Assembly: GCA_903910555.1 (NCBI GenBank)
Contig: CAIVZZ010000001.1
Span: 186,001 to 250,000 of the forward strand
DNA: 64,000 nucleotides
Direction: 5' to 3'
Source of the DNA: an uncultured Gemmatimonadota bacterium
Lineage (GTDB): Bacteria > Gemmatimonadota > Gemmatimonadetes > Gemmatimonadales > Gemmatimonadaceae
The position numbers and the translations under genes were made by a program. Shown piece by piece: positions 1-64,000 of this stretch. The stretch's first letter is position 1. Each line of letters opens with the position of its first letter. The notes beneath the pieces were generated by a model that was given only the letters and a program-made list of their open reading frames with translations, ran no database searches and was not told the DNA's origin.

Positions 1-52
1 ACGACCGGGTAACACCGCCGTCGTAAACGGCATCAACATCAGGAGTTCGCCC

Positions 53-652
53 ATGGCGCGCCTTTCGTTCGTTCGTGCACTCATGCTCAGCGTATTGCTC
101 CCGCTCGCTGCGGCCGCGCAATCGCAGACTGCGGTTTTCTCCGGCGGCTGCTTCTGGGGTGTCGACGCAGTCTTCAAGCACGTCAAAGGCGTCTCGAAAG
201 TCGTTTCCGGCTATTCCGGCGGCGAAGCCGCAACGGCTCACTACGATATCGTGAGCGAAGGAACCTCCGGCCACGCCGAATCGGTGCAGGTGACGTTCGA
301 TCCCGCGGTCGTCAGCTACGCGACGCTGCTCAAGGTGTTTTTCTCGGTCGCGCACGATCCCACCGAGCTCAATCATCAGGGGCCCGACGACGGGACGCAG
401 TACCGCTCGGCGATCTGGTACGCGAACGCCGATCAACAGGCTGCCGCACAAAAAGCGATCGCGGATCTCACCGCAGCGAAAGTCTACAAGAAACCGATCG
501 TCACGCAGGTCGCGCCGCTCAAGAAGTTCTACGCGGCCGAGGATTACCACCAGAACTATCTGGCACTGCACCCGACGCAGCCATACATCGTCTACAACGA
601 CATTCCGAAAGTCGAAAACTTGAAGGCGAAGTACCCGGACTTGTACCGCTAG
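53..652 (+). CDS. msrA: peptide-methionine (S)-S-oxide reductase MsrA, secreted form
   Basis: MsrA reduces methionine-S-sulfoxide in oxidised proteins. The family active-site motif GCFWG is present, with the catalytic cysteine at about residue 33, followed by the conserved GYSGG and the DPTELNHQGPD region of the fold. The first ~22 residues form a signal peptide (basic start, hydrophobic core, AAA-QS cleavage region), so the enzyme probably works in the periplasm, repairing exported proteins. At 199 residues it has the normal length for a single-domain MsrA; no MsrB domain is fused. The start ATG has a GGAG ribosome site about 9 bases upstream. It converges with the transporter gene that ends 9 bases downstream. 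Confidence 0.95.
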   Translation: MARLSFVRALMLSVLLPLAAAAQSQTAVFSGGCFWGVDAVFKHVKGVSKVVSGYSGGEAATAHYDIVSEGTSGHAESVQVTFDPAVVSYATLLKVFFSVAHDPTELNHQGPDDGTQYRSAIWYANADQQAAAQKAIADLTAAKVYKKPIVTQVAPLKKFYAAEDYHQNYLALHPTQPYIVYNDIPKVENLKAKYPDLYR

Positions 653-661
653 TAAACCAGC

Positions 662-1930
662 TCAGCTCCGTCCCGCCCGCGCCTCGGCGATCTCCACGAT
701 CGCCGAGGCGCGCATGTTTTCATCGAACTCGTTTTCGCTGCGCGAGATCACAAGCGTCGCCGCACCGTTGCCGATCAGGTTCGTGATCGAACGCGCCTGG
801 CTCATGAACCGGTCGACGCCCAGGAGCAGCGCAATGCCCTCGATGGGGACGACTTTCATGGCCGAGAGCGTGCTCGCGAGCACGATGAATCCGGATCCCG
901 TCACACCGGCCGCTCCCTTCGACGTAATCATCAAGACCGCGAGAATCCCGAGCTGCTGGACGAGCGTGAGCGGCACGCCGTAGACCTGCGCCAGAAAGAG
1001 CGTCGCCATCGAGAGATAGATACTCGTCCCGTCGAGGTTGAACGAATACCCCGTCGGCACCACGAGCCCCACCACCGGCCGCGCGCAGCCGTAGCGCTCG
1101 AGCTTTGCCATCAGCCCCGGCAGCGCGGCTTCGGACGAACTCGTCCCGACGACAATTAGTATCTCTTCGCGAATATATTTCAGGTACTGCCACAGGCTGA
1201 ACCCGTACCAGCGCAGGACCGCATTCATCACGATGAAGATGAACAGGAACATCGTGAGATAGACGTCGAACATCAGGCGGCCGAGCGGGAGCAGCGTCTG
1301 CAGGCCGAAGGTGCCGATGGTGTACGCCATCGCACCGAACGCGCCAAGCGGCGCGACTTTCATAATGAGTTCGACGATCGCAAAAAACGCTTCGAGCGTC
1401 GACTCCAGCACACCGGTGAGTGCGTCGGCCTTCTTGCCGAGCGTTACCAGTGCAAAGCCGAACAGAATGGCGAAGAAGACAATCTGCAGGATATCGCCCT
1501 GTGCGAACGCGTCGACCGGACTCGACGGCACGATATGCGTGATGAAGTCGGCGAACTTCATCGATTGCCCCTGCGTCGCGTATTGCGACACGTCGCCCCT
1601 CGGCATCGCGTTGGCATCGAGCCCGGCGCCCGGCTTGGCAAAGTTGACCACGGTAAGCCCGATCGCGAGCGCGAACGTCGTGACCACCTCGAAATACAGG
1701 AAAGCCTTTCCCGCCACGCGTCCGATCTTCTTCACGTCGGCCACTCGCGCGATGCCCAGCACGATCGTCAGGAAGATGATCGGCCCGATCACCATCTTCA
1801 CCAATTTCACGAACGTGTCGCCGAGCGGCCGCATTTGCTTCGCGAGCGACGGGTCGAGCGCGCCGAGCGCGACGCCGACGACAACGGCGAAGATCACTTG
1901 GGCGGTAAGGTTGCGTGCGAGTCTTTTCAC
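662..1930 (-). CDS. dicarboxylate/amino acid:cation symporter (DctA/GltP family)
   Basis: A 422-residue inner-membrane secondary transporter of the DAACS family, which takes up C4-dicarboxylates or glutamate/aspartate with protons or sodium. The family signatures are visible: a serine-rich hairpin loop (TSSSEAALPG), the NLDGTSIY stretch of the substrate/cation site and a second re-entrant loop near TSKGAAGVTGSGF. About eight hydrophobic helices are present and the length is typical. The start is a GTG (reverse complement of 1928-1930). Substrate cannot be decided between succinate/fumarate and glutamate from sequence reading alone. It is convergent with msrA and downstream of the glycoside hydrolase gene on the same strand (22-base gap), so the two may be co-transcribed. 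Confidence 0.93.
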   Translation of the reverse strand: MKRLARNLTAQVIFAVVVGVALGALDPSLAKQMRPLGDTFVKLVKMVIGPIIFLTIVLGIARVADVKKIGRVAGKAFLYFEVVTTFALAIGLTVVNFAKPGAGLDANAMPRGDVSQYATQGQSMKFADFITHIVPSSPVDAFAQGDILQIVFFAILFGFALVTLGKKADALTGVLESTLEAFFAIVELIMKVAPLGAFGAMAYTIGTFGLQTLLPLGRLMFDVYLTMFLFIFIVMNAVLRWYGFSLWQYLKYIREEILIVVGTSSSEAALPGLMAKLERYGCARPVVGLVVPTGYSFNLDGTSIYLSMATLFLAQVYGVPLTLVQQLGILAVLMITSKGAAGVTGSGFIVLASTLSAMKVVPIEGIALLLGVDRFMSQARSITNLIGNGAATLVISRSENEFDENMRASAIVEIAEARAGRS

Positions 1931-1952
1931 GACGGGAGAAGAAAGGTGTCTG

Positions 1953-3509
1953 TCAGGGTACGCGCAATGCCGACACAGCGCTCATTGCACCCGCGCGGCC
2001 GACTGCCGTGACGGCAATGAGGTCGATCCGCGTTGCATCACGCGACGACGATACGCCGAATGCGCGCGTGGATCCGTCGACGATCTGCGTGTTCCATAGG
2101 CCGCCTGCGCGCAGCTGGATCACCCACCATCGAACGGCCACGCCGACCGCGGGCGCGACGAGAAGTGAATCGCCCTGCGCCGTTCGTTTGAGCCCGGCGA
2201 TCGGCGCGGCCTGCGCGCCGCTGATCATCCACGGCGAGTCTGGCACGAGTGCGGGCTGCGCGTAGACGGTGCGCCGAAGCACCGTCCCGACGCTGTCGCG
2301 ATCCGAGAGAAACGCTTCCATCGAGAAATGCACTTCGCCATCGACCGCCGGCTGGTCGCGTGTCGCGAGCACCTGCGCGACAAGTTCACCGCGACGCCAT
2401 TCGGTCGCCGCGCCCGTGCGAACGCCCGACGTGTAGAGGCCGGGCCAGAGGTGCCGCTGCATTGCGTTCTGCTCGGCCCACCATTTCAGAAGAAGCCCAT
2501 AGCTCCGCTCTTCGTCCACACGGCGATAGAGCTGCGGCGTGAGATAGTCGACCCACCCTTTCATGAACCATTTTCGCGAATCGGCATAGAGCGTCGCATA
2601 TGCATCGAGCCCGGTGGTGACCGACGCGGGATAGCCGGGGCGCCAGAGCTGAAATGGCGAGATCCCGAACTTCACCCACGGTTTCTCTTTGGCGATTTCC
2701 GCGTGCAATGTCTCAATGAGATCGTCGACGTTCGAGCGGCGCCAATCGTCGCGGGCAAGCTTGCCGCCGCGCTTCTTGTACGCCTTCCAGCTGCGGTCAT
2801 CGGGAAAATCGGTGGACCCGTTCGGACGGCGCTCGGGGTACGGATAGAAATAGTCGTCGAGGTGCACGCCATCGATGTCGTATCGCTTCACGACATCGAG
2901 CACGACACGCAGAGTCTGTGCGCGCACTTCGGGTTCACCGGGATCCATCCAGAGCTGCGTTCCGTACTTCTTCACGAGCTCCGGATGCCGGCGCGCGATG
3001 TGCGTTGCTGCGAGCGGGCCTTTCGCCGACGGCTCCTTCGCACGATACGGATTGAACCACGCGTGCAGCTCAAGCCCGCGCGCATGCGCCTGCTCGACCG
3101 CGAACTGCAGCGGATCCCATAGCGGCGCGGGCGGAAGTCCCTGCTTCCCCGTCAAATATTCCGACCACGGTTCGATCTTCGATTCATAGAGCGCATCGCC
3201 GGCCGGCCGCACCTGCAGCAACACAGCGTTGAGGCCCAGTGCGGCGGCGCGATCGAGCAGCGCCGTCAGTTCCGCTTTTGCGAGTGACGGCGGCAGGCCG
3301 GGTCGCGACGGCCAGTCGAGATTGCGCACGCTCGCCACCCACACGCCACGAAACTCGCGCATCACCGGCGGCGCGATGCACGCGGTGTCGGACTGCGGAC
3401 ATGGCAGCGCGACGGTCGCGGCAGCGGCCGCGCGCGCGGTTTGTCCGCGCAGTGCAGGTGGGCCCGCAGCGGCGGCGATCAATGCGGCCGCCACGCCAAT
3501 GCGCCGCAC
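1953..3509 (-). CDS. GHL10-type (DUF187) family 10-like glycosylhydrolase, secreted
   Basis: The body matches the glycosyl-hydrolase-like GHL10 family: an N-terminal EFRGVWVASVRNLDWPS strand, VRPAGDALY, HAWFNPYRA and the GVHLDDYFYPYP segment, with aspartates at the end of a barrel strand as expected of a TIM-barrel hydrolase acting on polysaccharide. After the ~350-residue barrel comes a fibronectin-like tail. The start is placed at the GTG at 3509, which shares one base with the TAG stop of the SCO1-like gene and gives a clear signal peptide (VRRIGVAAALIAAAAG); the reading frame stays open further upstream, but that part overlaps the SCO1 gene and looks non-coding. About 518 residues. The natural substrate is unknown; peptidoglycan or exopolysaccharide glycan is plausible. 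Confidence 0.85.
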   Translation of the reverse strand: MRRIGVAAALIAAAAGPPALRGQTARAAAAATVALPCPQSDTACIAPPVMREFRGVWVASVRNLDWPSRPGLPPSLAKAELTALLDRAAALGLNAVLLQVRPAGDALYESKIEPWSEYLTGKQGLPPAPLWDPLQFAVEQAHARGLELHAWFNPYRAKEPSAKGPLAATHIARRHPELVKKYGTQLWMDPGEPEVRAQTLRVVLDVVKRYDIDGVHLDDYFYPYPERRPNGSTDFPDDRSWKAYKKRGGKLARDDWRRSNVDDLIETLHAEIAKEKPWVKFGISPFQLWRPGYPASVTTGLDAYATLYADSRKWFMKGWVDYLTPQLYRRVDEERSYGLLLKWWAEQNAMQRHLWPGLYTSGVRTGAATEWRRGELVAQVLATRDQPAVDGEVHFSMEAFLSDRDSVGTVLRRTVYAQPALVPDSPWMISGAQAAPIAGLKRTAQGDSLLVAPAVGVAVRWWVIQLRAGGLWNTQIVDGSTRAFGVSSSRDATRIDLIAVTAVGRAGAMSAVSALRVP

Positions 3510-4099
3510 TACATCAACCGCTTGAGGTCGGACGCAATTTCCTCGGGCTTCGAGCCGGGCGCGAACACGAACGTCATCTTGCCGTCGCTGTCGACGAAAA
3601 ACACGCCCGCCGGATGCGACACGCCGTACTCGTCCGCTTTCATTCCCGGCATCTCTTCGTGCGCGACCGCAAATCCCCACGCGGTTTTGATCCCGTCGAG
3701 TTGCGCCGTGGGAACGACGAGCCCGACGAACGCCGGATCAAACTGTTTTGCATAACGTGCCGCGATTTCCGGTGTGTCGCGTTCGGGGTCGACACTGACG
3801 AACAAGAATCGCACACGCGATCCCGCCGACCCAAGCAGCGCCTTCGCGCGCGCCCAGTCGGTGAGCGTCGTCGGGCACGCATCCGGACAATGCGTGTAAC
3901 CGAAGTAGACGAACGCGGGCTGCCCGCGCTGCGCGGCGAGATCGAACGCGCGGCCCGTTTGATCGGCGAGATGCAGCGGCGGCGCAGGCTGCGGATCAGC
4001 GATGACCGTGCCGTGCTCGGGCGGCTTTTGCGCGCACGCCAGAATTGTCACCAAGGCGGCGGCCGTGAACATGCGAACGAGTCGCGCAGGCGTGATCAT
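3509..4099 (-). CDS. SCO1/SenC/PrrC-like copper-binding lipoprotein
   Basis: SCO proteins are thioredoxin-fold copper chaperones/thiol reductases for the CuA centre of cytochrome c oxidase. The copper motif CPDAC is present (Cys ~71 and ~75, within GYTHCPDACPTT), as is the distal histidine in GVSHPAGVFF. The N-terminus has a lipobox (ILAC, Cys 22), so the protein should be anchored to the outer face of the inner membrane. 196 residues is normal for the family. The next gene (GHL10) begins at its stop codon with a one-base overlap, indicating translational coupling, although no functional link between the two is obvious. No cytochrome oxidase genes lie in the window. Confidence 0.93.
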   Translation of the reverse strand: MITPARLVRMFTAAALVTILACAQKPPEHGTVIADPQPAPPLHLADQTGRAFDLAAQRGQPAFVYFGYTHCPDACPTTLTDWARAKALLGSAGSRVRFLFVSVDPERDTPEIAARYAKQFDPAFVGLVVPTAQLDGIKTAWGFAVAHEEMPGMKADEYGVSHPAGVFFVDSDGKMTFVFAPGSKPEEIASDLKRLM

Positions 4100-4119
4100 A
4101 GAGTCAAAGGTAACTCAGC

Positions 4120-4905
4120 TCACGCCGTTTTTTTTCTCCACGGCACAAACGCCGACGTGGTGCGCTGATACTCCCGATACTCCACCGGTCGCGATTTCAC
4201 CGCGTGCTCCTCGGTCAGTGGAATCCCCGAAACCCGCAGCAGGAAGTACAGCATCAACGCCGGACACCCGATCGCGACCCACCCATTCGGCGATCCGAGC
4301 GCGAACGTCGCGAACGCACACCACACCAGCCACTCGAAGAAATAATTTGGGTGCCGGGAATAATTCCAAAGCCCGACCTGACACACACGCCCGCGATTCG
4401 TCTTGTCCGCCTTGAATCGCCTCAGCTGCGAATCCGCCGCGCTTTCACCCGCGATCGACACGAGCCACAGCACCGCACCGGCGATCTCGAAAAAACCAAT
4501 CCCACTCCTCGGGTTCACCGCCGCGAACAAAAACGGCACCGCGAGAAAAACATCGAGCGCCCCCTGCATCAGAAAAAATCCCAGGAACTTCGCTGCGATA
4601 TTCGTGCGCCATTTCTCGCGGATCGTGCGATACCGCCCGTCTTCGGGCTCGCGGCCAACGCGCGTCGCCAGATGAAACGTGAGCCGCAAACTCCAGCCGC
4701 CGCCGAGCACCGCGGCGAGAATCCGCCGGGTCGGATCGCCCGATCCGAACGCAGCATAGAGCACCGCCAGCATTCCGATCCCCGCCGCCCATCCGACATC
4801 AACGACACCCGCATTGCGAATTCGCAGATGCAGCGCCCACAGCCCGGCCATCAGCGTAAGTGTCACCGCGGCCCCGGCCGCACTCAGCCTCATTGCTTCG
4901 TTCAT
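4120..4905 (-). CDS. DUF1295 integral membrane protein (steroid 5-alpha-reductase-like fold)
   Basis: A 261-residue polytopic membrane protein of the DUF1295 family, related to isoprenylcysteine methyltransferases and steroid 5-alpha-reductases. The diagnostic C-terminal segment YSRHPNYFFEW is present, in a region that in related enzymes binds SAM or NADPH. About six to seven hydrophobic helices can be seen. Substrate is unknown for most bacterial members. It lies just downstream of a divergent gene for a beta-propeller lipoprotein and 20 bases upstream of the SCO1-like gene on the same strand, so it may head a small operon with SCO1 and the GHL10 hydrolase. Confidence 0.85.
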   Translation of the reverse strand: MNEAMRLSAAGAAVTLTLMAGLWALHLRIRNAGVVDVGWAAGIGMLAVLYAAFGSGDPTRRILAAVLGGGWSLRLTFHLATRVGREPEDGRYRTIREKWRTNIAAKFLGFFLMQGALDVFLAVPFLFAAVNPRSGIGFFEIAGAVLWLVSIAGESAADSQLRRFKADKTNRGRVCQVGLWNYSRHPNYFFEWLVWCAFATFALGSPNGWVAIGCPALMLYFLLRVSGIPLTEEHAVKSRPVEYREYQRTTSAFVPWRKKTA

Positions 4906-4983
4906 TGCCGCCTCATGTTTGCTTCATGCGTGCCTCATGGCCCGGTGCATGTTCGGATCGTACCTTGCCACTCTCCCCGCCAC

Positions 4984-5019
4984 AAGAAACCGATCAAGAA
5001 ACCGAACAAGAAACCAAGC
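4984..5019 (+). repeat. three tandem copies of a 12-bp unit
   Basis: Three consecutive 12-base units of the form AAGAAACCGATC (third copy diverged in the last bases) occupy the leader of the following lipoprotein gene, ending 9 bases before its ATG. The repeat overlaps the place where a ribosome site would be expected, and no good Shine-Dalgarno is otherwise visible. Confidence 0.7.
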
Positions 5020-5028
5020 GAGACGCAC

Positions 5029-6126
5029 ATGGCTTTCATGCGAGTTTTCTTTTCGGCCGTCGCCGTCGCCGCATGTTCCGGCGCCACGCAGTCGGCTGCG
5101 ACCACCGGCGCTGCCGCTCCACAGCCGATCGCAGCCGGTCCTGCGGCATGGCAGCGCCAAACGGTTCCCTCCACCGCGAGCTGCCGCAGCATGTCAGCGG
5201 CGAGCGCACTCGTCGCATGGGCCGGATGCACAACGGGCCATGTGTTCCGCACGCTCGACGGCGGCGCGACATGGACGGTGGATACAGTCGCCGGCGCCGC
5301 ACGTCTCGATTTCCGCGGGATCAAGGCGATCGACGCGAATACCGCAGTCATCGCGAGCGCCGGTGCAGCCGAACAAGGCCAGGCCCACATATATCGAACG
5401 GTCGACGGCGGAAAAAATTGGTCGCTCACATGGAGTGATACGACCAAAGGCATCTTCCTGGATGGCCTCGCATTCTGGGACGCACGCCACGGCTTCACAT
5501 TCAGCGATCCCGTCGGCGGCAAGCTCGTGATCCTTACCACTGACGACGGCGGCGCAAGCTGGACTCGCACCGCGCCCGCAAATATTCCGCCCGTTCTCCC
5601 GAACGAAGCCGCATTCGCGGCGAGCAACACACAGCTCGCCGTGCAAGGCACGTCGAACGCATGGATCGCGACCGGCGGCGGCAAAGAAGCCCGCGTATTT
5701 CGCTCGACCGATCGCGGCCGCACGTGGAGCGTGTCGTCCAGCGGGCTCCCGGGCGGAACGAGCGCCGGACTCTTCGGCATCGCCTTCGCCGACGCACTCC
5801 ACGGACTCGCCGTCGGTGGCGATTACGCCATCGCACGCGGCCCCACCGACCGCGCACTCCGCACCAGCGATGGCGGCATCACCTGGGTCAGTGCCGGATC
5901 GAACGCGCCGGACGGTGTGACAACCGGCCTCGCATTCGTGCCGAACAGCTCGCCTCCAACATTCGTCGCTGTCGGCGCGCACGGCACGGCGATCACGCGC
6001 GACTTTGGTGCGTCGTGGACGTACGGCGACACACTCACCTATTGGGGAGTCAGCGTCGCCGGATCCACCGCCTGGGCTACTGGTCCGCGCGGACGCGTCG
6101 CAAAATACACCGGCTTGCCGAAGTAA
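5029..6126 (+). CDS. Ycf48/sialidase-like beta-propeller lipoprotein
   Basis: The protein is built of repeated blades carrying the motif TxDGGxTW (for example TLDGGATWTV, TVDGGKNW, TTDDGGASW, TSDGGITW), typical of Ycf48-like/BNR repeat propellers. Seven or so blades fit the 365 residues. The N-terminus (MAFMRVFFSAVAVAAC) ends in a lipobox-like VAAC, so it is probably lipid-anchored in the periplasm. The open frame extends ~800 bases upstream, but that part is antisense to the DUF1295 gene and compositionally odd; the ATG at 5029 (or 5038) is the sensible start. In photosynthetic organisms Ycf48 helps assemble photosystem II; here the function is unknown, and protein binding or glycan recognition is possible. 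Confidence 0.82.
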   Translation: MAFMRVFFSAVAVAACSGATQSAATTGAAAPQPIAAGPAAWQRQTVPSTASCRSMSAASALVAWAGCTTGHVFRTLDGGATWTVDTVAGAARLDFRGIKAIDANTAVIASAGAAEQGQAHIYRTVDGGKNWSLTWSDTTKGIFLDGLAFWDARHGFTFSDPVGGKLVILTTDDGGASWTRTAPANIPPVLPNEAAFAASNTQLAVQGTSNAWIATGGGKEARVFRSTDRGRTWSVSSSGLPGGTSAGLFGIAFADALHGLAVGGDYAIARGPTDRALRTSDGGITWVSAGSNAPDGVTTGLAFVPNSSPPTFVAVGAHGTAITRDFGASWTYGDTLTYWGVSVAGSTAWATGPRGRVAKYTGLPK

Positions 6127-6131
6127 CGCGG

Positions 6132-6884
6132 ATGGTCGCCGTCGCACTCGCCCTCGCGCTCATTATCGGACTCACGCTCGGCTTGTTCGGCGGCGGCGGA
6201 TCGATTCTCACCGTGCCCGTCTTCGTGTACGTCCTCGGCTTCGATCCCAAGCTCGCGATCGTGATGAGTTATCCGGTCGTGGGCGCGACAAGTCTTGTCG
6301 GCGCAATCGGACATTGGCGCGCCGGAAATGTCCGGCTCTCCAGTGCGGTGATCTTCGGACTCGTCGCAATGGCGGGCTCGTTCGCCGGAGCGCGCGCCTC
6401 CGGACTGCTCGACGGTCGCGCACAGCTCCTGATCCTCGGCGTCGTCATGGCAGCGGCCGCAGTGATGATGCTGCGTTCGGCTGCGCGCGACACGGCGGCG
6501 GTTGTCGAGCCCAGAGCGCCGTCGAGCGCGCTGTATGTCGTCGCCCTGTCAGTCGGCGCGCTCACCGGAGTCATTGGCATCGGCGGTGGCTTCCTCATTG
6601 TGCCCGCACTGGTCTGGTTCGGCCAGGTGCCGATTCGCGAGGCCGTGGGCACATCGCTGCTCGTGATCGCGATGAATTGCGTGTCCGGATATCTCGGGCA
6701 TCGCGACGCCACCGGGATTCCGTGGTACTACGTGGTAACTTTCAGTGCGTTCGCGATCGTGGGAATTCTCGTAGGCACCGGATTCGCACGTTTCGTTCCG
6801 CAGCGCACGCTGAAAAAAGGGTTCGCGATGCTGCTGCTCGTGATCGCGGCGCTCGTGCTCTGGCAAAATCACGCAAAACTGTAG
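6132..6884 (+). CDS. TauE/SafE-family sulfite/organosulfonate exporter
   Basis: A 250-residue permease with two homologous halves, each opening with a glycine-rich loop (GLFGGGGSILTVP and GVIGIGGGFLIVP), the hallmark of TauE/SafE (DUF81). About eight transmembrane helices are visible. The ATG at 6132 lies 5 bases after the stop of the preceding gene. It is followed, 22 bases later, by a persulfide dioxygenase/rhodanese fusion, the association seen in sulfide-oxidation operons, where the transporter is thought to export sulfite or thiosulfate. That context favours an inorganic sulfur substrate. Confidence 0.9.
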   Translation: MVAVALALALIIGLTLGLFGGGGSILTVPVFVYVLGFDPKLAIVMSYPVVGATSLVGAIGHWRAGNVRLSSAVIFGLVAMAGSFAGARASGLLDGRAQLLILGVVMAAAAVMMLRSAARDTAAVVEPRAPSSALYVVALSVGALTGVIGIGGGFLIVPALVWFGQVPIREAVGTSLLVIAMNCVSGYLGHRDATGIPWYYVVTFSAFAIVGILVGTGFARFVPQRTLKKGFAMLLLVIAALVLWQNHAKL

Positions 6885-6906
6885 TCGTTGAGGAGAGATC
6901 GAACGG

Positions 6907-8328
6907 ATGTTTTTCAAACGTTTTTATGACGCAGGGCTGGCGCAGGCGAGTTATCTGATCGGCTGCGATGCGAGCGGCGAAGCGGTGGTGATCGATGCGA
7001 ATCGCGACATCGCGCAGTATCTGTCGGCCGCGGCCGCGGAGCGGCTGCGCATCACCCGCGTCACTGAAACACATATTCATGCCGACTTCGTATCGGGAAG
7101 CCGCGAACTCGCGGAGCGCACCGGGGCGACGCTGCTGCTGTCGGCCGAAGGCGGCCGCGACTGGCAATACGGGTTCGCCACGAGCGATGGCGCCGCGCCG
7201 CTGCACGACGGCGATGTATTTCAGGCGGGCCGGGTTCGCTTCGATGTGATGCACACCCCCGGCCACACGCCCGAGCATCTCGCGTTTGTCGTCACTGATC
7301 TCGCCACCTCCGATCGTCCCGTCGGCCTGCTGTCCGGCGACTGCGTGTTCGTCGGCGATGTCGGCCGGCCGGATCTGCTCGAACGCGCTGCGAAAATCGC
7401 CGGCACGATGGAAGAGGCGGCGCACGCGCTCTTTCGCTCGCTCACGCGCATCCGCGACCTCCCCGATTTCGTGCAGCTCTGGCCGGGCCACGGCGCGGGT
7501 TCGGCCTGCGGCAAAGCGCTCGGTGCGATGCCGCAGTCGACCATCGGTTACGAGCGTATCGCGAACTGGGGTCTCACAACGCTCGACGAAAATGCGTTTG
7601 TGACCGAAGTACTCGCGGGACAACCCGAGCCGCCGGTGTACTTCGCCGAGATGAAACGGATCAACCGCGACGGCCCGCCGCTGCTCCGCGAGTGGCCGCA
7701 ACCCGAGCGCCTCGAGCCGCGTTTTCTGAGCCCGATTCTCTCGCGTCGAGGAATCGTCGTCGACACGCGCTCCGCCGAATCTTTTGCGAGCGGCCACGCG
7801 CCGGGCACGATCAATCTTCCGCTCGGCAAATCGTTTTCGACGTGGGCCGGCTGGCTGCTCCCGTACGACGGGGACATCTATCTCATTGCGGCTGCTCAGA
7901 GCGATGCCGCGCACGCTGCGCGTGAGATGGCGAAGATCGGCCTCGACCGCGTCATCGGATGGTTCCCAGCCGAAGCGCTCGCGGTATGGTCGGACGCAGG
8001 CGGGGTGGTTGAGCGCGTGACGCAGACGTCGTCCGCCGCGATTGCCGCGCGCGTGACGAGCGGCGAAGTGACGGTAATCGACGTGCGGAACGCGTCGGAG
8101 TGGGCGCATGGCCACCTGCCGGGCGCGCTGCACATACCCGTTGGCTATCTCGCAGCGCGACTCGCGGAGATCCCTCGAGGGCTGCCCGTCGTCGTGCAGT
8201 GCCAGGGCGGCACGCGTTCATCAATCGCGGCGGGCGTCTTGCTCAGTCTCGGAGTGCGCGATGTCATCAACCTTCGCGGCGGCTATGACGAATGGAGGCG
8301 CGAAGCGCTCCCGATCGTGCACGACTAA
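6907..8328 (+). CDS. CstB-like persulfide dioxygenase: MBL domain plus two rhodanese domains
   Basis: Residues 1-250 form an ETHE1-type metallo-beta-lactamase domain: iron ligands in THIHAD (His 56, His 58, Asp 60), HTPGHTPEH, SGDCVFVGDVGRPDLL and LWPGHGAGSACG. Residues ~265-360 form a rhodanese-like domain without a catalytic cysteine, and ~365-473 a second rhodanese domain with an active-site loop CQGGTRS (Cys 432). This is the layout of the CstB family, which oxidises persulfide to sulfite and moves sulfane sulfur to make thiosulfate. The gene follows the TauE-like exporter, so together they form a sulfide/persulfide detoxification unit. A GGAGAG-type ribosome site precedes the ATG. 473 residues is close to the family norm. 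Confidence 0.92.
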   Translation: MFFKRFYDAGLAQASYLIGCDASGEAVVIDANRDIAQYLSAAAAERLRITRVTETHIHADFVSGSRELAERTGATLLLSAEGGRDWQYGFATSDGAAPLHDGDVFQAGRVRFDVMHTPGHTPEHLAFVVTDLATSDRPVGLLSGDCVFVGDVGRPDLLERAAKIAGTMEEAAHALFRSLTRIRDLPDFVQLWPGHGAGSACGKALGAMPQSTIGYERIANWGLTTLDENAFVTEVLAGQPEPPVYFAEMKRINRDGPPLLREWPQPERLEPRFLSPILSRRGIVVDTRSAESFASGHAPGTINLPLGKSFSTWAGWLLPYDGDIYLIAAAQSDAAHAAREMAKIGLDRVIGWFPAEALAVWSDAGGVVERVTQTSSAAIAARVTSGEVTVIDVRNASEWAHGHLPGALHIPVGYLAARLAEIPRGLPVVVQCQGGTRSSIAAGVLLSLGVRDVINLRGGYDEWRREALPIVHD

Positions 8329-8343
8329 TCGGCTGCCACGGCG

Positions 8344-9219
8344 CTACGGCGCTTTCCGGCCGCCGGTCCAAAATGCGATGAGGCCGCACGAAGCGTCGAC
8401 CGTCGGCAGTGACGGCGGAATCGACGCGCCGCGCGGATACACCTCGACCGCGGCGACTTCAGTGGGGTTCAGCAGCGCATCGAGCAGCACATACTGATCG
8501 TCGTTCGGCTGCGATACGCTCGGATTTCGGGAACGGCGCGCCCCCGCGCCCGGTGTGGCACTCGTGGCCACGCCGCCCGACGAACCTGATGGGCTCCCGA
8601 TGTTGCACCCGCCGACGGGGCAGACGCGATGTCCATCGACGAGCACAGTCATCTGACACGTGCCCTCGGAATTCATCGCGATGATCTTGCCGCTGGTCGT
8701 ATGGCGAAGCGAGATGCCGTTGAGCCCTTGAAGCAGCGCCGTCGCCATGTTCACCGACCGTTTGTCGACCTCTTCAGGCGTCATGTAGATGCCGCTGCCG
8801 ATTCCGCGCTGGCGCGCAAGCATGCGCTCATAGAAACCGCGAAGAAACGCAGGCACTCCGCCTGAGCTGTCCGTGATCGTCACGGTAAACATCCGCCGTG
8901 CGATACGGCGCAGCGGCACACGCCCAACGGTCACGGTATCACCGAACGCCAGGTCGCCGTACAACGGCTCGTATCCGAGACGGCGCACGTCCACGGTCAG
9001 AGTGCCGCGTGCCGAGGCGCCGAGATCGACTTCGCCTTTTTCGTTGGTGATCCGCGGCCGCTCACCGGCGAGCGTCACATTCGCATAAGCGACCGGCTGG
9101 CCGTCGTCACTGGTAACGCGAATCGTTCGCTGTTGCGCGAACAACGCGGACCGCGGCACCACGAGTCCTGCGACCAGCAGGACGACACAGCTTACGACAT
9201 TACGGTGGCATCGCGGCAT
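8344..9219 (-). CDS. secreted protein with carboxypeptidase-regulatory-like and TonB-plug-like domains
   Basis: A 291-residue exported protein: signal peptide (1-29, ending FAQQ), then a CarbopepD-regulatory-like beta sandwich (TSDDGQPVAYANVTLAGE to LGYEPLYG), then a region that resembles the plug of TonB-dependent receptors (ATALLQGLNGISL, VLVDGHRV, EVAAVEVYPRG) but without any following barrel. Short orphan proteins with this layout are common next to receptors in Gemmatimonadota-like genomes; the molecular role is not known. Four cysteines (around CQMTVLVDGHRVCPVGGC and DASCG) may form disulfides. It is convergent with the CstB-like gene. Confidence 0.7.
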   Translation of the reverse strand: MPRCHRNVVSCVVLLVAGLVVPRSALFAQQRTIRVTSDDGQPVAYANVTLAGERPRITNEKGEVDLGASARGTLTVDVRRLGYEPLYGDLAFGDTVTVGRVPLRRIARRMFTVTITDSSGGVPAFLRGFYERMLARQRGIGSGIYMTPEEVDKRSVNMATALLQGLNGISLRHTTSGKIIAMNSEGTCQMTVLVDGHRVCPVGGCNIGSPSGSSGGVATSATPGAGARRSRNPSVSQPNDDQYVLLDALLNPTEVAAVEVYPRGASIPPSLPTVDASCGLIAFWTGGRKAP

Positions 9220-9300
9220 CGCTCAGTCTCCTTGCAGGCCAGCACTCCCGTAATGTTACTTCCGTAGCGTTCGGTTTTGTCACTGCGAGGGAGTGTTTCC

Positions 9301-10536
9301 ATGGCGAATGGAACGGCTGGCGGCGAATCGGCGGCAATTTTCGACACGGCATCGCTCAAGGTCTTGGTCATCGATGATCAAAGCCACGTGCGGAACTGGG
9401 TTCGCACCGTGCTGAAGAGTGCCGGCGTCCTCAACGTGACCGAAGCGTCAAACGGCGGTGAGGGGCTCGCCGCCGTAACACAGCCCGGCGCCTGGTTCGA
9501 CCTCATCTTGTGCGACCTCCGCATGCCGGAGCGCGACGGCATCGAGACCATACGCGCGTTCGCTGCGCTCGGCCTCGAGTCGGCGATTGCCATCATGAGC
9601 GTCGAGGAAGAGCGCGTGGTCGAGACGGCCGGGATGCTCGCAGAGGCGCAGGGGCTCCGTCTGCTCGGTACGGTGCCGAAGCCGCTCACGCCCGAGAAGT
9701 TCGAGCGGCTGCTGAAGCTGATGCGCGAAGCCGCGCCGCAGCATCAGGAGGACACGAAGATGGCGCCGGAGGGCGACCTCACGAATGCATTCATCCGTCA
9801 GGAACTTCAGCTCGTGTATCAGCCGAAGATCTGGATGCGGACGGGAAAATTCGCCGGGGTTGAGTCGCTCGTGCGCTGGAAGCACCCGGCGCTGGGACTT
9901 TTCCATCCCAACTCGTTCGTTCCGTTGATGGAAGGATCGGATGAACTCAGCGCATCGCTCACCGACTTCTCGCTGCGCGAGTCGATCGCCTGCGTTGGAC
10001 GGTGGCGTGAGGCGGGACGCGACCTGCGCGTCGCGATCAATCTTTCAGCGCGCGCATTCGACCGGCTCGATCTTCCCGAGCGTGTGAATGCGATGTGTCT
10101 CGAGCATAGGGTCGAACCGGAGTGCATCACGCTCGAACTCACAGAGACATACGTGGCGCGCGACGCGGTGCGGCTGATCGACGTCGCCACTCGTCTTCGC
10201 CTGAAAGGATTCACGCTGTCGATCGACGACTTTGGTACGGGCCAGTCGGGACTTTCGAAGCTGCAGAAACTTCCGTTCAACGAACTGAAGATTGATCGCC
10301 AGTTCGTGAACGGGTGCTCGCAGTCGACGTCGCAGCGCTCAGTGGTCGAGGCGAGCCTCGCGCTCGCGCGCAGCCTGAAAATGGTGTCGGTCGCCGAGGG
10401 CGTGCAGAACCGTACCGACTGGGATCTGCTCAATGAGCTCGGCTGCGACGTGATGCAGGGGTATTTCATCGCGCGCCCGATGAGCGAGGAAGGACTCGAG
10501 GCGTGGGCGATGCAGTGGACGATGCGTGACAAGTGA
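9301..10536 (+). CDS. response regulator with REC and EAL (c-di-GMP phosphodiesterase) domains
   Basis: Residues ~18-140 are a receiver domain with the phospho-acceptor Asp near residue 72 (LILCDLRMPERDG), paired acidic residues in VLVIDDQ and a lysine in PKPLTP. Residues ~160-405 are an EAL domain. The signature reads ESL rather than EAL (GVESLVRWKHP), but the metal and catalytic residues can be traced: NLSA, ELTET, DDFGTG, LKIDR, AEGVQ and QGYFIARP. It is therefore probably an active phosphodiesterase lowering c-di-GMP under control of phosphorylation. The ATG at 9301 follows GCGAGGGAG; a further upstream start is possible but adds non-homologous residues. No cognate kinase is adjacent. An HD-GYP regulator, another c-di-GMP-degrading type, is encoded 14 kb downstream. 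Confidence 0.9.
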   Translation: MANGTAGGESAAIFDTASLKVLVIDDQSHVRNWVRTVLKSAGVLNVTEASNGGEGLAAVTQPGAWFDLILCDLRMPERDGIETIRAFAALGLESAIAIMSVEEERVVETAGMLAEAQGLRLLGTVPKPLTPEKFERLLKLMREAAPQHQEDTKMAPEGDLTNAFIRQELQLVYQPKIWMRTGKFAGVESLVRWKHPALGLFHPNSFVPLMEGSDELSASLTDFSLRESIACVGRWREAGRDLRVAINLSARAFDRLDLPERVNAMCLEHRVEPECITLELTETYVARDAVRLIDVATRLRLKGFTLSIDDFGTGQSGLSKLQKLPFNELKIDRQFVNGCSQSTSQRSVVEASLALARSLKMVSVAEGVQNRTDWDLLNELGCDVMQGYFIARPMSEEGLEAWAMQWTMRDK

Positions 10537-10575
10537 GGGGTGAGGGGGAAGGACACTAGGCGTCGATTTAAAAGA

Positions 10576-10611
10576 AGAAGGCCGGAAACTCTCGCGAGTT
10601 TCCGGCCTTCT
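10576..10611 (-). terminator. rho-independent-type terminator between the EAL gene and tRNA-Cys
   Basis: A perfect 16-bp inverted repeat (AGAAGGCCGGAAACTC / GAGTTTCCGGCCTTCT, arms 10576-10591 and 10596-10611) with a TCGC loop. On the minus strand it is followed by TCTTTTAAA, suiting termination of the tRNA transcript; on the plus strand it can also stop readthrough from the EAL gene. Confidence 0.8.
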
Positions 10612-10714
10612 GTCCTTCCGTCGTCCCGGTGCGCCCGGACGCGTCTCCAAGTCGACGACAATACTGTACCACCATTTGCCATCATCGTGCAACACTTTTT
10701 TTCTTTTTCTCAAG

Positions 10715-10786
10715 AGGCGCCGGTCGGAATCGAACCGACGAATGGGAGATTTGCAGTCTCCTGCCTTACCACTTGGCGACGGCGCC
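10715..10786 (-). tRNA. tRNA-Cys (anticodon GCA)
   Basis: Read on the minus strand, a complete 72-nt cloverleaf folds: acceptor GGCGCCG paired with CGGCGCC, 3-bp D stem GCC/GGC, anticodon stem GGAGA/TCTCC around loop CTGCAAA (anticodon GCA), 5-nt variable loop, and T stem GTCGG/CCGAC with loop TTCGATT. The discriminator base is U, as expected for tRNA-Cys. The 3' CCA is not encoded. It is bounded downstream by the hairpin at 10576-10611. Confidence 0.97.
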
Positions 10787-10837
10787 GTGCGTTGCGCTGC
10801 GTTGCGCACGGAGGAAACTAGTGTATTCTCCGCGCGT

Positions 10838-12238
10838 ATGTCTACTCTCAACCGCTGGATCGCCGTCGTTGCATCCGCACTCGTCGTGCTCTGGTTTCCC
10901 GCGCCGTCGGGAATCTCGGTTGAGTCGTGGCGACTGCTCGCGATATTCACCGCGACGATCGTCGGCTCGATTCTGCGCCCCGTGCCGGCCGGCGGTGTTG
11001 TCTTCCTCGGCGTTTCGACGATCGCGCTCACCGGTGCGCTGCCGACCGCGAAGGCGCTCAGCGGATATTCCGACCCGATCGTGTGGCTCGTGCTCTGCGC
11101 ATTTTTTCTTTCGCGCGGAGTGCTCAAGACAGGTCTCGGACGGCGCATCGCGTTCTTGTTCATCCGCGCACTGGGGCGCAGTTCGCTCGGACTCGCGTAC
11201 GCGCTGATATCGACCGATACGCTCCTCGCGGCGTTTCTCCCGTCGAACAGCGCGCGGGCGGGCGGAGTGGTGTTCCCGGTCGCTCGCAGTCTCGCTGAAG
11301 CGTACGACTCGCAGCCCGGGCCGACCGCGCGCCGCCTCGGCGCGTACCTGCTGTTCACGATTTATCAGTGTGACGTCGTCGCGTGCGCGACGTTCCTCAC
11401 CGGTCAGGCGTCGAACGTGCTCATCGCAAAATTTGCGAAAGACACGTCGGCCATCGATCTCACCTATTCGAAGTGGCTGATTGGCGCGTCGGTGCCCGCA
11501 CTGATTTCGCTCGCGCTGATTCCCTGGATGCTGTTCAAGATTTATCCGCCCGATATCAAACACACGCCGGACGCGTCGCGCCTCGCAGACGAAGAGCTCG
11601 CCCGCATCGGACCGATGCGCCGCGAAGAGCGGATCATGCTCGGCGTGTTCGCTCTCGTCGCGGGACTGTGGATGACCACGGCGTGGCACCACATCAACTA
11701 CGCAGTGGTGGCACTGCTCGGCATCAGCGTGCTGTTCTTGAGCGGCGTGCTGTCGTGGGACGAGATCATCGGTGAGAAACCAGCGTGGGACGTCTTCATA
11801 TGGTACGGCGGCCTGCTCGGCATGGCGGAAGCGCTGAGCCAGAGCGGCGTGACGTCGAAGTTCGCGCAGGGTTCGGCGGCGATGACCGGCGGTTGGTCGT
11901 GGGGCGTCGCGCTCGCCGTACTTTTGTTGATTTATTTCTACGCGCACTATGGGTTCGCGAGCATCACGGCGCACGCGACGGCCATGTTCACACCGTTCCT
12001 GCTTGTCGTGGTGGCGGCCGGCGCACCGCCGCTGATGGCCGTGCTCTTCCTCGCGTATTTTTCGAACCTCAGCGCGTCGCTGACCACGTACGGCACGACA
12101 ACCGCGCCGATTTATTTCGGCGCCAACTATATCACCCAGCGTGATTGGTGGCGGCTCGGTCTTTTGACATCGTTCGCGACCATCGCGATTTGGACAGTAA
12201 CCGGTTTGGGATGGTGGAAACTCCTGGGGTGGTGGTAG
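10838..12238 (+). CDS. DASS (SLC13/CitT)-family anion:sodium symporter
   Basis: A 466-residue polytopic protein of the divalent anion:Na+ symporter family (SLC13/CitT/ArsB superfamily). Features seen: paired re-entrant motifs around LPSNSARAGGVVFPVA and NLSASLTTYGTTTAPI (the SNT-like sodium/carboxylate sites), WLVLCAFFLSRG, and about eleven hydrophobic segments. The start is the ATG at 10838, 53 bases beyond the divergent tRNA gene, preceded by GGAGG at 10809-10813. The substrate could be succinate, citrate, tartrate or sulfate. It faces the tRNA-Cys gene divergently. Confidence 0.9.
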   Translation: MSTLNRWIAVVASALVVLWFPAPSGISVESWRLLAIFTATIVGSILRPVPAGGVVFLGVSTIALTGALPTAKALSGYSDPIVWLVLCAFFLSRGVLKTGLGRRIAFLFIRALGRSSLGLAYALISTDTLLAAFLPSNSARAGGVVFPVARSLAEAYDSQPGPTARRLGAYLLFTIYQCDVVACATFLTGQASNVLIAKFAKDTSAIDLTYSKWLIGASVPALISLALIPWMLFKIYPPDIKHTPDASRLADEELARIGPMRREERIMLGVFALVAGLWMTTAWHHINYAVVALLGISVLFLSGVLSWDEIIGEKPAWDVFIWYGGLLGMAEALSQSGVTSKFAQGSAAMTGGWSWGVALAVLLLIYFYAHYGFASITAHATAMFTPFLLVVVAAGAPPLMAVLFLAYFSNLSASLTTYGTTTAPIYFGANYITQRDWWRLGLLTSFATIAIWTVTGLGWWKLLGWW

Positions 12239-12297
12239 GGTAAAACAGCTTTGAACCGCCTTTGAACGCGGAAGTCGTCTCATGCGTCTTATACGAC

Positions 12298-15200
12298 ATG
12301 AAACGACTACTACTTGCCGTCGCCCTTTTCGTAGCGGCGCTCGGCGTGCCGGCCCTGGCCCGCGCTCAGGTTGGATCCACCACAGACATCCTCACCGGTA
12401 AGGTCGTCGGACCGAACGGCGAGCCCATCGCGGGCGCGCGGATCGAGGTGCTGTCACTCGAAACGCAGGTCGCCCGCTTCCGCACGACCAACGAAAAGGG
12501 TCAGTGGACGCTGCTCTATCCCGATGGCGGCGGCAATTATCGCGTAACTGCGAAAGCCATCGGTATGGCGCCAACCGTATTGACGGTGAACCGTCAGGCG
12601 GACGAAGATCGCCTCGAAGTTCCGCTGATGACGATGTCGCCCACGTCGCAGCGACTCGGCCAGATCGTCGTGCGCGCACCACCGAATCCGAACGGCAACG
12701 ATCGTGCGACGGCGGGCAGCACCGAGAAAGTGCTCACCGGTGAACAGCTGTATCGTCTCCCGGTCGACGCGTCAGATCCGGCACTTGTTGCATCGCTCGC
12801 GCCGGGCGTCATCCTGCTCGGCGGATCGGATTCGACGGCAAACTCGTTTGTTATTGCGGGTCAGCGCGCTGACCAGAACCAGATCACGATGGACGGCCTG
12901 TCGTTTTCCTCCGGCAGCGTCCCGTCGGAAGCCGTTCGCAACACGCGCGTGATCACCAATACATATGACGTTGCCCGTGGACAGTTCACCGGCGGTCAGG
13001 TCGCGAGCACCACGCGCAGCGGCACGAACGTCATTCAGGGTTCGGTCGGCTACGTGATGAACCAGCCCGACTTCGAGTTCCCCGACACGTCGTCACAGGC
13101 GACCGCGCGATATACGCAGAACCAGCTCAGCTTTGGGATCGGCGGACCGTTCGTGCAGGACCAATCGTTCTGGTTCATGTCGGCACAGGGCAGCGAGCAG
13201 ACGCGCGACATCGAGACGCTGCTCACCGCAAATAATCTGTTGCTCGAGCGCTCGAACGCGGCTCCGGACTCGGTCACGCACTTTCTGAGCTCGCTGTCGC
13301 GCTACGGAATTCCGGTGTCATCGCTCGTTGTGCCGTCCGATGCGCTGACCGACCGGTCGAGCGCACTCACTCGCATGGACTTCGCGCTCGGTGATCGTCA
13401 CACCCTTACGGTGCGCGGTGACTGGAACTGGCAGACCGCCGACGCGGCGCGCTTCAGCACGCTTTCGGTTCCGCTGCACGGTGGCGCCACCAAATCGCTC
13501 GGCGGCGGCCTCATGACCTCGCTGAGCTCGCAGTTCGACAACGGAATTATCAATGAAGCGCGCCTGTACGCCAACGATTCGAAGAATGACGCTACTCCTT
13601 ACCTGATCATGCCACAGGGTTCGGTACGCGTCACGTCGGCGCTGCCGGATAGCCTCACCGGCATCAGCAACTTCGTGTTCGGCGGCAACGCCGGAATGCC
13701 GACGACCACGGAGACGAAGCAGATCGAACTTACGGACGAAGCCAGCTTGTTCAAGGCGGGAAGCGCGCACCGCTTCAAAGTCGGTTTCTTCGGCAACATC
13801 ACGACCTTCGACAACAACAACACGACGAATCAGCTCGGCTCGTGGAGCTACAACTCGCTCGCGGATTTCGACAACAACAATCCGAGCCAGTTCACGCGCA
13901 CGCTGACGCCGACGATCCATATCGGCGACACAGAGAACGGCGCCGTGTACATCGGCGACGCATGGCGCATCTCGCGCGCCTTCCAGATGGTGTACGGCGT
14001 GCGCGCGGAAGGCACCCGCTTCGACGGCCGTCCGGCGTACAACCCGGACATCTACACGCTGTTCGGCCGCCGCACGGATAATTTCCCGTCAGAGACGCAC
14101 ATCAGTCCGCGCGTCGGATTCACCTGGACGTCGGGGCTGCCGCCCGCGCCTGTGCGTGACACGTCGGCTGCGGGCATTGCCGCCGCCGCCGCTGCTGCTG
14201 CCGCTGGCAATGGTGGTGGTGGTGGTGGATTTGGTGGACGCGGTGGCGGTGGTGGCGGGCGCGGGGGCGGCGGTGGTGGCGGCGGTGGACCCAACCTGTT
14301 CCAGGGGCTGTCGACAACGGTCGTTCGCGGCGGTTTCGGCGAGTTCCGCGGCAAAGCACCAACAGGTCTGTTTACAAACGCTCTCGACGCAACCGGTTTG
14401 GCCGGTGGCGAGTCGCAGCTCGTTTGCATCGGCAGGGCCACGCCGATTCCCGATTGGTCGGCAATGATCAACAATCCGGGCGCAATCCCGAACCAGTGCT
14501 TGGGCGGGACCGGCGGAAACTCGGCGTTGTCGTCTTCGGTTCCGAACGTCACGACGTTCGCACCGGACTTCGAAGCGCCGCGCGCGTGGCGCGGTACGCT
14601 CGGCGTGCAGCGCCGCATCCTGCAGCGCTACACGGTGAATGTCGACGCGACCTACGCACGCGGCACGAACTATTACGGCGTTACCGATCTCAATCTGAAC
14701 ACGTCGGCTCCGCAGTTCACGCTATCCAACGAAGGCAACCGCCCGGTCTACGTGTCGCAAGCCGCGATCGTGCCGACGACGGGCGTGCTGAACTCGCTGA
14801 ACTCAAGGGTGCAGAGCGCATACGGCGACGTGTACAGCGTGAACTCGAACCTCGGCTCAGAGGCAAAGCAGGTCACCGCGTCGATCAATGGATTTACGCC
14901 GCAGGGCATCAACATGTCGCTGTCGTATACGTACCAGCGATCTCGCGACCAGAGCACGGCAACAGGCAGTTCGGCCGGACAGCTATTCCGCTCGCCAACG
15001 ACAGCCGGCAATCCAAACATCACACCGTGGGCCACTTCTGATAACGAACGTCGCCACAACATTCAGGCGACGGCCACGTGGCCCGTCCACCCGTCCGTCG
15101 AACTAACCGGGGTGTTCAGCTACACGTCTGGAACGCCGTACACGCCACTCGTCGGTGGCGATATCAACGGCGACGGTTCATCCAACGATCGCGCGTACAT

Positions 15201-16134
15201 TTACAATCCCGCTGCTACCGCCGATACCGGGCTCGCGAACGGAATGAACCGGCTCCTCGCGACGGCACCGGCGCGCATCCGTAGCTGCCTCGAGTCGCAG
15301 CTCGGAACGATCGCGGGACGTAATAGCTGCACCTCTGCGTGGTTTCCGAACGTCAGCTTGCAGATCAACTATCGTCCGGACCGGTTCGGGCTCAATCGCA
15401 ACCTCATGATCTCGTTCGCGCTGAACAACCCAATCGCCGGCGCGGATCTGCTCCTCCACGGGCAGAACAACCTCGCAGGCTGGGGACAGCCGGCGCGCCC
15501 CAATCAGCAGTTGCTGTACGTGACGGGCTTCAACCAGCAGACGAACAACTTCACCTACTCCGTCAACGAGAAGTTCGGCGACCAGCATTCTAACCAGCTG
15601 ATCATAACCAACCCGTTCCGTGTGCAGCTCACGGCACGTTATACGATCGGGCCGGATTACGCGCGTCAGGCGCAACTTGCAGCGCAGACGGCAGCCCGCG
15701 CCCGCAACGGCGGCAACGGTGCGCCGGCCGACACGATGGCGCAGTACACGGGCATGGTCCGCCGTTATGTGCCGAACATCTTCCGCACGGTTCTGCAGCG
15801 CGCGGACACACTCAAGCTCGACCTCACGGCGTCGCAGATCACGCTGCTGACCGTGCTGGGCGACTCGCTCGTGCACCAGATCGATACGCTCGCGATCAAG
15901 GTCGCCGCGAAGATGGCCAGCATGGGCCACAACGCAGATCCCGCAGCCGTTCAGGTGCAGATGCGCGGTATCTTCGGCGACGCGCAGGAACTCGGCGCCC
16001 GCTCGATCGCACAGGCACAGATCATCCTCACCAAGGAACAGTGGGCAAAGCTTCCGGAGCAGGTGAAACACCCGCAGTCGGTGTTCGGCCCGGTGCAGGG
16101 CGGCGGCGGCCGCGGCGGGCGACCACCACAATAG
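12298..16134 (+). CDS. large TonB-dependent receptor with CarbopepD domain, poly-Gly tract and helical C-terminal extension
   Basis: 1278 residues. A signal peptide (MKRLLLAVALFVAALG...ARAQ) is followed by a carboxypeptidase-regulatory-like sandwich (GKVVGPNGEPIAGARIEV), a plug (VLTGEQLYRLPVDASDPALVA, FVIAGQRADQNQITMDG) and a long beta barrel related to the OmpA-like/TonB-dependent receptors of Acidobacteria and Gemmatimonadota. Residues ~623-665 form an Ala-then-Gly tract encoded by GGT/GGC repeats. From ~1147 to the end the barrel gives way to a predicted helical domain with LDLTASQITLL and ILTKEQWAKLPEQV, resembling LTxxQ (Spy/CpxP) helices, then a Gly-rich tail. It is a single-gene unit, ended by a strong hairpin. 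Ligand unknown. Confidence 0.85.
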   Translation: MKRLLLAVALFVAALGVPALARAQVGSTTDILTGKVVGPNGEPIAGARIEVLSLETQVARFRTTNEKGQWTLLYPDGGGNYRVTAKAIGMAPTVLTVNRQADEDRLEVPLMTMSPTSQRLGQIVVRAPPNPNGNDRATAGSTEKVLTGEQLYRLPVDASDPALVASLAPGVILLGGSDSTANSFVIAGQRADQNQITMDGLSFSSGSVPSEAVRNTRVITNTYDVARGQFTGGQVASTTRSGTNVIQGSVGYVMNQPDFEFPDTSSQATARYTQNQLSFGIGGPFVQDQSFWFMSAQGSEQTRDIETLLTANNLLLERSNAAPDSVTHFLSSLSRYGIPVSSLVVPSDALTDRSSALTRMDFALGDRHTLTVRGDWNWQTADAARFSTLSVPLHGGATKSLGGGLMTSLSSQFDNGIINEARLYANDSKNDATPYLIMPQGSVRVTSALPDSLTGISNFVFGGNAGMPTTTETKQIELTDEASLFKAGSAHRFKVGFFGNITTFDNNNTTNQLGSWSYNSLADFDNNNPSQFTRTLTPTIHIGDTENGAVYIGDAWRISRAFQMVYGVRAEGTRFDGRPAYNPDIYTLFGRRTDNFPSETHISPRVGFTWTSGLPPAPVRDTSAAGIAAAAAAAAAGNGGGGGGFGGRGGGGGGRGGGGGGGGGPNLFQGLSTTVVRGGFGEFRGKAPTGLFTNALDATGLAGGESQLVCIGRATPIPDWSAMINNPGAIPNQCLGGTGGNSALSSSVPNVTTFAPDFEAPRAWRGTLGVQRRILQRYTVNVDATYARGTNYYGVTDLNLNTSAPQFTLSNEGNRPVYVSQAAIVPTTGVLNSLNSRVQSAYGDVYSVNSNLGSEAKQVTASINGFTPQGINMSLSYTYQRSRDQSTATGSSAGQLFRSPTTAGNPNITPWATSDNERRHNIQATATWPVHPSVELTGVFSYTSGTPYTPLVGGDINGDGSSNDRAYIYNPAATADTGLANGMNRLLATAPARIRSCLESQLGTIAGRNSCTSAWFPNVSLQINYRPDRFGLNRNLMISFALNNPIAGADLLLHGQNNLAGWGQPARPNQQLLYVTGFNQQTNNFTYSVNEKFGDQHSNQLIITNPFRVQLTARYTIGPDYARQAQLAAQTAARARNGGNGAPADTMAQYTGMVRRYVPNIFRTVLQRADTLKLDLTASQITLLTVLGDSLVHQIDTLAIKVAAKMASMGHNADPAAVQVQMRGIFGDAQELGARSIAQAQIILTKEQWAKLPEQVKHPQSVFGPVQGGGGRGGRPPQ

Positions 16135-16160
16135 CAGCGTCCTGAAAGCCGAAATGGTCT

Positions 16161-16201
16161 AAAGCAAAGGGGCAGCGCGAAATGCGCTGCCCCTTTGCTT
16201 T
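16161..16201 (+). terminator. strong rho-independent terminator after the TonB-dependent receptor
   Basis: A perfect 18-bp stem (AAAGCAAAGGGGCAGCGC / GCGCTGCCCCTTTGCTTT, arms 16161-16178 and 16184-16201), a 5-nt loop and a short T run. It lies 26 bases after the receptor stop codon. Confidence 0.9.
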
Positions 16202-16254
16202 TTGGCTGGCATACCTGGTGATATAGCCTGTGCACAGTTTTTGCAATCATGGCA

Positions 16255-16283
16255 TTGAATTCAGCAAATTATTTGACTAGATT
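16255..16283 (+). promoter_or_regulatory. candidate sigma-70-type promoter of the GSIII gene
   Basis: TTGAAT (16255-16260) and TAGATT (16278-16283) are separated by exactly 17 bases in an AT-rich pocket of otherwise GC-rich DNA, ~75 bases before the GSIII start. Each box matches its consensus at 4 of 6 positions. Confidence 0.4.
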
Positions 16284-16318
16284 TGCAGAATCTGCACGAA
16301 ACGCGCGACATCGTGCAG
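16284..16318 (+). promoter_or_regulatory. overlapping inverted repeats in the GSIII leader
   Basis: Two perfect inverted repeats share the bases CTGCA: TGCAGA-A-TCTGCA (16284-16296) and CTGCACGA-11 nt-TCGTGCAG (16292-16299 with 16311-16318). Because they overlap they cannot form together. They sit just downstream of the candidate promoter, so they could be a dimeric repressor site or alternative RNA hairpins. No match to a known riboswitch was recognised. Confidence 0.45.
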
Positions 16319-16357
16319 CGGCCGCCAGCCCACGACCACCCGCCCTCGACCAAACAA

Positions 16358-18583
16358 ATGAGCACTTCACACGTCACTCCTCGCTCCGCAGCCATGCGCG
16401 CGATAGCCACGCGCGTGGTCACTGCACCCGACATCCCGGCCTCGAACGACACGCCGGTCCCGACGTCGCAGTATTTCGGGATGAACACGCTTGGCGCACG
16501 CCAGATGCGCGACAAGCTGCCGAAGGAGATCTACGTAAAGCTCGTCGCGTCGATCCGGCTCGGTAAAAAGCTCGACCTCGACATCGCGCCCGCCGTGGCG
16601 GCGGTCATCAAGGAATGGGCGCTCTCGCGCGGCGTGACACACTTCTGCCACTGGTTCCAGCCGCAGACCGGCCTCACCGCCGAAAAACACGACTCGTTCC
16701 TCGCGATCGATGAGAACAAGCTGCCGGTCGAGCAGTTCACCGGCGATCAGCTCATTCAGAGCGAGCCCGATGCGTCGAGCTTTCCGTCCGGCGGACTGCG
16801 CGCCACGTGGGAAGCGCGCGGTTACACGGCGTGGAATCCGGCATCACCCGTTTTCATTCTGGAATCGCCGGGCGCAAAAACGCTCTGCATTCCGTCGGCA
16901 TTCATTGGATATCATGGCGAAGCGCTCGACGAGCTGACGCCACTGCTACGCTCGAGCGATATCCTGTCGCAAAAAACGATTGAGCTGCTCGATCTGATCG
17001 GTGACAAAGGCGCGCTCCGCGTATTCACTACGCTCGGACCCGAGCAGGAATATTTCCTGATCGATCGCACGCACTTCGCAATGCGCCCCGATCTCGTCAT
17101 GGGCGGCCGCACGCTGATCGGTGCTCCGCCGCCACGCGGACAGCAGCTCGAAGACCACTACTTTGGCGGAATTCCCGAGCGCATGCTCGCGTGCATCGCT
17201 GAGGTGGAATTCGAACTCTACAAGTGTGGCGTGCCGATCATGACGCGCCACAACGAAGTCGCACCCTGCCAGTTTGAAATGGCACCGGTGTTCGAGGAAA
17301 CAGACATCGCGGTCGATCACAACCAGCTCGTGATGTCGATCCTCAAGAAGGTCGCACTGCGTCACGGCCTCCAGGCGCTGCTCGCCGAGAAGCCATTCGC
17401 GGGAATCAATGGCTCCGGCAAGCACTGCAACTGGTCGATGGCGATCACGTCGGACAACGAGCTCGACGGCGTGAACCTGCTGAAGCCGGGCAAGACGCCG
17501 CACCAGAACATTCGCTTCCTGCTGATTCTCGCCGCCGTGCTCAAGGCGGTGCACAAGCACGCCGGTTTGATTCGCGCAGGCATCGCAACATCGGGCAACG
17601 AACATCGCCTCGGCGCGAACGAAGCGCCGCCTGCGATCATCTCGGTGTTCATGGGCGACATGCTCACGCGCGTGATTGACGACATCGCAGCCGGCAAGAC
17701 CGGCAAGCAGGGCGCTGCGCAGGCGATGATTCAGCTCGGCGTCGCGAAACTGCCCGACGTTGCGAAGGACAATACGGATCGCAACCGCACGTCACCGTTC
17801 GCGTTCACGGGCGCGAAGTTCGAGTTCCGGGCGGTGGGTTCGAGTCAGTCGATCGCATTTCCCGTGATGCTGCTCAACGCGACGGTCGCCGAGGCTATTG
17901 GTGAACTGACCGAGGCGATTCGCAAGGAACTCAAGACCACCGAGTCGCGCGACGACGCGGTGCTCAAGGTGATCCGCGATGCGTTCAAGCAGACGACCGC
18001 GGTGCGTTTTGAGGGAAACAACTATTCCGAAGAGTGGGTGAAGGAAGCCAAGAAGCGCGGCCTGCCGAACTTCCGCCGTTCACCCGAAGCGCTCGCGCAA
18101 ATCATCACGAAGCCGTCGCGCGAACTCTTCATGAATCTTGGGATTTTGACGAAGGAAGAGATCGACTCGCGCTACTTCATCCGGCTCGAGCGCTACATCA
18201 AGGACATGCTCATCGAGATGCACACGCTCGCTGAGATCGCGAATACGATGGTGCTTCCGGCTGGCTACGCGTATCTCGGATCGCTCGCATCGGCGGCTGC
18301 AACGGCGAAATCAGCCGGCGTGAAGCCGGCTCCGCAGCTGCAGGCCGCAAAGGATGCCGGTGTGATCGTCACGGCGCTGCAGAAGGCGTCTGCCGCACTC
18401 GTGAAGGCAATCGATAAAGCGGAATCGATGCATCACAATCCGGAGAAGCAGGCGCAGTTCCTGACGGCGGATGGCGCGAATGCGATGGATGCGGTGCGCA
18501 CGGCGAGCGACAAACTCGAGATTAATATCGGTGATGGCTACTGGCCGTTGCCGCGGTACCGCGAGATGCTGTTCCCGGTGTAG
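16358..18583 (+). CDS. glnN: glutamine synthetase type III
   Basis: A ~741-residue type III glutamine synthetase (GSIII), which makes glutamine from glutamate, ammonia and ATP. Family hallmarks include FGMNTLGARQMRDKLPK near the N-terminus, FPSGGLRATWEARGYT, GPEQEYFLID, RHNEVAPCQFEMAP, GINGSGKHCNWSM and HRLGANEAPPAI. The length matches the 720-740-residue GSIII class, much longer than GSI. The ATG at 16358 is favoured; an upstream in-frame start at 16283 would overlap the inverted-repeat leader. GSIII is known from Bacteroidetes, cyanobacteria and some other phyla. A second, GSI-type enzyme is encoded 1.7 kb away on the other strand. It converges with the next gene, leaving only 6 bases. Confidence 0.95.
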   Translation: MSTSHVTPRSAAMRAIATRVVTAPDIPASNDTPVPTSQYFGMNTLGARQMRDKLPKEIYVKLVASIRLGKKLDLDIAPAVAAVIKEWALSRGVTHFCHWFQPQTGLTAEKHDSFLAIDENKLPVEQFTGDQLIQSEPDASSFPSGGLRATWEARGYTAWNPASPVFILESPGAKTLCIPSAFIGYHGEALDELTPLLRSSDILSQKTIELLDLIGDKGALRVFTTLGPEQEYFLIDRTHFAMRPDLVMGGRTLIGAPPPRGQQLEDHYFGGIPERMLACIAEVEFELYKCGVPIMTRHNEVAPCQFEMAPVFEETDIAVDHNQLVMSILKKVALRHGLQALLAEKPFAGINGSGKHCNWSMAITSDNELDGVNLLKPGKTPHQNIRFLLILAAVLKAVHKHAGLIRAGIATSGNEHRLGANEAPPAIISVFMGDMLTRVIDDIAAGKTGKQGAAQAMIQLGVAKLPDVAKDNTDRNRTSPFAFTGAKFEFRAVGSSQSIAFPVMLLNATVAEAIGELTEAIRKELKTTESRDDAVLKVIRDAFKQTTAVRFEGNNYSEEWVKEAKKRGLPNFRRSPEALAQIITKPSRELFMNLGILTKEEIDSRYFIRLERYIKDMLIEMHTLAEIANTMVLPAGYAYLGSLASAAATAKSAGVKPAPQLQAAKDAGVIVTALQKASAALVKAIDKAESMHHNPEKQAQFLTADGANAMDAVRTASDKLEINIGDGYWPLPRYREMLFPV

Positions 18584-18589
18584 CTGCAC

Positions 18590-20260
18590 CTACCTGGCTT
18601 CACGCAGGCCGTCACGATTGCGGCCTGCGTTGATCCAGGGCACCGTCGACAGCGTGACAATCCACCGGTTCGGCAATCCCTGTGACCGCCACACGGCGCG
18701 TCCGATGTCGAGCCGGATCGGCGCCTGCGTCGGCTGATCGCGAATCTGACGGAAACCAATTCCGACAATCACCGCTCTGTAGTTCATCGGATCCGTCGCG
18801 ATGCCGTCGAAACTTCGGCGTCGATCCGAGAGCGAGACGAACCCCGCACCATCGATCACCCAGTGCCCCTCTTTTGCATATAGGTGCATCGAGCGCTCTG
18901 CCGTGATGTTGAGCGCTTGCTCAGCAAGGCGTGACGACGGCGCGAGCAATCGTAAGAGCGGATCGATCGTCGAGAGCGCAAACACATCCGGATCCGGACT
19001 GTAGATGTGCTCCCAGCCGCCGCGAATGATCCACATCCCCTTCGTCGCTTTGCGGATCAGTGTCATGCTCGTGCGAAGCGTTCCGTTCTGCCCCGAATCG
19101 GGAACCCAGTACGCCGATGACCACACGTCGCCGGTGAACACCGTGTTCGGTCCGATGAGTTCGGTGATCCCGAGCCAGCCGTCGAAATGCGTTATCGTCG
19201 CATCTCTGAAGAGTTCATGGCCGACGCCGTACACAACTTCGCCCTCGAGCCCCTCACGCAGTTCCGCCGGCGCCTGTCCCGGAACAAGCCAGTCGATCGC
19301 GCCAAAGCGGCGTGAACGGCGCGACACCCCAAGCAACGGCGCGACGAAGTTGCGCTGCACTGACGCATTGCTGAGCGATCCGCCCGGCTGCGTTACGTTC
19401 TCATTGGCGTATTCAGTCTCCACGCCGCCGACTACGGTGTACGCCGCTGTCGGGCCGAGCAGCACGAGCCGGCTCAGCGTGAACGCGCTCGCATGCTTGG
19501 TGATGTCGACATTGGTGCCGGTCGCAGAGTCGCTGCTCAACCGGCGCTCCTGACTGCTCGTGAACGCCGCGCGCCACACGTCGCGATCCGATAGTTCGCG
19601 CGTCCGCACGCTCCATACCCATTGCCGACCGTCGGAAAAGGTGCGCAGCAGTGCGGCGCCGCGAAACCGGGTGTCGAACAGGTGAGGATCGACGAGCGAA
19701 ACGGTGAGCGCATTGTTTCCGTCGACGTTCTCGCCGGCGACTGCAATCGCGCGGCCCGTACCGAGCAGGTTCACTTCCGAGAACGACGCGCGTGACGTTC
19801 CCGCCTCGGCAAACCGGAGGCTGCTGCGCAGACTCCAGGCGTCGCGCGTCCACAGCGTGAAATCCGTGACGCCATTCCCGCACTGCGTGCCCTCGAGAAT
19901 GACTTCGCTGTACAGCCCCGTCGCGCGCAAACGGCGGACAGACTCCTGCACCGCGAGTGAATCCACCGCTGCGCCGGGAGCAAAACTCAGCTCGTTCAGC
20001 GCAACGTTCAGCTGCGTCGGCCGGTGGATGTAGCGTGCGGCAGTCGTCGCAATCTTGAACGGCGTATCGACGTTCCGCGCCCTGACGGTGATCTGCCCGA
20101 CCGTCGTGCCCATCCATTCGCGCGGGAACGCGGCGTCGAGCGTGTCTGACGAACAGCTATTGGACTGTGGCGTACTCACGGCGGCCTGCGCTCCGATCGG
20201 AGACATGGCCGCGGCACTCAGAGCGAGCGCCACGAAAAGCGGGGACGCCTGCGCCCTCAC
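18590..20260 (-). CDS. outer-membrane barrel protein with a POTRA-like N-terminal region
   Basis: A 556-residue exported protein: signal peptide (1-27, ending GAQA), then a segment with POTRA-like character (RPTQLNVALNELSFAPGAAVDSLAVQESVRRLRATGLYSEVILE) as found in BamA/TamA-type assembly factors, then ~400 residues of alternating hydrophobic strands fitting an outer-membrane barrel. A clear BamA-like C-terminal motif is not seen: the end is charged (AGRNRDGLREAR), and the Omp85 VRGF loop motif was not recognised. It may be a surface-antigen-like relative or a receptor-type porin. It sits between the two glutamine synthetase genes, convergent with GSIII and 50 bases downstream of GSI on the same strand. 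Confidence 0.65.
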   Translation of the reverse strand: MRAQASPLFVALALSAAAMSPIGAQAAVSTPQSNSCSSDTLDAAFPREWMGTTVGQITVRARNVDTPFKIATTAARYIHRPTQLNVALNELSFAPGAAVDSLAVQESVRRLRATGLYSEVILEGTQCGNGVTDFTLWTRDAWSLRSSLRFAEAGTSRASFSEVNLLGTGRAIAVAGENVDGNNALTVSLVDPHLFDTRFRGAALLRTFSDGRQWVWSVRTRELSDRDVWRAAFTSSQERRLSSDSATGTNVDITKHASAFTLSRLVLLGPTAAYTVVGGVETEYANENVTQPGGSLSNASVQRNFVAPLLGVSRRSRRFGAIDWLVPGQAPAELREGLEGEVVYGVGHELFRDATITHFDGWLGITELIGPNTVFTGDVWSSAYWVPDSGQNGTLRTSMTLIRKATKGMWIIRGGWEHIYSPDPDVFALSTIDPLLRLLAPSSRLAEQALNITAERSMHLYAKEGHWVIDGAGFVSLSDRRRSFDGIATDPMNYRAVIVGIGFRQIRDQPTQAPIRLDIGRAVWRSQGLPNRWIVTLSTVPWINAGRNRDGLREAR

Positions 20261-20310
20261 GCTTTGATCATCATGCTGACCGGCTCATGCCGCACGCATC
20301 ATCGCGTCCC

Positions 20311-21675
20311 TCAGTATTTCGCGAGATAGTGATCCAGTTCCCAGGCCGACACCTGAGTGATGTACTCGCGCCACTCCTGCCGCTTCGCCGCGAGAAAATG
20401 CGAACTGATGTGCTCGCCCAGCGCGGCCGTAATCACCTCATCCTTTTCCAGCTCGTCGCACGCCTCGTTGAGGTCGTGCGGCAGGTCATCGATCCGGAGC
20501 CGGCGCTTCTCGCGATGCGACATCTCCCAGATATTCGTCTCAACTGGTTCGCGCGACGTCGCCTTCGTGACGATGCCGTCGATTCCAGCGGCCAGCATAA
20601 CAGCCAATGCAAGATACGGGTTGGCCGACGGATCAGGACTGCGAAGTTCGAGCCGCGTCCCGGTTCCGCGGCGCGCCGGCACCCGGATGAGCGGCGATCG
20701 ATTGCGCATCGACCATGCAACGTTGACTGGTGCTTCGTAACCCGGCACGAGCCTTTTATACGAGTTGACCAGTGGATTCGTGATCGCGCTCATCCCACGG
20801 GCATGCGTCAGCAACCCGCCGAGATACTGGTGTGCAATCTTGGACAGCTCGAACTCGCCTTTCGCGTCAAAGAAAGCGTTGTGGCCGTCGCGAAAGAGCG
20901 ACTGATGCGTGTGCATCCCGCTTCCGTTCTGCCCGAACACCGGCTTCGGCATGAACGACGCCACGAGACCAAACTGCTGCGCCACATGCTTCACCACAAA
21001 CCGGAACGTGGCGATGTTGTCCGCCGTCGTCATCGCGTCGGCGTAGCGGAAGTCGATCTCGTGCTGGCCGTGCGCGACCTCATGATGCGCGGCCTCGACC
21101 TCGAAACCCATCTGCTCGAGCACATCCACAATCGCGCGCCGCGCTTCCTCGCCGAGGTCCATCGGCGCGAGATCGAAGTAGCCGCCTACATCATGCGTTG
21201 TCGTCGCGGGGCCGCCGTCGGCCGCAGGGCGGAACAGAAAAAATTCCGCCTCCATGCCGGCGTTCATCGTGTATCCCATCTTCGCGGCACGTGCGACCTG
21301 GCGCCTCAATGCCGCGCGCGGATCGCCCTCAAACGGAATTCCCTCGGGCGTCGTGATGTCGCAAATCAGGCGGCCGACCCGGCTCTGCGAATCGCCGCCG
21401 GGAAAAACTTTGAACGTCGACAGATCGGGCGCGAGCAGCATGTCCGACTCTTCAATCCGAACAAAACCTTCGATCGACGAACCGTCGAACATGATGTCGC
21501 CGTCGAGCGCTTTTGAAAACTGGGACGACGGAATCTCGACGTTCTTGTTGACGCCGAGGATATCAGTGAAGGTCAGCCGCAGGAACCGCACCCCGTGCGC
21601 TTCCGCCAGCTTCAGAATGTCTTTTTTTGACGCGCCGGTCAGGTCGGCGAGCAACGATCGCGATTGGCCAGCCAC
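20311..21675 (-). CDS. glnA: glutamine synthetase type I
   Basis: A 454-residue GSI with the expected motifs: FDGSSIEGFVRIEESDM, MEAEFFLFR, EVAHGQHEIDFRYADA, GSGMHTHQSLF, NPLVNSYKRLVPGYEAP and RVPARRGTGTRLELRSPD. Where GSI-beta enzymes carry the adenylylation tyrosine (YDLP), this protein reads IDDLPHD, so it looks like the unadenylylated GSI-alpha type regulated by feedback or protein partners; this is judged by eye. The start is a GTG (21673-21675) with an upstream GAGG. With GSIII nearby, the organism has two routes to glutamine that may respond to different nitrogen states. Confidence 0.95.
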   Translation of the reverse strand: MAGQSRSLLADLTGASKKDILKLAEAHGVRFLRLTFTDILGVNKNVEIPSSQFSKALDGDIMFDGSSIEGFVRIEESDMLLAPDLSTFKVFPGGDSQSRVGRLICDITTPEGIPFEGDPRAALRRQVARAAKMGYTMNAGMEAEFFLFRPAADGGPATTTHDVGGYFDLAPMDLGEEARRAIVDVLEQMGFEVEAAHHEVAHGQHEIDFRYADAMTTADNIATFRFVVKHVAQQFGLVASFMPKPVFGQNGSGMHTHQSLFRDGHNAFFDAKGEFELSKIAHQYLGGLLTHARGMSAITNPLVNSYKRLVPGYEAPVNVAWSMRNRSPLIRVPARRGTGTRLELRSPDPSANPYLALAVMLAAGIDGIVTKATSREPVETNIWEMSHREKRRLRIDDLPHDLNEACDELEKDEVITAALGEHISSHFLAAKRQEWREYITQVSAWELDHYLAKY

Positions 21676-21822
21676 TCGTACCTCGAACAGTGTTTCCTAT
21701 GGGACTGGCCGCCACCAAAGCGGCCCGCAAGGCTTTAAATATCAGGCTCGGGCGGCCCGGAGGGCAAATCCGTAAAGCCCCGCCATCCCGGTAGATACGT
21801 GGTATGACTTAGCTTTCACGCC

Positions 21823-22608
21823 ATGAGTTCATCCGAATCCTCGACCCCCTGCCCTCGTTGCAAGGCACCCGCCAGCGGACGCTTTTGCGCCAGCTGCGGT
21901 GCTGCGCTCGCCGGAGCTAACTGCACCGCGTGCGACCAGCCGCTCACGCCCGGCGCACGTTTCTGTCATCACTGCGGCGCTTCTGTCGGAACGGCCGCTC
22001 CGTCGGTCAAGTCTGCGCTGCCATGGATCGTGCCGGGCATCGCGGTAATGGCGCTCGTGGCCTTTCTCATCGGACAGCGTGTCGCGCACGGTTCGGCTGC
22101 CGCTTCCGCCGACGCACCTGCGCCCGCCGGCATGCGCGCGCCAGACATCTCCTCGATGAGCCCCGACGAGCGTGCGAGCAAGCTCTTCGACATCGTCATG
22201 CGTTTCGGCGAAGAAGGGAAAATCGACAGCCTGAAGTTCTTCGCACCGATGGCCGTGCAGGCCTACGACATGCTGGGCCCGCCGACGATTCACACGCGCT
22301 ATGATGTCGGCATGATCGGAATTGTGAGCGGCGACATTACGCTCGCGCGCGCCGAAGCCGATACTATCCTCGCGACAAACAAGACAAACCTGCTCGGATT
22401 GGTTCTCGCGATGAAAGCCGCGGGACTCCGCCAGGACACGAAAGCGCGCGCGGAATATCTGCGACGTTTGGTCGCCGCCGAACCCGCCGAGCGCGCGAAG
22501 AGTGTGAAAGAGTACGAAGAGCACAAAGCCGATATCGACGCAGCGCTCAAGCCGGACACGCCCAACACACCGACAAAAATCCAAACGCCCGGAGTACGCA
22601 AGCCGTGA
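21823..22608 (+). CDS. zinc-ribbon membrane protein of unknown function
   Basis: A 261-residue protein with two N-terminal zinc ribbons (CPRCKAPASGRFCASC and CTACDQPLTPGARFCHHC), then one transmembrane helix (residues ~67-90, ALPWIVPGIAVMALVAFLIG), then a helical periplasmic or soluble region (residues ~110-240) resembling TPR-like repeats. Double zinc-ribbon/TM proteins are common but their role is not defined. Its stop codon overlaps the mqnD start by 4 bases (GTGA), so it is translationally coupled to a menaquinone gene, without an obvious functional connection. Confidence 0.8.
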   Translation: MSSSESSTPCPRCKAPASGRFCASCGAALAGANCTACDQPLTPGARFCHHCGASVGTAAPSVKSALPWIVPGIAVMALVAFLIGQRVAHGSAAASADAPAPAGMRAPDISSMSPDERASKLFDIVMRFGEEGKIDSLKFFAPMAVQAYDMLGPPTIHTRYDVGMIGIVSGDITLARAEADTILATNKTNLLGLVLAMKAAGLRQDTKARAEYLRRLVAAEPAERAKSVKEYEEHKADIDAALKPDTPNTPTKIQTPGVRKP

Positions 22609-23468
22609 CGCAAGTGATTCACGTTGCCCATAGCCCTGATTCCGACGACGCGTTCATGTTCTACGCGCTCGCCGAGGGACTCGTCGAAACAGACGGGATC
22701 ACCTATGTGCACGAACTGCAGGATATCGAGTCTTTGAACCAGCGCGCGCTGCGCGGTGAGCTGGAAGTCACCGCCGTTTCAATTCATGCGTACGCGTCGC
22801 TCACCGATCGCTACGCGCTGCTCACGAGCGGCGCGTCGATGGGCGATCGCTACGGGCCGCGTCTGGTTTCGCGCACGCCGGCCACGAAAGCCGACGTCCG
22901 CGGCAAGCGGATCGCGATTCCGGGCCCGCTCACGAGCGCGTATCTCGCGCTCCGTTTGTACGAACCAGACTTCGTTCCGGTGTTCATTGCGTTCGACCAG
23001 ATCGAGGACGCCGTGGTGAACGGAGACGTCGACCTCGGCCTGCTCATTCACGAAGGCCAGCTGACCTTCGGCGAGCGCGGACTGCATCTCGTTGCCGACA
23101 TGGGCGAATGGTGGTTCCAGGAGACAGGCCTTCCGCTTCCTCTTGGCGGAAATGTCATTCGAAAAGACCTCGGATTGCCACTAATGCAGAAAATTTCGCG
23201 ACATCTTCGCGACAGTATCGCATACGGATTGCAACATCGCCGCGAGGCACTCGACCACGCGATGCGCTACGCCCGAGGGCTCGACCGGGCAAAAGCCGAT
23301 ACTTTCGTGGGTATGTATGTCAATGACTGGACTCTCGATTACGGCGACCGTGGCCGCAGCGCAATTCGCGAGCTGCTCGGTCGCGGCGTGGCCGCGGGAA
23401 TCATCTCCAAGAACGTGACCGTCGAGTTCGTCGAAGACGCACCGCCCGGGGCATCCTCACCGAAATGA
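22605..23468 (+). CDS. mqnD: 1,4-dihydroxy-6-naphthoate synthase (futalosine menaquinone pathway)
   Basis: 287 residues with the MqnD signature: HSPDSDDAFMFYAL at the N-terminus, SIHAYASLTDRYALL, the periplasmic-binding-protein-like fold and GLPLPLGGNVIRKDLG. MqnD converts cyclic dehypoxanthine futalosine to 1,4-dihydroxy-6-naphthoate in menaquinone synthesis. Its presence implies the futalosine rather than the classical Men pathway; the partner genes mqnA, B and C are not in this window. The GTG start overlaps the preceding stop (GTGA), and its own stop overlaps the next ATG (ATGA), so the three genes form one operon. Confidence 0.94.
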   Translation: MTQVIHVAHSPDSDDAFMFYALAEGLVETDGITYVHELQDIESLNQRALRGELEVTAVSIHAYASLTDRYALLTSGASMGDRYGPRLVSRTPATKADVRGKRIAIPGPLTSAYLALRLYEPDFVPVFIAFDQIEDAVVNGDVDLGLLIHEGQLTFGERGLHLVADMGEWWFQETGLPLPLGGNVIRKDLGLPLMQKISRHLRDSIAYGLQHRREALDHAMRYARGLDRAKADTFVGMYVNDWTLDYGDRGRSAIRELLGRGVAAGIISKNVTVEFVEDAPPGASSPK

Positions 23469-24574
23469 GCGATCAGTCGCCGTCGGCAGCACGCATCACC
23501 CGCGCATTTCACGCGATCGGCGAGCCCACGGTTCGCCGCGTCCTCGTCGTCGACGACGAAGATTCGATTCGCAACGCAATTGGAAAATTCCTCAAAGCCC
23601 GCGGCTACGATGTCGCCGTCGCCGAGAGTGGAGATGTCGCTCTCGAAATGCTGCAGCGCGAACGTTTCGACGCACTGCTCTGCGACGTGCGTATGCCGGG
23701 GATGGCGGGAACCGAAGTCGTGCCGCGCGCGATCGAACTGCGCCCGGACCTCGCCGTGCTGATGCTCACCGCGGTGAACGACGCTCCCACCGCCACCGAA
23801 GTCCTCTCGCATGGCGCGATGGACTACCTGATGAAACCGGTTGAGCTCGACGATCTCGCGAAAGCCGTCGAGCGCGCGCTGCGAAAACGCGATCTTGAAA
23901 TCCAGCAGCGAAATGTCGAGCGGATGATTCGCGAGGAAGTCGCGCTGCGCACGGAAGAACTGCGCCGAGAACAGGCGCTGCTCGCCGAAATCTCCATCTC
24001 GATCGTCCGCGCACTCGTGAACGCACAGGAAGCAAAGGATCCGTTTCTGCGCGGACATTCGCAGCGCGTCGCCGCGATGGGCGCTGCGATCGCGTCCGCC
24101 ATGGGACTGGCCGATGACGCCGTCGAAGACATCCGCCTTTCGGGCCAGCTGCATGATATCGGCAAGATCGGCATTCCCGAGTCACTCTTGCACAAAGCGG
24201 GTCCGCTGACCGAAGAGGAGTACACGCGCGTGAAGGAACACGTGCGGATCGGCATGGACATCCTCTCGCCGCTGACACCGTTGATGCGGGTATTGCCGGC
24301 GATCCAGGATCACCATGAACGCTGGGATGGAAGCGGTTACCCGCGACAGCTCTCAGGTGAACAGATTTCGCTCGGCGGCCGGATCCTCGCCGCCGTCGAT
24401 GCATTCGACGCCCTCACGTCCCGGCGCGCATATCGTGAGCCGCTGACTCCGCACGAGACACTCGACTTGCTCTCGAGCACCGCCGGTGCCCACCTCGATC
24501 CAATCGTCGTCGAGGCGCTTCGCCGGATGGTGCTCGGACGCACCTCCTTGCATTTCATCGACGAAGCGCACTAA
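23465..24574 (+). CDS. response regulator with REC and HD-GYP domains (RpfG-like)
   Basis: Residues ~24-140 form a receiver domain (phospho-acceptor Asp about 74, in LLCDVRMPG; Lys in MKPVEL). After a helical linker, residues ~180-360 form an HD-GYP domain with HDIGKIGIP, HVRIGMDIL, HHERWDGSGYP and the AAVDAFDALTSRRAYR segment. All metal-binding residues of active HD-GYP enzymes appear intact, so it probably hydrolyses c-di-GMP to GMP or pGpG. It is translationally coupled to mqnD by an ATGA overlap. No histidine kinase is adjacent. It has the domain pairing of RpfG from Xanthomonas. Confidence 0.92.
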   Translation: MSDQSPSAARITRAFHAIGEPTVRRVLVVDDEDSIRNAIGKFLKARGYDVAVAESGDVALEMLQRERFDALLCDVRMPGMAGTEVVPRAIELRPDLAVLMLTAVNDAPTATEVLSHGAMDYLMKPVELDDLAKAVERALRKRDLEIQQRNVERMIREEVALRTEELRREQALLAEISISIVRALVNAQEAKDPFLRGHSQRVAAMGAAIASAMGLADDAVEDIRLSGQLHDIGKIGIPESLLHKAGPLTEEEYTRVKEHVRIGMDILSPLTPLMRVLPAIQDHHERWDGSGYPRQLSGEQISLGGRILAAVDAFDALTSRRAYREPLTPHETLDLLSSTAGAHLDPIVVEALRRMVLGRTSLHFIDEAH

Positions 24575-24655
24575 CTGTGTGCTTCAGATTGGCTGAATAG
24601 CGGCGTTTATTCATCGCGCATTGCGTGCGCGTCCGTTTCAGTCCGACAGCTGCGC

Positions 24656-24684
24656 TTGACGGTTTGCCGTGTGCGGTGTATTGA
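24656..24684 (+). promoter_or_regulatory. candidate sigma-70-type promoter upstream of the histone-like gene
   Basis: TTGACG (24656-24661) is separated by 17 bases from TATTGA (24679-24684), about 52 bases before the ATG. The -35 box is good (5 of 6), the -10 box poor. Confidence 0.35.
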
Positions 24685-24736
24685 GGTTCATTCAGCGGTG
24701 TAGCGTCAGCCATTTTTTATTCCGACAGGAGGCACC

Positions 24737-25375
24737 ATGACTCGCGGCGATAACATGCACAACGAGAAATCCTTCGACCGCGACGACGAGGGAGAAGAGC
24801 TCGGCGGCTTCACCGGCGGCATTCCGTACGACGACGATGAAGACGAGGATGGCGGCTGGGCGATCAATAAGGATCAGAGCGATTCACTGTGGGATAGCGC
24901 CGAAGAATCCGACGATGACGACGACGCCGAGACGACCGAGCTCGTCGACGCCGGCGAAGGCGCGGAAGAAGAAGAACCCGATCTGTTCGGCGGCAGCATT
25001 GCGCCGCGCCGCCGCGGACGCCGGCCGGCCGAAAAGCCAGCGCCGTCGGCCATGCCCGCAGCCGCTCCGACGGCCGCTGCCGCACCAGCCTCTGCCGCGA
25101 AGAAAGGCGCCCCGGCACCGAAGGCTGCTCCCGCTGTGAAAGCTGTTGCGAAAGCAGTCGCGAAGCCCGCGGCGAAAGTAGCGGCCAAAGCCGCTGCCAA
25201 GCCCGCCGCGAAACCGGCGGCAAAGGCTGCCAAGGCAAAACCGGCGCCCAAGGCGAAGGCGAAAGCGAAGCCGGCAAAGAAAGCGCCGAAGGCAAAGGCG
25301 AAGCCCGCAAAGAGCGCAAAAAAGCCGGCGGCCAAAGCAAAGAAGCCGACCAAAAAGGCGCATCCAAAGAAGTAG
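24737..25375 (+). CDS. histone H1-like protein with acidic N-terminus and Lys/Ala/Pro-rich C-terminal tail
   Basis: 212 residues in two contrasting halves. Residues 1-~95 are strongly acidic (runs such as YDDDEDEDGG and EESDDDDDAE); residues ~97-212 are almost entirely Ala, Lys and Pro in AAKPAAK/AKPAKKA-type repeats, as in eukaryotic H1 tails, bacterial AlgP and Hc1-like proteins. Such tails bind DNA non-specifically and compact the nucleoid; the acidic half may modulate that. A strong ribosome site (CAGGAGG) precedes the ATG. The low-complexity sequence is prone to repeat-length change. It is a single gene with a hairpin after it. Confidence 0.75.
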   Translation: MTRGDNMHNEKSFDRDDEGEELGGFTGGIPYDDDEDEDGGWAINKDQSDSLWDSAEESDDDDDAETTELVDAGEGAEEEEPDLFGGSIAPRRRGRRPAEKPAPSAMPAAAPTAAAAPASAAKKGAPAPKAAPAVKAVAKAVAKPAAKVAAKAAAKPAAKPAAKAAKAKPAPKAKAKAKPAKKAPKAKAKPAKSAKKPAAKAKKPTKKAHPKK

Positions 25376-25397
25376 CTGAGCTCTTCTAGCTTGCCTT

Positions 25398-25422
25398 AAC
25401 GCGCCCGCACGCCGGGCGCGTT
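25398..25422 (+). terminator. GC-rich hairpin after the histone-like gene
   Basis: A perfect 10-bp stem AACGCGCCCG / CGGGCGCGTT with a 5-nt loop, 22 bases after the stop codon. Only a short TT follows, so termination strength is uncertain. Confidence 0.6.
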
Positions 25423-25459
25423 CCTCGAAGTTTCCCGGCGCCAGAGTTATCCTACGCGG

Positions 25460-26005
25460 ATGCCCGACTCACCCGTCGCTCTGCTCCGTGCGCACGCGCG
25501 CCACGCGCCTTGGAACGCCCGCGGACTGGCGGCACATGCCACATCGCTCGTCGACGCCGCCGGGATCCGCCCGACCAACGCGTCGGCGCGCGCCACACCG
25601 AGCGCGCGCGCGATTCGTTTTTACGTCGCGAGCGGCCTGCTCGATCATCCCGACGGCAAAGGCACCGCGGCGACATACCATTACCGCCACCTCCTGCAGT
25701 TGCTTGCGATCAAAATCCGTCAGCGCGAAGGACAAACGCTCGACGTCATCAAGACCGAGATGCTCGGCGTGACCGGTGACCTGATGGAAAAGCGCGTCGC
25801 ACAATCACTGGCGCCGGCGCTGGGCGCGGGCGCGGATCTCGCGGTCGCGCATGATGGCGACGCGCCGGAGTCATGGCGGCGCATCGGCGTCGCGGATGGC
25901 ATCGAGCTCAGCGTGCGCCACGATTCACCCGCTGCGACGGACGACGCATTGATCGCGATTCGCGAAGCCGTACGAGCCGCACTTGGTCGAGAGGATTTGC
26001 GATGA
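25460..26005 (+). CDS. MerR-type helix-turn-helix regulator
   Basis: 181 residues. The N-terminal half carries a MerR-like winged-helix segment: AIRFYVASGLLDHPDGKGTAATYHY matches the R(F/Y)Y...GLL...G...YxxxL pattern of the family, followed by LLQLLAIKIRQREGQTLDVI. The C-terminal ~90 residues have no recognised effector domain and no conserved cysteine cluster, so it is unlikely to be a metal sensor. Its stop overlaps the SDR ATG (ATGA); the three genes 25460-27578 are translationally coupled, suggesting that it regulates or partners with the SDR and the replication-initiator-like protein. Confidence 0.72.
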   Translation: MPDSPVALLRAHARHAPWNARGLAAHATSLVDAAGIRPTNASARATPSARAIRFYVASGLLDHPDGKGTAATYHYRHLLQLLAIKIRQREGQTLDVIKTEMLGVTGDLMEKRVAQSLAPALGAGADLAVAHDGDAPESWRRIGVADGIELSVRHDSPAATDDALIAIREAVRAALGREDLR

Positions 26006-26733
26006 CCGGCAGCACGCCCCAGCAGCGCTTTGATGGCAAGTGCGCCGTCGTCACGGGTGTCGGGCGGGCGGGCCAGGTCGGCGAAGTCGTCGCGAAAGAA
26101 TTCGCCGCGCGCGGCGCTGCGGTAGCGATCATTGATCGCGATGGCGCGAGCGCCGAACTTCTCGCCGCCGCGATGCGCACAGAAGGCCTCGCGGTTACCG
26201 CGTATGGCTGCGATCTGACCGATGCTGCGGCGACGACCGAAACATTTGCAAAAATCGCCGCCGCAAACGGCGGGCATATCGACGCACTCGCAAATGTCGC
26301 GGGCGGTTTCGCGATGAGCGGGCCGGTCGCAGAGAGCGATCCCTCAGTATTCCAGCGGCAGCTCGCGATCAATCTCGGATCGGCGTATGGCGCGACGCGC
26401 GCCTGCATTCCATTCATGCGCGCATCCGGCGGCGGCATCGTGTTCATGGCGGCCGCCGCGATCCTCCCGGGCGGGAAACTCGCCGGCATGGCGGGGTACG
26501 CCGCATCGAAGGCCGGCGTCACGGCGCTGATGCGCGCGGTCGCGCAGGAGGAGCGTACGAATGGAATCCGGGCAAACGCGCTCGCACCAACCGCGATTCG
26601 AACCGGAGTGAATCTCGATTCCATGGGCGACAAGTTCGCGTATGTCGAACGCGAATCCGTTGCCGGAGTCATCGCTTTCCTCTGCTCGGGAGAGGCCGTC
26701 AACATTACCGGCCAGGTCATAGAACTCGCTTGA
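26002..26733 (+). CDS. short-chain dehydrogenase/reductase-like protein lacking the catalytic serine
   Basis: A 243-residue Rossmann-fold SDR: N-terminal VVTGVGRAGQVGEVVA (a variant glycine motif), AIIDRD, CDLTD, the conserved NVAGG, and YAASKAG with Tyr and Lys four apart. The position 13 residues before the tyrosine, normally Ser, is Ala (within FMAAAAILPGG). The catalytic triad is therefore incomplete; the protein could be a slow or altered reductase or a non-enzymatic NAD(P)-binding regulator. The ATG at 26002 overlaps the upstream stop; the next gene begins at a TTG inside its own stop. Confidence 0.85.
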   Translation: MTGSTPQQRFDGKCAVVTGVGRAGQVGEVVAKEFAARGAAVAIIDRDGASAELLAAAMRTEGLAVTAYGCDLTDAAATTETFAKIAAANGGHIDALANVAGGFAMSGPVAESDPSVFQRQLAINLGSAYGATRACIPFMRASGGGIVFMAAAAILPGGKLAGMAGYAASKAGVTALMRAVAQEERTNGIRANALAPTAIRTGVNLDSMGDKFAYVERESVAGVIAFLCSGEAVNITGQVIELA

Positions 26734-27578
26734 CCGCACTCCGCCGACGGCAGCTGTCTCGCATCGTGGTGCTTGATCGCTCACTCGAGGCGCTTCCGCT
26801 CTTTCGGCTCAGCGACTCGGCGGATGATTCAGCGATTGACTACACCGCAGACGGCGGAGGACGCTGGCGCGTGCTCCCCGCTCCCGGCGAGCGGCTCCCG
26901 GGGACATTCGATCAAGACGTCTACGTAGAGCTCCTCCGACGCTTTCACGAGGCTGAATCGCCAGTCGACGGCGCGCTCTCCTTCACACTCCACGCGTTTC
27001 TCCGGTCGATGGGCCGCCGCGTCGACGGGCGAACGTACGAGCAGCTCCGCGCGGCGCTCACGCGACTGGAGCGCACGACGCTTGAATCGCACGGCGTGTA
27101 TCACGACGCCGCTGCCGCCACCGCGATCACGGGCCAGATCACCGTACTGTCTTCGGTTCATATCGACCGGAGACGGATGACGGATCGCGATCAACTCGCG
27201 CTCTTCTCGACGCTCACGAACAACGAGCCGGGAGACGCGCGGATTGTCTTTTCATCCGCCGTTCGCGCAAACCTGGCGGCGGGGCACTCAATAACGCTCT
27301 CCGCGCCACGCTATTTCGCGCTCAACTCGCCGGTGGCCCGCCGGATCTACCGGCTGCTTGAGGTCGCGCGAGCTGAGACGGGGTCGTCCTGGCGGGTCTC
27401 GCTGGAGCGCCTGGCGGCACAGCTCCCGCTGGTTCAGCGCTACCCGTCCCACCTCCAGCGAGTTCTCCAACCGGCGCATGAAATGCTTGTGGCAGCCGGA
27501 GTGCTCCGAGACGCGTCCTTCGAACAGGACGGAAAGAGCTGGGTAACCGTTTATTCGCTGGGGCCAAAGGGGCTCTAA
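26730..27578 (+). CDS. plasmid-type replication initiator-like protein (RPA/PF10134-like)
   Basis: 282 residues resembling the replication initiator protein A family of broad-host plasmids: the N-terminal PLFRLSDSADDSAIDY, the TFDQDVYVELLRRFHEA helix, LHAFLRSMGRR, YEQLRAALTRLERTTLES and the C-terminal winged-helix-like SPVARRIYRLLEVARAE. Recognition is by motif reading, so the family call is moderate. The start is taken as TTG 26730, which overlaps the SDR stop by 4 bases (TTGA); a GTG further in is possible. No iterons, parAB or other plasmid genes are nearby, so this is either an integrated remnant or a chromosomal protein that borrowed the DNA-binding fold. Confidence 0.65.
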   Translation: MTALRRRQLSRIVVLDRSLEALPLFRLSDSADDSAIDYTADGGGRWRVLPAPGERLPGTFDQDVYVELLRRFHEAESPVDGALSFTLHAFLRSMGRRVDGRTYEQLRAALTRLERTTLESHGVYHDAAAATAITGQITVLSSVHIDRRRMTDRDQLALFSTLTNNEPGDARIVFSSAVRANLAAGHSITLSAPRYFALNSPVARRIYRLLEVARAETGSSWRVSLERLAAQLPLVQRYPSHLQRVLQPAHEMLVAAGVLRDASFEQDGKSWVTVYSLGPKGL

Positions 27579-27706
27579 CTCGCTCTCAGACGAGTTCGCT
27601 CCCGGTAAACGTTGGGTCAATGCAGCTCCAACGCCGGAACCCTCCTTTGCGCAGGGCGTAGAGAGAGGGTATTCTCCGAGTCCAACCTTCTGTCAGCTGG
27701 AGCCTC

Positions 27707-29317
27707 ATGCCTCGCTTCCCAAAGGCCGCCGTTGTCGGCCTCCTGCTCATTCCGATTTTCGCGGGCGCGTTCGTCATTCAGGAACGCAGCGCCCAGAGTG
27801 GAGCGCGCCTCTTCGATCAGGTGCTCAGTCTGGTCGCCGATCGCTACGTCGATTCTGTCGACGTCGGCGCACTCTATGAAAAAGCCGCGCGCGGACTGAT
27901 CGCCCAGCTGAAGGATCCCTACGCCGAGCTCTACACGCCCAAGCAGGTTGAGATGTTCAACCAGAACACCGGTGGATTTTACGCCGGTACGGGCATGTCG
28001 ATCGAAGACCAGCACGGCAACATCATCGTCGTAAAAATCTTCCCGCACACTCCCGCCGCCGAAGCGGGAATCATGCCGGGCGATCAGATCGTCTACGTCG
28101 ACACGTTCAACGTGAAGGGTCACAAATGGATCGTCGACTCGGTTTCAGCACATCTCAAGGGAGCGCCGGGAACAAAGATCACTGCAAAGTTCCTGCGCGC
28201 CGGCGTTACCGAGCCGTTCGCTGTGCCGTTCGTGCGCCGCGTCGTTCGTATTCCCGCCGTGGAATACGCGATCATGCTCGACAACAAGACGGGCTACATC
28301 CCCGTGCAGCAGTTCAACGCGACGGCGGCTTCTGAAGTCGCAGCCGCGCTCCAGCGCCTGACCTCTGAGGGCGCGAGAAGCGTCATCATCGATTTGCGTG
28401 GGAATGGTGGAGGCTATCTCGATCAGGCGATCGAGATGACCAATCTCTTCATCCCGAAGGGAGAGGAAATCCTCACGCAGCGCGATCGCGGTGAAGCGCC
28501 GCTGAAATACGTCGCGCAGAATCCCGCGATGGTGCCGACGCTCCCGATGGTCGTGCTCACCGACGGATACACTGCGTCTGCATCGGAAATTTTTGCCGGC
28601 GCACTGCAGGACCATGACCGCGCGGTGCTCCTCGGCACGACGTCGTTCGGAAAGGGACTCGTGCAGGGCACGTGGCCGCTTGACGGCGGCTACATGATTA
28701 AGCTCACGAACGGAAAGTGGTATACGCCGAGCGGCCGCTCGATTCAGAAAGAGCGCATTCTCACGGATGACGGACAGCTCGTTGAAGTGCACCCCGATTC
28801 GCTCGAAACCGATTCGGCGCGCAAGGCGCGTCCGAAGTTCAAATCTGATGCGGGCCGCGTGGTGTACGGCGGCGGCGCGATCACGCCCGACGTCGTCGTT
28901 CCGTACGACACGCTGACGGCGCCGGAACAGAAGCTTGCCCGCGAGTTGAATAAGAGCGGCCGCGAGGCAGGACTCCAGCTCGATGCCTACGCGCTCGAAG
29001 AGAAGACGAAGGTGAAGCCGGACTTCGTCATGACGGCCGAGATGCGCGACGAGTTCTACAAGCGCCTCACGGCGCACGGCGTAACGCTCGATCGTAAGGA
29101 TTACGACGCCGGATCCAAATACATCGACCGTCTGCTCGACAATCGCATTTCAGGTTTTGCATTCGGCGATTCCACGGCGAAGCGCCGTGAAGTTTCCGAT
29201 GATCGCCAGCTGGTGAAGGCGATCGATATCCTGAAGCACAGCACGAGCACGAAAGATTTGCTCGCGCTCGCCGCCTCGATGCCCTCCGCTGGTATGACCA
29301 AGCCGAAAGAGAAGTAG
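27707..29317 (+). CDS. C-terminal processing peptidase (S41, CtpA/Prc-like)
   Basis: 536 residues. A signal anchor (1-24) is followed by a helical S41 N-terminal domain, a PDZ domain (~95-180, GFYAGTGMSIED to TFNVKGHKW) and the S41 catalytic core: DLRGNGGGYLDQAIEM, then the catalytic serine in DGYTASASEIFAGAL and the lysine in GTTSFGKGLVQ. It cleaves periplasmic proteins, typically misfolded or C-terminally tagged ones. Residues beyond ~400 extend the usual family length with a helical tail. It is followed 2 bases later by a TolB-like gene, suggesting co-transcription. Confidence 0.93.
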   Translation: MPRFPKAAVVGLLLIPIFAGAFVIQERSAQSGARLFDQVLSLVADRYVDSVDVGALYEKAARGLIAQLKDPYAELYTPKQVEMFNQNTGGFYAGTGMSIEDQHGNIIVVKIFPHTPAAEAGIMPGDQIVYVDTFNVKGHKWIVDSVSAHLKGAPGTKITAKFLRAGVTEPFAVPFVRRVVRIPAVEYAIMLDNKTGYIPVQQFNATAASEVAAALQRLTSEGARSVIIDLRGNGGGYLDQAIEMTNLFIPKGEEILTQRDRGEAPLKYVAQNPAMVPTLPMVVLTDGYTASASEIFAGALQDHDRAVLLGTTSFGKGLVQGTWPLDGGYMIKLTNGKWYTPSGRSIQKERILTDDGQLVEVHPDSLETDSARKARPKFKSDAGRVVYGGGAITPDVVVPYDTLTAPEQKLARELNKSGREAGLQLDAYALEEKTKVKPDFVMTAEMRDEFYKRLTAHGVTLDRKDYDAGSKYIDRLLDNRISGFAFGDSTAKRREVSDDRQLVKAIDILKHSTSTKDLLALAASMPSAGMTKPKEK

Positions 29318-29319
29318 GT

Positions 29320-30399
29320 ATGGCGCTGCGCTGCGGGTTGCGCATTCGTTTTCGCTCCACGGGAACCGCCGTCGCGCTTTGCGCGGCGGCGGTTTTTCCT
29401 GCGCTCGTATCGGCACAGGTGAACATCGCCGCCACTGCACTTCCCGGTGAGTCGCACCTGACGAATGTCCGCCAGCTCACCAACACGGGCACGCAGGCCG
29501 AGGCATACTTCAGCCGTGACGGTCAGTGGGTCACATTCCAGTCGTCGCGCGACGGACGCCCGTGCGACCAGCAGTACGTGATGAAGACGGATGGCAGCGG
29601 TCTGAAGCGCGTGTCGAATGGAAAGGGAAAAACGACCTGCGGCTGGTTTCTTCCCGACGGAAAATCGTTGTTCTTTGGCTCGTCGCATGCGAACGGCGCG
29701 GATTGCCCGGTCAAGCCGGATCCGGCGAAAGGCTATGTGTGGGGACTCGATCCCTTCGACATTTACACAGTCAATCGCGACGGCACCGGCCTGAAGCGCA
29801 TCACGAACTACAACACGTACACGGCCGAAGGCGTGCTCTCGCCGGACGGCAAACGATTCGTGTTCACGTCGCTGAAAGGCGGCGATCTCGACATCTACAC
29901 GATGAACGTCGATGGCACCGACGTCCGGCAGCTCACGCACCAGGCGGGATACGACGGCGGGCCATGGTGGTCGCCCGACGGCAGCAAGATCGCGTATCGC
30001 GCATACCATCCGACCGATCCCGCTGAACTGAAAGACTATCAGGATCTGCTGAAGCAGCGCATCGTTCGCCCCAACAAGATGGAACTCTGGGTGATGAACG
30101 CCGACGGCAGCGATCAACACCAGGTTACGCATCTGGGTGGCGCGAATTTTGGGCCGTCGTGGACACACGACGGCAAGCGGCTGATTTTTTCGTCGAACTA
30201 CAAGAATCCGCGCAGCGGCAACTTCGATCTCTACATCGTCGGGCTCGACGGCGACGGCCTCGAGCAGATCACGACCGACGAAGGATTCGACGGGTTCCCG
30301 ATGTTCAGCCCCGATGGCAGGAAGCTGATTTGGGCGTCGCAGCGAGCGGACTCGAAGTCGAACGACGTCAACCTGTATATTGCCGACTTCAAACCCTGA
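29320..30399 (+). CDS. TolB-like WD40/PD40 beta-propeller protein, secreted
   Basis: A 359-residue protein with a signal peptide (to ~33, VSAQ) and six or so PD40 repeats carrying the SPDGxxxxF pattern (YFSRDGQWVTF, FLPDGKSLFF, LSPDGKRFVF, WSPDGSKIAY, THDGKRLIF, FSPDGRKLIW), interleaved with LWVMNADGSD-type strands. TolB of the Tol-Pal system has the same propeller, but no TolA/Q/R or Pal genes are near and the N-terminal TolB domain is absent. Similar orphan propellers are abundant in Gemmatimonadota-like genomes. It follows the protease by 2 bases. Confidence 0.85.
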   Translation: MALRCGLRIRFRSTGTAVALCAAAVFPALVSAQVNIAATALPGESHLTNVRQLTNTGTQAEAYFSRDGQWVTFQSSRDGRPCDQQYVMKTDGSGLKRVSNGKGKTTCGWFLPDGKSLFFGSSHANGADCPVKPDPAKGYVWGLDPFDIYTVNRDGTGLKRITNYNTYTAEGVLSPDGKRFVFTSLKGGDLDIYTMNVDGTDVRQLTHQAGYDGGPWWSPDGSKIAYRAYHPTDPAELKDYQDLLKQRIVRPNKMELWVMNADGSDQHQVTHLGGANFGPSWTHDGKRLIFSSNYKNPRSGNFDLYIVGLDGDGLEQITTDEGFDGFPMFSPDGRKLIWASQRADSKSNDVNLYIADFKP

Positions 30400-30423
30400 G
30401 CCTCCTCTCGCCCCGCCCCCCCC

Positions 30424-31419
30424 ATGGTCCCGCTCTACATTCTTGTCGCACTCGTGTTCGGCGCAGTCTGGCTGGGCGCTCGCTCGTTCAAGATCATCGG
30501 TCAGGCCGAAGTCATGGTCATCGAACGGCTCGGCCGCTTTCACCGCGTCGCGAGCTCGGGATTCAATTTCCTGATTCCGTTCATCGAGCAGCCGCGCTCG
30601 ATCGACGTGCGCTATCTCGCATCCGATGCGGGCGGCCAGAAGCGTTTGATGGCGAGCACCACGAATCGCATCGATCTGCGCGAGCAGGTGCTCAACTTTC
30701 CGAGCCAGCCCGTCATCACGAAAGACAACGTGACGATCGACATCGACGCGGTGATCTACTATCGCGTCGCCGATCCACAGAAGGCGACGTACGCCGTGCA
30801 GAACCTTCCGTACGCGCTCGAGACGCTCACCCGCACGACGCTGCGCAACATTGTCGGCGAAATGGAACTCGATCAATGCCTGGTGAGCCGGGATCAGATC
30901 AACAAGCGCATGCGCGAGACGATCGAAGAAGCGTCGCTCGGCTGGGGCGTCGATGTCACGCGTGTCGAACTGCAAAGCATCGAACCGCCGCGCGACATCC
31001 AGCAGTCGATGGAACTGCAGATGCGCGCCGAACGCGAACGGCGCGCCGCGGTCACGAATGCCGAAGCGGGAAAGCGCGCGGCGATTCTTGAGTCTGAAGG
31101 CCAGCGGGAATCACAGATCCAAAAGGCGCAGGGCGAAAAAGAGGCGTCGATTTTGCGCGCACAGGGCCTCGCCGAGGCGCGGCTTGCGATGGCGAACGCC
31201 GAAGGTGAGGCGGTGAAGCTGCTCACCGCATCGCTGCCGCCGGGTGAGGCGGCGATGTATCTGCTCGGACTGAAATATCTCGAAGCGCTCCCGTCGCTCG
31301 CGGCGGGCAAAGGCTCGACGATTTTCCTGCCGGCCGAAGCGGCCGGCGTCATGGGTGCGATTGGCTCGATGCGCGCGCTGCTTCAGGGCAAGCCTACGGA
31401 TTCGGGCGAGTCCAAGTAA
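30424..31419 (+). CDS. SPFH/stomatin-like membrane protein (paraslipin/QmcA type)
   Basis: 331 residues: an N-terminal transmembrane helix (MVPLYILVALVFGAVWLGAR), then the SPFH (band 7) domain with QAEVMVIERLGRFHRV, the NFPSQPVITKDNVTIDIDAVIYYRV region and TRTTLRNIVGEMELDQ, then a long coiled coil (~200-270, rich in Glu, Arg, Ala) and a short C-terminal hydrophobic region. Such proteins oligomerise into membrane cages and organise proteases and transporters. No NfeD partner lies adjacent; instead a 75-residue zinc-ribbon protein follows 3 bases later. Confidence 0.9.
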   Translation: MVPLYILVALVFGAVWLGARSFKIIGQAEVMVIERLGRFHRVASSGFNFLIPFIEQPRSIDVRYLASDAGGQKRLMASTTNRIDLREQVLNFPSQPVITKDNVTIDIDAVIYYRVADPQKATYAVQNLPYALETLTRTTLRNIVGEMELDQCLVSRDQINKRMRETIEEASLGWGVDVTRVELQSIEPPRDIQQSMELQMRAERERRAAVTNAEAGKRAAILESEGQRESQIQKAQGEKEASILRAQGLAEARLAMANAEGEAVKLLTASLPPGEAAMYLLGLKYLEALPSLAAGKGSTIFLPAEAAGVMGAIGSMRALLQGKPTDSGESK

Positions 31420-31422
31420 TCG

Positions 31423-31650
31423 ATGGCAAAGATCACGCGCGAGCGCGCGGAGAAAATCGCGCGCGCGCATGCATGCGAAAACTGCGGCGAGTACAACTAC
31501 AAGAAGCTCACCGTGAAACCGGCCGCGAAAGGCAATCGCACCGAGCTCAACGAAGCGTGGATTGCAAAGAAGACATGCGGCGTGTGCGGGCTGCAGGCGG
31601 AAATGGGAATCGACGAGGAAGGCGAGGTCGTATGGGTCACTCAGCCGTGA
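31423..31650 (+). CDS. small zinc-ribbon protein
   Basis: 75 residues with a four-cysteine zinc-ribbon pattern: ACENCGEY at residues ~18-21 and TCGVCGLQ near 51-54, basic N-terminus, acidic C-terminus (IDEEGEVVWV). It starts 3 bases after the SPFH gene and ends 7 bases before the YhaM-like gene, so it belongs to that operon. Function is not known; it could bind nucleic acid or a protein partner. Confidence 0.8.
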   Translation: MAKITRERAEKIARAHACENCGEYNYKKLTVKPAAKGNRTELNEAWIAKKTCGVCGLQAEMGIDEEGEVVWVTQP

Positions 31651-31657
31651 TCAGCCT

Positions 31658-32632
31658 GTGACCGCCCTCGATCTCGGCTCGCTTGCCGTGGGCGCGCGCG
31701 TGCAGCACGAACTCATGGTGCGCAGCCGCGAGGACAAGGTCACCAAGAACGGCGACCCGTTCGCCGTGCTGCAGCTCGGCAACGCAAGCGGACAGATCTC
31801 CGCGAATGTGTGGAAGGAGCAGCTGCCGTTTCTGGAAGGCGTTAAATCCGGGAGCGTTGTGCAGGTGATCGGCGCCGTGGAGAGCTATCAGGGACGGCGG
31901 CAGCTCAAGATCAGCGCACCGCTTCGCGTCGTCGCGGCGTCGGCGGTGAACATCGACGAGTTCCTGCCGCGCGTGAATGTCGACGCGGCGAAATTGTGGG
32001 AGACCGTCGATAAGTGGCGCCGCGAAATGAAATCGGCGAAACTCAAAATGGCGGTCGACCTGTTTTTTGCGGACGATGCATTCCGCGCAAAATTCGAGCG
32101 CGCACCCGGCGCGCCGCGCGGACACCACGCGCAGATCGGCGGCCTGCTGATGCACGTCGTCGAGGTCGGCAGCATCGCGCGCGCATCGGCCAAAGCGATG
32201 CGCGGTGATATTGACCTCGTTACCGCCGGCGCCCTTTTGCACGATATCGGCAAAGTCGAGACATACTCGATCACCGCCGCGGGCTTCGATTTCACGCAGG
32301 GCGGTTTTCTCCTGCAGCACATCGTGCTCGGCACGATGATGCTCGACCGCCGCCTGCGCACGCTGCCGGAGGGAACGCTCAGCGAAGCGCAGGAACTCGA
32401 GCTCCAGCACTTCATTCAATCGCATCACGGGATTCCCGAGCACGGCGCCGCCGTGCGGCCGATGACGCTCGAAGCTGAGTTGCTGCATTGGGCCGATCAA
32501 AGCTCTGCCAACGGCAACAACTTCAACGATGCGATCGAAGATCCCGAGCTCTTTCCGGGGACCGAAGAGTTCTCTGTGAAAAAGGCGTGGCGACTCGACC
32601 GCAAAGTTTGGCGGCGCCAGCACGAGTGGTAG
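31658..32632 (+). CDS. YhaM-like 3'-5' exoribonuclease (OB fold plus HD domain)
   Basis: 324 residues when read from the GTG at 31658. An N-terminal OB-fold (ASGQISANVWKEQLPFLEGVKSG) is followed by an HD domain: the metal ligands are seen in GHHAQIGGLLMHVVEV, LLHDIGKVETY and HHGIPEHGA. This is the layout of YhaM/CbfA exoribonucleases of Gram-positive bacteria, 3'-5' nucleases acting on short RNA and single-stranded DNA. The gene is 7 bases after the zinc-ribbon gene; upstream in-frame codons overlap that gene and are not preferred. Confidence 0.85.
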   Translation: MTALDLGSLAVGARVQHELMVRSREDKVTKNGDPFAVLQLGNASGQISANVWKEQLPFLEGVKSGSVVQVIGAVESYQGRRQLKISAPLRVVAASAVNIDEFLPRVNVDAAKLWETVDKWRREMKSAKLKMAVDLFFADDAFRAKFERAPGAPRGHHAQIGGLLMHVVEVGSIARASAKAMRGDIDLVTAGALLHDIGKVETYSITAAGFDFTQGGFLLQHIVLGTMMLDRRLRTLPEGTLSEAQELELQHFIQSHHGIPEHGAAVRPMTLEAELLHWADQSSANGNNFNDAIEDPELFPGTEEFSVKKAWRLDRKVWRRQHEW

Positions 32633-32653
32633 TGCATTGGTGATCCATTGGGA

Positions 32654-33865
32654 GTGAGCGAAACGCAGCAAGACTCGCATCCGGATCGCTGGCGGATCCT
32701 CGCGCTGCTCGCGATCGCCGAGCTCCTCGGGATGTCGCTCTGGTTCTCGGGCAATGCCGTGGCGTCGATCCTTCAAGCGCAATGGCAGCTCACGAGCGAT
32801 CAGGTCGGCTGGCTCACAACCGCGGTGCAGCTCGGCTTCGTCGCTGGAACCGCGGTGACGGCGCTGCTCAACCTCGCCGACATCGTTCCCGCCAAACGAC
32901 TGTTCGCGATCGCAGCAGTTCTCGGGGCGATTTCAAATGCGTGGCTCGCATTCGCATCCGGATATGGCCCCGGCCTCGCATCGCGGTTCGCCGCAGGATT
33001 CTGTCTTGCCGGGGTGTATCCGCCGGCAATGAAAATGGCGTCCACATGGTTTCGCGCACGACGCGGCCTGGCCGTCGGAACCGTTGTCGGTGCGCTCACC
33101 ATCGGAAAGGCCGGTCCCTATTTGGTGCACGCCATTCCGAACGTCGGCGTCGCGCCGGTAGTACTGACCGCGTCTGCATGCGCGATCGTCGCGGCACTGA
33201 TCATCACGATCGGATACAGCGACGGACCATATCCGTTCGCACCGAGACCGTTCTCGTGGGGGCTCGTTTCATCCGTGATCGCGAATCCCGAGTGGGGGCT
33301 CGCGAGCGGCGGATACTTCGGGCACATGATCGAACTGTACAGCTTCTGGACCTGGATCCCCGCGTTCGTCGCGGCGAGCCTCACCGTGCAGACTGGCAGC
33401 GCCGTCGCCGCGACTTCGCCTCAGGCATCGCTCCTCGCATTCGGCGTGATCGCGATCGGCGGCATCGGCTGCGTCTGGGGAGGTCTCGTCGCAGACCGTA
33501 TCGGCCGCGAGCGGCTGGTGATATGGGCGATGGCAATTAGCGGCGCCTGCTCGATTCTCATCGGCCTGACGTTCGGGCAAAGCCTCTGGCTGCTCGTACC
33601 GGTCGCGCTCGCGTGGGGATTCTTTGTCATTGCCGACTCGGCGCAGTTCAGCGTCCTCGTCACCGAGAGCGTCCCGCCGCACGCCGTTGGCACCGCTCTC
33701 ACCGTGCAGACATCACTGGGTTTTCTGCTCACGACCTTCTCAATTCAGGCGGTGCCGCCGGTGGTGCGCGCAGTCGGTTGGAATTTCGCCTTTCCAATGC
33801 TCGCCATCGGACCGACACTTGGGATATGGAGCATTCGAACCTTGGCCAAGCATCGAGCGCGATGA
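32654..33865 (+). CDS. major facilitator superfamily transporter
   Basis: 403 residues with twelve predicted transmembrane helices in two halves. The N-terminal half carries RILALLAIAELLGMSLWFSGNAV and the loop after TM2 (DIVPAKRLF) that corresponds to the MFS DxxGRR-type signature in diverged form; the C-terminal half repeats the pattern near LVADRIGRERL. The substrate is not evident; related entries include nitrate/nitrite and cyanate-type carriers. The GTG at 32654 is preferred to a TTG at 32648 because of ribosome-site spacing. The next gene starts 4 bases later. Confidence 0.85.
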   Translation: MSETQQDSHPDRWRILALLAIAELLGMSLWFSGNAVASILQAQWQLTSDQVGWLTTAVQLGFVAGTAVTALLNLADIVPAKRLFAIAAVLGAISNAWLAFASGYGPGLASRFAAGFCLAGVYPPAMKMASTWFRARRGLAVGTVVGALTIGKAGPYLVHAIPNVGVAPVVLTASACAIVAALIITIGYSDGPYPFAPRPFSWGLVSSVIANPEWGLASGGYFGHMIELYSFWTWIPAFVAASLTVQTGSAVAATSPQASLLAFGVIAIGGIGCVWGGLVADRIGRERLVIWAMAISGACSILIGLTFGQSLWLLVPVALAWGFFVIADSAQFSVLVTESVPPHAVGTALTVQTSLGFLLTTFSIQAVPPVVRAVGWNFAFPMLAIGPTLGIWSIRTLAKHRAR

Positions 33866-33869
33866 CACT

Positions 33870-34631
33870 GTGACCGAACCGACGCAGGAAACTCTCGCCG
33901 TTCTCGACATCCTCGGGCGCGCGGCAACCGCGCGCGTCGCGACGATCGCGCGCGAACTCGTTCGCGTGCTGGAAGGAAAAGTTCAGAACGGTCCCTTCGC
34001 GGGGATGGAGCTTCCGAACGACAGCTCGTGGGGTGTCGGTGATGTCGCGCCAAAAATCCTCGGTTGCTACGAACTCGAGCTGCACCCGAGCGTCGAGAAG
34101 GCAATCGCGCGCGCACCGGAAATCGTCATAAATGTCGGCTGTGCCGAGGGCTATTACGCCGTTGGTCTCGCGCGCCGTCTCCCGCTCGCGAAGACATACG
34201 CGTTTGATATAGACGCGCGAGCACAGGCCGTGTGCAGGGGCGCGGGCGCCCTGAACGGAGTAGCCGATCGGTTGATCGTACGCGGCGAGTGCACGAGCAA
34301 AGATCTGATCGAGCTCACGCGCGGCGTGAAGCGCGCGTTGATCGTGCTCGACTGCGAGGGCGCCGAACTTCAGCTGCTCACGCCGGAAACAGCACGGCAG
34401 CTCGCGCACTGCGACATCATTGTCGAGACGCACGACTTCATCGATCGCACGATCACGCCCACACTCTCCAAGACACTCTCCGCACAGCACGAGACCGAGC
34501 AGCTGCGCGAAGGAGCTCGCGATCCGGCCGGCTACCCGGTGCTCCGCCAGCTCGGAAGCCTCGACCGCGCGCTTCTCACCTGCGAGTTCCGGCCCGAAGT
34601 GATGTACTGGCTCATGGCCTGGGCGCGCTGA
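33870..34631 (+). CDS. SAM-dependent methyltransferase-like protein
   Basis: 253 residues from the GTG at 33870. The central fold is a class I methyltransferase: motif I INVGCAEGYYAVGLARRLP, an acidic end of strand 2 (AFDID), and the RALIVLDCEGAELQLL strand 4 region, similar to the FkbM/FrbC group. No membrane segment is present. The target (sugar, lipid or protein) cannot be inferred. It is immediately downstream of an MFS transporter, which suggests co-transcription, and 93 bases upstream of the fumarase gene. Confidence 0.78.
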   Translation: MTEPTQETLAVLDILGRAATARVATIARELVRVLEGKVQNGPFAGMELPNDSSWGVGDVAPKILGCYELELHPSVEKAIARAPEIVINVGCAEGYYAVGLARRLPLAKTYAFDIDARAQAVCRGAGALNGVADRLIVRGECTSKDLIELTRGVKRALIVLDCEGAELQLLTPETARQLAHCDIIVETHDFIDRTITPTLSKTLSAQHETEQLREGARDPAGYPVLRQLGSLDRALLTCEFRPEVMYWLMAWAR

Positions 34632-34724
34632 CTTTCGCTGACGTCGAATCCCGCCGGCGCACGCGCTAAATTGGGTGATTAGGCGGGAGACGAAGCGACT
34701 CGATCGGAATTATCCGGAGCGACC

Positions 34725-36248
34725 ATGAGTGTCATCAAACAAGCCGACCTGATCCAGAGCGTGCAAGACGCGCTGCAGCATATCTCGTATTTCCATCCGG
34801 TCGACTACATCAAGGCGCTCGGCGACGCGTACGAGAAGGAAATTTCTCCCGCCGCGAAAGATGCGATCGCGCAGATCCTGACCAACTCGCGCATGTGCGC
34901 AGAAGGACACCGTCCGATCTGTCAGGACACCGGCATCGTCGTCGTATTTCTGAAAGTTGGAATGAATGTGCGGTGGGACGCGACGATGTCAGTCGCCGAT
35001 ATGGTGAACGAGGGTGTTCGCCGCGCATACCTCCAGGCCGACAATGTCTTGCGCGCGTCGATCGTTTCTGATCCGGCGTTCACGCGGAAGAACACGAAGG
35101 ACAACACGCCCGCCGTGATTCACATGGAGCTCGTCCCCGGTGACACCGTCGAGGTGAAGCTCGCGGCGAAAGGCGGCGGCTCCGAGAACAAAGCAAAGTT
35201 CGCGATGTTAAATCCCGGCGATTCGATCGTCGACTGGGTTCTGAAAACCGTTCCGACGATGGGCGCTGGCTGGTGCCCGCCCGGAATGCTCGGGATCGGC
35301 ATTGGCGGAACAGCAGAGAAAGCGATGCTGCTCGCGAAAGAGTCGCTCATGGAGCACATCGACATGGGACAGCTCAAAGCCCGCGGGCCGCAGACGCCAA
35401 TCGAAAAACTCCGCGTCGAGCTTTACGAAAAAGTGAATGCACTCGGGATCGGCGCGCAGGGGCTTGGCGGCCTCTCCACCGTGCTCGACGTAAAAATTCT
35501 CGACTATCCAACCCACGCCGCGTCCAAGCCCATCGCAATTATTCCAAACTGCGCGGCGACGCGTCACGCGCACTTCACGCTCGACGGCAGCGGCGTCGCC
35601 GAGTTGCCGGTGCCGAGTCTCGCGGATTGGCCGGCGGTGACATGGAAACCTGACCGCAACGCGCGCCATGTGAATCTCGACACGCTCACGCGTGAGGGCG
35701 TGCTGGAATGGAAGGCTGGTGAGCGATTGCTCTTGAGCGGAAAACTTCTCACGGGCCGCGATGCCGCGCACAAGCGAATCGCCGATCTCTATGCGAGCGG
35801 AAAAGGGCTGCCGCCCGGTGTGGATTTCACGAATCGTGTGATTTACTACGTCGGCCCGGTGGACCCGGTTCGCGATGAAGTCGTCGGGCCCGCCGGTCCG
35901 ACGACCGCGACCCGTATGGACGGGTTCACGGAGATGATGCTCGAGAAGACAGGGCTCATTGCGATGGTCGGCAAGGCCGAGCGGGGCCCGGTCGGCCTCG
36001 AGGCAATCCGCAAACATAAGGCGGCGTATTTGATGGCGGTCGGCGGCGCGGCGTACCTCGTTTCGAAGGCAATTCGCGCGTCGAGATGTGTCGCTTTTGA
36101 GGACCTCGGGATGGAAGCGATCTACGAATTCACGGTCGAGGACATGCCCGTGACCGTCGCCGTGGACTCCGCCGGCAACAACGTTCACGAGACCGGACCT
36201 GCAGAATGGCGGAAGAAAATCCGCGAACTGCCATTGGCGGCGGTGTAG
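34725..36248 (+). CDS. class I (iron-sulfur) fumarate hydratase
   Basis: 507 residues matching the [4Fe-4S] class I fumarase of the FumA/FumB type, with alpha and beta regions fused. The cluster cysteines are visible: the CQDTG segment (Cys ~66), GWCPPGMLGIGIGG and PNCAATRHAHF. The C-terminal beta domain carries GRDAAHKRI and GPTTATRMDGF. It interconverts fumarate and malate in the citric acid cycle and is oxygen-sensitive. The ATG at 34725 has an appropriate leader; the gene is probably a single unit, the next gene being 168 bases downstream. Confidence 0.94.
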   Translation: MSVIKQADLIQSVQDALQHISYFHPVDYIKALGDAYEKEISPAAKDAIAQILTNSRMCAEGHRPICQDTGIVVVFLKVGMNVRWDATMSVADMVNEGVRRAYLQADNVLRASIVSDPAFTRKNTKDNTPAVIHMELVPGDTVEVKLAAKGGGSENKAKFAMLNPGDSIVDWVLKTVPTMGAGWCPPGMLGIGIGGTAEKAMLLAKESLMEHIDMGQLKARGPQTPIEKLRVELYEKVNALGIGAQGLGGLSTVLDVKILDYPTHAASKPIAIIPNCAATRHAHFTLDGSGVAELPVPSLADWPAVTWKPDRNARHVNLDTLTREGVLEWKAGERLLLSGKLLTGRDAAHKRIADLYASGKGLPPGVDFTNRVIYYVGPVDPVRDEVVGPAGPTTATRMDGFTEMMLEKTGLIAMVGKAERGPVGLEAIRKHKAAYLMAVGGAAYLVSKAIRASRCVAFEDLGMEAIYEFTVEDMPVTVAVDSAGNNVHETGPAEWRKKIRELPLAAV

Positions 36249-36416
36249 CTGCTCTTTAGGAGCGGATTTGCCCCGAATTTCGTCGGAAATTACCGTCCGA
36301 CCACTACGGATTCGGACCCGGACCGATTAGTTTTCTCCTTCAGATAGGCCAAGTCAGAACAAGAGGGTGCGCGCCAGGCCACCGCGGCGGCGCCCCGGGT
36401 TTCTTAAGGAGATGTC

Positions 36417-36626
36417 ATGCGTAAGCCACGTCCCGCTTCGTACAATCCCGCCCAGGCTCTTAACCTCATCGCAAACGATCGCAACGGAACACCGCTCTCA
36501 TGCCCGTCGTGCTCGGGCGAAATCGAGAAGGATCCTGGCGACGTCATTCCGCCGCCGCGTAGTCAGGTAACGTTGCGTTGCACGAATTGCGGCCGTTTCG
36601 CGAAATACATTGCAGGCGCAGCGTAA
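36417..36626 (+). CDS. small zinc-ribbon protein with strong ribosome site
   Basis: 69 residues. A CPSC...CTNC zinc ribbon (residues ~29-32 and ~55-58) is flanked by a basic N-terminus (MRKPRPASYNPAQ). A strong ribosome site (AAGGAGA) lies 6 bases before the ATG, and a well-formed terminator follows the stop, so it is a stand-alone expressed gene. No function is recognised. Confidence 0.82.
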   Translation: MRKPRPASYNPAQALNLIANDRNGTPLSCPSCSGEIEKDPGDVIPPPRSQVTLRCTNCGRFAKYIAGAA

Positions 36627-36653
36627 GTCGCTGATTCTCATACGGATACAGAG

Positions 36654-36682
36654 AGCGGCTCTCATGTTGAGAGCCGCTTTTC
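36654..36682 (+). terminator. rho-independent terminator after the small zinc-ribbon gene
   Basis: A perfect 11-bp stem AGCGGCTCTCA / TGAGAGCCGCT (36654-36664 and 36668-36678), a 3-nt loop and a TTTT run that starts in the last base of the stem, 28 bases after the stop codon. Confidence 0.85.
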
Positions 36683-36706
36683 CGTTCGGTTCTATCCCGC
36701 CGGCGC

Positions 36707-37051
36707 CTAGGCTGAAAGCGGCAACTCCATCTGGTTCCGACCCGGCGCCCGGCGGTCGGCCCAGGCGGAAATGGGAGGTGCATGCCGCGGCCGTGCGGTG
36801 GATTCAGGAACTTCGGGTGCGTCCGCATTGATCCGGCTTCCGAGCAGTTGGTCGGTTCGATACCGAAGCTGGAGCAGTCGAAGCGGGGTGACCGACGGCG
36901 ACCCCGTCGCGGCCGCGCGACGTTCGGCGGTCGCATCAGCCAGGGCATCCGGCGAGAGGATACGCGCGAGCGGGTGTGCAAGCAGCCTGTCGATCTCGGA
37001 GGTGTCGCGCGCTGCGAGCGCGGCGAGCAGCGCATCCAGGTAGGCGAGCAT
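36707..37051 (-). CDS. small hypothetical protein, 114 residues
   Basis: From the ATG at 37051, which is preceded by a good ribosome site (AAAGGAG), the product is 114 residues. The first ~50 are leucine/alanine-rich helix (MLAYLDALLAALAARDTSEIDRLLAHPL), the rest is basic and proline-rich. No family is recognised and no signal peptide or membrane segment is clear. The coding signal is moderate because the opposite strand is also open, but the ribosome site and the convergent terminator at 36654 support it. Confidence 0.5.
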   Translation of the reverse strand: MLAYLDALLAALAARDTSEIDRLLAHPLARILSPDALADATAERRAAATGSPSVTPLRLLQLRYRTDQLLGSRINADAPEVPESTARPRHAPPISAWADRRAPGRNQMELPLSA

Positions 37052-37184
37052 CGGCGTCTCCTTTATGGCGTTATGTACACATTGCAACTAATACATATAC
37101 GCGGGCAAGGAGTTCCGTGTCACCATTTGGTCGCAACATGTATCCTTCAGCCGCATACGACGTCCACCCGCACGCGATCACACG

Positions 37185-37613
37185 ATGAACATTCGAATTA
37201 ACGTCGGCACGCTGCGATTCACCGGCCGGCTCGAACAGGAGCGCGCGCCGCGCACCTGCGCGGCGTTTCTTGCGCTGCTGCCATTTCGAAACACGCTGCT
37301 GCAAGCGCGATGGAGCGGCGAGGCCGCATGGATTCCGCTCGCAGATCTCCAGCTCGGCGTGCCGTTCGAAAACCACACGAGCCACCCCGCGCCCGGACAG
37401 CTGCTGCTCTATCCCGGCGGTTACAGCGAAACGGAAATTCTATTTCCGTACGGGAGTACGAGCTTCGCCAGCAAAATGGGGCAGCTCGCGGGCAATCACT
37501 TCATCACGATTGTCGAGGGCGCCGGCCAATTCGGCGAGCTCGGCGAACTGGTGCTGAGAAAAGGCGGACAGGACATCACGTTCGAAATCGACGGCGCGGC
37601 GCCGGCGCGCTGA
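37185..37613 (+). CDS. DUF3830-family protein (cyclophilin-like fold)
   Basis: 142 residues resembling DUF3830: a beta-rich fold with CAAFLALLPFRNTLLQARWSGEA, GQLLLYPGGYSETEILFPYG and GNHFITIVEG, as in cyclophilin-like small proteins. The catalytic peptidyl-prolyl isomerase residues are not identifiable. Function unknown; members are sometimes beside amidohydrolases or permeases, but not here. It is a lone gene, convergent with the NrtR-like gene. Confidence 0.72.
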   Translation: MNIRINVGTLRFTGRLEQERAPRTCAAFLALLPFRNTLLQARWSGEAAWIPLADLQLGVPFENHTSHPAPGQLLLYPGGYSETEILFPYGSTSFASKMGQLAGNHFITIVEGAGQFGELGELVLRKGGQDITFEIDGAAPAR

Positions 37614-37626
37614 ACACTCCGCTGCG

Positions 37627-38292
37627 TCAGCCGCCGAGCAGTTCGAACCGCACACCGCCGCGCGCGCCGCGCCGTTTGCGCGGTGCGTAGCGAAAAAGCT
37701 GCGCCGGGCGGCCCCGCCCTTCGCTCCGCCATTCGTCCGTCGGCGCGACAAGAAATGCCGCCTGAAGCGCGCGACGGAAACTCGCCTTGTGCAGACGCCG
37801 GCCAAGCAGGAGTTCGTACACCTCCTGCAAATCACTCAGTGTGAACATCGGCGCGAGCAGCCGGAACGCGACCGGCGCGCGGTCCATCCGCTCACGCAGC
37901 TGCGCAACGGCGGCGTCGATCATCGCGCGGTGACGCGGCGCGAGCAACGGAAGCTTTGCGACGGGGAACCACTCCGCGCCGTCGGGAAGTTCGCGCGCGC
38001 GCGCTGGCGTGACGCCAACGTAGGCGACGGAGATCGCCGCGCCACCCGGATGCCGCTTGTCGTCAGTGAAAGCGCCCGCCTGTTCGAGCCAGCTCGCGCG
38101 CGCACCGGATGCTTTCAGCGCGACGCCCGAGGCGGTGTGTTCGGGAGCCTGCTTGGCGGCGAGCGGCGCCCACGGAAGGCTCCAGCGTTCACGCGCGCGC
38201 TTTGATGCGTCGCGCACGAGCAGCACGGCGAGCTGGCGGCCGTGCGGCGTGCAAAGAACGAGATCGACGGAATTGAGCGGGGCGGAGCGCAT
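37627..38292 (-). CDS. NrtR-like transcriptional regulator with degenerate Nudix domain
   Basis: An N-terminal Nudix-like domain (~1-140) is joined to a C-terminal winged helix (FTLSDLQEVYELLLGRRLHKASFRRAL), the layout of NrtR, the regulator of NAD metabolism. The Nudix box, normally GX5EX7REUXEEXGU, reads EHTASGVALKASGA here, lacking the Arg-Glu and Glu-Glu residues, so hydrolase activity is probably lost and the domain may only bind a nucleotide ligand. The ATG at 38292 is preferred to a TTG at 38301. An inverted repeat lies directly upstream and could be an autoregulatory site. Confidence 0.78.
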   Translation of the reverse strand: MRSAPLNSVDLVLCTPHGRQLAVLLVRDASKRARERWSLPWAPLAAKQAPEHTASGVALKASGARASWLEQAGAFTDDKRHPGGAAISVAYVGVTPARARELPDGAEWFPVAKLPLLAPRHRAMIDAAVAQLRERMDRAPVAFRLLAPMFTLSDLQEVYELLLGRRLHKASFRRALQAAFLVAPTDEWRSEGRGRPAQLFRYAPRKRRGARGGVRFELLGG

Positions 38293-38304
38293 CCCGAACA
38301 ATTA

Positions 38305-38319
38305 GTAACCAATTGTTAC
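38305..38319. promoter_or_regulatory. palindrome at the NrtR-like start (candidate operator)
   Basis: GTAAC-CAATT-GTTAC is a 5-bp inverted repeat around a 5-base spacer; the flanking bases extend the symmetry to TTAGTAAC...GTTACCAA with two mismatches. It is in an AT-rich pocket 13 bases before the ATG and shows no ribosome site, consistent with a leaderless or repressed transcript. A NrtR-type regulator would bind such a dyad. Confidence 0.5.
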
Positions 38320-38343
38320 CAATGTCAAGCGAACGAAAACGCG

Positions 38344-38622
38344 TCAGTGCGCGATCGTGCCCTGCTTGCTCGTGTCGACGTCGTCCTGCTGGCCGGCCTT
38401 GAACAGGAACGCTTCCATGTTGCGCGTCAGAAACTGCCGCGCTTGTGCGTCCATCACGTTGAGGCCGTAGTGGTTGATCAGCATCGTCTGCTGCTTCAGC
38501 CAGTCCGCCCAGCAGTCGCGGCACGTCCCTTCGAGGATTCGCGCGCCCATCGCGCCCGGAAACGGCGCGCGCTCAAACCCCTCTTTCTCCTTGCCGCAGC
38601 GCGCGCACTTTATGTCTGCCAC
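38344..38622 (-). CDS. yggX: Fe(2+)-trafficking protein YggX
   Basis: 92 residues with the YggX family signature: KCARCGKEKEGFERAPFPG, GTCRDCWADWLKQQTMLINHYGLNVMD and the C-terminal FLFKAGQQD. YggX protects iron-sulfur clusters and limits oxidative damage, and may move Fe(2+). It has the usual length and an N-terminal cysteine pair, CxxC. The desaturase gene follows on the same strand 6 bases upstream of it, so both may be in one transcript. Class I fumarase, an iron-sulfur enzyme, lies 2 kb away. Confidence 0.92.
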   Translation of the reverse strand: MADIKCARCGKEKEGFERAPFPGAMGARILEGTCRDCWADWLKQQTMLINHYGLNVMDAQARQFLTRNMEAFLFKAGQQDDVDTSKQGTIAH

Positions 38623-38628
38623 CCGCGC

Positions 38629-39384
38629 CTACAGTTCGCGCGCGTACTCGACGCGCGCGAGTCCGAATGCCGCGAGCAGCTGGATATACATCCAGCCGAT
38701 ATCGACCTCAAACCACCGATGGCTGAACATCGCGGACTTCGGGTCTGCATGATGATTGTTGTGCAGCTCTTCACCGCCGAGCCAGATCGCGATCGGCACG
38801 ATATTCCGGCTCTCGTCCTTCACGTTGTGCGTACGGTAGCCGATCGCATGACCGACGCCGTTGATAATCCCCGCGGCCCAAAACGGAATCCAGAGCATCT
38901 GGACCGCCCACACCAACGGGCCGACGACCCAGCCGAACAGCCAGAGATCAATGCCGAGCATCAGTGTAATGCCGAGCCAGTTGCGCGACGCGAGGAGGTG
39001 CCGCTCGATCCAGTCGTTCGGCGTTCCCTTTCCGTACTTCTCGAGCACGCCCGGCTGCCGCACTGCCTTTCGGTAATAGAACGCACCCTTGAGCACGATG
39101 TTGCGCAGCCCTTCCATCAGCGGGCTGTGCGGGTCGCCTTCGCGGTCCGCAAACGCGTGGTGCTTCCGGTGGCACGCCACCCACTCTTTCGTCACGATCG
39201 ACGTGCTCAGCCAGAGCCACAGGCGCATCGGAAGCGCTGCGATGTAGTGCAGGTGGACGCTGCGGTGCGTCTGCGCGCGATGCAAGAAGATCGTCACACA
39301 CACGTTCGTGAGATGACCCGCGACGATCGCAAACAGAACGGGCTTCCACCACGTGCCGGCCCAACTTCCAAAGTGTGGCATCAC
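38629..39384 (-). CDS. membrane fatty-acid desaturase (delta-9/acyl-lipid type)
   Basis: 251 residues with the three histidine boxes of integral-membrane di-iron desaturases: HRAQTH (HxxxxH) near residue 35, HRKHH (HxxHH) near 75 and HNNHH (HxxHH) near 210. Hydrophobic segments separate them. It introduces a double bond into an acyl chain, affecting membrane fluidity. It is shorter than stearoyl-CoA desaturases (~300 residues). YggX follows it, and an MBL hydrolase gene is divergent. Confidence 0.92.
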   Translation of the reverse strand: MMPHFGSWAGTWWKPVLFAIVAGHLTNVCVTIFLHRAQTHRSVHLHYIAALPMRLWLWLSTSIVTKEWVACHRKHHAFADREGDPHSPLMEGLRNIVLKGAFYYRKAVRQPGVLEKYGKGTPNDWIERHLLASRNWLGITLMLGIDLWLFGWVVGPLVWAVQMLWIPFWAAGIINGVGHAIGYRTHNVKDESRNIVPIAIWLGGEELHNNHHADPKSAMFSHRWFEVDIGWMYIQLLAAFGLARVEYAREL

Positions 39385-39497
39385 TGAAAGTTATTAGGAT
39401 GTGGCGCTGTGGGCCACCGGAAATATCCCGACAATGACACGCGGATAACCGTTCAACAAACGAACAGTTGCGAACGGCAGGTATATTCCGCGCTCGC

Positions 39498-40514
39498 ATG
39501 ACGACTCCGCTCATTCCGCCTTCGCCACACAGACGCCCAAACGGGCGATTCTTCAATCCGTGGCCCGGGTCGGTCGAACACGGTTTCGGTGACGCGCTGA
39601 AGTGGATGCTCGCGCGCGCGCGAACAGGAAAGCTCGGGTTTAACGGACGAGGAACACCGCCATCGGCGGTTCCTGCAGAACCAGTCGCAGCGTACGCAAA
39701 TCCGAATGAATGCCGCATCACCTGGATCGGCCACTCGAGCTTTCTCATTCAGATCGGCGGCTTCAACGTGCTCACCGATCCGGTGTTCGCCGAGCGCGCA
39801 TCGCCAGTGACCTTCGCGGGACCGCGTCGCATTTCGCCGCCGGGACTCGCGCTCGAATCACTGCCTCGTATCGATCTCGTGCTCCAGTCCCATAATCATT
39901 ACGATCATTTCGATGTCGTCGCGATTCGCGCGCTCGCGCGCCGCGCGCCAACGACCGTCTGGTGCGCACCCATCGGCCTCGCCGCGCCGCTCCGCAAACT
40001 CGGTGTCAAGCATGTGTCCGAATGCGATTGGTTCGATTCAGCCGAGCCGATCCCCGGCACGCGCGTCGAATGCATTCCCGCGCGACACTTTTCCGGCCGT
40101 TCGCTCACTGATCGCAACTCCACGCTCTGGTGCGGGTGGACGCTCCGCGCCGGAACAAAGAGAATTTATTTTGCCGGCGATTCCGCGTTCCATCCCGACT
40201 TCGCCGAGATTGCCCGGCGCAGCGGCCCATTCGACGCCGTGCTGATGCCGATCGGCGCATACGACCCTCGCTGGTTCATGAGCGCCGTGCACATGGATCC
40301 TGAGGAAGCCATCGCGGCGTTCGTCGCGCTGCGCTCAGCCCATCCTTCACATCCCTGCGTGATGGCCGCAATGCACTGGGGCACATTCGTGCTCACCGAC
40401 GAACCGGTTGACGAACCGCCGCGCCGCGCACGCGCTGCGTGGGAACAGCATCAGCTCGACGCGAATGCACTCTGGATTTTTGCGCCGGGCGAGACGAAAG
40501 TGATCGGCGCCTGA
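39498..40514 (+). CDS. MBL-fold hydrolase, NAPE-PLD/UlaG-like
   Basis: 338 residues. The metallo-beta-lactamase metal motif reads HNHYDHFD (HxHxDH), with HSSFLIQIGGFNVLTDPVF before it, ARHFSGRS and the GDSAFHPDF and AMHWGTF histidine/aspartate ligands after it. This layout, including the RRISPPG segment, is that of NAPE-PLD-like phospholipase D enzymes, which act on N-acyl phosphatidylethanolamine, though related members have other substrates. The ATG at 39498 lies 114 bases from the divergent desaturase gene, so a lipid-related role is possible. It converges with the usher gene, 7 bases apart. Confidence 0.85.
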   Translation: MTTPLIPPSPHRRPNGRFFNPWPGSVEHGFGDALKWMLARARTGKLGFNGRGTPPSAVPAEPVAAYANPNECRITWIGHSSFLIQIGGFNVLTDPVFAERASPVTFAGPRRISPPGLALESLPRIDLVLQSHNHYDHFDVVAIRALARRAPTTVWCAPIGLAAPLRKLGVKHVSECDWFDSAEPIPGTRVECIPARHFSGRSLTDRNSTLWCGWTLRAGTKRIYFAGDSAFHPDFAEIARRSGPFDAVLMPIGAYDPRWFMSAVHMDPEEAIAAFVALRSAHPSHPCVMAAMHWGTFVLTDEPVDEPPRRARAAWEQHQLDANALWIFAPGETKVIGA

Positions 40515-40521
40515 CCAACCG

Positions 40522-43101
40522 TCAGGGTCGCGCGACCACCACCGCCTGTACGCCGAGCACACGATCTCCGTTCTCCATCGCACGCACGACAATCGGCACA
40601 GGCGCCGCTGCGCCCTTCAGCGCGGCGAGATCGCGCGGATCGACAATGAGCGACCAGCGGCCGGGCTTCACGCCGAGGAATGAAAATCCACCATCGCTGA
40701 ACGTCGTCATGTCCATTCGACGTGACGTTCCGTTCTCCACAAGCGCGACACGTACACCGCCGAGTGGTTTGCCGCCGTCACGACTGTCGACGAGCGTTCC
40801 CTCGACAACGCCACCGGGAACGATCGCGACATCGAACTCCTGAAACCGATTTGGCCACGGCTCAAGCACCACGTGCTGCGCCTCTGCGGCCCAGAGCGGA
40901 GAATCGAGCGAGCTGATGTCGATCGCCAGCGCGACTGGTTCGAACGGCACGAGATCCCAGATGCGGTAGCGGCCCGAGGAGTCCGTCAGCGCATAAACCG
41001 AGCCGACGCGCACGAGCGCGCCCGCGATCGGCGTGTCGCCTGCATCGAACTTTCCGTTCACATTCGCATCGAGATACACGCGACCGGTCACGCCGCCGCG
41101 CTGGAGCGCCGGGCCCGGCGCGAGCATGATCTGTCCGGTGTGCGGATCCGTGAGGACGGAACCCGAAATAAAATTCGTTCCCGATCCGGATCCCGCACCG
41201 ATATTTGCCGTCGTGATCATTCGCGCCTGCGGTAAATCCGTCAGCACGCGCACCGTGTACTCGCCTGGAGTTCCTGCGCCCGACCAGGTTCCGCCGACTT
41301 CGACACGAAACCGGTTGTTGAACTGGCGCACGAGCGTCAGCGATGTCAGGCTCTCGCCCGCGTTCGATCGTTCGACGGTGCCGTACGCCAGCACCTTTCC
41401 GAGAACTGAACCGAGCGATGGGATCGGCAGTACAAACAAATTGACTCCGACCAGCGCCGATGACGTTGCACTGCCTGAAACGCCGTGCGTGGCATCCGTT
41501 TCGACGTATGGTGCGAGCTGGCCGTTCGGGAGCTGCATCGCCAGCGTCAGGCGCACGCGATCGTGCGCGCCGTCGTTCGCATCGATGCGCCGCGCGTCGA
41601 CGGTGAGATACGAACTTTGTCCCCCGAACGGCGGCCGCACGTAATACAGAATTCCATAGTGATCGCGCACGGTCTGTCCCGTGAGGATCTGCGATGCCGT
41701 ATCGTTGCCGGCGTATCGGCCACCGGTAAAGGTGAAGCTCTGCTCCAGCGATGGCTGCCAGCGCGCGAGCAGCGTCGTGCTTGCCAGCGCGAGCTGTTGG
41801 ACCGAGATGAATATCGCGTTGGTTGGATTGAGCGAAAAGTCGAAATACGGACGGCCGACGCGGCCAGTCGAATCGGTTTGCAGTAATTCAAATCCGGTCT
41901 CGATGCTCGCGCGCGTGGTCAACCCGACTCGCAGATCCGCATTGCCGGTGTATGCGCAGACATTGGTGTCCTCGCAGCGGCCACCAGACACCCCGTATTC
42001 GATTTTCCCCGGCGGCAGAAAATCTTGCGGGAAGATCTGAAAGAGCTGACTGAAACGACTCAGCTCGTCATGCGGGCCGTACGCAGTGAAATCAACGAGG
42101 TTGCTTCCATACGATACGGGAAGTGTGCGCACGAATCGTCCGTGGTGGTCGGTCGTATCCACGCCAACGAGCACCCCGTTGATGTAGCTCTCGACTTCAT
42201 AGCCATCACCAAGGTGCGCACCGTACGCCGCTTGACCAAAAAATGTCGGCCGCACAAAGGGCGCATTGGTGATCGAGAATCCTTTCACTTCTTCGAATCG
42301 CGTGCCCGTGATCGGCACATCGCCGAATCGCAGCTGTTTGACCCACGGATTGTCACGCCACACGCCGGTCCACGATGCCTGCGTTGTCGTGAACGATCCG
42401 GCCGACGATGTCGTGACATCGAGTGCGCCGCCGAGCAGCGTCACGCCGGCGCCCAGCGTGTAGCCCGGATCTTTGAATGGCTGGGCCAGTGACGTCGTGA
42501 GTCCGTAGTCGAGCACGAAGCCGTCGAGCAACGGACGCGACGGCGTCAATCGCGTCCCCACCGGCGGCAACGGACCCTCCGGCGGCGCGCTGACAAATCG
42601 CGACGCGGCGCGCACCACTCGATTCTCAGCGGGAAGTTCTTTGCCGCCGATCGCCGTGACCCGCAATTCGCTCCACACAATTTCAAATCGAATGCCGAGC
42701 CATTTTGCGAGTGGTGCACTCGCGGCGTACATCACGCCGTCGCGAGTGATCAGCGTGCCGGCGGCAATCGGGACAGCAGCGCCGTTCACCTGCACCGTTC
42801 CGCGCGCGGCATCAATCGCTACATGGCGTCCCGATGCGAGCGTGATGCGAATGACGGCCGCGTCGGTACGCTCGAATTTGAGATCGCCCTCGGTGAGCAG
42901 TGCGCCCACGGGGATCCACGCCTCCTGGCCTCCGCGGAATGCGTGCACGGTGGAACCGCCGACGTCTTTGACGCCAAGCTCAATGAGCACGGCCTCGAGC
43001 GAATCAGCGCGCAGGGCAGCCGGTGTCGTGACGGAAGCTGCGCCCTGCGCTTGCACCATCGACGCACCGAGCGCAGCCATGACGCATGCGCGGAACCACA
43101 T
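40522..43101 (-). CDS. usher-like outer-membrane protein with C-terminal SdrD-B/CarbopepD-like domains
   Basis: 859 residues. Signal peptide (to ~18), then an N-terminal beta-rich region (20-165) resembling copper-amine-oxidase-N/stalk domains (AWIPVGALLTEGDLKF), then a barrel region of usher type (FVLDYGLTTSL, RFGDVPITGTRFEEVKGFSITNAPF, FGQAAYGAHLGDGYEVESYINGVLVGV, RTLPVSYGSNLVDFTAYGP). From residue ~669 a SdrD-B-like domain starts (DANVNGKFDAGD, a calcium-binding pattern), followed by a second CarbopepD-like domain (~765-835). In chaperone-usher pili the usher is the outer-membrane assembly pore. It is the last gene of the pilus-like operon; the chaperone gene is 9 bases upstream. Confidence 0.8.
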   Translation of the reverse strand: MWFRACVMAALGASMVQAQGAASVTTPAALRADSLEAVLIELGVKDVGGSTVHAFRGGQEAWIPVGALLTEGDLKFERTDAAVIRITLASGRHVAIDAARGTVQVNGAAVPIAAGTLITRDGVMYAASAPLAKWLGIRFEIVWSELRVTAIGGKELPAENRVVRAASRFVSAPPEGPLPPVGTRLTPSRPLLDGFVLDYGLTTSLAQPFKDPGYTLGAGVTLLGGALDVTTSSAGSFTTTQASWTGVWRDNPWVKQLRFGDVPITGTRFEEVKGFSITNAPFVRPTFFGQAAYGAHLGDGYEVESYINGVLVGVDTTDHHGRFVRTLPVSYGSNLVDFTAYGPHDELSRFSQLFQIFPQDFLPPGKIEYGVSGGRCEDTNVCAYTGNADLRVGLTTRASIETGFELLQTDSTGRVGRPYFDFSLNPTNAIFISVQQLALASTTLLARWQPSLEQSFTFTGGRYAGNDTASQILTGQTVRDHYGILYYVRPPFGGQSSYLTVDARRIDANDGAHDRVRLTLAMQLPNGQLAPYVETDATHGVSGSATSSALVGVNLFVLPIPSLGSVLGKVLAYGTVERSNAGESLTSLTLVRQFNNRFRVEVGGTWSGAGTPGEYTVRVLTDLPQARMITTANIGAGSGSGTNFISGSVLTDPHTGQIMLAPGPALQRGGVTGRVYLDANVNGKFDAGDTPIAGALVRVGSVYALTDSSGRYRIWDLVPFEPVALAIDISSLDSPLWAAEAQHVVLEPWPNRFQEFDVAIVPGGVVEGTLVDSRDGGKPLGGVRVALVENGTSRRMDMTTFSDGGFSFLGVKPGRWSLIVDPRDLAALKGAAAPVPIVVRAMENGDRVLGVQAVVVARP

Positions 43102-43110
43102 CGTCGCGTG

Positions 43111-43962
43111 CTATGGCCGTCGCGGGGGGACGGCCACCTCGATCGAGTCGCGCACCGCTGGTGACTGCACAAGCGTGGAGCGGGGCAGGTCGCGGCGCTC
43201 GCTCTTGAGCTCGACATGCAACCGGTATTTCCCGGGCGGAACAGAATCAAGCGGCAGAATAAAACTCGGATCGACCTGATGGTACACACCCATAGGCCGC
43301 TCGAACTCGGCGACAGTCTTTCCGTCGGCGCCGACGAATTTTCCGGTCAGTGTTCCAAGCCACGCGGCGTTGCCGTGCGGATCGAGCTGCACGCGCGTGA
43401 TCAAGGAGTCGCCGTGCACGGCCGTGCGCAAATGGCTCGCGGCGACCGTCGCGGTGACTGTGCCTTTGCGGTACAGCAGCGTCGTGATCGTGCGGATCTC
43501 GACGTTGAGCGATGCGGTGATTTTGGTCGTGTCGGGCGAGGCCAGGGCAATCGCCGCAGCCTTCGACGAGACCACGATACGGCTCCAGTACTCGCGGTCC
43601 GGAAGATCCGCCGGCGGACGCGCTAGAAACCGGACAGTTTGCTTCTGTCCCGGCAGCACCGTCGCCCGGCGCGGGTACGCATCAATCCAACCGGCCGCCG
43701 ACGGTTCGCCGGCTGGCGGATGTTCCATCGTGTTGAGGTCGACATTGCCGAGCGAATCCGAGACGGGGAATCCGTAGAGCAATGAAACGGAGACTTCGAC
43801 TGGTACTGATGACGGATTGTAGAGATCGAGCGAGCCGCCGCGCGCGCGATGATCGATGACGACAACCGGCGGCGCCACGGTAACGCTCTGTGCCGCGGCC
43901 GAAGCGAGCGGCGCCAGCAGTGCGATGAGCAGTGCGATGAGAAGTGCGAAACGTTTCATCAC
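43111..43962 (-). CDS. PapD-like periplasmic chaperone
   Basis: 283 residues: signal peptide (1-24, ending SAAAQ), then two immunoglobulin-like domains. The G1-type strand SLDLYNPSSVPVEVSVSL and the segment AYPRRATVLPGQKQTVRFLARPPADLPDREYWSRIVV match fimbrial chaperones, where the basic residues anchor the subunit C-terminus. The second domain (~165-283) ends in a proline/arginine-rich tail. It is longer than classical PapD (~220). It overlaps the upstream DUF4402 gene by 4 bases (ATGA) and is followed by the usher, so subunit, chaperone and usher are made from one transcript. Confidence 0.82.
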   Translation of the reverse strand: MMKRFALLIALLIALLAPLASAAAQSVTVAPPVVVIDHRARGGSLDLYNPSSVPVEVSVSLLYGFPVSDSLGNVDLNTMEHPPAGEPSAAGWIDAYPRRATVLPGQKQTVRFLARPPADLPDREYWSRIVVSSKAAAIALASPDTTKITASLNVEIRTITTLLYRKGTVTATVAASHLRTAVHGDSLITRVQLDPHGNAAWLGTLTGKFVGADGKTVAEFERPMGVYHQVDPSFILPLDSVPPGKYRLHVELKSERRDLPRSTLVQSPAVRDSIEVAVPPRRP

Positions 43963-44426
43963 TGCGTGGTTACCGAGAGAGAGAGATTGCCCGAGTATCT
44001 GCCGCTGATAAGCTGGCGCGACGGCCGCGCCATGCCGCCAATCATGACGACGACACGTCCGCTCTGCGGCAACTTCAACGAGAACGGCGCGCGCGGATCA
44101 AACGGGATGTTGTCCGCGCTCGACTCGTTGATGGAGTATGCCGCAGACTGCGGTCCGAAGCTCACACCGACGCGACCGCCGCCTTCACCAACGATTTGTC
44201 CCGGAAGCGTGAACGAGAGTTGAACCGTGGCGCCGGCCGGTCCGATAATTTCAAACATCGCGGTCGCTTTGCCGTCAGCCGGCCCCATCGTCGCGTCGAC
44301 TCCGCCGATAAGCGAGCCGAACTCAAGCTGGCGGAGAACATTCACTCGCAGAGGCGCGGGAGTCTGGCCGCGCAGCGCTGGCGCCGCGATCAGCAGCAGG
44401 GCGAAGAGGACGAAGCGCGGGCGCAT
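43959..44426 (-). CDS. DUF4402 subunit protein (minor pilin-like)
   Basis: 155 residues from the ATG at 44426: signal peptide (MRPRFVLFALLLIAAPALRGQ) then a beta-sandwich domain of the DUF4402 family (RQLEFGSLIGGVDATMGP, ATVQLSFTLPGQIVG, GRYSGNLSLSVTTQ). DUF4402 proteins accompany PapD-like chaperones and act as presumed fimbrial subunits. The C-terminus, with alternating hydrophobic residues (NLSLSVTTQ), is as expected for a strand used for donor-strand complementation. It is 24 residues longer upstream if a non-preferred start is used. Its stop overlaps the chaperone start. Confidence 0.78.
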   Translation of the reverse strand: MRPRFVLFALLLIAAPALRGQTPAPLRVNVLRQLEFGSLIGGVDATMGPADGKATAMFEIIGPAGATVQLSFTLPGQIVGEGGGRVGVSFGPQSAAYSINESSADNIPFDPRAPFSLKLPQSGRVVVMIGGMARPSRQLISGRYSGNLSLSVTTQ

Positions 44427-44472
44427 GAGTGTGAAGTTCGCGAAAAGCGCTGTCCGGCGGTACCCGAGACGA

Positions 44473-44500
44473 CCGTGCCCGCCACAGTGGGCGGGCACGG
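44473..44500 (-). terminator. GC-rich stem-loop between major and minor subunit genes
   Basis: A perfect 11-bp stem CCGTGCCCGCC / GGCGGGCACGG (44473-44483 and 44490-44500), 6-nt loop, without a T run. Its position, right after the first subunit gene, fits an attenuator or mRNA-stabilising hairpin that would raise major-subunit expression above chaperone and usher. Confidence 0.7.
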
Positions 44501-44523
44501 ATACGTCTGGATCTCGGAGAGAA

Positions 44524-45048
44524 CTACGGAGCTGTGACCGTGATGGTCATGTTCGCCGTGTACGAACCAACAACCTGGCTGGCCGACGGAGCGGCGAGCA
44601 CTGCACCGATCCACAGATAGCCGTTGCCCGTGCCGCTCAGCGCCTGACCGGCGATCGTTCCGCCGCTCGTGATCGCGGTCGGCGAGCAAGCGGTGTTCGT
44701 GTTGTTCTGGCTGTAGCAGTATCCGTAGCCGTTGATGCCAATCGTTGCCGCGCTCGGACCTGCGAGCGTCGACGGAAGCGTCGTCGCCGTGATCGTGATG
44801 CCCTGATTGTTCGCGCCGACGATGTTCACCTTACCGGCCCCGGAAGCGCTGGCGAGAATCGTCGAGCCCGAGCCGCCCTGAATGACGGCGGGGAAGTTCA
44901 GGTTGCCGCCGTTCGTCGCAGCGAGCGATGCCGTGACCGTTGCGCTCACGGAAACCGTGGCGACCGACGTCAACTGCGCGCTTGCGACGGTGCTCGTCAT
45001 CGCGACTGCCGCGACGGTAAGGGCGAGCTTTGCAGAGAAACCCTTCAT
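44524..45048 (-). CDS. DUF4402 subunit protein (major pilin-like)
   Basis: 174 residues: signal peptide (1-24, TVASAQ), then a Ser/Thr/Ala/Gly-rich beta-sandwich with NLNFPAVIQGGSGSTILA, ITITATTLPSTLAGPSA and the final strand GSYTANMTITVTAP. Two cysteines (CYSQNNTNTAC) could form a disulfide. It has a very good ribosome site (AGGAGG, 7 bases before the ATG) and is the first gene after the AT-rich leader, consistent with being the abundant structural subunit. The second subunit gene follows after a hairpin. Confidence 0.82.
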   Translation of the reverse strand: MKGFSAKLALTVAAVAMTSTVASAQLTSVATVSVSATVTASLAATNGGNLNFPAVIQGGSGSTILASASGAGKVNIVGANNQGITITATTLPSTLAGPSAATIGINGYGYCYSQNNTNTACSPTAITSGGTIAGQALSGTGNGYLWIGAVLAAPSASQVVGSYTANMTITVTAP

Positions 45049-45416
45049 ATGTACTTCCTCCTAGAAGACTATCTATTGGGTGGCGATCCATGCGGTCGGA
45101 GCGCTATCGCGCGCCTCCGTGATTATTCCCTATGGAAAAGCTGTGCCACTCGCTAGAAAATGTCCAGTGTCACGTATCAAGACATTTCGGCACGGACCGC
45201 ATCGCGGCAACATAAGTCATTCCAGTATAGTCATTAAGTCTCCAATAGTAGGACCATGCATAAAGACCGACACTTTTCTATCCGGCGCTTCGCCACCATC
45301 AGACATTACTTCTCATATGCATTGTTTTCGGTCGCTCAGAAAGATTTTTTCGGGCATATTTATCAAAATGGCTTGAAAGCGTCCGCTGCTCTTACTCATG
45401 CTATAGCAATATGCAA
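45049..45416. other. 368-base AT-rich leader between the pilus-like operon and an alpha/beta hydrolase gene
   Basis: No gene. It is clearly richer in A/T than its surroundings and contains TATTTATCAAAAT, CAATATGCAATTAT and many short stretches. On the minus strand it carries a sigma-54-like element, a hairpin in the leader (GGAG...CTCC, 45095-45118) and a strong ribosome site. No c-di-GMP (GEMM) riboswitch pattern was recognised on reading. Confidence 0.6.
45133..45148 (-). promoter_or_regulatory. candidate sigma-54 promoter of the pilus-like operon
   Basis: On the minus strand TGGCACAGCTTTTCCA matches the -24 element TGGCAC exactly and the -12 element TTGC in three of four bases (TTCC), with correct spacing. 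It lies ~85 bases before the major-subunit ATG. Confidence 0.35.
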
Positions 45417-46310
45417 TTATCGTGGCGTTTTGCGGTTGTCGATCAGTCGCAATGCAAGCCAATCGCCAACGAGTTGCTCGATCGCTTCGTGGCCATAATC
45501 GACCGTCACGACATGCCCGTTCCCCGTTGTCCAGTGGAGAGTTTTGTCGCTCGATCCGATCAGCCCAAACGCCTCTGCGGCCGCCGCCGCCGGGATCCTG
45601 TTGTCCTCACGCGACTGCACCACGAGCACAGGCTGCCGCACGCTAGCGAGTGATTTCCGCGCGAGCAGCACGACCTTCTCGAGCTCCACCACCACGCGTG
45701 GTGTCGAGACGCGATATGCGATCATCGCACCCGCGGCAACAGGATCGTGCACAGATCTCGAACCGCCGCCCGTGATGTACTTCGCGCCGAACGACGCGAC
45801 CGGCGCGATAAAATGCAGCAACTCGAGTGGAATCGACGCGCGAAGATACGGAGCGAATCCAACCACCGCGCGCACGCCCGGCTGCTCGGCCGCGAGAATG
45901 AATGCGAGCGCGCCACCCATCGAGAGACCGCCAACCGCAATTTCGGTATGCTCTGCTTGAAGCTCGGCGAGCGCAGCCCGTGCCGCGCTCTCCCATGCAC
46001 TCGCACGCGCGGCCGCCCAATCCTGCAGTCGCCGGCCATGACCGGGCAGCAGCGGCACATACACGGTCCACCCGCGCGCGTTCAGCGCCGCGGCCACCAG
46101 CGCCATCGACTGCGGCGAGTCGTTGTAACCGTGCAGCAGCAACACGGCGCTGTCGAGCGTCCCCTTCAGCCGGATGGGTTCCGCTCCGATGATGATGCCG
46201 TCGGCGTCCAGCGGATGCGCGCGGATGAACGCGCGCTCCTGATGCCGCGCGATCGCACCGCGCAGTGCCCACCACACTGCAATCGCGACGGCGATCCAGA
46301 CGACTGTCAC
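45417..46310 (-). CDS. alpha/beta hydrolase
   Basis: 297 residues from the GTG at 46310. An N-terminal transmembrane helix (TVVWIAVAIAVWWALRG) is followed by an alpha/beta-hydrolase fold: VLLLHGYNDSP (oxyanion region), nucleophile serine in GGLSMGGALAF, acid in SREDNRIP and histidine in TVDYGHE. It is probably a membrane-anchored carboxylesterase or monoacylglycerol-lipase-like enzyme. The GTG overlaps the glycosyltransferase stop by 4 bases (GTGA), and an upstream start at 46346 lies inside that gene. It is the last gene of a four-gene operon. Confidence 0.87.
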   Translation of the reverse strand: MTVVWIAVAIAVWWALRGAIARHQERAFIRAHPLDADGIIIGAEPIRLKGTLDSAVLLLHGYNDSPQSMALVAAALNARGWTVYVPLLPGHGRRLQDWAAARASAWESAARAALAELQAEHTEIAVGGLSMGGALAFILAAEQPGVRAVVGFAPYLRASIPLELLHFIAPVASFGAKYITGGGSRSVHDPVAAGAMIAYRVSTPRVVVELEKVVLLARKSLASVRQPVLVVQSREDNRIPAAAAAEAFGLIGSSDKTLHWTTGNGHVVTVDYGHEAIEQLVGDWLALRLIDNRKTPR

Positions 46311-47116
46311 GCGTTTGCCAAATGACGGTCGACGCCACGCGCACACCGCGTGACGCCCTCACGAACAACTTTCAGCACAAGTTCAAAATTCGCAGCGTCT
46401 GCATCCGTCGGACGCGTGCGATGATGTAGATGATACGAGACTGCCGCGAACTTCAAATTTCGCCGCTTCACTCCGGAGTTCATCAGGCGCGCAACGAGCT
46501 CGGTATCCTCGCGTCCCCATCCTTCCAGCTCTTCGTTGTACCCGTTCACGCGCACAATGTCATCACGCCAATACGAGATGTTGCATCCGCGCGTCCGATA
46601 AATCGGTCCCGGCTCGCCGCGCGAAAAACGTGAAAGAAAAGGCGCGTGGATTCCGTTCACTCGATTGCGAACGTTTCTCGAGAGCGCACCTGCGACCCGT
46701 TTTCCGGCCGCGAGCGTGCGCGCGGTTGCGGCTTCCCCAAGCATCATGCGGCTCCCCTGGATGTACCAGCCGCGCTGCGCGAAACGCAGATGCGAGCGAA
46801 TGAACTCGGGATGGATCAGCATGTCGCCGTCGATGGCGATCAAATACTCTCCGCCGGCGCGCGCCATCGCCTCATTGAGGATGCGTCCCTTCCGGAAACC
46901 CTCGTCCTCCTGCCAGACGTGCCGCAGCGGCACCGGAAAGGTGGCGGCCTCGCGCGCGACAAACTCCCGCGTGTCTGCGCGCGATCCGTCGTCGGCAATG
47001 AGAACCTCGCCGGGAAGTACCGTCTGCGCACGAACTGTCGCGAGCACCAGCGCCAGCGCTTCTTTCCAGTTGTACGTGGCGATGATGAGGCTGTTGCTCG
47101 CAGATCCCGCAATCAT
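46307..47116 (-). CDS. family 2 glycosyltransferase with GT7-like C-terminal segment
   Basis: 269 residues. The GT-A core shows SLIIATYNWKEALALVL, IADDGSRADT and the metal-binding AIDGDMLIHPEF; the C-terminal segment GCNISYWRDDIVRVNGYNEELEGWGREDTEL matches the galactosyltransferase/chondroitin-polymerase-type end (Glyco_transf_7C). It probably transfers a hexose or HexNAc to a glycan acceptor at the cytoplasmic face; acceptor unknown. It overlaps both neighbours by 4 bases, so it sits in the middle of the operon. Confidence 0.9.
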   Translation of the reverse strand: MIAGSASNSLIIATYNWKEALALVLATVRAQTVLPGEVLIADDGSRADTREFVAREAATFPVPLRHVWQEDEGFRKGRILNEAMARAGGEYLIAIDGDMLIHPEFIRSHLRFAQRGWYIQGSRMMLGEAATARTLAAGKRVAGALSRNVRNRVNGIHAPFLSRFSRGEPGPIYRTRGCNISYWRDDIVRVNGYNEELEGWGREDTELVARLMNSGVKRRNLKFAAVSYHLHHRTRPTDADAANFELVLKVVREGVTRCARGVDRHLANA

Positions 47117-48081
47117 TTCATGTAGCCGTGCGCCGTGAGTCCCGGAAGTCCGTCGAAATCCTGCGTGGTCTTGTAGCGCTCGAACCGTCCGTCACCTGCG
47201 ACGCCGCGCGCCTTCTGCCGCAGCGCGTCCATCTCGCCGGCATGGAACGGTTTGAAGTTCAGCGCGAGTTTGATGTTCTTCTTCAAGATTCCGCTGTTTT
47301 CCATTCCGCAAATCACAGAGCTCACGGGCAGTGAGAAACAGTAACGCATCGCTTCCTCAGGTTTCACCGTGCGCGAAATCGCTATCGCGCCGCCCGCCAG
47401 CGGCTTGCTCGCCATCACGGCGATCCCGCGGCGCACCGCGTCGGGCAGCACCTGCTTCTCGAACGATCGAAACGATGAATCAAGCGGATTCAGCGGCATC
47501 GTGATCACATCCCAACTGAAACCGCGATTCAGCAGCTTCAAATGAATGTGCGGCGATTTGTGGCCGCCGAATCCGATCCAGCGGGTCTTCCCCTGCTCGC
47601 GCGCTTCCTGCGCGGCGTCGAGGCCGCCGTGATCGTAGAGCCAGTCGGGATCGTTGTCATAAATCATTTCGTGGAATGACCAGACATCGACTGCGTCGAT
47701 CTTCATTCTGCTCAGCGATTCATCGACCTGATGCATCGCGGTCTTATAGTCGCGCAAATGCGCGCAGCACTGCCACACGAGCGTCACGCGTTCGCGGTAG
47801 CCGTCTTTCAGCGCGAGTCCGATCGAGCGCTCGGTGCGCCCCTCGGCGTATTCCCATCCGGTTTCGATCACATTGACGCCGTGGTCGATCGCCTCGCGCA
47901 CGAGCCGGATGATTTCCTTCTGGCCGGTCTTCGCGAGTCGCGATGTGCCGAGCGCGAGAATCGACGTCGGCCGCCCGGTGCGGCCAAGCGGACGGTGCTC
48001 CAGAGCGGGAATCACTTTCTTCGGCATCGGAGTTTTCGGATTCGGGTCGGAGTAGACTGGCTTCCTCGGAACGGACTTCAT
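47113..48081 (-). CDS. aldo/keto reductase
   Basis: 322 residues of the AKR superfamily: a TIM barrel with LGTSRLAKTGQKEI, NVIETGWEYAEGR (catalytic Asp/Tyr region, with Tyr in WEYA), WSFHEMIYD and the C-terminal NADPH-binding stretch. The Lys and His of the AKR tetrad are less clear, so substrate and activity are uncertain; many members act on sugars or aldehydes. The final ~40 residues carry GVAGDGRFERYKTTQDFDG. It overlaps the Smr gene and the glycosyltransferase by 4 bases each. Confidence 0.85.
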   Translation of the reverse strand: MKSVPRKPVYSDPNPKTPMPKKVIPALEHRPLGRTGRPTSILALGTSRLAKTGQKEIIRLVREAIDHGVNVIETGWEYAEGRTERSIGLALKDGYRERVTLVWQCCAHLRDYKTAMHQVDESLSRMKIDAVDVWSFHEMIYDNDPDWLYDHGGLDAAQEAREQGKTRWIGFGGHKSPHIHLKLLNRGFSWDVITMPLNPLDSSFRSFEKQVLPDAVRRGIAVMASKPLAGGAIAISRTVKPEEAMRYCFSLPVSSVICGMENSGILKKNIKLALNFKPFHAGEMDALRQKARGVAGDGRFERYKTTQDFDGLPGLTAHGYMK

Positions 48082-48689
48082 TCGTCGTCGAACGCGTCGC
48101 GCGCGGCCTCGATCAAGAATTGCAAACGCCCCTCACGATCCGTTTCATCCTGCGCGACCGCACTCGAAAGAATCGCAAACTGCCGGACCATCTCGTCGTG
48201 CACCAATCCGGCCGTGCGCGGCGCACCGAGGATGTGCAGCGATTGCTCCGCCAGCGCGCGAAGCGATGCCCGCGCGGGTGCGCCGAGTGCCAGCAACTCC
48301 TTCGGGTCGTGCGGCTGCACTCGCGAATCGTTCGAGCGCGAGCGCGGAACAGTCTCGAACAGCGCGCGCACCGGCGCCAGCGTCACGACGAACGAGCCCG
48401 GCGTGTGCTCTTGTACGTCACCGACCACCCCTTTCCGTTTCAGCGCGCGAAGCAGTTTCTCGATCGCTTCACGCACGACGGCAACGCCGCCCGGACTTCC
48501 CTTCCCGCGCCCTGTGATGACCAGCACGTCACCCGCGCGCGCCATCTGACGCTCGCGGAGCCACGGTTCGGCGCGCCGTGCCGCCTCCGCGCCCGTGGGC
48601 ATCGACGTGCGCAGGTCGAGCGTTCTCGCCGGCCCGAAACGGGCCTCGTCAAACGCGCGGTGCAGCGCGATGTGCGCCGTGCGACTCAT
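48078..48689 (-). CDS. Smr (MutS2 C-terminal)-domain protein
   Basis: 203 residues. Residues ~20-95 match a Smr domain, with LDLRTSMPTGAEAA near its start and the HGRG-type loop as ITGRGKGSPGGVAVVREAI; Smr domains are DNA or RNA endonuclease/nicking modules. The remainder is basic and helical. It heads the operon with an aldo/keto reductase, a glycosyltransferase and a hydrolase, an association without an obvious functional reason. Confidence 0.78.
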   Translation of the reverse strand: MSRTAHIALHRAFDEARFGPARTLDLRTSMPTGAEAARRAEPWLRERQMARAGDVLVITGRGKGSPGGVAVVREAIEKLLRALKRKGVVGDVQEHTPGSFVVTLAPVRALFETVPRSRSNDSRVQPHDPKELLALGAPARASLRALAEQSLHILGAPRTAGLVHDEMVRQFAILSSAVAQDETDREGRLQFLIEAARDAFDDE

Positions 48690-48705
48690 GCGGACGCGGT
48701 ACGAC

Positions 48706-50316
48706 TCATTTGATGGCCTGCCGCAGCACGTGACCGTCTATTTTTTCGAGCGGCTTCACACCGGCGAGTTCCGCAAGCGTCGGAGCCATATCGACGACAC
48801 GCACGAAGCCCGCGTAGTGGCCTGGTTTCACGCCATCTCCGTAGAACAGCTCCGGAACGTGCGCGTCACTGTCGTGCGGCGATCCGTGCGTCGGGTAACT
48901 CGCGGGCGCCCAGTAGCTGTACGGCGTCAGCGTGATCATCATGCGCGCTGATCCATCCGGCGCAAACATGTGCAGCCAGCGCCGCGCGATTGCGTCTTTG
49001 GTGGTATCGTCGTGCGCCAGCGCGGTGATCAGATCCGCGCGGAGGACGCCATCCACATGTCTCACGTCCTGCGCGAAGCTTGCGATGGCAGAATCCGCAG
49101 ACATGCGCACCCGCGCGAACGCTTCGGGTTTTTCAACCACCACAACAGAGCCATCTTCGAGCTCCACAGCGGACGAATCCACTCCCTTGGAAACGAGCCG
49201 TGCACGAAACGCGTTCCACTGCGCGCGCACCGACACGATCTTCGCATCGTGATTCGGATAGATCGTCGATTTGATCGCGGGCAGCGGCGACATGCCGTGA
49301 TCGGCCGTGAGTGCAATCACGATGCGACGCCCGTCGCGCATCTTGAATAGCGAGTCGAAGAACACGCCGAGTGAACGGTCGAGTCGCAGAATCTGATCGT
49401 GCATTTCGCGCGAGTCCGGCCCGAACGCGTGGCCGATCGCATCGGTCGTCGAAAGTGAAATCGCCAGAAGGTCGGTGCGATTCTGCGAGGCCCCGAGGCC
49501 GAGTTCGTTCAGCCCGGACAGCGCGAACTGCAGCGTGATCTCATCCATCCATGGATACGCACCCGTCGATCGTGCGGCGGTCATCGAGTCCGTGGATACC
49601 GGATGCGGAAACATGTAGTTCACGCCGCGATTCTCGGCGGGCACGCTGTCCGGTTCGGGATACGCGCTCGCCGGCAGGAGAAGCGTCCACGATTTTCCCG
49701 CGTATTGCTGGCCCGGTTTGCGCGCATTGAACCGCTGCACCCACGACGGGAGCGTGTCGCGATAATAGCGGCTCGTGCTGAACGTGCCGTTGGATGCAGT
49801 CCACCAGTACACATCGTCCTTACTGCGTCCAATCGGCAGGATCGCACCGCGATCTTTTCGCGAGACGGAAAGGACGCGAGTCGCGGGGTCAGCCGCACGC
49901 AGCCAGTCGGTCAGCGTCGTTCCCTGAAAGCGAATGGGCGAAGCGCCAAGATCCGTTGAGGGATCGTCGCTTCCGATAATCGCCGCGTCGGGAACGCCAT
50001 TCACGCCGGCCGAGTTCATCGCGATCCCGGTGTGCACCGGGAACCTGCCGGACATCGTCACCGAATGTCCGGGCGCCGTTTCGGTGATGGCGTGATCCTG
50101 ATATCCGTCGAGAAAAAATGCGCTGCTGTCCAGGAGGCGTCGCAAGCCGCCGGTCAGCTGCTTGTCGAACCGCTGGAAATAGTCCGAGCGCATCTGGTCG
50201 ACCGTGATGAACACAATGAGTGTCGGGCGCGCTGAGGCGGCCGACGTCTGCTGTGCACCGGCACACGCGACGACAAGTGGCAACGGAACGGCGAAAAGAA
50301 GCGTGCGAAGTCGCAT
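48706..50316 (-). CDS. alkaline phosphatase-superfamily phosphatase (PafA/nucleotide pyrophosphatase-like), lipoprotein
   Basis: Residues 1-17 (MRLRTLLFAVPLPLVVAC) end in a lipobox (VVAC), so the ATG at 50316 is the likely start; 536 residues. Metal and catalytic elements: VDQMRSDYFQRF, nucleophile Thr in ETAPGHSVTMSG, TTDAIGHAFGPDS, LTADHGMSPLP and HGSPHDSDAHVPE. This is the layout of PafA and related monoesterases/nucleotide pyrophosphatases with two zinc ions. It probably cleaves phosphate esters in the periplasm. A divergent gene for a DUF4956 membrane protein lies ~200 bases away. Confidence 0.9.
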   Translation of the reverse strand: MRLRTLLFAVPLPLVVACAGAQQTSAASARPTLIVFITVDQMRSDYFQRFDKQLTGGLRRLLDSSAFFLDGYQDHAITETAPGHSVTMSGRFPVHTGIAMNSAGVNGVPDAAIIGSDDPSTDLGASPIRFQGTTLTDWLRAADPATRVLSVSRKDRGAILPIGRSKDDVYWWTASNGTFSTSRYYRDTLPSWVQRFNARKPGQQYAGKSWTLLLPASAYPEPDSVPAENRGVNYMFPHPVSTDSMTAARSTGAYPWMDEITLQFALSGLNELGLGASQNRTDLLAISLSTTDAIGHAFGPDSREMHDQILRLDRSLGVFFDSLFKMRDGRRIVIALTADHGMSPLPAIKSTIYPNHDAKIVSVRAQWNAFRARLVSKGVDSSAVELEDGSVVVVEKPEAFARVRMSADSAIASFAQDVRHVDGVLRADLITALAHDDTTKDAIARRWLHMFAPDGSARMMITLTPYSYWAPASYPTHGSPHDSDAHVPELFYGDGVKPGHYAGFVRVVDMAPTLAELAGVKPLEKIDGHVLRQAIK

Positions 50317-50513
50317 GACGGGAGCAAGAATGTAGGTGCGCAAATGAGGCGCCACCGCCGGGGCCGCTGTAGGATGCGGGCGCGTCTTGGGACCCGCCAG
50401 TGGCAGGTCCCCGGCAACCGGATGACAAACGTCGGTTGACCCCCTCCCGACCAGCCTGCAACTTCTCCCCCGACGCCACTGTCGGCGCGAGGACTACACT
50501 CGGGAGGTCGTTG

Positions 50514-51545
50514 ATGGCCCGCCGGTCAGCACCCGTGCCAGTTTGGTCGAATATCCTGCTCCGGACGGCTCTCTATTACGCCATCCTGGGGGTGCTTCTT
50601 TACTGGCTTAAGGGCGTGTCGGTCGGCGGCCTCCCGCTCGATGACGAAACGACGCAGCTCATCACGGGGCTAAGCAAGAAAGCCGCGAAATCGATGGCTC
50701 CGATCGAAACCACATCGGCGTCGCTGCACGTGCTCATCGCCATGATGAGTGCCCTCCTCTTCTCGATTCCTGTCGCGTGGATCTACACGCTGACCCACAA
50801 GAAAAAAGGATGGAAACAGGGGACGGTGCAGAGTCTCGTCATCCTTCCGGTGGTTATTGCCGGCATCGTCGTACTCCTCAAGTACAGCCTTCCACTCGCA
50901 TTCGGCATGGCCGCGATCGTTGCCGCGGTTCGCTTCAAGAGTTCGCTCAACGACACACGCGACTCAGCCTTCATGCTCTGCGGCATCGGCATGGGACTGT
51001 CTGCGGGCGTCGTTCCGGAAGTCGCCGGCGTGCTCTCGTTCGTATTCAGCGCCGTGGTCGTCGGCATGTGGTACGCGGATTTTGGCCGCGCACCCGCGTC
51101 GCTTGAAGGCAAACTCGCCGAGGCGACGCTCGAGCGCGCGCTCGAACACGCGAGCCGCACCGGCACGTTCGTCGCGCGCATGGACGACGAAGTCTTCAAG
51201 TCGCTCGGCCCAGATCAGCTCGAGGCGATCGCCGCGAGCGCCTGGCGCCGGCGCAAACGCAACGCGCCGGATCTCGCGGACGAAGAACGCACGGTGACGC
51301 ACGAAGATTTCAGCTTGCTGCTGCGAATTCGCACCGCGTCGCCGGACAAACTCCGCGACGCAGTCGAGCCGGAGTTCGCCGGGCTCTTCAAGCGCTGGCG
51401 GTTCGGCGATATCGTGCACGAGGACGACGGACTGCACACCGTGGAATACGCAGTCGAACTCGCCAGCACAGTCACGCCCGGTGTTGTCAGCGACACGCTG
51501 CGTACGGCCGCGGCGCACCACCTCGTACGATTGGAGCTCAGATGA
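50514..51545 (+). CDS. DUF4956 membrane protein
   Basis: 343 residues from the ATG at 50514 (ribosome site GGGAGG). Four hydrophobic helices (~20-45, 70-95, 100-140, 150-190) carry the family's RFKSSLNDTRDSAFMLCGIGMGLSAG segment, followed by a ~150-residue cytoplasmic C-terminal domain. DUF4956 proteins commonly sit next to VTC-type polyphosphate polymerases and CotH-like proteins, and have been suggested to work in polyphosphate or surface-protein modification. Here the next gene overlaps by 4 bases (ATGA) and encodes a CotH-like protein, but no VTC gene is present. Confidence 0.85.
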   Translation: MARRSAPVPVWSNILLRTALYYAILGVLLYWLKGVSVGGLPLDDETTQLITGLSKKAAKSMAPIETTSASLHVLIAMMSALLFSIPVAWIYTLTHKKKGWKQGTVQSLVILPVVIAGIVVLLKYSLPLAFGMAAIVAAVRFKSSLNDTRDSAFMLCGIGMGLSAGVVPEVAGVLSFVFSAVVVGMWYADFGRAPASLEGKLAEATLERALEHASRTGTFVARMDDEVFKSLGPDQLEAIAASAWRRRKRNAPDLADEERTVTHEDFSLLLRIRTASPDKLRDAVEPEFAGLFKRWRFGDIVHEDDGLHTVEYAVELASTVTPGVVSDTLRTAAAHHLVRLELR

Positions 51546-52594
51546 AAACGCGAAGCAGCCCATGGCGCGCGATCATGTTCGGTGCCATTGCAACGACCGC
51601 GCTCGTCGCGACGGCCGCGGACGCGCAGCAGCGGCTGTTCCGGACGGACTCGACGCTGACAGTGACGATCACCGCGAACTTCGGCCCCCTGCTGAAGCAG
51701 CGCGACAGCACCGAACTTCAAAAACATCCGGCCGTTTTTGCTTATGCCGGTGACAATGGCAAGCTCGTGAGCGTGCCGGTGCGGCTGCGCGCGCGCGGAC
51801 ACTTTCGGCGCCAGGCGCGCAATTGCGATTTTCCTCCGCTCTGGCTCGAAGTGAAGTCGTCCGATGCGAAGCAGACGGTGTTGTCTGGTTTGAACAAGAT
51901 GAAAATCACGACGAGCTGCCGGCCGAAGAACGCGGAGTACGAGCAGTACATCCTGCAGGAGTACGCGGTCTACCGCGCGTACGCCGCACTGACGAATGCG
52001 AGCTTTCGGACGCGCTTGCTGCACATCACCTATCGCGACACCACCGGAAAAATCGCGCCGGTCACGTCGTGGGGCTTCTTCATTGAAGATGTTGACGACG
52101 TCGCGATCCATCTGCACCGCACGGCACTTCCCGCGCAGGGCGCGCGTTTTGACGATCTCGACCCTGCTGCGCTCGCACTGCTCAGCATGTTCGAATATTT
52201 CATCGGCAATACAGACTGGTCGATCTCCGGATTGCACAACATGGCGCTCCTGCAGGACTCGAGCGCGAACGTCGTTCCGGTGGCGTTCGATTTCGACTGG
52301 ACCGGTGCGGTGGATGCGCCGTACGCATTTCCCGACAAGCAGCTCAAGATTCGCTCGGTTACGGACCGGCTCTATCGCGGGAATTGCATGACGCCGGAGA
52401 ACTTCAAAGCCACAGTCGACTTGTTTAAGTCAAAACACGCGGCGATCGATGCGATATTCGCGGATCTGCCCCAGCTCGCGCCGGGGCGTCTCAAGTCGAT
52501 GAAGAACTTCTACAACGATTTCTGGAAACGTCTCGACGATCCGCGCGGTCTGCAGAAAGAAATCTCCAACGACTGCCTCAAGACTGGCAACTAA
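51542..52594 (+). CDS. CotH-like secreted protein (atypical kinase-like fold)
   Basis: 350 residues: signal peptide (MKTRSSPWRAIMFGAIATTALVATAADAQ), an N-terminal beta domain, then elements that resemble the CotH kinase-like fold: QEYAVYRAYAALTNASFRTRLLHITY, FFIEDVDDVA, FEYFIGNTDWS...HNMALL (catalytic-loop-like) and FDFDWTGAVDAPYA (DFD-type metal site). Bacterial CotH proteins phosphorylate secreted proteins. The family call is from motif reading. It overlaps the DUF4956 gene by 4 bases and is presumably its functional partner. A tandem repeat begins at its stop codon. Confidence 0.6.
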   Translation: MKTRSSPWRAIMFGAIATTALVATAADAQQRLFRTDSTLTVTITANFGPLLKQRDSTELQKHPAVFAYAGDNGKLVSVPVRLRARGHFRRQARNCDFPPLWLEVKSSDAKQTVLSGLNKMKITTSCRPKNAEYEQYILQEYAVYRAYAALTNASFRTRLLHITYRDTTGKIAPVTSWGFFIEDVDDVAIHLHRTALPAQGARFDDLDPAALALLSMFEYFIGNTDWSISGLHNMALLQDSSANVVPVAFDFDWTGAVDAPYAFPDKQLKIRSVTDRLYRGNCMTPENFKATVDLFKSKHAAIDAIFADLPQLAPGRLKSMKNFYNDFWKRLDDPRGLQKEISNDCLKTGN

Positions 52595-52631
52595 CCGGGA
52601 ACTAACCGGGAACTAACCGGGAACTAACCGA
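52591..52631. repeat. 11-bp tandem repeat between convergent genes
   Basis: About 3.7 copies of CTAACCGGGAA in exact tandem (52591-52631). The first copy contains the TAA stop of the CotH-like gene and the last the TAG stop (minus strand) of argD, so the repeat provides a stop at each end whatever the copy number. Confidence 0.85.
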
Positions 52632-53823
52632 TCACGGTTGAAAGAATACCGAGGCCACGCTCGAGCTCCTCGCGCGTCATGACGAGCGGTGGCAGGAGCC
52701 GCAGCGTGTGCTCGCCGGCCGAACAGATGAGCAGCCCCGCGTCGAGAGCGCGCGCGACGATGTCCTTGGCTGGATCTACGACATCGATTCCCCACATGTA
52801 GCCGATACCGCGCACGGCGCGAATTTTTGTCGACTCGCCGGCCATTTTGTTCAGCGACTTCTTCAGCCACGCGCCGTTGCTCTTCACATGCGCGAGCATC
52901 GCCGGATCGCTCAAGCGATCCAACACGTGCAGTGCGACATGCGACAGGAACGGTCCGCCACCGAACGTCGTGCCGTGATCGCCGGGCTGCATCGTGTCGG
53001 CGATTTCCTTTGTGGCAAGTATGGCACCCATCGGCAGCCCACCAGCCATCGGCTTCGCCACCGTGAGAAGATCAGGTTCGATTCCCGCCTGTTCGTGCGC
53101 GAGGAACGTACCGGTGCGCCCATAGCCGCACTGGATTTCATCGAGGATCAGCGCAATTCCGCGTGAGCGGGTCAGCTCGCGCAGCGCCTGCAAAAACTCA
53201 TGTTCGAGCACGCGGACGCCGCCTTCACCCTGCACCGGCTCGGCGATGACCGCGGCCACCGTCTCGGGATTCAGTGCGGCATCGAGCTCTTCCATATCGC
53301 GCTCGACAATCGAGATCCCACCTGCGAGCGGACGGAACGGCGCGCGATACGCGGGACGATCTGTTGCCGCGAGCGTGCCGAACAGCCGGCCGTGAAACGC
53401 ACCGCGCAGCGCGATAATTTCGTGCTTTGCCGACCCGCCGGTCGTGCGGCCCCAGCGGCGTGCGATCTTGAACGCACCTTCGTTCGCTTCCGCGCCGGAG
53501 TTGCAGAAAAACACGCGGTCGGCAAAAGTGCGTTCGACTAATTTTTCCGCGAGCCGCTCACCCGGCGCCGTGCGATACAGGTTCGACACATGCACGAGGC
53601 TTCCTTCGATTGCTTCGCGCATCGCCCGCTCGAGTCCTTCGTCACCGTAGCCAAGCGCGTTCACCGCGATGCCGGCGACGAAATCGAGATATGCTTTCCC
53701 GTCGGCATCGAACAGCTCGACGCCTGCGCCGCGCACGAACTCCATTGGCGGGCGGCGATAAACGCCGAGCAGCGCATCGGTGGCCGGGGCAGCGGAGAGT
53801 GCAGTAGTCATCGCGGGTTTCAT
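52624..53823 (-). CDS. argD: acetylornithine aminotransferase
   Basis: 399 residues, class III PLP aminotransferase: [55 protein letters not shown] and the PLP-binding Lys in [16 protein letters not shown]. ArgD converts N-acetylglutamate semialdehyde to N-acetylornithine. It is the third gene of the argC-argB-argD operon and overlaps argB by 4 bases (ATGA), which supports the assignment over other aminotransferases. It converges with the CotH-like gene, across an 11-bp tandem repeat. Confidence 0.95.
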
Positions 53824-54599
53824 ACGGGTGAGAGAGAAAGCAGAATGCGGGTTCCGGCATCGGGATTTCCGATTCCATCGAGTCCGGCAATTCGCACGCG
53901 TGCGACACCTGCGTGGAGCGCAGCGGCAGCGGCCTGAAGCTTCGCAGCCATTCCGCCCGCGGCCACTCCGTTGGAGATCAGCGCTTGCGCGCCGTCGAGA
54001 TCGAGCGTTGGAATGACCGCATCATTGTCGAGCACTCCGGCGACATCCGCAACGAGAACGAGTTCGTCCGCGGCGAGCGCACCAGCGAGCGCTGCGGCCG
54101 CATCGTCGCCATTCACATTGAGGCCGGCGCCCGTTGTGCCCGCATCATCCGCGTCGCGCGCGAGGGGCGAAATCACCGGCACAAATCCACCGGCAATCAA
54201 TTGCAGAACGATTTCAGGATTCACCTTCACCGTTCCGCCAACGCGTCCCATCGTCAGCGGATCTGTCGCGTGCGCGCGAAATAACATCGCGTCCTCTCCG
54301 CTGATTCCCGCAGCGCGCACGCCGTGCGAAAGCAGCATCGCAACGAGACGTTTGTTGATCGTGCCGGAGAGCACCATGCGGACGATTTCCAGGTCAGCCT
54401 CGCTCGTCACGCGACGGCCGCCGCTGAACTGCGGTTCGAGTCCAAGACGCCGCTGCAGTGCCGACACTTCGTCGCCGCCACCGTGCACGATGCACAACGA
54501 TGACACGGAACTTCCCTTGGCGCGCGCCGCGGCAGCGAGCGCCGGCCCAAGGCGCACATCGCCCTGTGCGCGTCCGCCGATCTTCACGACGCGCATCAT
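53820..54599 (-). CDS. argB: acetylglutamate kinase
   Basis: 259 residues of the amino-acid kinase family: VVKIGGRAQGD, the glycine loop VHGGGDEV, the substrate site GGRRVTSEADLEIV, VKVNPEIVLQLIAGG and GLNVNGDDAAAALAG. ArgB phosphorylates N-acetylglutamate. The start codon overlaps the argC stop (ATGA) and its stop overlaps the argD start. An N-terminal helix of the arginine-sensitive type is not seen, so the enzyme may be arginine-insensitive; transcriptional control through ArgR is likely. Confidence 0.94.
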   Translation of the reverse strand: MMRVVKIGGRAQGDVRLGPALAAAARAKGSSVSSLCIVHGGGDEVSALQRRLGLEPQFSGGRRVTSEADLEIVRMVLSGTINKRLVAMLLSHGVRAAGISGEDAMLFRAHATDPLTMGRVGGTVKVNPEIVLQLIAGGFVPVISPLARDADDAGTTGAGLNVNGDDAAAALAGALAADELVLVADVAGVLDNDAVIPTLDLDGAQALISNGVAAGGMAAKLQAAAAALHAGVARVRIAGLDGIGNPDAGTRILLSLSPV

Positions 54600-55558
54600 G
54601 CGGGCAGCCCCATCGTTTCCTCGAGGCCGAGCATCAGGTTCGCGTTTTGTACCGCCTGCCCCGCCGCGCCTTTCATGAGATTGTCGATCGCGGAAAATAC
54701 GAGCAGCGTCGGTGTGCGCACGTGCGCAACGGAACTCACCGCAATGCGCACGACATTGCGATGTGCGACGTGACGCGTTTCCGGCGGCTGCTCGACGAGT
54801 TCGACGAACGGTTCATGCGCGTAGCGCGTGATCCACGGCGCGAGCGCGTTCGGCAGCTCGCGTGTGAGCGGCACGGTCATCGTCGCGAGAATTCCGCGCG
54901 CGGTTGGCAGCAGATGCGGCGTGAATAGGAGATCCGCATCCGCACCGAGTTCAGATACCATCGCGCGCATTTCCGCGACGTGACGGTGCGTGTTCCCCAC
55001 GCCGTACGCGCGAAAATTTTCTGTGATTTCGCCAAAGAGCAGATCGGTGCGCGCGCTGAAGCCCGCACCGGTCACGCCGCTCGCCGCGCTCACGCTGATC
55101 GTCGCACCCTTCGCGATGAGGCCTTGCTCGAGCAGCGGCAGCAATCCCATCAAAATCGCCGTGGGATAGCAGCCGGGATTTGCGACGAGATCTGCACCGC
55201 GTATCGTCTCGCGGCGCGCCTCGGTGAGGCCATACGGAACCGTGCTGCCGTCATTTCCAATTCGCAGATCTGCGGAAAGATCAACCACCTTCGCACCCGC
55301 GGCGCGCGCGCGCTCAACCCAAATTTTTGACGCGCCATGCGGCATCGCGCTGAAAACGAGCTTCGCGCTCTCCAGCGGAGCGTCATCAGTTGCCACGAAC
55401 GTGACGCGTCCACCGCCGGGAAGTTCGGCAGTCTTCCCGCGCTGTTCGTTTGCGGTGGCGAAAGCGAGCGAGAGCTGCGGATGGCGCTGGATGAGCGCGC
55501 ACAGCTCGCGCCCCGCATATCCACTCGCCCCGAGCACTCCAATCGGGATTCTATGCAT
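54596..55558 (-). CDS. argC: N-acetyl-gamma-glutamyl-phosphate reductase
   Basis: 320 residues from the ATG at 55558. The Rossmann motif GVLGASGYAGREL, the catalytic cysteine in ANPGCYPTA and the SGVTGAG segment identify ArgC, which reduces N-acetylglutamyl phosphate. The ATG lies inside a 20-base palindrome (55552-55571) and another in-frame ATG is at 55570. No ribosome site precedes it, so the transcript may be short-leadered or leaderless. First gene of argC-argB-argD. Confidence 0.95.
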   Translation of the reverse strand: MHRIPIGVLGASGYAGRELCALIQRHPQLSLAFATANEQRGKTAELPGGGRVTFVATDDAPLESAKLVFSAMPHGASKIWVERARAAGAKVVDLSADLRIGNDGSTVPYGLTEARRETIRGADLVANPGCYPTAILMGLLPLLEQGLIAKGATISVSAASGVTGAGFSARTDLLFGEITENFRAYGVGNTHRHVAEMRAMVSELGADADLLFTPHLLPTARGILATMTVPLTRELPNALAPWITRYAHEPFVELVEQPPETRHVAHRNVVRIAVSSVAHVRTPTLLVFSAIDNLMKGAAGQAVQNANLMLGLEETMGLPA

Positions 55559-55571
55559 TATACAATGCATA
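55552..55571. promoter_or_regulatory. ARG-box-like palindrome between argC and argR
   Basis: TATGCATTATACAATGCATA is symmetrical except for the two central base pairs, 18-20 bp long with ATGCAT half-sites, as expected of an arginine-repressor box. It spans the argC start codon and possibly its -10 region. Confidence 0.7.
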
Positions 55572-55594
55572 ATATTGCAGTTGCTTTCTGTCAA
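55569..55594 (-). promoter_or_regulatory. candidate argC promoter
   Basis: On the minus strand, TTGACA (55589-55594) and TATTAT (55569-55574) are 14 bases apart; the -35 is perfect, the spacing short. The palindrome overlaps the -10 region. Confidence 0.35.
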
Positions 55595-55654
55595 CCTCGC
55601 CTTACTTTCGCTCCAAGGCAGGGCTATGCTGTGCAGCGACATCGGAGACATGGA

Positions 55655-56113
55655 ATGAGCCAGAAACAGGAACGCCAGCAGGTGATTCGAGAGCTCGTTG
55701 CGACCCGCTCCGTGAGTAGCCAGGAAGAGCTCCGCCAGCTGCTCGCAGAGCGCGGCTGGGATGTAACGCAATCGACCCTGTCGCGCGACATGCATGACCT
55801 TCGGGTCGCGCGAGTGCCCACGCACGGCGGCGTGCGCTACACCACCGCCGATGCCTCGGCAGCAACCGACAATCGTACTTCGCTCGCGTCGCTCGTCCCG
55901 CAGCTGTTTTTGGGTTTGGATTTTGTGCGCGAACTGATCGTGGTGAAGACCGTTGTCGCGGGTGCGCAGCCCATTTCCGAGGCGATCGATTCAGAAGGAA
56001 GTCCGGACGTTCTCGGCACGATCGCCGGCGAGAACAATATCCTCATCATTTGCCGGTCGGATGCTGCCCGCGAACGCGTCGCCAAGCGACTTTTGACCCT
56101 CGCGCGCAAGTAA
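55655..56113 (+). CDS. argR: arginine repressor ArgR/AhrC
   Basis: 152 residues. The N-terminal winged helix shows SQEELRQLLAERGWDVTQSTLSRDM, with SRD in the recognition helix, and the C-terminal hexamerisation/arginine-binding domain has LVPQLFLG, GAQPISEAID and GTIAGENNILIICRS. ArgR represses arginine biosynthesis genes when bound to arginine. The ATG at 55655 is in frame with the domain start; upstream codons are not homologous. It is divergent from argC, with the palindrome between, and precedes argG by 109 bases. Confidence 0.93.
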   Translation: MSQKQERQQVIRELVATRSVSSQEELRQLLAERGWDVTQSTLSRDMHDLRVARVPTHGGVRYTTADASAATDNRTSLASLVPQLFLGLDFVRELIVVKTVVAGAQPISEAIDSEGSPDVLGTIAGENNILIICRSDAARERVAKRLLTLARK

Positions 56114-56136
56114 TTACTCCGCTTCCACTTGCCGCC

Positions 56137-56182
56137 GCATATTTATGTGACTAATATGCATACTGCCTGCACGCATATTCAT
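56137..56182 (+). promoter_or_regulatory. ARG-box-like half-sites upstream of argG
   Basis: GCATATT (56137-56143) is inverted as AATATGC (56153-56159), next to TATGCATA (56155-56162), and occurs again as GCATATT (56173-56179). They share the ATGCAT/GCATA core with the argC-argR palindrome, suggesting a second ArgR site. Confidence 0.55.
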
Positions 56183-56222
56183 AGATAGCTTTCGAATCCA
56201 GCAACAAAACCGGAGTTCCAGT

Positions 56223-57490
56223 ATGCGCACCATCGCCCTCGCCTACTCGGGCGGCCTCGACACGTCCATCATCGTTCCCTGGCTGCGCGAGCATTACGAC
56301 GCACGCGTCATCTGCGTCGCCGCCGACATCGGACAGGGTGACGAGGAACTGAAAGGGGTGCGCGAAAAGGCGATCGCCTCAGGCGCCGAAGAGTGCTACG
56401 TCGAAGATCTGCGCCTCGAGTACGTGCGCGACTTCATTTGGCCGACGCTGCGTGCCGGCGCGATCTACAATCGCAAGTATTTGCTCGGCACATCGATGGC
56501 GCGGCCGCTGATCGCCAAGAAGCAGGTCGAGGTCGCGCGCAGAGTCGGAGCCGACGCGCTCTCACACGGCTGCACCGGCAAGGGAAACGATCAGGTGCGC
56601 TTTGAGCTCACCTATATGTCGTTCGCGCCCGAGCTTCCCGTCATCGCCCCCTGGCGTATGTGGGATCTCAAGAGCCGCGAAGACTGCCTCGCCTACGCGG
56701 CCGCGCACAACGTGCCCGTGTCTGCGACGACGACAAAAATTTATTCGCGCGACCGCAACATCTGGCACATCTCGCACGAAGGCGGAATCCTCGAGGATCC
56801 GAACAGCGTCCCGCCCAAGGACCTGTTCATGCTCACAACAGACCCGGCCGACGCACCCTCAACGCCCGAAGATGTCGCCATCGGATTCGATCAGGGTACG
56901 CCGGTCACTGTGAACGGTGAAAAGCTCGACGCGGTTGCATTGCTCACAAAACTCAACCAGATCGGCGGCAGGCACGGCATCGGCCGCGCAGATATCGTCG
57001 AAGATCGTCTCGTCGGAATGAAATCGCGCGGCGTGTACGAAACGCCGGGCGGTACCCTGCTCTACACCGCGCACAGCGAGCTCGAGATGCTGGTCCTCGA
57101 TCGCCGCACGCTCGCGGCAAAGGATCTCATCGCGCCGCGCTACGCCGATCTCGTATACGAAGGCCGCTGGTGGACCACCGAGCGCGAAGCGTACGATGCG
57201 TTCGTGAACGTCACGCAGGGCCGCGTCACGGGAACCATCACGCTTCGCCTCCTTCGCGGCACCGTCACCATCGCCGGTCGCTCGAGCAAAGAAGCGCTGT
57301 ACGACGAGCGCTTCGTCACGTTCGGCGAAGACGACGTATACGAGCAGAGCGACGCGGCGGGCTTCATCCGTCTCTTCGGTCTCGCGCAGCGCGTGCGCGC
57401 CTTGAAAGATCTCGAAGCCGCCGCCGATTCGAAGGCCGCGATGGCGAGCGCCGTTGCGTCAACAAAGCCGGACGAGATCGTCGCCGGAGT

Positions 57491-57494
<4 letters not shown>
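56223..57494 (+). CDS. argG: argininosuccinate synthase
   Basis: 423 residues with the PP-loop motif AYSGGLDTS at the N-terminus (residue ~8), followed by ADIGQGDEELKGVREKA, and SHGCTGKGNDQVRFEL. It joins citrulline and aspartate using ATP. The ATG at 56223 is preceded by a GGAG ribosome site. The next gene, argH, overlaps by 4 bases (ATGA). The length is near the 400-450-residue family norm. Confidence 0.96.
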
Positions 57495-58903
<1,409 letters not shown>

Positions 58904-58909
<6 letters not shown>

Positions 58910-58927
58910 TTGCACACGCAATCAAAT
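58904..58927 (+). terminator. hairpin overlapping the argH stop codon
   Basis: A perfect 10-bp stem ATTTGATTGC / GCAATCAAAT with a 4-nt loop, containing the argH TGA. No T run follows; it may be a weak terminator or a binding palindrome. Confidence 0.5.
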
Positions 58928-58931
58928 GATA

Positions 58932-58989
58932 ATCAGCAGTTGAACTTACGAGATTGCTGATATAATATCCTCTTTACTGAGGATATTAT
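58932..58989. promoter_or_regulatory. two nested palindromes before a small HTH gene
   Basis: ATCAGCA (58932-58938) pairs with TGCTGAT (58955-58961), and directly after it an 11-bp inverted repeat ATAATATCCTC (58962-58972) / GAGGATATTAT (58979-58989) spans the start codon. The second is long and AT-rich, fitting an autoregulatory operator. Confidence 0.6.
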
Positions 58990-59359
58990 GAGAACGATTT
59001 CGACAGATGCATCTGCAGCAGCGCTTGGCGTCGATCGCAAAACGCTGGACAACGTGCTCTCACGTGAAGCGCGATTGCTGGTCGGAACGGGAAGCCGCGG
59101 CCGGCGGCGGCGGATTTCAGTAGATCTGCTCGAGCAGATTGCCATCGCGATGATCCTCAACCGCGACCTCGGCGTCAGCATCGCCAAGGGGTTGAAACTG
59201 GCGGACGAGATCGTCGCCTCGCCGACGCCGTCCGTCCACGCCGGCTCTCTCTGCGCGGTCACGTTCGACTTGGCCCGCCTCCGCCTCGCGCTTGACCTGT
59301 CCATACAAGAAGCGCTCGAGAGCACCGCCGAGCCCATGCGCGGACGGCCACGGGGGTAG
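58988..59359 (+). CDS. small MerR/HTH-like DNA-binding protein
   Basis: 123 residues, basic (SRGRRRRISVD) with a predicted helix-turn-helix near the N-terminus: TDASAAALGVDRKTLDNVLSRE, resembling the first helices of MerR- or excisionase-type regulators, followed by a helical region (LLEQIAIAMILNRDLG) and a C-terminal tail. No effector domain is visible. An 11-bp inverted repeat covers the ATG, so autoregulation is likely. It follows argH by 78 bases and may regulate other genes; it is convergent with the cold-shock gene. Confidence 0.62.
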   Translation: MRTISTDASAAALGVDRKTLDNVLSREARLLVGTGSRGRRRRISVDLLEQIAIAMILNRDLGVSIAKGLKLADEIVASPTPSVHAGSLCAVTFDLARLRLALDLSIQEALESTAEPMRGRPRG

Positions 59360-59365
59360 AAACGA

Positions 59366-59393
59366 GCGGGGCGCCTCGATCGAGGCGCCCCGC
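59366..59393. terminator. bidirectional terminator between the HTH gene and cold-shock gene
   Basis: A perfect 28-base palindrome, GCGGGGCGCCTCGA and its exact complement, centred at 59379/59380. It lies 6 bases after the HTH stop codon and 35 bases beyond the cold-shock stop; TCGTTT follows on the minus strand. Confidence 0.85.
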
Positions 59394-59428
59394 GAACATC
59401 AAAATTGTACCACGGCACGGCAGCTAAA

Positions 59429-59641
59429 TCAGCCGCCAACCTTGGTCACGTTCTCTGCCGCCGGACCTTTCTGACCCTGCACGATGTCGAACTCAACCGC
59501 GTCACCCTCGGCGAGCGACTTGAAGCCGCTGCCCTGGATCGCGCTGTAATGCACGAAGCAGTCCTTTTGCCCGTTGTCCGGCGTGATGAATCCGAACCCC
59601 TTCGCGTCGTTGAACCACTTCACCTTTCCCGTCGTGCGCAT
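59429..59641 (-). CDS. cold-shock domain protein (CspA family)
   Basis: 70 residues from the ATG at 59641, with a ribosome site (GGGAGCTAGGA). The cold-shock OB fold is intact: [18 protein letters not shown] (RNP1), CFVHYSAIQ (RNP2) and [17 protein letters not shown]. It binds single-stranded RNA/DNA and acts as an RNA chaperone. It shares a bidirectional terminator with the HTH gene. Confidence 0.95.
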
Positions 59642-59769
59642 TCCTAGCTCCCGTGTGGTGATTGATGCAGGGAGCGGAACACGCCGACCCTGACAATCCG
59701 TGAACGCCGAGAAACTACAAACGCCTGGGAAAAAGGGCAATAGTTATCCAAGCCCGCCTCTGGCAGGGG

Positions 59770-60195
59770 TTAATTCCCGATGCTGCGCACCCCCGTCACG
59801 TAGTAGTTCGTCTCGCCAAAACAACGCGTCGGCACTCCCCGATGCTCGTCGTACTGCAGCTCGAGCCGACCCTTGGCGATGGCATCGTTGATCGCCTTGG
59901 CTACCGAGTCGCTGCGCACGGAAAACACGAAGATCTGCGAGAGCGCACCGGGCATGTTCACCATGGCGAGTTCGCCCTCCCACGTCTTGCAGATCCAGCC
60001 CTTACTCGAAAACTTCTGCACGAATCCAACGCGCAATCCGCTGGAGTACGAATAGCTGAGCGCCGCGGTCGTCCAGATCGTGAATGCCAGCGCTGGCACC
60101 AACACCAGCGCGAGCAGCGTGAGCTTCCCCCAGTTCCGGCGTGCGAAACCATGAGCGGGGGCGGCGGCTTGAGGTGTGGATTCGGGCGTCGTCAT
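59770..60195 (-). CDS. membrane-anchored hypothetical protein
   Basis: 141 residues: proline/alanine-rich N-terminus, one transmembrane helix (~23-50, GKLTLLALVLVPALAFTIWTTAALSY), then a ~90-residue periplasmic domain with two cysteines (WICKTWEGELAM and TRCFGETNYYVTGV). The C-terminal domain resembles uncharacterised small proteins of proteobacteria and Bacteroidetes. No function is recognised. It is divergent from ispG. Confidence 0.75.
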   Translation of the reverse strand: MTTPESTPQAAAPAHGFARRNWGKLTLLALVLVPALAFTIWTTAALSYSYSSGLRVGFVQKFSSKGWICKTWEGELAMVNMPGALSQIFVFSVRSDSVAKAINDAIAKGRLELQYDEHRGVPTRCFGETNYYVTGVRSIGN

Positions 60196-60285
60196 TCGGG
60201 TTCTTGATATGGTGAGGGCAGAGCAGGGAAGCTCGCTATTATTATCCGTCAGCGCGACTCACCTGCGACTCACCAGGGGAACCAA

Positions 60286-61518
60286 GTGGGCTTCAAGGAT
60301 CGACGCAACACCGTTACGTGCTACGTGGGCGGAGTCCCTGTGGGATCGGGACATCCGATTGTCGTGCAGTCGATGACGAACACCGACACCGCCGACCCGA
60401 AATCGACGGCGGAACAGGTGGCCGCGCTCGCGCGCGCCGGATCGACGCTCGTGCGCGTGACCGTGAACACCGATGCGGCGGCGGCGGCGGTTCCCGAGCT
60501 CATGCTGCGCCTCACGGATCTCGGCGTGTCTGTCCCGGTGATCGGCGATTTTCATTACAACGGGCACCTACTGCTCGTGAAATACCCGGCGTGCGCTGCG
60601 GCGCTTGCGAAGTACCGCATCAATCCGGGCAACGTCGGCAGCCGGCACCGCGACGAAAATTTCCGGACGATCGTGCAGGTCGCGATCGATCACAACAAGC
60701 CCGTACGAATCGGCGTGAACTGGGGATCTCTCGACCAAGACCTCCTCACCTCCATGATGGATGCGAACGCGGCCGATCCCAATCCGCGTGCGGCGCAAGA
60801 CATCTATATGGAAGCGATGATCGAGAGCGCGCTGCGTTCGGCCGCGCTCGCCGAAGAAACGGGACTCGGCCACGATCGGATCATTATCTCCGCGAAGATC
60901 TCGCAAGTGCAGGATCTGCTCGAGTGCTACCGCCGCCTCGCCGCGCGCTGCGATTATCCGCTCCACCTCGGGCTCACCGAGGCCGGCCTCGGCATGAAGG
61001 GAATCGTTGCGACCACCGCAGCGCTTTCGCTCGTGCTCGAGGAGGGAATCGGCGACACGATTCGCGCGTCGCTTACGCCGAGTCCCGGCGGCGATCGCAC
61101 CGAAGAAGTGCTCGTCGCGCAGCAGGTACTGCAGTCCCTGGGACTTCGGAGCTTCACGCCGCAGGTGACCGCGTGCCCCGGCTGCGGACGCACGACGAGC
61201 ACGCTCTTTCAGAAGATGGCGGAGGACATTCAAGGGTATCTGCGCGACCAGATGCCGCTGTGGCGCGACGATCATCCCGGCGTCGAAGAGATGAAAGTCG
61301 CCGTAATGGGGTGCGTCGTGAACGGACCGGGCGAATCGAAGCACGCGAACATCGGCATCTCACTCCCCGGCACCGCGGAGGACCCAAAAGCCCCGGTGTA
61401 TGTCGATGGCGCGCTCCGCGTCACGCTGAAAGGTGAGGAAATCGTGCCGGAGTTTCTCGCGATCCTCAACGAGTACGTGCAAGTGCACTATCCTGCGACG
61501 GCGGCGCGGCCGACGTAA
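60286..61518 (+). CDS. ispG: (E)-4-hydroxy-3-methylbut-2-enyl-diphosphate synthase IspG (GcpE)
   Basis: 410 residues. IspG makes HMBPP from MEcPP in the non-mevalonate isoprenoid pathway, using a [4Fe-4S] cluster. The N-terminal TIM barrel ([35 protein letters not shown]) and the C-terminal cluster domain with CPGCGRTT and [10 protein letters not shown] are clear. The start is a GTG (60286-60288) with a GGGGA ribosome site. It implies the MEP pathway. The next gene begins ~370 bases downstream. Confidence 0.96.
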
Positions 61519-61888
61519 TCAGGCCACAGCAGCGCATTTTAGCGCGGCCTTAAGTACCTCTGGACGCCGCTCCATGTCACGGACCGCGAGCGTGTGTATC
61601 CCGCCGGAACGGTCAAGGCCGTGACAAATAATTTACTGATCCTTGACGAATGAGAGCCACGCTAATCAGATTGGCCTCATGCACTGGTCTAGGCGGTTCA
61701 GTCTAGGAAGCGCACCGCGGCTCTCTCGCTGTTGCCAACGCCGGCCAACGGACCGCCGCCTTTGCTCCTGTTATTGCTACTCGCACGCGGATCTGACCAG
61801 TCGATCCCACGGCGATAGAGCACAGGAATGGACTTAGTTCCAACGCAGGCCTCTCAGTATTAACCCCCAGCCGGAGGCGAAGGCGGGA
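61519..61888. other. 370-base intergenic region upstream of the SusC-like receptor
   Basis: No gene is supported; short open frames here lack a ribosome site and homology. An imperfect hairpin (AGGCC...GGCCT, 61521-61550) after ispG may act as a terminator. A possible TTGACG -35 (61643-61648) has no good -10. A GGAGG sequence (61873-61877) is the ribosome site of the next gene. Confidence 0.55.
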
Positions 61889-64000
61889 ATCAAGCGTTTG
61901 CTATTGTTCGCAGGATTGGCGGTGGCGTTCGTCGCGCCCAATGCGTACGCGCAACGAAGGATCACCGGCCATGTAGTAGCCGCGACAGGCGAGCCGATCA
62001 ATGCGGCTCACATTCAGGTGCAGGGAACGACGTACACAGCGATCTCGTCGGATGACGGGTCGTTCACGACTCTCGTGCCTGATGGGTCGCAAGTTCTTCA
62101 GGTTCGTCGCATCGGTTACAAGCGCACGGACTTCATTCTCACGGCGACCGCGACCGACGCCAAGATCGAGATGACGAAGGACGTGCTCGAACTCGAGCAG
62201 ATGGTCGTCACGGGCACGACGACCAGCGTCTCCAGCGTCAACTCGGCGAACGCCGTGACAACAGTGTCCGGTGCGGAACTCACCGAAGTTCAGTCGCCAA
62301 CTATTGAAAACGCGCTCCAGGGAAAAATCCCCGGTGCCGTTATCTCGACGAACTCGGGAGCACCGGGCGGCGGCGCGCAGATTCAGTTGCGCGGCACGAC
62401 GTCGATCAACGGTTCTTCTAGCCCGCTCTACGTCGTTGACGGTGTGCTCGTCAGCAATGCGGCGATCGGAACTGGCCTGAACTCGATCACCAGCGCTGGC
62501 GGCGGTATCTCAGGCAGCCAGGACCAGATGGTCAACCGCATTGCCGACATCAATCCTGAAGACATCGAGAGCATCGATGTGCTTAAGGGCGCGTCGGCCG
62601 GCGCCATCTATGGATCGAAAGCATCGAACGGCGTCATCGTCATCACGACGAAGCGCGGTTCGAGCGGCAAGCCGAAGATCTCAGTCTCGCAGTCGGTCGG
62701 ACAGTTCCAGATGTCACACGAGCTCGGACTGCGCTGCTTCACTTCGGCGGCTCAGGCACTGAACTGGTGGGACAACGTGGTTGGCGCCGGAGCTGGGGCA
62801 CCGCTGCCTTATCCGTATAGCCCGGTCTGCAACAACTTCGAAAAGCAGTTCTATGGTGGCAACTCACCGTCGTACGAGACCAACATCAACATCACCGGCG
62901 GCACACCGCAGACGTCGTACGTAATCGGCGGAACCGTCCACCGCGACAACGCGATCCAGCTTGCATCGTACTATCAGCGTCAGTCGTTGATGGCGAATCT
63001 GAGCCAGCTGATCGGCGATCACCTCACGGTTCGGTTCAACAACAACTTCGTTCACTCGCTGACGGATCGCGGCATTTCGGGCAACGACAACAGCCCGATT
63101 GTTTCGCCGGGCGACATTTTTTCGGGTACGCCGACGTGGGTGCCGCTCGCGTCAAAGCCATACATCTCAAACCCGTTCCTTTCGGACGGTGCGAACCCGT
63201 TTGCTGATGCCACGCAGATCACCAACCCTGAAGAGGTGTTCCGCTACATCGGCAGCATCAACGCCACGTGGTCTGCTTACTCGTCGCAGCGGCAGTCACT
63301 CGACTTCACCTTCATCGGCGGTGTCGATTCGTACTCCGACAATTCCAACCTGTATGCGCCGCCAAGCAACTTTGTCGAGCAGGCAAGCGGCCAGCCGGGC
63401 CTCGTCGTCACGAATCGCACGTCGGTTACGAATGCAAACCTGAACCTCTCTGGCCAGCATAAGTACATCAACGACTCGTTCACGGCGACGACGACGTTCG
63501 GGTTGCGTCAGGAAACCCGCGGGTTCAGCCAGATCTTGAACCAGGGCAAGCAGCTTCCGCCGGGAATCACCGATGTGAACTTCGGCGTGAACCAGTCGCT
63601 CACCGAACAGCAGCAGCTGATCCACGACTTCGGCTACTTCGCTCAGGAAGAACTGCTCATCAAGGATCGCCTCCTGCTCACGGGCGCGATCAACGAAGAC
63701 CGCTCGAGTGTGAACGGCAACGACAGCAAGTTCTATTCGTATCCGAAGTTCTCGGCATCGTACCGAATTCCGGTCCTGCCGAACTTCATCAACGATTTCA
63801 AAGTTCGCGCAGCATGGGGACAGGCGGGCAACCAGCCGCCGTACGGCTTCAAGTACACGTCGCTCCCGATCGGCACGTACTCCACACAGCTCGGAGCAAC
63901 ACCGTCGGCAACGGCCGGCAATCCGAACATCGTGCCGGAAACGTCGACGGAGACTGAAGGCGGCTTCGACATGCAGATGTTCCACAGCCGCGCCGCATTC
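61889..64000 (+). CDS. SusC/RagA-type TonB-linked outer-membrane receptor, 3' end beyond window
   Basis: An open frame of 704 codons that runs past the window edge. A signal peptide (KRLLLFAGLAVAFVAPNAYAQ) is followed by a CarbopepD-like domain (RRITGHVVAATGEPINAAHIQV), a plug domain (LQGKIPGAVISTNSGAPGGGAQIQLRG, LYVVDGV, GASAGAIYGSKASNGVIVITTKRG, matching the SusC signature) and the beginning of the beta barrel. No ATG, GTG or TTG lies in frame between the upstream stop (61835-61837) and the signal peptide; an ATC at 61889 occupies the expected start position, 11 bases after GGAGG. A TTG at 61898 is the only conventional alternative. Confidence 0.85.
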   Translation, partial: MKRLLLFAGLAVAFVAPNAYAQRRITGHVVAATGEPINAAHIQVQGTTYTAISSDDGSFTTLVPDGSQVLQVRRIGYKRTDFILTATATDAKIEMTKDVLELEQMVVTGTTTSVSSVNSANAVTTVSGAELTEVQSPTIENALQGKIPGAVISTNSGAPGGGAQIQLRGTTSINGSSSPLYVVDGVLVSNAAIGTGLNSITSAGGGISGSQDQMVNRIADINPEDIESIDVLKGASAGAIYGSKASNGVIVITTKRGSSGKPKISVSQSVGQFQMSHELGLRCFTSAAQALNWWDNVVGAGAGAPLPYPYSPVCNNFEKQFYGGNSPSYETNINITGGTPQTSYVIGGTVHRDNAIQLASYYQRQSLMANLSQLIGDHLTVRFNNNFVHSLTDRGISGNDNSPIVSPGDIFSGTPTWVPLASKPYISNPFLSDGANPFADATQITNPEEVFRYIGSINATWSAYSSQRQSLDFTFIGGVDSYSDNSNLYAPPSNFVEQASGQPGLVVTNRTSVTNANLNLSGQHKYINDSFTATTTFGLRQETRGFSQILNQGKQLPPGITDVNFGVNQSLTEQQQLIHDFGYFAQEELLIKDRLLLTGAINEDRSSVNGNDSKFYSYPKFSASYRIPVLPNFINDFKVRAAWGQAGNQPPYGFKYTSLPIGTYSTQLGATPSATAGNPNIVPETSTETEGGFDMQMFHSRAAF

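Follow-up and report, generated by a model that had tools for sequence, protein, structure and literature searches.

A Probable Chaperone-Usher Locus of Divergent, Non-Classical Type in an Uncultured Gemmatimonadota Bacterium

Introduction

Most knowledge of chaperone-usher (CU) pili comes from Proteobacteria. Their terminator subunits, PapH and FimI, cannot enter the fibre unless they carry an N-terminal extension. Domain 1 of the classical chaperones carries a basic anchor pair, which is R8/K112 in PapD and R20/K139 in Caf1M. The archaic CU type has also been reported in Cyanobacteria and Deinococcus-Thermus (PMC4654587). In the Saf, Afa/Dr, and AAF fibres a major subunit polymerises, and a single-domain minor subunit devoid of an N-terminal extension caps the fibre (PMC5700814, PMC5029526); AggB and AafB are such extension-less subunits, and they stand first in the chain (PMC5029526). 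The open-access literature yielded no paper on DUF4402, an absence that does not prove novelty; a search for chaperone-usher together with Gemmatimonad returned nothing bearing on the subject, and one for chaperone-usher together with Zixibacteria returned nothing.

Here we analyse a window of 64,000 nucleotides from the genome of an uncultured Gemmatimonadota bacterium. We propose that four genes on its minus strand are very probably a complete, self-contained CU pathway, divergent and non-classical in type, which would build a thin fibre by donor-strand exchange.

Results

The operon occupies positions 40522-45048 of the window, where four ORFs follow one another on the minus strand. They encode subunit 1, the probable major (polymerising) subunit (44524..45048; 174 aa); subunit 2, a probable single-domain tip or capping subunit (43959..44426; 155 aa from ATG); a periplasmic chaperone with a PapD-like two-domain fold, as judged by predicted structure and profile (43111..43962, start at 43962 or 43959; 282-283 aa); and an outer-membrane usher, assigned by predicted structure, profile, and a sequence match to FimD (40522..43101; 859 aa). 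A sequence-only reading of this DNA had already described four successive minus-strand genes and placed them in the interval 40522-45416; the genes are present up to 45048, and 45049-45416 is non-coding and borders on the stop codon of the hydrolase gene upstream. The same reading had noted an ATGA coupling between the minor subunit and the chaperone. The overlap exists, but the literal ATGA does not: the junction reads GTGATG, giving a 4-nt overlap if the chaperone starts at GTG and a 1-nt overlap (TGATG) if it starts at ATG. A 4-nt overlap with ATG is found in some relatives, L036 and L038 among them. Nine nucleotides lie between the chaperone and usher genes. Profiles built without the window pick exactly these genes out of its 235 ORFs (E 4e-221, 1.7e-101, 5.7e-36, and 5.8e-27, the last two for subunits 2 and 1, respectively), and the gene order is kept in relatives; the four genes are therefore more than a chance arrangement. 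In Pfam and NCBIfam the window proteins gave only the usher C-terminal domains and one weak fimbrial-chaperone match (E 0.005). Thus the labels DUF4402, PapD-like, and usher-like do not follow from the window proteins in these libraries; their basis is the relatives and the predicted structures.

How widespread is this arrangement? A strong chaperone match occurs in 75 of 395 Gemmatimonadota genomes, about a fifth of those sampled. Conservation of gene order had been named as a check on the original reading, and the order subunit(s)-chaperone-usher indeed recurs across Gemmatimonadota and, outside the phylum, in Zixibacteria, Ignavibacteria, Chlorobi, and Proteobacteria, including proteobacterial plasmids. 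A tblastn search of plasmids with a chaperone gave no match, nor did a first search of genome contigs with the usher. In the window, the operon lies between two convergent genes. On its left border is a gene of metallo-beta-lactamase fold (by sequence), outside the system (39468..40514, plus strand), and on its right border is an alpha/beta hydrolase gene, probably also outside it (45417..46346, minus strand). Because these two genes abut in congeners, the operon was probably gained by insertion. The repeats in the locus are short, chance-like families, none of which marks the insertion ends. Upstream of subunit 1 is an A+T-rich leader or promoter region (45049..45416, minus strand), with a G+C content of 46.5% versus 62% around it. 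Promoter and terminator scans scored near or below chance; one weak sigma-70-like match, at 45149-45122, is not evidence by itself. The major-subunit gene is separated from the rest of the operon by a hairpin of 11 perfect pairs with a 6-nt loop (44473..44500, minus strand), and a strong hairpin is present 3' of this gene in 16 of 18 loci.

Both subunits have signal peptides. The gene for subunit 1 is preceded by GGAGG, and its signal peptide ends before Q25. Subunit 1 carries an N-terminal extension, TSVATVSVSATVT, which is a putative donor strand, and subunit 2 carries none. This pairing is general: in all 26 loci with at least two measured subunits, exactly one subunit lacks about 12 N-terminal residues, and it is almost always the one adjoining the chaperone gene. 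The median number of residues preceding the LxF motif is 13 in the extension-less subunit versus 25-26 in the others. From these sequence comparisons we read the rule as the signature of a polymer that is built by donor-strand exchange and capped at its tip by a single-domain subunit. As in CU systems, the operon itself encodes exported subunits, and those that would polymerise bear an N-terminal extension; as in polyadhesins, there is also a single-domain putative capping subunit that has none. With respect to family, Pfam DUF4402 (PF14352) does not match the window's own subunits at E up to 1; among 68 related subunits encoded at that place in the operon, it matches 59 (best 1.3e-9), and the window subunits are homologous to these DUF4402-matching relatives at 5.7e-36 and 5.8e-27. 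A PDB search by sequence found no relative of DUF4402 with a solved structure.

Is the product necessarily a fibre? The same machinery could instead produce a capsule-like or amorphous coat, comparable to the Caf1 F1 antigen or spore-coat U, with subunit 2 as a non-binding minor cap. Consistent with such a coat, the putative tip subunit lacks an adhesin domain of its own, a spore-coat-U domain is matched in 3 of the 68 related subunits (best 0.0017), and the genome has two subunits only, with no further member of the DUF4402-type family elsewhere in it. Yet three to five subunits are kept in the loci of several relatives, which suggests a structured fibre, and we consider a coat unlikely. Similarly, subunit 2 could be placed at the base of the fibre, as a terminator like PapH or FimI, since it is minor, single-domain, and encoded beside the chaperone. 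This placement is improbable, because exactly one subunit per locus lacks the extension and such a subunit must start the chain, like AggB and AafB (PMC5029526). We therefore favour the tip of a fibre as the likely position of subunit 2.

The chaperone model (pLDDT 93.1) has CfaA, SafB, CsuC, and EcpB as its leading Foldseek matches, and CU chaperones occupy nearly all of the top VIA rows, such that the model and both structure searches point to the PapD-like two-domain periplasmic chaperone of CU systems. WxL-interacting proteins score close to the CU chaperones against this model, so a PapD-like fold alone is not unique to CU systems. The window chaperone has no Pfam PapD_N match, and the domain is found in 10 of 35 related chaperones (best 1.1e-6). 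Short borderline matches of the chaperone profile to an unrelated plant protein in the PDB (E 0.016 and 0.025) were discarded as chance.

To which type of chaperone does it belong? Fourteen chaperones proved too divergent for a useful alignment. The offset of the anchor columns was taken from structure comparison. The classical basic pair is missing: family columns 32-35 hold Ala, Val, Thr, His, or Pro and column 161 holds Gly, Pro, Ala, Thr, or Ser, with no Arg or Lys among the residues listed. An arginine, R128, is invariant (35 of 35) and sits in strand F1, before G1, as does the invariant arginine of archaic and alternative chaperones (CsuC R89). R128 lines up with EcpB R89 in hhalign, in an alignment that is weak on its own against shuffles. 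In domain 2, Y227 (33 of 35) and R256 (35 of 35) are candidate counterparts of CsuC Y196 and R174. Comparisons by hhalign with EcpA, FimA, EcpB, FimC, and EcpC gave scores not clearly above those of shuffled sequences, and for EcpB, EcpA, and FimA the same score was reached by 1-3 of 100 shuffles; the non-classical placement therefore draws on three observations, namely the F1 arginine, the absent classical pair, and the fold ranking. Could this be an ordinary classical operon of the FimC/FimD type, odd merely through divergence? Its fold and domain order are those of FimD and FimC, and FimD is the only reference clearly matched by sequence (hhalign versus shuffles), but with the basic anchor pair missing at the matching positions and an invariant R128 in strand F1 instead, we regard this as decidedly improbable.

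The usher model (pLDDT 90.7) places FimD/PapC ahead of everything else: its top 18 Foldseek matches are all FimD/PapC (E 1.3e-25 to 2.3e-10), and its VIA Z is 23.2 for FimD/PapC versus at most 15.9 for other barrels. The sequence match to FimD (aa 189-410) scores above 60 of 60 shuffles. Four parts, all on the minus strand, can be distinguished. The putative N-terminal periplasmic domain (42586..43005; aa ~33-172, with the boundary taken from the model) is Cu_amine_oxidN1-like in some relatives. The beta-barrel with its inserted plug (41107..42534; aa ~190-665, plug ~288-345) is defined by the model and the FimD match. The SdrD_B-like C-terminal domain 1 (40867..41097; aa 669-745) and the CarboxypepD_reg-like C-terminal domain 2 (40525..40824; aa 760-859) are each defined by domain profile and model. 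The usher had been said to have unusual ends, which is true of the families that its C-terminal domains score, but in overall layout (N-domain, plugged barrel, and two C-terminal sandwich domains) the model agrees with the outer-membrane ushers FimD and PapC. The proposed check by Usher and PapD profiles gave a divided answer: like the chaperone, the window usher is unmatched in Pfam, where the curated cut-off of Usher (PF00577) is not reached, but relatives are matched, the Usher profile being found in 2 of 36 related ushers (best 1.4e-3). PDB sequence searches with the family profiles returned no CU protein. That the barrel is a porin or secretion channel freeing DUF4402 monomers, while the PapD-like protein serves as a chaperone for periplasmic proteins in general, is very improbable. 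Although Pfam does not recognise the window usher and the domains at its C-terminus are of kinds common among extracellular modules, both structure comparisons rank FimD/PapC far ahead of the remaining barrels, the model has a plug and two C-terminal domains, and the extension rule fits polymerisation.

Discussion

The CU interpretation offered by the sequence-only reading is supported by the profile matches of relatives, the usher and chaperone models, and the kept gene order. How would the system work? We propose that Sec exports both subunits to the periplasm, where each would be an incomplete Ig-like pilin held by the chaperone, which would lend it a strand, as the PapD-like fold and knowledge of the family suggest. 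Subunit 2, having no extension, would be first in the chain and so form the fibre tip. Subunit 1 would then be added repeatedly, its own N-terminal strand displacing the chaperone strand in the preceding subunit. The plug would swing aside, allowing the growing thread to exit via the usher barrel. The hairpin after the first gene may keep the major subunit in excess over the minor proteins, either by mRNA protection or by partial termination. The predicted product is a thin fibre that consists mostly of one repeated subunit and ends in a single-domain cap, as do Saf, Afa/Dr, and AAF fibres; it could be used for attachment or in biofilms.

If correct, this is a CU pathway in Gemmatimonadota and other FCB phyla that profile libraries have missed and whose usher genes go unrecognised there. 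Tentatively, the loci of Gemmatimonadota and FCB, together with the related ones on proteobacterial plasmids, may even represent a separate CU class beside the classical, alternative, and archaic ones. Such a class would have distinctive C-terminal modules in its usher, pilins of the DUF4402 type, and an adhesin-less single-domain tip; it would have spread laterally across phyla and been overlooked because profile libraries omit its usher. These lineages of soil and groundwater would gain a defined candidate attachment organelle, and the reconstruction of the origin of CU pathways would gain a broader base. Furthermore, the smallest version, with two single-domain subunits of which one would be unable to donate a strand, could serve as a simple test system for the requirements of a CU fibre.

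Finally, how does the locus compare with described systems? Like the archaic and alternative systems (Csu of Acinetobacter; ECP and CFA/I of E. coli), whose CfaA, CsuC, and EcpB are among the closest chaperone folds, it has a chaperone that lacks the classical anchor pair and has the typical strand-F arginine. On the other hand, its sequence matches to EcpB and EcpC are not significant, its subunits are DUF4402 rather than CsuA/B- or CfaB-type, and the window encodes no two-domain tip adhesin. With Saf, Afa/Dr, and AAF it shares the pairing of one extended major subunit with one extension-less single-domain minor subunit; those systems, however, are enterobacterial and have classical FGL chaperones, whereas the chaperone here appears to be non-classical and the subunits have no sequence relationship to theirs. 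Type 1 and P pili (FimCD and PapCD) share the usher layout predicted by the model, but at ~12% identity and with different C-terminal domain families, and the locus has no FimH-like adhesin, fimbrial recombinases, or regulators. The same gene order is seen in plasmid operons of Sphingopyxis, Novosphingobium, and Polaromonas, which are annotated as DUF4402, molecular chaperone, and "carboxypeptidase regulatory-like" genes. Although these operons are far from the window locus on trees and their ushers, annotated as hypothetical or carboxypeptidase-like, have not been recognised as such, the latter match our usher profile at 6e-85, 5e-72, and 2e-94, respectively.

Gene products and predicted folds

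What do the four genes encode? On contig 1 of a 3.2 Mb genome, the minus strand of the window carries genes for subunit 1 (45048-44524), subunit 2 (44426-43959), a chaperone (43962 or 43959 to 43111) and an usher (43101-40522). The four consecutive chaperone-usher (CU)-like genes described in the sequence-only reading are present; profiles made without the window pick exactly these four among its 235 ORFs. The ATGA coupling reported between subunit 2 and the chaperone stands as an overlap of 1 or 4 nt, but not as a literal ATGA, the junction being GTGATG.

Domain scans of the four window proteins by themselves gave no match to PapD, Usher or DUF4402; they returned a weak fimbrial-chaperone match (NCBIfam, 0.005) and, at the C-terminus of the usher, CarboxypepD_reg (2.9e-11) and SdrD_B (3.7e-8). 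The labels DUF4402, PapD-like and usher-like were therefore unobtainable from the window alone, but relatives' domain matches and the predicted folds bear them out. DUF4402 is found in 59 of 68 related subunits (best 1.3e-9), PapD_N in 10 of 35 chaperones (best 1.1e-6) and Usher in two of 36 ushers (best 0.0014). An open-access literature search found no paper on DUF4402.

In the usher model (pLDDT 90.7) an N-domain is followed by a barrel whose plug region contains strands; two sandwich domains lie at the C-terminal end. FimD and PapC fill its first 18 Foldseek ranks, and VIA gives FimD a Z of 23.2 and any other barrel at most 15.9. At the sequence level, the usher profile aligns over residues 189-410 with FimD at a score of 38, a value reached by none of 60 shuffles (maximum 24).

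Two features of the usher family are recorded here. Cysteines 376 and 382 (about 41956-41978) are nearly invariant and perhaps join in a disulphide specific to this family, within the barrel region. Some relatives have a copper amine oxidase N1-like N-terminal domain (residues 44-140 of the usher at locus L111, 1.7e-5), the window counterpart being residues about 33-172.

Proposed subunit roles

For each subunit we counted the residues between the signal-peptide end (alignment column Q25) and the conserved LxF motif. The median is 13 residues in the subunit directly upstream of the chaperone and 25 (range 24-29) in subunits farther upstream (Mann-Whitney p 4e-11, a guide only, the sequences being related); subunits between chaperone and usher mostly have 25-28. 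Every locus with at least two measured subunits (26 of 26) has exactly one short subunit, of 11-17 residues in 24 loci and 20 in the other two (L054 and L062). At L068 the short subunit and another have swapped positions, and the rule is thus tied to the locus, not to position. In the stretch absent from short subunits, small and hydrophobic residues alternate (in many relatives ASITATATV, in the window SVATVSVSATV), as expected of a donor strand.

EAEC fibres have one minor capping subunit without an extension (PMC5029526), and SafA polymers are capped by SafD (PMC5700814). Because of these capping subunits and the one-short-subunit rule, we assign subunit 2 to the tip and subunit 1 to the shaft. 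The proposed tip subunit lacks a separate adhesin domain, and no further subunit of the DUF4402-type family is found elsewhere in the window's genome. Downstream of the usher, two other loci (L063:8604-9656 and L064:4219-5304) encode proteins of 350-361 aa that give DUF4402-type matches; these are possibly two-domain tip proteins.

We folded the stretch that follows the major-subunit gene at 18 loci where 75-136 nt precede the next gene; at 16 of them its fold surpasses that of dinucleotide shuffles by over 2 sd. The window hairpin (z -4.2 and -4.5 against such shuffles) has a stem of 11 pairs at 44473-44500; the 64 kb contain 12 perfect stems of 10 or more pairs, this one included. Hairpin sequences vary between families; the position is retained. 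By analogy with the pap operon, the hairpin would maintain an excess of the major subunit. Two reviews that we searched do not mention this pap precedent.

Distribution and history

With the usher as query, a protein-level search through 395 genomes from the phylum gave full-length relatives in many families; weak matches limited to residues about 660-840, the shared C-terminal modules, were disregarded. The chaperone profile matched 89 of the 395 genomes at E 0.001, 75 of them below 1e-60. Among 40 loci compared with their surroundings, 32 keep subunit(s), chaperone and usher together, with order and strand unchanged; the gene order is conserved in relatives. Some loci have one or two extra upstream subunits, others a subunit between chaperone and usher, and at five (L059-L061, L070, L072) the usher has no other operon gene adjoining. 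One genus has a split system, with the usher at L060, L061 and L070 (genomes G021, G023 and G190) and the chaperone and a subunit on another contig (L123, L124, L126). Operons resembling this one are also found in Zixibacteria, Ignavibacteria and Chlorobi. Plasmids of Sphingopyxis, Novosphingobium and Polaromonas carry such operons too; there the gene products bear the labels DUF4402 protein, molecular chaperone, and carboxypeptidase regulatory-like or hypothetical protein.

How did the operon come to lie here? In ten congeners the two flanking genes, for a metallo-beta-lactamase-fold protein (39468-40514, plus strand) and an alpha/beta hydrolase (45417-46346, minus strand), are convergent, with about 12-54 bp between the last aligned codon of each; the two genes stand 4.9 kb apart in the window. 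Likewise, they abut (4 bp) in G086, a genome of another genus whose CU operon lies elsewhere. A strong chaperone match occurs in just one of 18 genomes of the genus, the one that contains the window. The most economical interpretation is that the operon was gained by insertion. In trees, the window groups with two loci from a different genus within its own family (chaperone 98/96, usher 95/76), and both trees mix families. Complicating the insertion reading, the same hydrolase is found 0.4-6 kb from the CU operon in two further genera (G134, G393; G080, G122, G352), so its neighbourhood may be a recurrent insertion place or an old linkage lost elsewhere; the hydrolase-adjoining operons of the three genera are not each other's nearest relatives.

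We note that one hydrolase subfamily stands beside CU operons in three genera (window 45417-46346; L047:2437-3348, L053, L055). A tRNA-Arg called by ARAGORN inside the hydrolase gene (46210-46286) is probably false, as Rfam reports none at this position.

Another CU-like operon, of a different kind, lies on contig 27 of the window's genome (L119:1544-6176) and at L120, L121 and L122. Two of its products are small exported proteins, which have no match in Pfam. A chaperone-like protein of 270 aa matches the chaperone profile at E 1e-13, and its gene is retained in at least three congeners. The remaining product, probably a barrel, is about 910-935 aa long and carries NEW3/Ig-like and CarboxypepD_reg domains.

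Comparison with known chaperone-usher systems

The chaperone model (pLDDT 93.1) has CfaA, SafB, CsuC and EcpB as its top Foldseek matches. The VIA comparison does not separate the CU classes (Z 14.4 to 12), and WxL-interacting proteins reach scores close to those of CU chaperones. Following the comparison of chaperone types by Pakharukova et al. (PMC4654587), we found no basic residue at the classical anchor positions among the residues tabulated for the family. All 35 chaperones have Arg128, which lies in the strand preceding G1 and is aligned by hhalign on EcpB Arg89. Since the whole alignment is weak, its score being reached by two of 100 shuffles, Arg128 is likely, not proven, to be the non-classical anchor arginine. 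The chaperone tests thus go against the classical anchor and yield one non-classical trait.

Setting the operon apart as its own CU class would take a tree of ushers from the different CU classes. The chaperone-usher interpretation itself holds, and the evidence for it is now stronger than in the sequence-only reading: in its predicted fold, gene order and subunit logic, the operon belongs to the CU pathways and probably works like one.
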